From a virus: a stretch of 20,714 nt of DNA. Every line of letters begins with the position of its first letter. The first letter of the stretch is position 1. The notes beneath the pieces are model-generated. The model saw only the letters and a list, made by a program, of their open reading frames with translations, ran no database searches and was not told the origin of the DNA. Location: positions 1 to 20,714 of IMG/VR virus record IMGVR_UViG_3300046006_005360. One strand, written 5' to 3'. Of the stretch, positions 1-20,714 are shown piece by piece. The position numbers were made by a program, and so were the translations under genes.

Positions 1-201
1 AGCATTGAAGACTGGAGCATTGGTTTGAGGACCCGCCAGCGTGACGCCGGAGGTGACTGGATGACCAGCGTGGTAATTGCCCACAGGCACTCGGCTGGTG
101 TGAGGGAGGCGGGTTTCGAGTTCGATGCCCCATTGAATCAGGGCAGCTTTAGGATCGGCGGGTTTCATGTAGAGGAAGGGATGGGATTGAATGAAGTCCA
201 T
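1..201 (-). CDS. Unidentified leftward gene, N-terminal part only (cut by window edge)
   Basis: An open minus-strand frame begins at ATG 201 and stays open to the left edge, giving 67 codons. It starts MDFIQSHPFLYMKPADPK and continues with a Pro/Thr/Gly-rich stretch. The start is supported by an AAGGGG Shine-Dalgarno-like sequence about eight bases upstream. The gene sits 21 bases after the stop of a 12-residue mini-ORF (261-223), which itself follows the DNA ligase, so it looks like the next gene of the leftward operon. I do not recognise the family. Its function cannot be judged from the fragment. Confidence 0.6.
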   Translation of the reverse strand, partial: MDFIQSHPFLYMKPADPKAALIQWGIELETRLPHTSRVPVGNYHAGHPVTSGVTLAGPQTNAPVFNA

Positions 202-216
202 GCGGACTTCCCCTTG

Positions 217-261
217 GCCTCGTCACCGTGGCTTCCGTTGTCGCACCGTTTTGATCACCAT
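217..261 (-). repeat. Leader element copy 1, with 12-residue mini-ORF
   Basis: This is a 45-base minus-strand element: ATG at 261, twelve sense codons (MVIKTVRQRKPR), TGA at 225-223, then CGAGGC. The same layout occurs at 1269-1225 and 2124-2080. It matches copy 2 at 38 of 45 positions and copy 3 at 36 of 45 without any gap (counted by eye). In this copy the mini-ORF has a strong AGGAGG eight bases before its ATG, and that AGGAGG overlaps the TAG stop of the ligase gene. It lies just upstream of the left-edge gene. It may be a leader peptide, a translational coupling device, or an operator or promoter that happens to be open. Confidence 0.65.
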
Positions 262-273
262 TTTAAAGACCTC

Positions 274-1182
274 CTAGGAGAGGTCCCAAGGCTCGCGGAA
301 CCCGATGAACTTCGGGAACCTGGGCGCTTCCTTCGCCCCACTCGGCTGGTGCATGAACTTCACCATCCTGCCAATGAGCGCGTCCCGTTGCTGCCACAGG
401 GTGATGCGGTCCACCCCACCGACGACGTGGTTGTAGCCCACACGGAACTCGATGCCCGTCTCCATGTGTTTAACAATGAATCCGCCGAGTTCACCGCGAC
501 CCACCATGCCGGACTGCGCCATGCTGCGCTTGGTGCGCCCGAACGCATCCTTCTCAGCCGCGTTGTGATTGCTCATGCCTTCGTAGGTGTCGAGCACCAC
601 GGCCTCCGCGTCCTCGAAGCGTTTGATCTTGAGCAGGTAACCCTCACGCTCCGTGGAGCGGCCACACTTGTAGGGGGAACCCGGCGTGCGAATCATCACG
701 CCTTCATAACCTTCACTCACGCAGCGCTCCTCATAGGCCATCAGATCGTCCAGAGAATGGATCTCTTCAGGCAGCACTTTATCGACGCGCTCGTAGTGTG
801 GCAGTCGCGCGAGTTCCTGCATGCGGCAGGCATAAGGAACCTCGATGCCCTCGCTCACATAGTCGAAGACGGCGAAGGTGAAGTCAGGCTCACCACTCTC
901 GCGGCCCACATGACCAGCGGTTTCGTTGAAGGTGGTGCCTTTCACGATCAGTTCGCCATCCAACCCATCAGGCAGGTTAGCTTCGATCCACTCGCGGATG
1001 AAGCGATTGGATATGGGTTTGAAGCTGCGGCTCACCGCACGTCCATTGAGCTTGAGGCAGCGGATGCCGTCGAGCTTGGGTGTGGCCAGCAGGGGGAAGG
1101 TGAGAGCATGGAGTCGCTCGCATTTGTCGGCGAGCATGGGCTTGGTGATGGGCGATGAGGCGGTAGTGGTGTTCATGGTCAT
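274..1182 (-). CDS. ATP-dependent DNA ligase
   Basis: The 302-residue protein has the nucleotidyltransferase motifs of small phage ATP-dependent ligases. Motif I is KLDGIR with the adenylated lysine at K36. The other motifs are DGELIV (75-80), FAVFDYV (103-109), EGVMIR (160-165) and LLKIKRF (183-189). About 110 residues follow that would form the OB-fold domain. It seals nicks in duplex DNA using ATP, in replication or repair of phage DNA. The length suits a T7-like two-domain ligase. ATG 1182 is used, but ATG 1176 (M3) is equally possible and neither has a clear ribosome site. Leader element copy 2 lies 42 bases upstream. The neighbouring leftward genes (RarA-C-like, ParB-like, glycosyltransferase) also suggest DNA metabolism. 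Confidence 0.93.
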   Translation of the reverse strand: MTMNTTTASSPITKPMLADKCERLHALTFPLLATPKLDGIRCLKLNGRAVSRSFKPISNRFIREWIEANLPDGLDGELIVKGTTFNETAGHVGRESGEPDFTFAVFDYVSEGIEVPYACRMQELARLPHYERVDKVLPEEIHSLDDLMAYEERCVSEGYEGVMIRTPGSPYKCGRSTEREGYLLKIKRFEDAEAVVLDTYEGMSNHNAAEKDAFGRTKRSMAQSGMVGRGELGGFIVKHMETGIEFRVGYNHVVGGVDRITLWQQRDALIGRMVKFMHQPSGAKEAPRFPKFIGFREPWDLS

Positions 1183-1486
1183 GGAGGGCGTTTTGTTGAC
1201 CAGCGCTGGGCTGGGTTCCCTCCTGCCTCGTCACCATGACCTTGTGTGTCGCACCGTTTTGATCACCATGTGGCGAAGACGCAGAACACCGTTGTCCATC
1301 CATGATTTGCACCATTTAATCGGCTCTCTGATCTAAGCCTCAGATCCCTACATCATCATGACCTTGTGGAGCCGCGTAGAATGGGTTTTACGATGGGGTC
1401 CGCTTCACAAGGGATGGCTGTATGACCCAGCCTCACATGCACTTGTTGCGACCATCAGCGTGCCTTAATGAGACCTTCGCTATCAC
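1183..1486. other. Non-coding gap between ligase and RarA-C-like gene
   Basis: This 304-base gap separates two leftward genes. It holds leader element copy 2 (1225-1269) and a weak relative of it near 1353-1396. It also has a small inverted repeat, GGCTG/CAGCC (1416-1432), just after the end of the RarA-C-like gene, without a T-tract. Longer open frames here overlap the ligase in the wrong frame and look like shadows. No convincing promoter of the common sigma-70 type was seen. Confidence 0.5.
1225..1269 (-). repeat. Leader element copy 2, with 12-residue mini-ORF
   Basis: Minus-strand ATG at 1269 opens MVIKTVRHTRSW, with TGA at 1233-1231 followed by CGAGGC. The first 23 bases are identical to copy 1. 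The end shares GGTGACGAGGC with both other copies. No Shine-Dalgarno sequence precedes this ATG. An AGGAGG follows the element (about 1224-1219), but the ligase ATG lies some 37 bases further on, so that AGGAGG does not obviously serve the ligase start. Confidence 0.65.
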
Positions 1487-2071
1487 TCACTCGTCGATGA
1501 GGTGATCAAACAACCCTGGCTGCAATGGCAGCAGTGCAGCCTGCTCGGCTTTGAAGAAATCCGCCTTGGTCTTGCCGCGCTTCTTACCCTCACGCGTGTG
1601 GCAGTCATAGGCATATTCAGGGATGGCAACATACTCACCGCTGCTGCGTAGTTCTTGCGCGAGTGTGTCGGCATCAAGCCCAGCCGTTTGATCATAGACG
1701 TAGTTTTGCAGATGATCAGGATCACGGCTCTTCTTTGATAAGCACAGCAGAATGACCGCCTTGCTGATGAAGATGCGGCCCTTTGCTTGCTTCGGCGGGA
1801 TACCGTCATTGATCACCAGATAAGAATCATGCAGTGCCTTCACCTCCTGAGTCAGGATGCCCCAGCAATCCTCCGCGCTGATGGTGAGAAGGCGTTTCCA
1901 CACATACTTGCCAAAGCCGCTTTGCCAGAGTTCTAGAGCCCAGTAACCGGCCAACGCCGCATCTCCACGGCGGATGGCTTTCTGCATGGCAGAAGAGACT
2001 TCGCTGAAGTTGTAGCTGCGAATGGTGCGTAATTGCATGGGGTTGGCGGGGAAGAGATCAGGGAGGTCCAT
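1487..2071 (-). CDS. Stand-alone RarA/MgsA C-terminal-like domain protein
   Basis: The 194-residue protein starts MDLPDLFPAN. I chose ATG 2071 over the upstream GTG at 2089 because a GAGG lies nine bases before it. The GTG also lies inside the leader element. The N-terminal half reads like the helical C-terminal region of RarA/MgsA AAA+ ATPases: SSAMQKAIRRGD, then a run with YWALELWQSG, then KRLLTISAEDCWG. These resemble the family pattern SALQKSIRGSDPDAALYW, then ARRLVRIASEDIG. No Walker A or B motif is present, so the ATPase domain is missing. RarA acts at stalled forks and contacts the clamp and SSB. A phage version of only this part could bind host replication proteins. That role is an inference and the family call rests on motif resemblance alone. 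Confidence 0.7.
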   Translation of the reverse strand: MDLPDLFPANPMQLRTIRSYNFSEVSSAMQKAIRRGDAALAGYWALELWQSGFGKYVWKRLLTISAEDCWGILTQEVKALHDSYLVINDGIPPKQAKGRIFISKAVILLCLSKKSRDPDHLQNYVYDQTAGLDADTLAQELRSSGEYVAIPEYAYDCHTREGKKRGKTKADFFKAEQAALLPLQPGLFDHLIDE

Positions 2072-2079
2072 GAATGGAA

Positions 2080-2124
2080 GCCTCGTCACCGTGACTTCGG
2101 TATTCCATCCGTTTGCATCACCAT
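2080..2124 (-). repeat. Leader element copy 3, with 12-residue mini-ORF
   Basis: Minus-strand ATG at 2124 opens MVMQTDGIPKSR, with TGA at 2088-2086 and then CGAGGC. The segment holding the stop contains a perfect 11-base palindrome, GTCAC-C-GTGAC (2086-2096 on the plus strand). This is one mismatch away in each of the other copies. The stop is followed by GAGG and then ATG 2071 of the next gene, so stop, ribosome site and start are packed within 20 bases. Confidence 0.65.
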
Positions 2125-2182
2125 ATGATGCCGTGAGGTTTAAGTAGGTCGCAGGGTTTGGGAGGTGCCTTGAGGTGCGTCG

Positions 2183-2974
2183 TCACAACGCGATGCTTTG
2201 ACGGCGTGAAGCGCTCATCGAGACACGCTCCTGGCTCTTGTAGTCACCGAAGTCGATGTGGGCCTTCCACTTGCGTTTCAGATGCCGTTTCTCGGTGGCG
2301 ATGCGCTCCGCACTGCGGAAGATCGAATTGCCGCCGAGGTTCTTGTCGCGCTCCTGCACGAAGCAGAATCGCGCTTCATTCCAGACCAAACGATTGTCGA
2401 GAAGCTCCTGGAGCGTGGCGTCGATGTCGCACTTGCACTTGAGCAGTTCATCCCAAACCGGCACACCACCGTTGGTATCGCGCACCACGCCGACTGCACC
2501 GCCCACCCAATGGTTCACACCAAAGGGGTCATTGCGTTGCAGCAGGCGCGGATCACTGCGTTGATGCCAGCCAAATAAACGTGCTCCGGCTCCACTGGCA
2601 TTGTAGGCCGAGTTGCTGAGCATTTGTAGCGTTTCCTCCACGGACAGCTTGCGGCAGCGAAGCGACACCATGCAGACGCAGGCGCTGATGTCGTCATCGA
2701 GCATGATGATCGCGTCCTCCTTGAAGTGACTCAGCACCCAGTTGCGCAACGAGGAGATGCCCATCACGGAGTCCGGCACGGTGGCCTTCGTCAGTTGGAT
2801 ATGAGCATATTGCTCAAGCTCGCTTTCCGGCACGAGCAGCGTGGCGCTCGGGAACAGTTTGTGGCTGGTCATCGTTCGCGCCCGACTGCGGCTGAGGATG
2901 ACCAGGCGCAGGCTCAGGGGTTGGAGTTCCGGCCATAGCGGCTCGTTGGCAGAGTTCGATGAGGCGTTTTCCAT
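2183..2974 (-). CDS. GT-A-like glycosyltransferase, possibly of the TET/JBP-associated (TAGT) type
   Basis: The protein has about 264 residues. A first beta strand LRLVILSRSRA is followed by MTSHKLFPSATLLVPESE, then MGISSLRNWVL. Next comes IIMLDDDIS, a DDD cluster typical of the metal and nucleotide-sugar site of GT-A enzymes. Related proteins in phages are encoded beside ParB-like proteins and in base hypermodification clusters. The likely role is transfer of a sugar to a modified base or another acceptor, but the acceptor cannot be read here. ATG 2974 is used, and GTG 2983 is in frame. Neither has a ribosome site. The frame overlaps the end of the ParB-like gene by about 160 bases and is +1 relative to it. 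No TET/JBP dioxygenase or hydroxymethyluracil-forming enzyme is seen in the window. Confidence 0.7.
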   Translation of the reverse strand: MENASSNSANEPLWPELQPLSLRLVILSRSRARTMTSHKLFPSATLLVPESELEQYAHIQLTKATVPDSVMGISSLRNWVLSHFKEDAIIMLDDDISACVCMVSLRCRKLSVEETLQMLSNSAYNASGAGARLFGWHQRSDPRLLQRNDPFGVNHWVGGAVGVVRDTNGGVPVWDELLKCKCDIDATLQELLDNRLVWNEARFCFVQERDKNLGGNSIFRSAERIATEKRHLKRKWKAHIDFGDYKSQERVSMSASRRQSIAL

Positions 2975-3590
2975 AGAGGACACGGCCGATGCCGAGTTTT
3001 TTGGTGGTTCGTGTGATGGAGTAGTTCACCTCGCGCACGCCCATGAGTTGCAGCACCTGCATCCAGTCACGCAAATCATGGAACATGAAGACGAGGTAAT
3101 CGTGATGCTCGAAAGCCTGGCATTCCATGCGCGGGATGATTTCCAAATCCTCCGCAGGGTCTTCCGCCTCAAACAACTTGCGGATCTCGTCTTCGGCAAA
3201 GCCGGTGAGTTCGAGATCAAAGGCGGGATCGCTCTCCTGAATGGATTTGAGCAGGCGCTTCAAGTCGCCCTCGTCCAGTTCCGCCAGTTCTGCGAGGCGG
3301 TTGTCAGCGAGCAGATCGGCGAGTTCCTCGGCTTCGGTGGCATAGTCCTGCTCATCCACCGGCACGGCTTCACAGCCGATGAGAAGCGCGGCCTCCAGCC
3401 GGCCATGCCCGCGCACGATCATCCCGCTGCGTTTGGAGAGGGTGATGGGATTGCGCCAGCCCTGCTCTTGAATGATGGAGGCCAGCAACGCGATTTGATG
3501 CGCACTATGCCGGTTTGGATTGGCCGGATTGGGCTTCAGCGTGTCGGGGTCCACCAGTCGAGTGTGTGCGCAGTAAATGGGAATACTCAC
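2814..3590 (-). CDS. ParB/sulfiredoxin-fold nuclease-like protein
   Basis: The 258-residue protein begins MSIPIYCAHTRLVDPDTLKPNPANPNRHS. It carries the ParB N-terminal domain: HQIALLASIIQEQGWRNPITL, then the nucleotide-binding box IVRGHGRLEAA (58-68), then LADNR (94-98). A second conserved-looking domain follows (EHHDYLVFMFHDLRDW to LGIGRVLYGKRLIELC, about 160-225). The last 40 or so residues are Pro/Gln/Arg-rich and overlap the glycosyltransferase frame, so they look like a read-through tail. ParB-fold domains bind or hydrolyse CTP or ATP, and phage members also occur in DNA modification or processing clusters. The start is GTG 3590 with a poorly spaced AGGGG, so the true start is uncertain. 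It is the first gene of the leftward block. Confidence 0.8.
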   Translation of the reverse strand: MSIPIYCAHTRLVDPDTLKPNPANPNRHSAHQIALLASIIQEQGWRNPITLSKRSGMIVRGHGRLEAALLIGCEAVPVDEQDYATEAEELADLLADNRLAELAELDEGDLKRLLKSIQESDPAFDLELTGFAEDEIRKLFEAEDPAEDLEIIPRMECQAFEHHDYLVFMFHDLRDWMQVLQLMGVREVNYSITRTTKKLGIGRVLYGKRLIELCQRAAMAGTPTPEPAPGHPQPQSGANDDQPQTVPERHAARAGKRA

Positions 3591-3603
3591 GCCCCTGCGA
3601 CAG

Positions 3604-3619
3604 TGTCAACGCGGTTGAC
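3604..3619. promoter_or_regulatory. Operator-like palindrome in the divergent gap, overlapping a possible leftward -35
   Basis: GTCAAC (3605-3610), GCG and GTTGAC (3614-3619) form a perfect 6+3+6 inverted repeat in the 58-base gap between the leftward ParB-like gene and the rightward HTH gene. On the minus strand TTGACA (3609-3604) is followed after 18 bases by TATTCC (3585-3580), a passable sigma-70 promoter. Transcription from it would start inside the annotated ParB-like start, however. The small HTH protein encoded next door is an obvious candidate binder, but this is an inference. Confidence 0.4.
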
Positions 3620-3648
3620 GCACACATACCACTATACGAGAGCTGCGT

Positions 3649-3861
3649 ATGGCTGCCATGAAACTTCCCAAAGGGGTGACTCCCCGCAAATTCGCCCGCG
3701 CGCTTCAGGCGTGGCGAGAGAAGAAAGCGTTCAGCCAGCGCGATGCGGCGGAGTTCCTTGGTATCAGCAAGCGTACATTGGAAAACTGGGAACAGGAACG
3801 CGCCACGCCAAGAGGCTATGCCGTGGTGGCACTGATGAAACTTGTCACCAAACTGAAATGA
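3649..3861 (+). CDS. Small helix-turn-helix DNA-binding protein
   Basis: The 70-residue basic protein contains a helix-turn-helix at about residues 28-52 (FSQRDAAEFLGISKRTLENWEQ), the pattern of phage and plasmid regulators of the XRE type. It is little more than the DNA-binding domain, so it probably acts as a dimer. It stands at the divergence point of the two transcription blocks, next to a perfect palindrome at 3605-3619, which suggests a switch or autoregulator. Its stop overlaps the start of the HAD-like gene (ATGA at 3858-3861). A role as repressor or activator cannot be told from the sequence. Confidence 0.8.
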   Translation: MAAMKLPKGVTPRKFARALQAWREKKAFSQRDAAEFLGISKRTLENWEQERATPRGYAVVALMKLVTKLK

Positions 3862-4361
3862 TTTTGCGACAACCGAGTATGGTTCAAATGGGGCCTATCA
3901 TTTTCCTCGATTTTGGCGGTGTGTTGCGCCGAAATATCCCAGACTACTACCGATTGGGAGACGGCTATTTTGATCCTGAATGTGTTGCCGTCTTGAATGA
4001 ACTTGTCAGGATCTCATTGGCGAAAGTTTGTATCGTTTCAGATGAGCGAAGAAATCATACACTGGAAAGCTTGCGACATCTGTTTCAGAAAGAGCGTGTG
4101 TATGCAGAGATTGTAGGCATGACCAGCACCGACATCGATGAGTTGGACCTGCCGGATGGTAATTATTTAGATCGAGGTGTTGAGATTGACGATTGGATTT
4201 CTCGCAACAAACCAACATCATTCGTTATCATTGATGACAACAACGACATGCGTGACGAGCTCTGTAAAAAGCTGATCCAGACTATACCAGAGAATGGACT
4301 TACCGAAGAGGACATTCAGCTAGCTTTGATCATCCTTAGTGCTGGGCTTTTGGTAGATTGA
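3858..4361 (+). CDS. HAD-like phosphatase domain protein
   Basis: The 167-residue protein starts at ATG 3858, which overlaps the HTH stop as ATGA. ATG 3879 and 3888 are also possible. The sequence IIFLDFGGVL gives HAD motif I with nucleophile D18. VCIVSDERR (57-65) fits motif II, and FVIIDDNND (about 120-128) fits the acidic motif IV. The layout, with a late NGLTEEDIQLAL helix, resembles the HAD domain family found in Swiss-army-knife RNA repair proteins. A phosphatase acting on nucleotides or nucleic-acid ends is therefore possible, but the substrate is unknown. The gene is visibly AT-richer than its neighbours, consistent with recent acquisition. A long upstream extension of this frame is a shadow of the ParB-like gene. 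Confidence 0.7.
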   Translation: MILRQPSMVQMGPIIFLDFGGVLRRNIPDYYRLGDGYFDPECVAVLNELVRISLAKVCIVSDERRNHTLESLRHLFQKERVYAEIVGMTSTDIDELDLPDGNYLDRGVEIDDWISRNKPTSFVIIDDNNDMRDELCKKLIQTIPENGLTEEDIQLALIILSAGLLVD

Positions 4362-4372
4362 CCGGTTATAGT

Positions 4373-4395
4373 TGACTCCGCAGCCAGCGGAGTCA
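4373..4395. promoter_or_regulatory. Hairpin abutting the small terminase start codon
   Basis: TGACTCCGC (4373-4381), the loop AGCCA, and GCGGAGTCA (4387-4395) form a perfect 9-bp stem. The last base is the A of the ATG start codon. There is no T-tract, so it is unlikely to be an intrinsic terminator. It would either sequester the ribosome-binding region of the terminase mRNA or serve as a DNA operator or packaging-related site. Confidence 0.55.
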
Positions 4396-5000
4396 TGGAA
4401 ACATCACTCCCTCCCGATCTCGCCCGCAAACTGCTCAATAAGGACTTAGCCAACTTGGTGCAACGTGTGCATCACGGTGGCAAACTGACCCGCGCTGAGC
4501 GTTCGATGCTGCATAATCTCGCCAGCAGCACGGCGGGTGGAACCGGCCCCGCCTTCGCCCGAAACTTTGTGGAACTGGCTGAATTCCTCGGAGCGACGCG
4601 TCAGTCGATCACCACTTGGAAGAAGCGCAAGGACGCGCCACAGGCCGCCGCGAACGGTCTACACGACGTTGCCGCATGGCGCGAGTTCATGAAGCAGCAT
4701 GATCTCAAGGGAGGCACTCCAACAACGGATATTGAAACCGCCCTGCGTGCCCGCAAACTGCTCGCCGAAGTGGAGGAGCGGGAGATGAAGGTGGCGGTGC
4801 GCAAAGGACTTTATGTGGCGGTAGAGGATGTGCGGCAGGAGTGGACGCGTGTGGCGGGACGAGTCACGAACTTGTTGCGTAACAAGTTTGAAAACGAACT
4901 GCCGCCCATCTGCTCGGGCCTCGATGCCACCGGCATTCAGGAGGAGAACCGCAAGGCCATCGACGAGGTGCTCACACTCCTCAGCCAAGGTCATGGATGA
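4395..5000 (+). CDS. Terminase small subunit (gpNu1-like)
   Basis: The 201-residue protein lies immediately before and overlapping the large terminase gene. It has a helix-turn-helix at about residues 58-79 (FVELAEFLGATRQSITTWKKR), which would bind the packaging start site, followed by a helical region for oligomerisation and contact with the large subunit. Position, size and HTH fit the lambda Nu1-type small terminase. No Shine-Dalgarno sequence is apparent, and a hairpin reaches the start codon. The last eight bases overlap the large-subunit gene, so the two are translationally coupled. Confidence 0.85.
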   Translation: METSLPPDLARKLLNKDLANLVQRVHHGGKLTRAERSMLHNLASSTAGGTGPAFARNFVELAEFLGATRQSITTWKKRKDAPQAAANGLHDVAAWREFMKQHDLKGGTPTTDIETALRARKLLAEVEEREMKVAVRKGLYVAVEDVRQEWTRVAGRVTNLLRNKFENELPPICSGLDATGIQEENRKAIDEVLTLLSQGHG

Positions 5001-6816
5001 CATACTGACAGAGATCGGACGCCGGATCTGGCGTCCACCTGACCGCCGTCCACCATGGGCATGGGCGGAGGAGCATATTCACTCGATCCCCTACTCACCG
5101 GTGCCGGGAAGGTTTCGCGCGGACAACTCGCCATGGATCAAGGAGCCCCTCGAGGCACTGGTCGATCCACGCGTTCGAATCGTCTCCATCATCGCCTCGA
5201 TCCAATCCTCAAAAACTACGGTAGGCGAAATTGGCCTCTGCTACATCATCGCCAATTTACCCGGTCCCACGCTCTGGCTCGATCAAACCGACGATGACGC
5301 ACGGGATCAGGCGGAGAGTAGGCTGGGTCCCATCTTCGACGAATGCCCTGCGGTGACCGCCCTCTATCCACGCGACCGGCACAAGATCAAAACAGCCACT
5401 AAACACTTCAGCTCCGGGATGACGCTGTGGGTGCTCGGTGGAAACAATAAGACCAATCTCCAGCGCCGCTCCATCCGCTGGCTCATTTTTGATGAATGCT
5501 GGAGGGCCGCGCCGGGCCACATGGCCGAGGCTGAAGCGCGTGTCACCGCCTTTGGCTGGCTGGGCAAATGCCTGTTCATGAGCCAGGGCGGTGAAGAGAA
5601 CGATGACACTCACCGCAAGTTTGAAACCACCGACATGCGCGAGTGGACGTTTGAGTGCCATCACTGCGGACTGCGCCAGCCATTCAAATGGGAGAACGTG
5701 GAATGGAGCAAGGACGCGCGCGATGAAGTCGGCGAATGGAATTTTGCCCGCGTGCGCGAGACCGCTTCGCTCACATGCGAGGGCTGCGGTCATGCGTTCG
5801 ATGACAGCGACCGCACGCGACGTGTGCTCAGCACCACGGGCCGTTATGTGCGCACCAATCTGAATGCGTCACCGGAGAACGCCGGGTTCCATTGGAACGC
5901 CCTCTGCGCCATGAGCTGGGGCAGGCTTGCTGAGTTGTATCTGCGAGCCAAGGCAGCAGCGAAGCAGGGCGATCTGGAACCGTTGCGGCAGTTCTATCAA
6001 AAGCGGCTGGCGCTGCCATGGCGCGACTACTTGGAGGATTTTAAATTGGAGATCACGCCCAGCGGCTATCGCCTCGGTGAAACATGGGACGATGAAGCCG
6101 CCGTGAGCAAGCAGGGCAAGTTACTCACGCCACCCTTCGATGCCGACCAGGTCGCCTCTCCGCTGCGCTTCATGACGGTGGACTGCCAGATGGATCACTT
6201 CTTTGTGATCGTGCGCGGCTGGTCCCTCGATGGATCGTCACGTCTGGTGTGGCGCGAACGTGTGCCCACCTGGGATGAAGTGCTCAGTTTGCAGGATCGG
6301 TTCACCATCCATGCCAACCTCGTGTTCGTCGATGCCGGTCACGCGACGTATGACGTGTATCGCGAGTGCGCCAAGCATGGCTGGGTGGCGCTGATGGGCG
6401 ACCGCCGTGCCACCTATGTTCACCGCACCAAGGATGGTCGCAGCGTGCATCGGTTCTACTCGCCACGTCGCAAGGTGGTGCTGGGTCGCACGCAATCATG
6501 CTCGGTGTTCTACTGGTCCAATCTGAACATCAAAGACATGCTCGCCCGGCTGCGGCGAAACCAGGACCCGGAACGTGGTGCCACTTGGGAAATCGCCGAG
6601 GATTCAGGCGACGATTATCTCACGCAGATGGAGAGCGAGCAGCGCGTGCGCAAAAGCGGCAAGTGGCTGTGGGAGCGCATCGGCAAGCGTCCCAATCATT
6701 ACTGGGATTGTGAGGCCATGCAGGTGGCTGCCGGCGTGATGCTCAAGCTCGTAGGGCAGGAGTCAGTCAAAGCTGGTGCTGAGCCTGACGAGGAGACTGA
6801 ACCTGTCGCAGATTGA
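4993..6816 (+). CDS. Terminase large subunit (GpA family)
   Basis: The 607-residue packaging motor is longer-framed upstream, but ATG 4993 inside the small-subunit end is the natural start. The ATPase part shows a Walker A-like SIQSSKTT (69-76) and a Walker B LIFDEC (164-169). A four-cysteine zinc-binding pair follows (CHHC at 222-225, CEGC at 262-265). The nuclease half has acidic residues placed as in GpA enzymes: VDCQMDHF (D397), FVDAGH (D447) and YWDCEA (D572). It cuts concatemeric DNA and drives it into the prohead through the portal. GpA enzymes normally make cohesive ends at a cos site, so cos should lie near this gene, though I could not locate it. Confidence 0.96.
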   Translation: MDDILTEIGRRIWRPPDRRPPWAWAEEHIHSIPYSPVPGRFRADNSPWIKEPLEALVDPRVRIVSIIASIQSSKTTVGEIGLCYIIANLPGPTLWLDQTDDDARDQAESRLGPIFDECPAVTALYPRDRHKIKTATKHFSSGMTLWVLGGNNKTNLQRRSIRWLIFDECWRAAPGHMAEAEARVTAFGWLGKCLFMSQGGEENDDTHRKFETTDMREWTFECHHCGLRQPFKWENVEWSKDARDEVGEWNFARVRETASLTCEGCGHAFDDSDRTRRVLSTTGRYVRTNLNASPENAGFHWNALCAMSWGRLAELYLRAKAAAKQGDLEPLRQFYQKRLALPWRDYLEDFKLEITPSGYRLGETWDDEAAVSKQGKLLTPPFDADQVASPLRFMTVDCQMDHFFVIVRGWSLDGSSRLVWRERVPTWDEVLSLQDRFTIHANLVFVDAGHATYDVYRECAKHGWVALMGDRRATYVHRTKDGRSVHRFYSPRRKVVLGRTQSCSVFYWSNLNIKDMLARLRRNQDPERGATWEIAEDSGDDYLTQMESEQRVRKSGKWLWERIGKRPNHYWDCEAMQVAAGVMLKLVGQESVKAGAEPDEETEPVAD

Positions 6817-6832
6817 CACGGCCACATGGGGC

Positions 6833-7051
6833 ATGAACCCCACTCAACTCCTTCAAGGCAAGCTCACTTACGCGGGCATCGTCATCACCGCCATCGGTGC
6901 TCTTGGCCGACTCTTCGGCCTGCATCTTCCCACCGAGGAAGCTCAGGGCATGGTGGCTCTCACGGCTGCCAACTGGGACACCATTGCCGAGTTCGGTGGT
7001 CTGGCCACCGCCGCCTATGGCCGTCTCCGCATCAACAGGAGGAAGCCATGA
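6833..7051 (+). CDS. Small membrane protein, holin-like
   Basis: The 72-residue protein starts MNPTQLLQGKLTYAG and has one hydrophobic segment (about 11-29, AGIVITAIGALGRLFGL). A second mildly hydrophobic stretch ends in a short basic tail (RLRINRRKP). ATG 6833 is preferred over ATG 6776, which would overlap the terminase. The gene is directly followed by an endolysin with an ATGA overlap, which makes a holin role plausible. No specific holin family is recognised. Confidence 0.6.
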   Translation: MNPTQLLQGKLTYAGIVITAIGALGRLFGLHLPTEEAQGMVALTAANWDTIAEFGGLATAAYGRLRINRRKP

Positions 7052-7629
7052 CCAGCGACCAACTGGCTCAAGGCATCATCCGGCAGGCAAGCCGGTTCAT
7101 TGGCCTGCGCGAGGTCAAACCCAATGCGGACTGGGACAATCCAAACACGCCCGGCAATGATCGTGCGCTGGTCGATGAACTGCGCTCGCTCATGCGCTCC
7201 TCTCCATGGGAACCAGGCTGGGCGTATTGCGCCGCATTCGCGGAAGGCATGGTGCTTGCCGCATTGCGTTCGCTTGCGGCCACGCCTGATCAAATCAAAC
7301 GCTGGCAGGCAACGATGACGCCACACTGCGTCACCAGCGCGGGTAACTTCCGCAACCTGAGTCTGCTCTCCGAGAGTGCCGTGCCAGGCTCCATCTGGCT
7401 CGCACGTCATGGCAGCACCAGCAATGGTCATGCCGGCATCGTCACTGCTGTTCGTGGTGTAAGCATGTCCACCATCGAGGGCAACACCTCGCTCGATCCA
7501 AGTTCAGACGCTAAAGAACGCGAGGGTGATTGGATCACTCATCGCATTCGCTTTCTCAAAGGCAGCGGCACGCTCAACACGCTCGGGTTCATCACGCCCG
7601 CCTCCATCCTGAAGCTCATCGGCGCATGA
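7048..7629 (+). CDS. Endolysin, CHAP/NlpC-like cysteine peptidase or amidase
   Basis: The 193-residue protein contains a cysteine-histidine hydrolase layout. GWAYCAAFAEG carries the likely nucleophile C61, NGHAGIVTAV the likely base H128, and IEGNTS (143-148) the third polar residue. These enzymes cut peptide bonds in peptidoglycan at lysis. The start is secure: AGGAGG (7038-7043) is well spaced before ATG 7048, which overlaps the previous stop as ATGA. There is no signal peptide, consistent with holin-dependent release. It could alternatively be a virion-borne lysin given its place among head genes, but it lacks any attached structural domain. Confidence 0.82.
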   Translation: MTSDQLAQGIIRQASRFIGLREVKPNADWDNPNTPGNDRALVDELRSLMRSSPWEPGWAYCAAFAEGMVLAALRSLAATPDQIKRWQATMTPHCVTSAGNFRNLSLLSESAVPGSIWLARHGSTSNGHAGIVTAVRGVSMSTIEGNTSLDPSSDAKEREGDWITHRIRFLKGSGTLNTLGFITPASILKLIGA

Positions 7630-7898
7630 CCCAGCCACGTTTTGATTCCACCATCAGCCTCGGGCATCTCGTGCAGATCCTGTCGCTCGTCATTGCTGGT
7701 GCCACAGCCTGGGGCGTTCATACCAGCACGCTGCGCCACCTGGAGCTGTTGCGCAACGAGGACCGCCAGCGCATCGAATCTCACGAGGTCAAAATTAACA
7801 TGCTGGAGCGTGTCACTGATGTGGTGAAAACGGACGTGAACTACATCCGCCTCGCCGTTGATGAGATCAAACACGACGTGAAGGACGCGCAGCGTTGA
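7626..7898 (+). CDS. Membrane-anchored helical protein, possible spanin-like lysis accessory
   Basis: The 90-residue protein starts at ATG 7626, overlapping the endolysin stop as ATGA. A hydrophobic N-terminal segment (about 12-31, GHLVQILSLVIAGATAWGV) is followed by a charged helix rich in Glu, Lys, Arg and Asp. The hydrophobic positions in that helix suggest a coiled coil. This is the shape of an inner-membrane spanin, and the gene directly follows holin-like and endolysin genes. No second spanin (outer-membrane lipoprotein) was found nested in it, so the call stays tentative. Confidence 0.6.
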   Translation: MTQPRFDSTISLGHLVQILSLVIAGATAWGVHTSTLRHLELLRNEDRQRIESHEVKINMLERVTDVVKTDVNYIRLAVDEIKHDVKDAQR

Positions 7899-7914
7899 CA
7901 GCTCACGCCCGAGC

Positions 7915-8172
7915 ATGGCGCAAGGTTTGTTCACTGTCGGGTTCACCGTCGCAGAAGTACTCAGCATTCAGGCGAAAGCCAAAGAGATGCTCATGGAAGG
8001 CAAGACCCTCATGAGCTGGGGCGACAGCGGCTCCAACGCAACCAAGCAGTTTCCCATGACCGTGAAGGAGACACTGGAGGAATGCAGCCATGCGCTGCGC
8101 GTGCTCGCCCCAGGCACCTATGGCCGCCGTCGCCGGATCACCACTTCATACATTCACCATCTGCACCCATGA
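7915..8172 (+). CDS. Head-to-tail joining protein, gpW-like
   Basis: The 85-residue protein lies between the lysis genes and the portal, the place of gpW in lambda-like phages. Its layout also fits: an N-terminal helix (VAEVLSIQAKAKEMLMEG), a short polar turn (SWGDSGSNATKQF), a second helix (TVKETLEECSHALRVL) and a basic tail (GRRRRITTSY). gpW helps close the filled head and bind the connector. Direct similarity to gpW is not obvious, so the call depends on position and shape. Its stop overlaps the portal start as ATGA. Confidence 0.6.
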   Translation: MAQGLFTVGFTVAEVLSIQAKAKEMLMEGKTLMSWGDSGSNATKQFPMTVKETLEECSHALRVLAPGTYGRRRRITTSYIHHLHP

Positions 8173-9608
8173 ACGGTCTTCAACAATGGGCGACCCAATG
8201 GCTGCCACCAGCCCTGCTTCCAAAAGCCTGGTCTTCGGTCTATGAATCCGCCAACGCCTCACCTCGACGCGGCACGGTGCCTGGTCCTGCACCTCGTGAT
8301 GCCAAGCGTGATCTCACGCCTCAGATTCATCGCGAACTGGTGCGTCGTTCCCGCTACCTCGCCAAGAACTCAGGCTTCGTGCGCGAGATGGTCAACAACA
8401 TGGCGATCTATTCCACAGGGGATGGCATTCGCCCGCAAGCGCAGTCAGACGACGTGAGCTGGAATCGCCAGGCTGAAGCCTACTTCCGTGCCTGGTCCAC
8501 TCGCTGTGAAATCACCGGGCGGTTCAGCTTTGAAGAAGTGCAATCCCTGGTCTGCCGAGGCATGGACGTGGACGGCGAATACTTCATCCATCTCACGCGC
8601 AGCGGCCTCGGCATCGCCGCGCTGCAATTGATCGAGTCGCACCGCATCGGTGAAGGCAACACTTCCATGCAGTCGTTCCATGGCATCACACTGGACGCTT
8701 GGGGCGCACCGATCTCCTATCGTGTGCTTGAGGATCAATCCGCACGTGAACTGCCCGCCCAGAGCGTGCTGCATGTGTTTGAACCGGAGCAGGCTACCGC
8801 CGTGCGCAACGCCCCCACCATTCAGCATTCGATCAATCACATCCTGGATGAGATGGAACTGCTCGCTTTGGAGAAGCACGCGGTGAAGGACAATTGCGAT
8901 GTGACCCGCGTGCTCAAAACCGAGACGGGTGAACTCGGCGACGATTCCGATTTCGCCATTGAAGGTGGGCAGGCTGAACAAGCTGAAGCCAGTGATCCGA
9001 CAAGCCTGCAACGCATCACCGGCGGCAAACTCGTGGCACTCAAAACCAATGAGTCGCTCGATTCGTTTGAATCAAAACGCCCGTCACCCACCTTCACCGG
9101 CTTTCTGGAGCATTTGCGCCGGGATGCCGCGCTCGGCGTGCTGCCCTATGAATTCGCCGCAGACTCGTCCAAGGTAGGCGGTGCTGGCGTGCGCCTGGTG
9201 GTGGCCAAAGCGGATCGACGTTTTTCGTATCGGCAGATGATCCTCATTCAGCGCTTCATCAAGCCAGTGTGGTTCTATGTGATCGGCGATGCCATTGATC
9301 GTGGCGAACTACCCGCCGTCCAGGGATGGTGGAAAATTAGCTGCGTGTGTCCGCGCAAGCTCAGTGTCGATGCAGGTCGTGAAGCGCAACAGAACCGATC
9401 CGATGTGGAGATGGGCCTCAAGACCATCAGCGACCACTATGAAGAACTCGGCGCAGACTTCGGCGAGGAACTGGAGCGTCGTGCCCGCGATGCGAAGATG
9501 ATTCTCGAGACGGCCACCAAATACGGCGTGCCGTTGGAGATGCTGTGGAAGCCGAGCGGAGGCGCTTTGATTCAACCGCCCGTTGTTGACACTCCCGCCG
9601 GAGCGTGA
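8169..9608 (+). CDS. Portal protein, lambda gpB family
   Basis: The 479-residue protein has the features of lambda-type portals. An N-terminal arginine-rich stretch (KRDLTPQIHRELVRRSRYLAKNSGFVREMVNNM) is followed by DGEYFIHL. The clip and stem region lies after LPYEFAADSSKVGGAGVRLVVAKADRRF, with IQRFIKPVWFYVI following. Twelve copies would form the ring through which DNA enters and leaves the head. ATG 8169 overlaps the preceding stop (ATGA). The true start is far inside a longer open frame that begins at 8082. The gene ends on GTGA, which starts the protease gene. Confidence 0.93.
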   Translation: MNGLQQWATQWLPPALLPKAWSSVYESANASPRRGTVPGPAPRDAKRDLTPQIHRELVRRSRYLAKNSGFVREMVNNMAIYSTGDGIRPQAQSDDVSWNRQAEAYFRAWSTRCEITGRFSFEEVQSLVCRGMDVDGEYFIHLTRSGLGIAALQLIESHRIGEGNTSMQSFHGITLDAWGAPISYRVLEDQSARELPAQSVLHVFEPEQATAVRNAPTIQHSINHILDEMELLALEKHAVKDNCDVTRVLKTETGELGDDSDFAIEGGQAEQAEASDPTSLQRITGGKLVALKTNESLDSFESKRPSPTFTGFLEHLRRDAALGVLPYEFAADSSKVGGAGVRLVVAKADRRFSYRQMILIQRFIKPVWFYVIGDAIDRGELPAVQGWWKISCVCPRKLSVDAGREAQQNRSDVEMGLKTISDHYEELGADFGEELERRARDAKMILETATKYGVPLEMLWKPSGGALIQPPVVDTPAGA

Positions 9609-10876
9609 CCGCGCTCGATTCTCTTCTCTCCCGCCAACCCTGGCTCATCACCACCGATGCTATGCAAGGCATGGTGGCCCAGGCCGTGGCGTTCTTTGAT
9701 GCCCGCATTCAACTGCCTGAGCCCACACGCAATGCGTTGCTCTCCGTGGTGGACGGTGTTGGCATCATTGATCTGCATGGACCTCTCATGCGCCAACCGG
9801 ACCTGATCTCCTCGCTGCTCTTTGGCGCGACGGACATGGACCTGGTGACCGCCGCGATTGCCGAGGCTGTTGCCCGCGACGATGTGAAGTCCGTTCTGTT
9901 GGACATCAACTCGCCTGGTGGAACGGTGAATGGCACACCCGAACTTGCGCAGGCTGTGGCCGATGCCGCAAAGCTCAAGACCACCTATGCGTTCAGCGCG
10001 GGGCAGATGTGCAGCGCGGCCTACTGGATCGCCTCGCAGTGTGACGCCATCTACGCCACACACAGTGCTCGTGTTGGTTCCATCGGCGTGATGCTGCCAT
10101 TCATCGACAGCACCGAGAAGTTCCGCAGCGAAGGCTTGAAGGTGGAAGTGTTTGCCGCTGGAAAGTTCAAGGGCATGGCGACACCAGGCGTGCCACTCAG
10201 CGAAGAGCAGCGTGCGCTGATTCAATCCGACATCGAGGAAATCGCCACTGACTTCAAAACCGCCGTGCTTGCCCGTGGCCGCAAGATCCCGGACGCCGCG
10301 ATGGAAGGTCAGAGTTTTAGCGCACGCAACGCCCAGCGCCTCAATCTGGCCGGCATGGCCAAGAGTCGTGACGAGGTGATCGCCCGGCTGCGCTCGATGC
10401 ACACGGCCCGAGTTGACACGCCATCCCGGACATCCACTCCGATGAAAACTGCCGAAGAACAACTCAGCGAAGCGCTCGCGCGCATTCAAACCTTGGAAGC
10501 CGACGCCAAAGCCCGCGAGGGCTTGATGACTGACGCCTCCGCCCAAGTCGAAACCTTCAGAGCCACACTCCTTTCCAAGGAGCAGGAGCAGCAAGCTCTC
10601 CTGCAACAGGCCTGCACCGAGCGTGACACGCTCAAGGGCCAGCTCGTTGCTGTTCAGGCAGAGGTGGAGCGCTTCACCAAGCGCAGTGGCGAACTCGATG
10701 TCCAGGTGCGCGATCTTCAGTCTCGCGAGCAGGATCTCGAAAAACGTGCCGCCATCAAGGCCGCACAGATCGCCGCTGAAATGGGCACGCAGGTGCCTGC
10801 CAAGATCACTCCAGCCGGTGACACCAAACCCGCCACAGCCGCTGAGCAGTGGAACCGCCAGTTCACCAAAGCCTGA
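9605..10876 (+). CDS. S49-family head maturation protease with C-terminal scaffold region
   Basis: The 423-residue protein uses GTG 9605, overlapping the portal stop. Residues about 45-270 are an S49 (SppA/gpC-type) peptidase: GIIDLHGPL, LLDINSPGGTVNG, and AGQMCSAAYWIAS, whose serine is the probable nucleophile. VGSIGVML follows. From about residue 280 the protein changes to a long charged coiled coil (LSEALARIQTLEADAKAREG onward), which is the scaffold. An internal ATG at 10442 (M280) could start a separate scaffold, as Nu3 does within lambda C. The protease trims scaffold and capsid during head assembly. Confidence 0.9.
   Translation: MTALDSLLSRQPWLITTDAMQGMVAQAVAFFDARIQLPEPTRNALLSVVDGVGIIDLHGPLMRQPDLISSLLFGATDMDLVTAAIAEAVARDDVKSVLLDINSPGGTVNGTPELAQAVADAAKLKTTYAFSAGQMCSAAYWIASQCDAIYATHSARVGSIGVMLPFIDSTEKFRSEGLKVEVFAAGKFKGMATPGVPLSEEQRALIQSDIEEIATDFKTAVLARGRKIPDAAMEGQSFSARNAQRLNLAGMAKSRDEVIARLRSMHTARVDTPSRTSTPMKTAEEQLSEALARIQTLEADAKAREGLMTDASAQVETFRATLLSKEQEQQALLQQACTERDTLKGQLVAVQAEVERFTKRSGELDVQVRDLQSREQDLEKRAAIKAAQIAAEMGTQVPAKITPAGDTKPATAAEQWNRQFTKA
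10442..10876 (+). CDS. Possible nested capsid scaffold protein (internal start in the protease gene)
   Basis: In-frame ATG 10442 would give a 144-residue protein, MKTAEEQLSEALARIQ onward, made almost wholly of coiled coil with a Pro/Thr-rich end. In lambda the scaffold Nu3 is made from an internal start in gene C, and the break between peptidase and coiled coil here falls exactly at this methionine. A linker rich in Thr, Ser and Pro precedes it. The upstream ribosome site is weak, so separate translation is unproven. Confidence 0.5.
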   Translation: MKTAEEQLSEALARIQTLEADAKAREGLMTDASAQVETFRATLLSKEQEQQALLQQACTERDTLKGQLVAVQAEVERFTKRSGELDVQVRDLQSREQDLEKRAAIKAAQIAAEMGTQVPAKITPAGDTKPATAAEQWNRQFTKA

Positions 10877-10885
10877 TCCCATTTT

Positions 10886-10912
10886 CAAAACCGCCAACTC
10901 TACTTCATCATT
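10886..10912 (+). promoter_or_regulatory. Leader of the major capsid gene without Shine-Dalgarno sequence
   Basis: The 36-base gap before the capsid start has no purine-rich ribosome site. It contains CAAAAC (10886-10891) and TTCATCAT (10904-10911), both repeated with almost the same spacing before the cement-like gene at 11820-11844. It may be an unstructured translation enhancer. Confidence 0.4.
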
Positions 10913-11818
10913 ATGGTCCCCACTCTTCTCGACATCGCCAAGCTCGACGCTGGCATCGGCTACCCACTCATTGAGGAAGCCGTTAAACTCGCTCCTGAAC
11001 TCGCTCTAGTTCCAGCCGATACCATTCTCGGCACCACGATGGAACTGACGGTGCGCTCTGGCCTGCCCACCGTGCGCTTTCGCAATGCCAACGAGGGCGT
11101 TGCGCGCAGCAAGTCCAGCTACGAAACGCGCACTTTCCAGACGCACATCCTCGATCATCAGATCGCTGTGGATGCCCAGGTTGTTGATGGCGCACGCGAC
11201 CGTGGCCGCTTGCTTGAAAACCATGCGTCCGGTGTGGTTGAAGCCTCCATGCAATACATCGGCTCGCAGTTCTACTACGGCACGGGCAACGACAGCAAAG
11301 GTTTCCCTGGTCTGCTTGCACAGGCCAAAACTGATGCCGCTCATGTGGTCGATGCAGGTGGTGCTGCCTCCAAGTCTTCCGTGTGGTTCCTGCGCCTGGG
11401 CCGCGAGTGCGTCGAGTTTCTCTTCGGCAACAACCAGACCATCCGCCTGCAAGACGTGTGGGATCTGGAAACCGTCTATGATACCGACGGCAATCCTTAC
11501 AAGGCCTACACCAACTGGATGACAGGTCGCATCGGCATGCGTTTGGCGAACAAGAACTGCGCCGTGCGCGTCAAGAACGTCGAGGAAAACGGGGCGGGCA
11601 AAAAGATGCTCAACGACACCATCCTTTACTCCGCCTACGAGAAGTTCACCGATTTCGGGCTGGAGCCGACTCACATCTTCATGAATGGCCGCTCCCGCGA
11701 GCAGTTGCGCAACAGCCGCACGGCCACCACCGCCAACGGCACGCCCGCGCCACTGCCCACCGAATGGGAAGGCATCCCGATCATCCGCACCGCGTCCATC
11801 GCCAACGACGAGACGTGA
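10913..11818 (+). CDS. Major capsid protein (HK97 fold, GP7-like family)
   Basis: The 301-residue protein begins VPTLLDIAKLDAGIGYPLIEEAVKLAPEL, then LPTVRFRNANEGVARSKSSYETRTF and ILDHQIAVD. The segment YIGSQFYYGTGNDSKGFPGLL is followed by IFMNGRSREQLRNSR. This order matches a family of phage capsid proteins usually annotated as GP7-like, made directly after an S49 protease and followed by a cement protein. There is no long N-terminal delta domain, in keeping with the separate or protease-fused scaffold. It would form the head shell by self-assembly around the scaffold. Confidence 0.88.
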   Translation: MVPTLLDIAKLDAGIGYPLIEEAVKLAPELALVPADTILGTTMELTVRSGLPTVRFRNANEGVARSKSSYETRTFQTHILDHQIAVDAQVVDGARDRGRLLENHASGVVEASMQYIGSQFYYGTGNDSKGFPGLLAQAKTDAAHVVDAGGAASKSSVWFLRLGRECVEFLFGNNQTIRLQDVWDLETVYDTDGNPYKAYTNWMTGRIGMRLANKNCAVRVKNVEENGAGKKMLNDTILYSAYEKFTDFGLEPTHIFMNGRSREQLRNSRTATTANGTPAPLPTEWEGIPIIRTASIANDET

Positions 11819-11819
11819 T

Positions 11820-11848
11820 CAAAACAACCCTCAGCATTCATCATCCTT
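11820..11848 (+). promoter_or_regulatory. Leader of the cement-like gene, same motif pair as the capsid leader
   Basis: CAAAAC (11820-11825) and TTCATCAT (11837-11844) lie before ATG 11849, as they do before the capsid start. No Shine-Dalgarno sequence is present. Confidence 0.4.
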
Positions 11849-12241
11849 ATGCACGCACTCAAAGACGCTGAACTCATCCGCACGGTGGCCCTGCCTGCCG
11901 CTGCTGCCACGGCAACAACTGATCCATTCAACCTGATCCAGAAGCCGCCTCACGAGTGCCACTTCGAGGTGGAACTCACGCTCCCCGCGCTGCCATCACT
12001 GGCTGACACCAAGAAGGCCACAGTCACGTTGGAGGACTCGGAAGACAGCGTCACCTTCGCCACCATCGCTGCCCTGGCCTCCATGGAAGTCACAGGCGCG
12101 GGTGGAGCCGGTGCTGCCGCCGTCATTCGCAAAGTGCGCCTGCCATCCGATGTGCGGCAATACATTCGGGGCAAGGTCGCCGTGGAAGCTGCCGGGGGCA
12201 ACAACACCGCCAAGTCGCTCACCATGGCGCTGGTGTTTTAA
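11849..12241 (+). CDS. Capsid cement/decoration-like protein
   Basis: The 130-residue protein directly follows the major capsid gene. It has an N-terminal Ala/Thr-rich segment, then alternating beta-type sequence (CHFEVELTLPALPSL, KATVTLEDSEDSVTF). It ends RKVRLPSDVRQYIRGKVAVEA then SLTMALVF. The end pattern, polar residues then VRLPSDVRQYIR then a short strand at the C terminus, is like the Bbp16-type capsid cement proteins that accompany GP7-like capsids. It would bind the outer shell and stabilise it. Identification rests on position and this end motif. A terminator follows. Confidence 0.68.
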   Translation: MHALKDAELIRTVALPAAAATATTDPFNLIQKPPHECHFEVELTLPALPSLADTKKATVTLEDSEDSVTFATIAALASMEVTGAGGAGAAAVIRKVRLPSDVRQYIRGKVAVEAAGGNNTAKSLTMALVF

Positions 12242-12276
12242 AAGATTCTCGGGGCGTGGGCCTCGGGTTCGGGTGC

Positions 12277-12315
12277 AGTCCTCCTTCGCCTCGTGCGGGG
12301 AGGGCTGTTTTGTTG
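12277..12315 (+). terminator. Rho-independent terminator after the capsid genes
   Basis: AGTCCTCC (12277-12284) pairs with GGAGGGCT (12299-12306), eight pairs with one G-U. A smaller CGC/GCG pair lies inside the loop, and GTTTTGTT follows. It closes the head transcription unit just before the AT-rich cargo genes. Confidence 0.7.
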
Positions 12316-12443
12316 GGATGCACGGCACCATCGCCACGTGGAGAACAAGTGGATCGGAATAGTCACACATGGATTTTACACTCATAAAGCTGCTGACAAA
12401 CCTCACGATCTGTGAATGATCTTCAACGCTCAGCCCCAGAAAC

Positions 12444-13649
12444 ATGCACCCCGCAACCATGCGCCTGATCCTCGCCATAATCTTTCTTGCTGCCACAGCG
12501 CATGATCTGAGTGCTCGTGAGTGGAAAAGTTCCGATGGCAGTAGAACCTTCCAAGGGCAGCTTATTTCATACCTCCCACCACAGGTTACTGTGGTGCGGA
12601 CAGATGGAACCCGCATCACTTTCCGTGAAGACTTACTGAGCCAAGCAGACAAGAGATACTGCTTTCTTGCTAACCGCGTTTTGAGCAGTTCGTTTCCGAA
12701 TATACCATACAAAGTGATTCAGGTCTTAGATTATGGGCTTCTTGTTAATGAATTGCCGACGAATAATCCATACTACTCAAACGAGTTCATGATGATATGG
12801 GGAAACTACAAGCAGACTGTCGCAGAGAATGAAGCATACGGGGGCAATATTTATTGGGCCGGGTCATACAGCTACAAAACTGTGAATGGAGATGAACGAA
12901 CTATTCGCAGCTTTGCCATGTCTCTAGACGAGGCAGTCGCCATTTGGGAATACCGATTGTCCCCGCCAGACCAAACTTCAAAGGGGGAACGCACTCCAAA
13001 GCTCACTAAAGAAAGCCTTTCTTCAAGCGGAACTGGATTCGCAGTCACAAGTATTGGCCATGTTGTCACCAATGCACACGTCGTTGACGGGGCTCGAAAA
13101 ATTTCTGTGCGTATTGGGGACAAGCTTGTTGCAGCGAGGCTTGTCGCAATTGACCAGCAGAATGACCTTGCTGTGCTCAAGGTTGATAGCACAACGCTAC
13201 CGCTTAAAATAGGTGCAACCGATTCTGTGAAGCTGGGCGATGAGATAACGGTTGGCGGTTTCCCGAACCCTGATATTCAGGGGACGAGCCTCAAGCTCAC
13301 ACGCGGAGTGATAAGTGGAATGAAGGGCATTCAAGATGACGTTCGACATTACCAAATTGATGCGGCCGTTCAGCCAGGCAACTCGGGTGGCCCACTACTT
13401 AGCACTAGCCGCTCAGTAGTGGGAGTGGTGAACGCCCGTCTCAACGATTCCGCCGTTGCCCTCGCGACTGGGTCGCTACCCCAGAACGTCAATTATGCCA
13501 TCAAGACAGACTACCTAATGCCTCTGGTTCGCAGCGTCGATGGCCTCACCGAGCAAATAGCCAAAGAGACATATGCCCAAGAGATTTCCATCGGACAGTG
13601 CCTTGAGCGCTCAGCGCACCAAGTCATATGCGATCTATCACCCCAATAA
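12444..13649 (+). CDS. Secreted trypsin-like serine protease with SHD1-like N-terminal domain
   Basis: The 401-residue protein has a signal peptide (MRLILAIIFLAATAHDLSA, about 6-24). A small domain follows (REWKSSDGSRTFQGQL to FREDLLSQADKRY, 25-72) that resembles the SHD1 domain common in secreted proteins of Planctomycetes and Verrucomicrobia. The C-terminal half is an S1C/DegP-type protease with a complete triad: H212 in TNAHVV, D241 in QNDLAVLKV and S314 in QPGNSGGPLL. No PDZ domain is present. It would work outside the cytoplasm. ATG 12444 is taken, and ATG 12459 is also possible. Codon use is AT-richer than in the neighbouring head genes, and the gene follows a terminator, so it looks like acquired cargo, not a virion gene. 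Confidence 0.88.
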   Translation: MHPATMRLILAIIFLAATAHDLSAREWKSSDGSRTFQGQLISYLPPQVTVVRTDGTRITFREDLLSQADKRYCFLANRVLSSSFPNIPYKVIQVLDYGLLVNELPTNNPYYSNEFMMIWGNYKQTVAENEAYGGNIYWAGSYSYKTVNGDERTIRSFAMSLDEAVAIWEYRLSPPDQTSKGERTPKLTKESLSSSGTGFAVTSIGHVVTNAHVVDGARKISVRIGDKLVAARLVAIDQQNDLAVLKVDSTTLPLKIGATDSVKLGDEITVGGFPNPDIQGTSLKLTRGVISGMKGIQDDVRHYQIDAAVQPGNSGGPLLSTSRSVVGVVNARLNDSAVALATGSLPQNVNYAIKTDYLMPLVRSVDGLTEQIAKETYAQEISIGQCLERSAHQVICDLSPQ

Positions 13650-13771
13650 CAAAGCCGAACAATGGCGCTGCTGGACAACGGGAGGGGCGCGTGTTGTCGT
13701 ATCAAAGTCCATCGCAGTTTGAATATCACCCACTCCGTTCATGCTCTGAACCATCCATCCCGTGCCGGAGC

Positions 13772-13789
13772 TTAAACGCCAGGCGATTC
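13772..13789. repeat. Left copy of an imperfect inverted repeat flanking a two-gene unit
   Basis: The reverse complement of these 18 bases, GAATCGCCTGGCGTTTAA, matches 14757-14774 at 14 of 18 positions, nine of them consecutive. The pair encloses the secreted-protein and membrane-protein genes. Confidence 0.3.
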
Positions 13790-13804
13790 AACACGTTTCT
13801 TCCA

Positions 13805-14413
13805 ATGAAAAGACTTCTACCACTTATCCTTGCAGCCGTTCTCGAAATTGCATCCTTCGGTCAGAGTCTGTTCCAGCAGCAAACGTTTGCAGGCGGCCTC
13901 GCGATTCAAATCCCCACGAACTGGAAGATTCTCGATTCCGCCACCACACAACAATTGGACACCAACACCGAGGCAACTACGGGCACCGCTCAAGGCAACA
14001 ATAAGATATTGCTCGCCGCCAATCTTTACTTGAGCGAGTCGCATCCATCAGCAACCGCTCGCCTCAGCGTCCGCACCGGACCAACGCTGTCCGAACGTGA
14101 ATTTCAGGCCATATCCGAATCAGAGTTCCAGGCGCAGTCCGGCAACAACCGTGCAAGTGTCGAGCGGAGTCTGCGCGCCGCCGGCTATTCACTCGTCACG
14201 TATTCTGAGCAGCGCGAGACGTTGGCAGGGCACACCGCCCACACATCCACCTACGTCAGTGCCGATAAGGGCCGCCAAATCGTCAATGTCCTCAGCATCA
14301 TTTTCCTGGGTGATCGCAAGATCAAACTCCAAGTCACCTACGACAAGGCCAGCGAAACGAGCACAAAGGCAACTACCGACCGTATCCGCGGCTCACTCAC
14401 GATTCCCAAATGA
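13805..14413 (+). CDS. Secreted protein of unknown function
   Basis: The 202-residue protein starts at ATG 13805, chosen because MKRLLPLILAAVLEIASFGQS is a clear signal peptide. The longer upstream frame has none. The mature part runs FAGGLAIQIPTNWKIL, then a Thr/Gln-rich linker, then RLSVRTGPTLSEREFQAI. It ends KIKLQVTYDKASETSTKATTDRIRGSLTIP. This order of strands with a terminal helix and strand recalls PsbP-like or similar small exported beta-domain proteins, but I do not assign a family. It is coupled to the next gene by ATGA. It lies in the cargo island with the secreted protease and may act with it. Confidence 0.7.
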   Translation: MKRLLPLILAAVLEIASFGQSLFQQQTFAGGLAIQIPTNWKILDSATTQQLDTNTEATTGTAQGNNKILLAANLYLSESHPSATARLSVRTGPTLSEREFQAISESEFQAQSGNNRASVERSLRAAGYSLVTYSEQRETLAGHTAHTSTYVSADKGRQIVNVLSIIFLGDRKIKLQVTYDKASETSTKATTDRIRGSLTIPK

Positions 14414-14754
14414 CAACCGCTAAGCCGCCTCTAACCAAGGCGCGTAGCATCATTCCCATTCTCTGTGGGATTCTACTTTCGTGGCTTTGCCTTTACATGG
14501 TGCGCCAGGCCCTGGGCGTATTCTTTCCACCTCCAACGCAAGATATCTCAATGATGAAGCCCGTGACGAGGGAAGTCGTGGAGGATGTGCGCGCATACGT
14601 CGCCGAGAAGTATCCAAACAACGAACAGAAAGGGCGGTTCGGTACCACTTTCTTTCTCGTTCTGCGTGGCTTTGGTTTGCTCTTCTTTGGTAGCGGCACT
14701 CTTTTCGTCATCTATCGCGTATGGATTGCACCGTCTGCATCAACTCCGAAATGA
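14410..14754 (+). CDS. Two-helix membrane protein of unknown function
   Basis: The 114-residue protein begins at ATG 14410, overlapping the previous stop. It has two hydrophobic segments (about 13-39, SIIPILCGILLSWLCLYMV onward, and 80-106, TFFLVLRGFGLLFFGSGTL onward). A soluble stretch of about 40 residues with VVEDVRAYVAEKYPNNE separates them. A basic N terminus suggests both ends are cytoplasmic. No family is recognised. It could be a superinfection-exclusion or accessory protein by analogy with other phage morons, but nothing in the sequence shows this directly. Confidence 0.6.
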   Translation: MTTAKPPLTKARSIIPILCGILLSWLCLYMVRQALGVFFPPPTQDISMMKPVTREVVEDVRAYVAEKYPNNEQKGRFGTTFFLVLRGFGLLFFGSGTLFVIYRVWIAPSASTPK

Positions 14755-14756
14755 CC

Positions 14757-14774
14757 GAATCGCCTAACATTAAA
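14757..14774. repeat. Right copy of the imperfect inverted repeat, contains GCCTAAC
   Basis: GAATCGCCTAACATTAAA is the right partner of 13772-13789. GCCTAAC (14762-14768) also fits the RYYYAAC core of integron attC sites, and GTTGAAC lies at about 14820-14826. The two cores are not complementary to each other, so a true attC is doubtful. Confidence 0.25.
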
Positions 14775-14914
14775 GGGTGCATTGCTCCGAGCCTGAGCGA
14801 GCCAGCCAATACCCCTCTGGTTGAACTAGCCCGACTTTAACACCATCGCTTCCTTATGCGCTTTGTGTTGCTCGGTAGCGCACAGCAGGGTGCGCTTGAC
14901 ACAAATCCCGGCGG

Positions 14915-15223
14915 ATGACCATCCACGATGAAATCGCTGCCGACCTCGCTCAAATCCTCACGGAGTTCGGTAAAGTCATTTTTTACCAGGGACAGCCCAC
15001 GCTGGCTTTGATCTCTGAGCCTATGCTCTCCAGTGAACTCGTGCTGGGCGGTGAGGTCGATGACGTGCGCTTCCATGCCAAGGTGCTGCGTTCATCCATC
15101 CCCGACATCCCGCACAGCGGCCAACTCATTCGGTGGGAGAACAAGGATTACCGCATCAAAGCCGTGATGAACCGTCCACCTCACGCCATCGTCACGATGG
15201 AGATCACACCCGCCGATCCGTAA
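14915..15223 (+). CDS. Head-tail connector, gpFII-like
   Basis: The 102-residue protein resumes the structural module after the cargo island. It has an N-terminal helix (HDEIAADLAQILTEFGKVIFY). A beta-rich part follows with VDDVRFHAKVL, IPHSGQLIRWENKDYRIKAVM and HAIVTMEIT. This resembles the lambda FII-type attachment proteins, whose small beta barrel binds the portal and tail. Its place before gpZ- and gpU-like genes agrees. Similarity is structural in feel only. Start ATG 14915 follows GGCGG closely. Confidence 0.65.
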   Translation: MTIHDEIAADLAQILTEFGKVIFYQGQPTLALISEPMLSSELVLGGEVDDVRFHAKVLRSSIPDIPHSGQLIRWENKDYRIKAVMNRPPHAIVTMEITPADP

Positions 15224-15224
15224 C

Positions 15225-16025
15225 ATGCGCGTCACTGGCAAAGTCACGGGACTCGACCCGCTGAAAAAGAAGATCGCGGCCTTCCCCAAGGAAGTGCAGC
15301 GCCCCATGGACAAGCTGCTCATCCAGGAAGTGCGCACGCTGGCTGTGGAGAGTGCGCGGATCACGCTGCCGTTTGGCCTGACGGATAAACCCTTCAAGAA
15401 ACTCGCGGCTCGCATCAAAGCGGACATCAACCGTATCTTTAAACGTGCTGACAACCTCGGCACAGCCTTCAAGCAAATGGAGGCCGCTGATCCTGAACTG
15501 GCTCGTGAATACTGGCGGGCGAATAAAAACGGCGAGCCGGAAAAAGCTCGACGCATCCTGCGCAAGCTCAGCGCCAAGGCCGGCATTCCCATCGGAGCCA
15601 TCCGCCCTGAACTCCACAAGAACGCCCGCACGGCCAGTTACGGTCGAGTGCCCGATAACGCCAAAACTCTGGCCATCATTTCCAAGGGTGAGGCTCTTGA
15701 TCGCTACATCACCAAAGTGCAGCGGCAGATCGGCGCGGTGAAAGCGGGCTGGATCGCGGCGGCCAAAACCTTGGGTGGCACCGTGCGCGGCATTCCCAGA
15801 TGGGCGAACACCGGAGCTCACAAAACATCGCAGGGCACGGCAGTGGTGAAGCGTGGTGATAAAGGAGCCAACATCGAGCTGCATAATCAGGTGAGCTATG
15901 CGCCCGAAGCTTGTAATGACACGCAACTTCGACAGGCGGAACGACGAGCTCGGATGCGGCTTCAACATGCTATGGCCGAAAAACTCAAGGCCATGGCTGC
16001 CCGTGCGTTTCGACAGGGCAAGTAG
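15225..16025 (+). CDS. Minor tail protein Z-like / tail completion protein
   Basis: The 266-residue basic protein begins MRVTGKVTGLDPLKKKIAAFPKEVQRPMDKLLIQEVRTLAVESAR, an opening typical of phage tail completion proteins (HK97 gp10 and lambda gpZ group). Lysine- and arginine-rich helices follow, ending in a long terminal helix (RQAERRARMRLQHAMAEKLKAMAARAF). It starts one base after the previous stop. Such proteins act at the tail's head-proximal end before joining. The exact family is uncertain because the middle (100-220) is not recognised. Confidence 0.65.
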   Translation: MRVTGKVTGLDPLKKKIAAFPKEVQRPMDKLLIQEVRTLAVESARITLPFGLTDKPFKKLAARIKADINRIFKRADNLGTAFKQMEAADPELAREYWRANKNGEPEKARRILRKLSAKAGIPIGAIRPELHKNARTASYGRVPDNAKTLAIISKGEALDRYITKVQRQIGAVKAGWIAAAKTLGGTVRGIPRWANTGAHKTSQGTAVVKRGDKGANIELHNQVSYAPEACNDTQLRQAERRARMRLQHAMAEKLKAMAARAFRQGK

Positions 16026-16028
16026 AGC

Positions 16029-16496
16029 GTGAATGATCAACCCTCACTCGAATACCGTCTCGCCAAACTGCTCGCCGACTACCTCACACATGTCAGGCAG
16101 CAGAACGGACTGCCGGCCACTCTGAACCTCGGCATTGGTTTGGAAATGGCGGCACGGCAGAGACCATGTGTTGTCTGCCACATCGACACGTTGGAGTTTC
16201 CGCACTCCAAGTTGATCGAAGCGAATGGCATCCTGGTCCTCCACACTCATGCCGACGAGACGGCGGTGCTGATGGAGGCGATCTGGGTGGCTTCACTGCG
16301 ATCTGCACTGACCAATCGTGGAGCGTTGTTCGCATGGCTTGCCACGCTACCTGAAGTTGAGCGCACGGGTTGGGACATCCGCCGCCTGAGGATTACCCGC
16401 AGTGAGAGTGAGTTGAATCGCGAGGATCGAACTCGCAGTCACACCACGCGGTTCACGATCAGCGCCCAGTCCGCTGAATTGACACCCGTCGCCTGA
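16029..16496 (+). CDS. Tail terminator-like protein (gpU position)
   Basis: The 155-residue protein starts at GTG 16029, three bases after the previous stop. An N-terminal helix (SLEYRLAKLLADYLTHVRQQ) is followed by alternating strands (CVVCHIDTLEF, GILVLHTHAD), a helix (LMEAIWVASLRSAL), then WDIRRLRITRSESE and TTRFTISA. This matches the fold order of tail terminators, which form a ring that stops tail tube growth. Position between the gpZ-like and tube-like genes supports it. Sequence similarity alone is not decisive. Confidence 0.6.
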   Translation: MNDQPSLEYRLAKLLADYLTHVRQQNGLPATLNLGIGLEMAARQRPCVVCHIDTLEFPHSKLIEANGILVLHTHADETAVLMEAIWVASLRSALTNRGALFAWLATLPEVERTGWDIRRLRITRSESELNREDRTRSHTTRFTISAQSAELTPVA

Positions 16497-16504
16497 GCAT
16501 AGCC

Positions 16505-16897
16505 ATGCCAGTGCAAGCCATCATCGAACAAGGAACGCGTCCTGCCTACGATCTCACCGACGAGACCGGTGTGCTGGTCACCAAGCTCTCTATCAAGCCG
16601 ACTCGCGAGTATGTGGAGCGCAAGAACAGCCAACGCATGGTGTCCTACGTCCGCGCCGAGAACCCGCGCATCACCTTTGAGTTCTCCGGCATCATCGTGG
16701 GCGACAGTGCCACAGGCTTTGCCGATCAGCACCCCGGCACAGCCATCACTGCACTCGTCAATTTCCAAAGCTCCGTACACGGGTTCTCGCCCACTGAAGG
16801 CAAGATCATCTACAAGGACCCGACACGCGAACTGAGCGACACGGATGAACCCCAGGTCAGCTTCACCGCTGAAATGTTCCCAGGCATCGCGCCATGA
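16505..16897 (+). CDS. Major tail tube-like protein
   Basis: The 130-residue protein is beta-rich: RPAYDLTDETGVLVTKLSIKPTREY, RMVSYVRAENPRITFEFSGII, and a C-terminal EPQVSFTAEMFPG. Small beta-sandwich proteins of this length right before the tail chaperone genes are normally the tail tube. It would stack in rings around the tape measure. No Ig-like appendage is seen. Its stop overlaps the next start as ATGA. Confidence 0.6.
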   Translation: MPVQAIIEQGTRPAYDLTDETGVLVTKLSIKPTREYVERKNSQRMVSYVRAENPRITFEFSGIIVGDSATGFADQHPGTAITALVNFQSSVHGFSPTEGKIIYKDPTRELSDTDEPQVSFTAEMFPGIAP

Positions 16898-17649
16898 TCG
16901 AAGGCTGGTGGCCCACTCACAGCCTGAGCCTGGCGTCCTGTCTGGGAGCCCTGGGTTTTCCTATCCGCGCGGATGTGGTGCTCGATGAGCGCAGTGGCGA
17001 AGAAGTGACCACCTTTTATATGGGTCTTCAGTCGCTCTGGAACTCCATGGCCACGGATGCACTTATCAACGACTGGCATTCAGGCCGGCTGGAGCAGGCA
17101 GATCCGCTGCATCCTTTTCTGTGCGGTCTGCGCGCCTGTCACAACGCCAACCTGATCGCATCTTCGTTGCGCAACGAAGATCGAATCCGGCTCACGCTAA
17201 CGGCTGATGATCACGTCACGATCTACGACGACGGCGATGAACTGCCGAGCTTGCGTGATGCCGATGAATTGATCGAAACCACCGATGCGGGATTAGTCGC
17301 CGCGCTGGGGGTGATTGGCATCCCCATGATCGAGCACGAGAGCGGGCTATTCAGACTGCCGCGATTCGGTCATTCGGTGAAAGCTCCCAGCGGTGAATGG
17401 ATGCGGCATGATGCTCAAGCACTCATCCAGCAGCTTCGTGAGGGTCTCCTCGAACAGAGTGAACCACAGCATCCGCTGGTCAGTGCCTACAACGCCCGAT
17501 GTGTGCATGATCAAATCCGCCGGCATCTCCACGCCACGGGCCGTCGCGTGCTGCTGCGCAAGCCTCGCTCACTGCGCTCCGCCTTTGTTTCTGAGCAGGC
17601 GAGTGATGACATGCTTGACCGGGTGCAACGCCATTTCCGAATCGCATGA
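16894..17649 (+). CDS. Unidentified tail-module protein with internal duplication
   Basis: The 251-residue protein is not recognised. Residues 12-93 and 133-213 look like two copies of one domain. SLASCLGALGFPI matches GLVAALGVIGIPM. ALINDWHSGRLEQADPLHPF, with its conserved LEQ-PxHP core, matches ALIQQLREGLLEQSEPQHPL. A basic C-terminal tail (ATGRRVLLRKPRSLRSAF) follows. It is linked to the tube-like gene before it and the chaperone gene after it by ATGA overlaps, so it is almost surely part of tail building. It may be a tail assembly factor specific to this phage group. Confidence 0.7.
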   Translation: MIEGWWPTHSLSLASCLGALGFPIRADVVLDERSGEEVTTFYMGLQSLWNSMATDALINDWHSGRLEQADPLHPFLCGLRACHNANLIASSLRNEDRIRLTLTADDHVTIYDDGDELPSLRDADELIETTDAGLVAALGVIGIPMIEHESGLFRLPRFGHSVKAPSGEWMRHDAQALIQQLREGLLEQSEPQHPLVSAYNARCVHDQIRRHLHATGRRVLLRKPRSLRSAFVSEQASDDMLDRVQRHFRIA

Positions 17650-18167
17650 AAACTCATCCACCCAAACTCCGGCTTGATCCCGAGCCGACGAAAAAACCTG
17701 CACGCAAGGTTCACCGCGACGCTGTGCCTGAAGCTGTTCTCAACGCAGCTCAAACGGAGCGAGAAAACGCCTTTGAGGCCGAGCACACATGGCCTGTCTG
17801 GAACGAGCAGAAATGCTGCTTCCAACCAGCGCTGCTGCATGGCTACAGTTCAGGCCGTGAGGCGCTGTTCTACAAGCTGCGCGCTGCCGATGGCGCACTG
17901 CCCCTGTCCAAGACCTTGGAGCAGCTCACCACCTTCCTGGCGGATGCGATCAAGATTCTTTGGTTGTGCAGCCACGAACCACAGGAATGGCGCATGGTGC
18001 GCGGTGATCTATCGTTGTTTCTCGAAACCATCGAAGCCTGGGGCGACGTGAACGTGCCACGATCGAAACACGTTGCTGCCGTGAATCTGGCCCTGCAAAT
18101 CTTCAACGAGGCCAGCATCAACAGGGCTGTGCCTGAACCTTCCGAACGAGGCGACTTGGGAAACTAG
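17646..18167 (+). CDS. Tail assembly chaperone, gpG-like (frame 0 product)
   Basis: The 173-residue protein directly precedes the tape measure region. It is charged at the N terminus (basic, Pro-rich) and helical in the middle (LSKTLEQLTTFLADAIKILWLCSHEP). The C-terminal half contains WRMVRGDLSLFLETIEAWGD. It ends with codons TTG GGA AAC and a TAG stop, and those codons contain the slippery heptamer GGGAAAC. In lambda-like phages gpG and the frameshift product gpGT bind the tape measure and recruit the tube protein. Identification comes from the position and frameshift site, not from sequence similarity. Confidence 0.78.
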   Translation: MKTHPPKLRLDPEPTKKPARKVHRDAVPEAVLNAAQTERENAFEAEHTWPVWNEQKCCFQPALLHGYSSGREALFYKLRAADGALPLSKTLEQLTTFLADAIKILWLCSHEPQEWRMVRGDLSLFLETIEAWGDVNVPRSKHVAAVNLALQIFNEASINRAVPEPSERGDLGN

Positions 18168-18379
18168 CCCAGCCCGTGTCGGAGGCGCAATACATCACGG
18201 TGATTGCGCGCGGCACGGGCTGGACCGAAGATTACATTCGCTGGCAACTGCCGCTCTCCCGTGGGCGAGCTTACGTCCATGCGTTAAGGCTCATGGAAGG
18301 TGAGTCGATGATGTGGCCGGACCGCAGGTTGTCGGAAACTGGACGATGGTGGTCGCGAGTGCGCCATCGGTTCCATTGA
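17646..18379 (+). CDS. G-T fusion by programmed -1 frameshift (tail assembly chaperone long form)
   Basis: Slippage at GGGAAAC (18158-18164) moves ribosomes to the -1 frame, which reads CTA GCC CAG CCC GTG and stays open to TGA at 18377-18379. The fused protein would have 173 residues from G plus 71 from T, 244 in total. The T part is SEAQYITVIARGTGWTEDYIRWQLPLSRGRAYVHALRLMEG onward. A typical gpT recruits the tail tube protein to the tape measure. The ratio of short to long form normally sets efficient tail assembly. Confidence 0.75.
18158..18223 (+). promoter_or_regulatory. Programmed -1 ribosomal frameshift site with downstream hairpin
   Basis: The heptamer G GGA AAC is in the correct register and sits directly before the TAG stop (18165-18167). 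Four bases later a hairpin starts: 18169-18181 pairs with 18211-18223 over 13 pairs with one G-U. Inside it GCGCAAT (18185-18191) pairs perfectly with ATTGCGC (18203-18209). Confidence 0.85.
18164..18379 (+). CDS. gpT-like extension frame of the tail assembly chaperone
   Basis: This is the -1 frame segment read after the shift. It can also be opened by GTG 18176 as a 67-residue ORF, but no ribosome site precedes that codon, so it is best regarded only as the fused part of the long chaperone. It ends 18 bases before the tape measure start. Tryptophan- and arginine-rich residues (GRWWSRVRHRFH) close it. Confidence 0.65.
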   Translation, partial: LAQPVSEAQYITVIARGTGWTEDYIRWQLPLSRGRAYVHALRLMEGESMMWPDRRLSETGRWWSRVRHRFH

Positions 18380-18397
18380 CATCCAGCGCCGTCTGCA

Positions 18398-20137
18398 ATG
18401 GCAGCACCAAAAGTCGAACTTGGCTGGGATAACACCGATCTGCAGGCCGGGGCTGCTAAAGCTCAGGGCATTCTGTCAGGCTTTGCCACTCGTGCCCGCA
18501 GCACTCTGGGCAAGGCGATGAGTGCCGATGTGGTGGGCGGCTTCGGTCAGCTCGCTGCGGCCGTCGGTTCCTTGACGGGCCTTAAATCCGTCATCGACGA
18601 TTTTGATCGACTCAATGATCTCTCCGTCCAACTCGACACGAGTGTTGAGAGTGTTCAGCGCCTTGGGGTCATGGCCAAGCTCTCCGGCAGTGATGTGGAA
18701 ACCCTCGTCAAAGGCGTCTCTAAACTGACTCGCTCGCTGGCTGATGCGGAGAACAGTGAGAAGACCGCAGAGTCCCTAAAACAGCTTGGCGTGAGCGCTT
18801 CCAAGCTGCGCTCTATGTCGCTGGAGGAGCAGATCATGGCGCTCTCCGAAGCGTTCATCAGCGCACGCGGACGTGGCGAAGGGTTCGCGGAGGTGTTCGA
18901 TCTCATGGGTCGCAACGGTGCCGAGCTGATTCCGCTGCTCATGCAGGGGCGTGAAGAATTGCAGGCACTCGCCGACACACCGGTGCTCAGCCAAGAGCAG
19001 GTTCAGCGCCTCGCTGAATTCAATGATCAGCTTGATGCCGGTGTTCTAAAATTAAAGGCATGGACTGCCGAATCGCTCCTGGGTCTTGCCGACTTCGCGG
19101 CAGTGTCCGGTGCGGCTCTTTTCGGTGGTCTGGATGGCAGCTTCACCGAACGCGTCGAACAGGCGGCGACCGCGCTTGCTCAATCTAAAGTTGAATCCGA
19201 AGAGGCGGCTGCCGCGCAGGAGAAGCAACGTGAGGCTGCGCGCGAAGCCGCCGAATGGTCGAAGAAGATTGCCGCAGCGCAGAAAGAGGCGGCGGCAAGC
19301 ATTGAGAAAGGTCAGAAGGAACTCGAGGCGCAGGAAAAACGGATGCAGGGCATTCGTGAGCAGATCAACCAAGCCAAAGGCGGCAATCTCAAGCAGAAGC
19401 TCAGCCCTGACGAGAACCTTGAACTCGCCAAAGGCAACGTGTCCGACATCGAAGCGAAGATGAAATCCGCCCGCGACAAGGCCTACATGGATGGCAAAGG
19501 GGGCCAGGACACAGAGGAGGTTCTTCAACTCGAACTTCAGCGTCAGAAGATGCTCGGCGACATCCTCACGCTAGAACAACAGATCAGCGCGGAGAAGGAT
19601 CGCCAACAGCAAGCCGAAGCTGAAAAGACCGCTCAGCAAAACGAAGCTCGTTCGGGCATGGCCAACGATCTTCAAGTGCTGGAGTTGCGTGCCCGAGGCC
19701 GCAACAAGGAAGCCGATGCACTGGAACGACAGGCACGCATTCAGCAGGAAGCACGGCGCATTGCCGAGGAGACGGGTATGTCGCAGCAGGAATCTCTCCG
19801 CATCGCCCAGACCAAGAGCGCCTTGGAGGAACGTGCGGCCAACCGGCAGGATGGAGGTCGCCAACGCATCCAGGGATATTCGGCGATGAGCCAGGGAACT
19901 GCCGATGACGCGAGGAGTCGTGCGGAGCAGAGGATGGCCGAGGCACGATCACGAGTGCAGAGTTCCTACGATCGCTTCATGCCAGGTTTGAAGGGCGGCC
20001 CGCAGGACAATCCGCTGGCCCAACGCGCGGCCCAAAACGCTGCCGCCGATAAAGCGCCCGCTGAGAACGGCACTTCCCAACAGGCCGCGCAGATGGTTGC
20101 GCAAATCCTGCCACAAATCCTGGAGGCGTTGAAATGA
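18398..20137 (+). CDS. Tape measure protein
   Basis: The 579-residue protein starts MAAPKVELGWDNTDLQAGAAKAQGIL. The N-terminal half resembles the conserved start of tape measure proteins (RARSTLGKAM, LAAAVGSLTGLKSVIDDFDRLNDLSVQLDTSVESVQRLGVMAKLSGSDVETL). Residues about 264-530 are a long Ala/Glu/Gln/Lys-rich coiled coil (EAAAAQEKQREAAREAAEW onward). It fixes tail length by being stretched inside the tube. At about 1.5 angstrom per residue this would mean a tail near 87 nm. No lytic or peptidase domain is seen. The end overlaps the next start by ATGA. Confidence 0.9.
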   Translation: MAAPKVELGWDNTDLQAGAAKAQGILSGFATRARSTLGKAMSADVVGGFGQLAAAVGSLTGLKSVIDDFDRLNDLSVQLDTSVESVQRLGVMAKLSGSDVETLVKGVSKLTRSLADAENSEKTAESLKQLGVSASKLRSMSLEEQIMALSEAFISARGRGEGFAEVFDLMGRNGAELIPLLMQGREELQALADTPVLSQEQVQRLAEFNDQLDAGVLKLKAWTAESLLGLADFAAVSGAALFGGLDGSFTERVEQAATALAQSKVESEEAAAAQEKQREAAREAAEWSKKIAAAQKEAAASIEKGQKELEAQEKRMQGIREQINQAKGGNLKQKLSPDENLELAKGNVSDIEAKMKSARDKAYMDGKGGQDTEEVLQLELQRQKMLGDILTLEQQISAEKDRQQQAEAEKTAQQNEARSGMANDLQVLELRARGRNKEADALERQARIQQEARRIAEETGMSQQESLRIAQTKSALEERAANRQDGGRQRIQGYSAMSQGTADDARSRAEQRMAEARSRVQSSYDRFMPGLKGGPQDNPLAQRAAQNAAADKAPAENGTSQQAAQMVAQILPQILEALK

Positions 20138-20714
20138 TCTCCACGCCCTACATCGAACACGGACCGCGCATCCTGGAGATCGAGCCAGAGGATCTGGTCA
20201 TTCGTCCCTATGGCCTCGACAGCACCGTGCAGGTCTGGCAGACCGATCGTGAAGACACCTTTCATCACGGTGGTGCTCCACCCCGGCGGACCAACATGCG
20301 AATCAAAGAGGTGCAGACCAAGCCGGATGGCCCCGTCTTCATCCATCGTCTCCAGTGTGAAGGTCTCGCACGGTCGGCGGACAAGATGGAAAGCAATCGC
20401 ATCCGTCTGCCCGAGGAAGGTTGGGATGAAGGGCCGATGGATGTTCTCACGGTTAGACCGGATCAGTTTTCGCAGGGCGATTTGGCACCCGGCTTCAATG
20501 CCCTCTGGATCGTCGGCATGGAAAAGGAGGATCTCAACGGCCATGTCTGGCGGCTCTCGCTGGACTGCAAAGGCATCCTGGCACCCAAAGCACGCAAGCG
20601 TCGTATCACGGTCAACAACCAGCCGGTCAATTCATCCACTACGCTGGCCCTAACAAGCACCACCTTTACCAACGAGTTGGGCGCTAATACGGGCTGGGCA
20701 GATCAACGCTACAC
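20134..20714 (+). CDS. Distal/minor tail protein, N-terminal part (cut by window edge)
   Basis: An open frame starts at ATG 20134, overlapping the tape measure stop, and runs to the right edge over 193 codons. It begins MISTPYIEHGPRILEIEPEDLVIRPYGLD and continues with a strand-rich part containing KEVQTKPDGPVFIHRLQCEG and HVWRLSLDCKGIL. Near the edge it becomes Thr/Asn-rich. The position right after the tape measure fits a distal tail or lambda gpM/gpL-type protein. The C-terminal half is missing, so no closer assignment is made. Confidence 0.75.
   Translation, partial: MISTPYIEHGPRILEIEPEDLVIRPYGLDSTVQVWQTDREDTFHHGGAPPRRTNMRIKEVQTKPDGPVFIHRLQCEGLARSADKMESNRIRLPEEGWDEGPMDVLTVRPDQFSQGDLAPGFNALWIVGMEKEDLNGHVWRLSLDCKGILAPKARKRRITVNNQPVNSSTTLALTSTTFTNELGANTGWADQRY

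What the first reader, a model, noticed from the sequence alone, without database searches (positions are those of the whole stretch)
18158..18223. Programmed -1 frameshift with a two-tier hairpin joining tail chaperones G and T
GGGAAAC is in the proper register, directly before the TAG. The -1 frame is open through T, and a 13-bp stem with an inner 7-bp stem begins four bases later. Lambda uses GGGAAAG at the same gene pair. The adjacent stop and extensive hairpin make this a very complete example.
Basis: partly seen in the sequence, partly recalled or inferred. Interest (0 to 1): 0.65.

Follow-up and report, generated by a model that had tools for sequence, protein, structure and literature searches.

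The report
Ribosome frameshift joining phage tail chaperones
A virus of Verrucomicrobiota bacteria carries a conserved signal, a slippery sequence plus an RNA hairpin, that should make some ribosomes slip back one base and join two tail-building proteins; this is a well-known trick of tailed phages, and the surprise here is mainly how strongly the hairpin is preserved in its relatives.

Summary
GGGAAAC (18158-18164) lies in register directly before the TAG of a 173-aa ORF. The -1 frame is open to 18379, and a two-tier hairpin follows (MFE -39.8 kcal/mol, z -5.9). The window is an IMG/VR virus record; its nearest cellular relatives are Verrucomicrobiaceae/Prosthecobacter MAGs.

All 12 close relatives that keep both genes keep GGGAAACTAG. 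Synonymous sites are frozen across the hairpin (3 of 14 codons vary, against 23 of 26 in the rest of T). A more distant relative shows three compensatory stem changes. Remote T homologues have other heptamers in the same place (AAAAAAC, CCCAAAC, GGGAAAG, AAAAAAG). Several have no start codon that could begin T separately, and some are one uninterrupted G-T ORF.

Corrections: the 13-bp stem is a local extension. The conserved core is 7 bp, beginning 7 nt after the heptamer, plus the inner stem. Lambda's own site has no such structure. The proteins match lambda G/T by position, not by sequence.

Within this family, AAC-ending sites carry the hairpin and AAG-ending sites do not. That rests on about two switches on the tree, and Burkholderia phage KL1 does not follow it. 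New member of a known kind; no expression data.

The parts
17646..18167 (+). upstream chaperone gene (G position), 173 aa, ending GGA AAC TAG
   Evidence: 71-94% identical homologues in the same place
18148..18151 (+). [quoted passage not shown] possible upstream stimulator, present only in part of the close clade
   Evidence: spacing rule from PMC4066793
18158..18164 (+). slippery heptamer G GGA AAC
18165..18167 (+). 0-frame stop TAG directly after the heptamer
18169..18181 (+). 5' arm of the outer stem; conserved core 18172-18178
18185..18191 (+). 5' arm of the inner stem
18203..18209 (+). 3' arm of the inner stem
18211..18223 (+). 3' arm of the outer stem; conserved core 18214-18220
18158..18379 (+). 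-1 frame (T position), read after the shift; 71 codons are added to the 173 of G to give 244 aa
18398..20137 (+). tape-measure gene directly downstream, 579 aa
   Evidence: PHROG tape-measure families, best 9.8e-18 for one so named

Best explanation
This is a programmed -1 ribosomal frameshift signal in the tail-chaperone genes of a Verrucomicrobiota siphovirus-like phage. Ribosomes decoding GGA AAC slip back one base onto GGG AAA while a hairpin starting 4-7 nt downstream holds them. Most terminate at the adjacent TAG and release the 173-aa G protein. A minority continue into the -1 frame and make a 244-aa G-T fusion. By analogy with lambda, G coats the tape-measure protein and the T part recruits the tail-tube protein, so the shift rate sets the G to G-T ratio. 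Shown by sequence: heptamer, register, open frame, hairpin, their conservation and covariation, and the absence of another way to start T in several relatives. Inferred: that frameshifting occurs, its rate, and the chaperone roles.
For: All 12 close relatives with both genes have GGGAAACTAG. Across 13 of these sequences, hairpin codons vary synonymously at 3 of 14 sites, against 23 of 26 in the rest of T (p 4e-5) and 50 of 60 in G (p 2e-5). In the 14-sequence alignment the 7-bp core is paired in every sequence, with three compensatory double changes in L047; 0 of 500 shuffles reach this and slid structures give at most one. Remote T homologues in Verrucomicrobiota genomes have GGGAAAC, AAAAAAC, CCCAAAC, GGGAAAG or AAAAAAG in register at the same place, followed by a 0-frame stop. 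In 17 AAC-type representatives the folding z against synonymous recoding averages -3.0 at 4-7 nt after the heptamer and stays near 0 to -1 in windows further upstream or downstream. In L125, L128, L133, L085 and L055, among others, the first possible start codon in the T frame lies 27-51 codons in, within or past the conserved core. L084, L087, L086, L136 and L142 carry T as the end of one continuous ORF. A tape-measure gene follows.
Against: No expression or proteomic data. G_GGA_AAC is a low-efficiency heptamer in E. coli (PMC4066793), though used by IS elements and phages. G and T match no curated family, and the AlphaFold model of G is too poor to compare (mean pLDDT 47). L144 has AGGAAAC where a heptamer is expected.
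Confidence: 0.94

Rival explanations
1. T is a separate protein started at GTG 18176 by translational coupling after the TAG; the heptamer is coincidental and the hairpin acts on initiation.
For: A GTG lies in the T frame 8 nt after the stop codon in the window and the close relatives.
Against: No Shine-Dalgarno sequence precedes it (GAAACTAGCCCAGCCC). Remote homologues keep a heptamer but have no start codon until 27-51 codons into T. The -1 reading upstream of the GTG is conserved (K, A, P columns), and several homologues are in-frame fusions.
Confidence: 0.04
2. The hairpin is not a frameshift stimulator but a by-product of GC-rich coding for conserved residues (P..., TGW), or a terminator or other regulatory RNA; the heptamer alone does the work, as in lambda.
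For: Lambda (z -0.28), AH2 (0.17) and KL1 (-0.47) sites lack structure. AAG-type relatives with the same TGW residues also lack it (mean z +0.14).
Against: Synonymous-codon shuffles keep the protein and still never reach the window's MFE (0 of 500). The signal sits at 4-7 nt only. There are compensatory changes, and no T run or credible Rfam match.
Confidence: 0.08
3. The stop between the frames is a sequencing error or pseudogene damage, and G-T is one gene.
For: In-frame G-T ORFs exist in some relatives.
Against: The same heptamer and TAG recur in 12 separately assembled relatives, and other heptamers recur in remote lineages, one of them also present as separate frames in the Akkermansia phage Moulinsart record.
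Confidence: 0.01

Closest known systems
Lambda G/GT programmed -1 frameshift (conserved translational frameshift in tail assembly genes, Xu, Hendrix and Duda 2004; summarised in PMC5009743)
   Same: X_XXY_YYZ heptamer with GGGAAA core at the end of the gene before the tape-measure gene; -1 frame extends the first protein; low-level fusion expected.
   Different: Here the heptamer ends in AAC, not AAG; the 0-frame stop is adjacent; a strong conserved hairpin follows, whereas lambda's site has none (z -0.28). The -1 part is 71 codons here, about 144 annotated in lambda. No sequence similarity was found.
Burkholderia phage KL1 gp18/gp19 (PMC3483164) and Caulobacter phage Colossus (PMC3556154)
   Same: GGGAAAC at the same gene pair; in KL1 also immediately before the stop codon.
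   Different: KL1's downstream 66 nt are not more structured than synonymous shuffles (z -0.47). Colossus was not folded here.
Akkermansia phage Moulinsart G/T pair (ON453896)
   Same: T-frame protein 97.6% identical to the remote homologue L029, whose site is AAAAAAC plus hairpin; tape-measure gene downstream.
   Different: Different heptamer; annotated as two separate hypothetical proteins with no frameshift.
IS3/IS911-type -1 frameshift signals (PMC4066793)
   Same: Low-efficiency A-site AAC heptamers used with a hairpin starting 4-10 nt downstream, sometimes with an upstream SD-like sequence.
   Different: Transposase genes, not tail chaperones.

Membership tests
[quoted passage not shown]
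Programmed -1 frameshift in phage tail-chaperone genes (lambda G/GT type) | -1 ORF overlapping or abutting and open through the heptamer | tested here: met
   conserved in relatives
Programmed -1 frameshift in phage tail-chaperone genes (lambda G/GT type) | Gene pair lies just upstream of the tape-measure gene | tested here: met
   (18398-20137 matches PHROG tape-measure families)
Programmed -1 frameshift in phage tail-chaperone genes (lambda G/GT type) | Heptamer conserved with both frames in relatives | tested here: met
   12 of 12 close relatives; varied heptamers in remote ones
Programmed -1 frameshift in phage tail-chaperone genes (lambda G/GT type) | Sequence or fold homology of the proteins to known tail chaperones | tested here: inconclusive
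   no Pfam or PHROG match; AlphaFold pLDDT 47, not searched further
Programmed -1 frameshift in phage tail-chaperone genes (lambda G/GT type) | Fusion protein made at low level | not testable with these tools
   needs a reporter or mass spectrometry
[quoted passage not shown]
   starts 4 nt (window) or 7 nt (conserved core) after the heptamer
Bacterial -1 frameshift with downstream stimulatory hairpin (PMC4066793 rules) | Hairpin conserved and covarying | tested here: met
   three double changes in the core stem, all in one sequence, L047; synonymous suppression
Bacterial -1 frameshift with downstream stimulatory hairpin (PMC4066793 rules) | Stem mutation lowers frameshifting | not testable with these tools
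   reporter needed

The most novel reading that the evidence does not exclude
In Verrucomicrobiota phages the slippery site and the stimulator evolve as a unit: sites with an A-site Asn codon (GGGAAAC, AAAAAAC, CCCAAAC) are backed by a hairpin 4-7 nt downstream whose arms change together, while relatives that use the inherently slippery AAG lack it, keeping the G to G-T ratio steady.
Probability: 0.4. Interest if true: 0.5.

Novelty: new member of a known kind. Interest (0 to 1): 0.33.

Why it matters
It extends the tail-chaperone frameshift, with comparative evidence rather than a single site, to phages of Verrucomicrobiota, including an Akkermansia phage whose record lists the two frames as unrelated hypothetical proteins. 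It also gives a natural series of homologous sites with and without a hairpin, useful for asking how slippery codon and stimulator trade off. Annotation that calls the two frames as separate genes, as in the Moulinsart record, misses the fusion protein.

Tried and rejected
Separate initiation of T at GTG 18176: rejected, see rivals. Known RNA family: no Rfam match above threshold. Naming G or T by family: Pfam and PHROG gave nothing, and the AlphaFold model of G was too weak to search. Phylogenetic test of the AAC/AAG-hairpin link: heptamer class changes only twice on the T tree and at most two independent pairs exist, so no significance can be claimed. Testing the link in other phages: lambda and AH2 (AAG) lack structure as expected, but KL1 (AAC) lacks it too, so the link is not general. 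Upstream SD-like stimulator: GAGG at 18148 is present only in part of the close clade, so not a conserved element. A covariance model was not built, because the stem register shifts between lineages. The four-letter-codon translation shifts +1, not -1, and was discarded.

Full report
What is there. The window is a 20,714-base IMG/VR virus record. A 173-aa ORF (17646-18167) ends ...TTG GGA AAC TAG. GGGAAAC at 18158-18164 is in the X_XXY_YYZ register, the -1 frame is open to 18379, and the fusion would be 244 residues. A two-tier hairpin follows: 18169-18181/18211-18223 with one G.U, and 18185-18191/18203-18209, MFE -39.8 kcal/mol, z -5.9, 0 of 200 shuffles as stable. About 0.04% of 66-nt windows on the strand fold as well. 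The downstream gene matches PHROG tape-measure families. The window also has a gpA-type terminase, a lambda-family portal and a GP7-type capsid protein.

Close relatives. Four IMG/VR contigs were found with G, two more with the tape-measure protein, and six MAG contigs, labelled Verrucomicrobiaceae, Prosthecobacter or uncultured Verrucomicrobia. Eleven that keep both genes have GGGAAACTAG; L074 makes twelve. L018 lost the heptamer and T together: its G runs into unrelated sequence and a 178-aa ORF stands where T would be; no T was found elsewhere in that assembly.

RNA-level constraint. In the close clade, codons conserved in amino acid vary synonymously at 3 of 14 positions across the hairpin, against 23 of 26 in the rest of T and 50 of 60 in G (Fisher p 4e-5 and 2e-5). 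These sequences are related, so the p values overstate independence, but the comparison is internal to the same sequences. Adding the more divergent L047, the 7-bp core (18172-18178/18214-18220) is paired in all 14 sequences with three double changes (G-C to C-G, C-G to G-U, G-C to C-G); none of 500 shuffles reaches three, and slid structures give at most one. All three double changes come from that one sequence. The A18171-T18221 pair is absent from most relatives, and the pairs at 18179 and 18181 are often broken, so the 13-bp stem is a local extension of a shorter conserved one, and the general spacer is 7 nt.

Remote relatives. Profiles of the -1 frame protein found T homologues across Verrucomicrobiota genomes, most of them in the order of the Prosthecobacter MAG (stretches fetched). 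Nearly all have a heptamer in register where T begins: GGGAAAC, AAAAAAC, CCCAAAC, GGGAAAG, AAAAAAG, with a long ORF upstream and a 0-frame stop soon after. In L125, L128, L133, L085, L055, L054 and L108 no start codon occurs in the T frame for 27-51 codons, so T can only be made as an extension of G. In L084, L087, L086, L136 and L142 the T-like part is the end of one continuous ORF with no heptamer there. The isolated Akkermansia phage Moulinsart carries a near-identical copy of one of these proteins, annotated as separate hypothetical proteins.

Hairpin and heptamer type. Against shuffles that keep the T protein and codon usage, 41 sites ending AAC have mean z -2.9 (range -4.9 to -0.9) and 32 ending AAG have mean +0.14. 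Scanning by offset, 17 AAC representatives average -3.0 at 4-7 nt after the heptamer and stay near zero to -1 elsewhere; nine AAG representatives are near zero at that place. Stem arms and register differ between lineages while pairing is kept. In E. [quoted passage not shown] PMC5009743), so a stimulator for AAC sites makes sense. But heptamer class changes only twice on the T tree, and KL1, a published GGGAAAC case (PMC3483164), has no significant structure here. The association is a lead, not a rule.

Interpretation. A programmed -1 frameshift is by far the best reading (0.94). The chaperone roles come from gene order and from lambda, where G and GT bind the tape-measure and tail-tube proteins (PMC5009743); sequence families and the structure model gave no independent support. 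Nothing here measures frameshifting. The kind of system is long known, GGGAAAC at this gene pair is published for KL1 and Colossus, and this is a new, unusually well-supported member.

Noticed in passing
18379-18398 in the window; L004/L007, L008/L014, L016, L018, L019, L020: The junction between T and the tape-measure gene looks like an insertion hotspot: the window has 18 bp there, some relatives (L007, L008) have other sequence or genes there, T C-termini differ among relatives, and in L018 the insert has replaced T altogether.
   Followed up: partly
L084, L087 (same genome), L086, L136, L142, L088: Homologues in which the G-like and T-like parts form one continuous ORF without a heptamer at the junction; how or whether these phages make G alone is unclear.
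   Followed up: partly
12444-13649 and 13628-14754: A trypsin-like peptidase gene (Pfam Trypsin_2, 1.2e-24) and two genes without Pfam match sit inside the head-tail module, between capsid and tail genes; possibly cargo.
   Followed up: no
L144 (same place as L080): A T homologue preceded by AGGAAAC instead of a clean heptamer; either a degenerate prophage or a weaker shift site.
   Followed up: no
18375-18410 in the window, same place in L006: In L006 an inverted repeat GTGCTGCC...GGCAGCAC spans the tape-measure start codon; it is imperfect in the window and in L008 (read by eye).
   Followed up: no
274-1182 and 2814-3590, minus strand: An ATP-dependent DNA ligase gene and a ParB-like gene (weak match) lie on the opposite strand at the left end of the window.
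   Followed up: no
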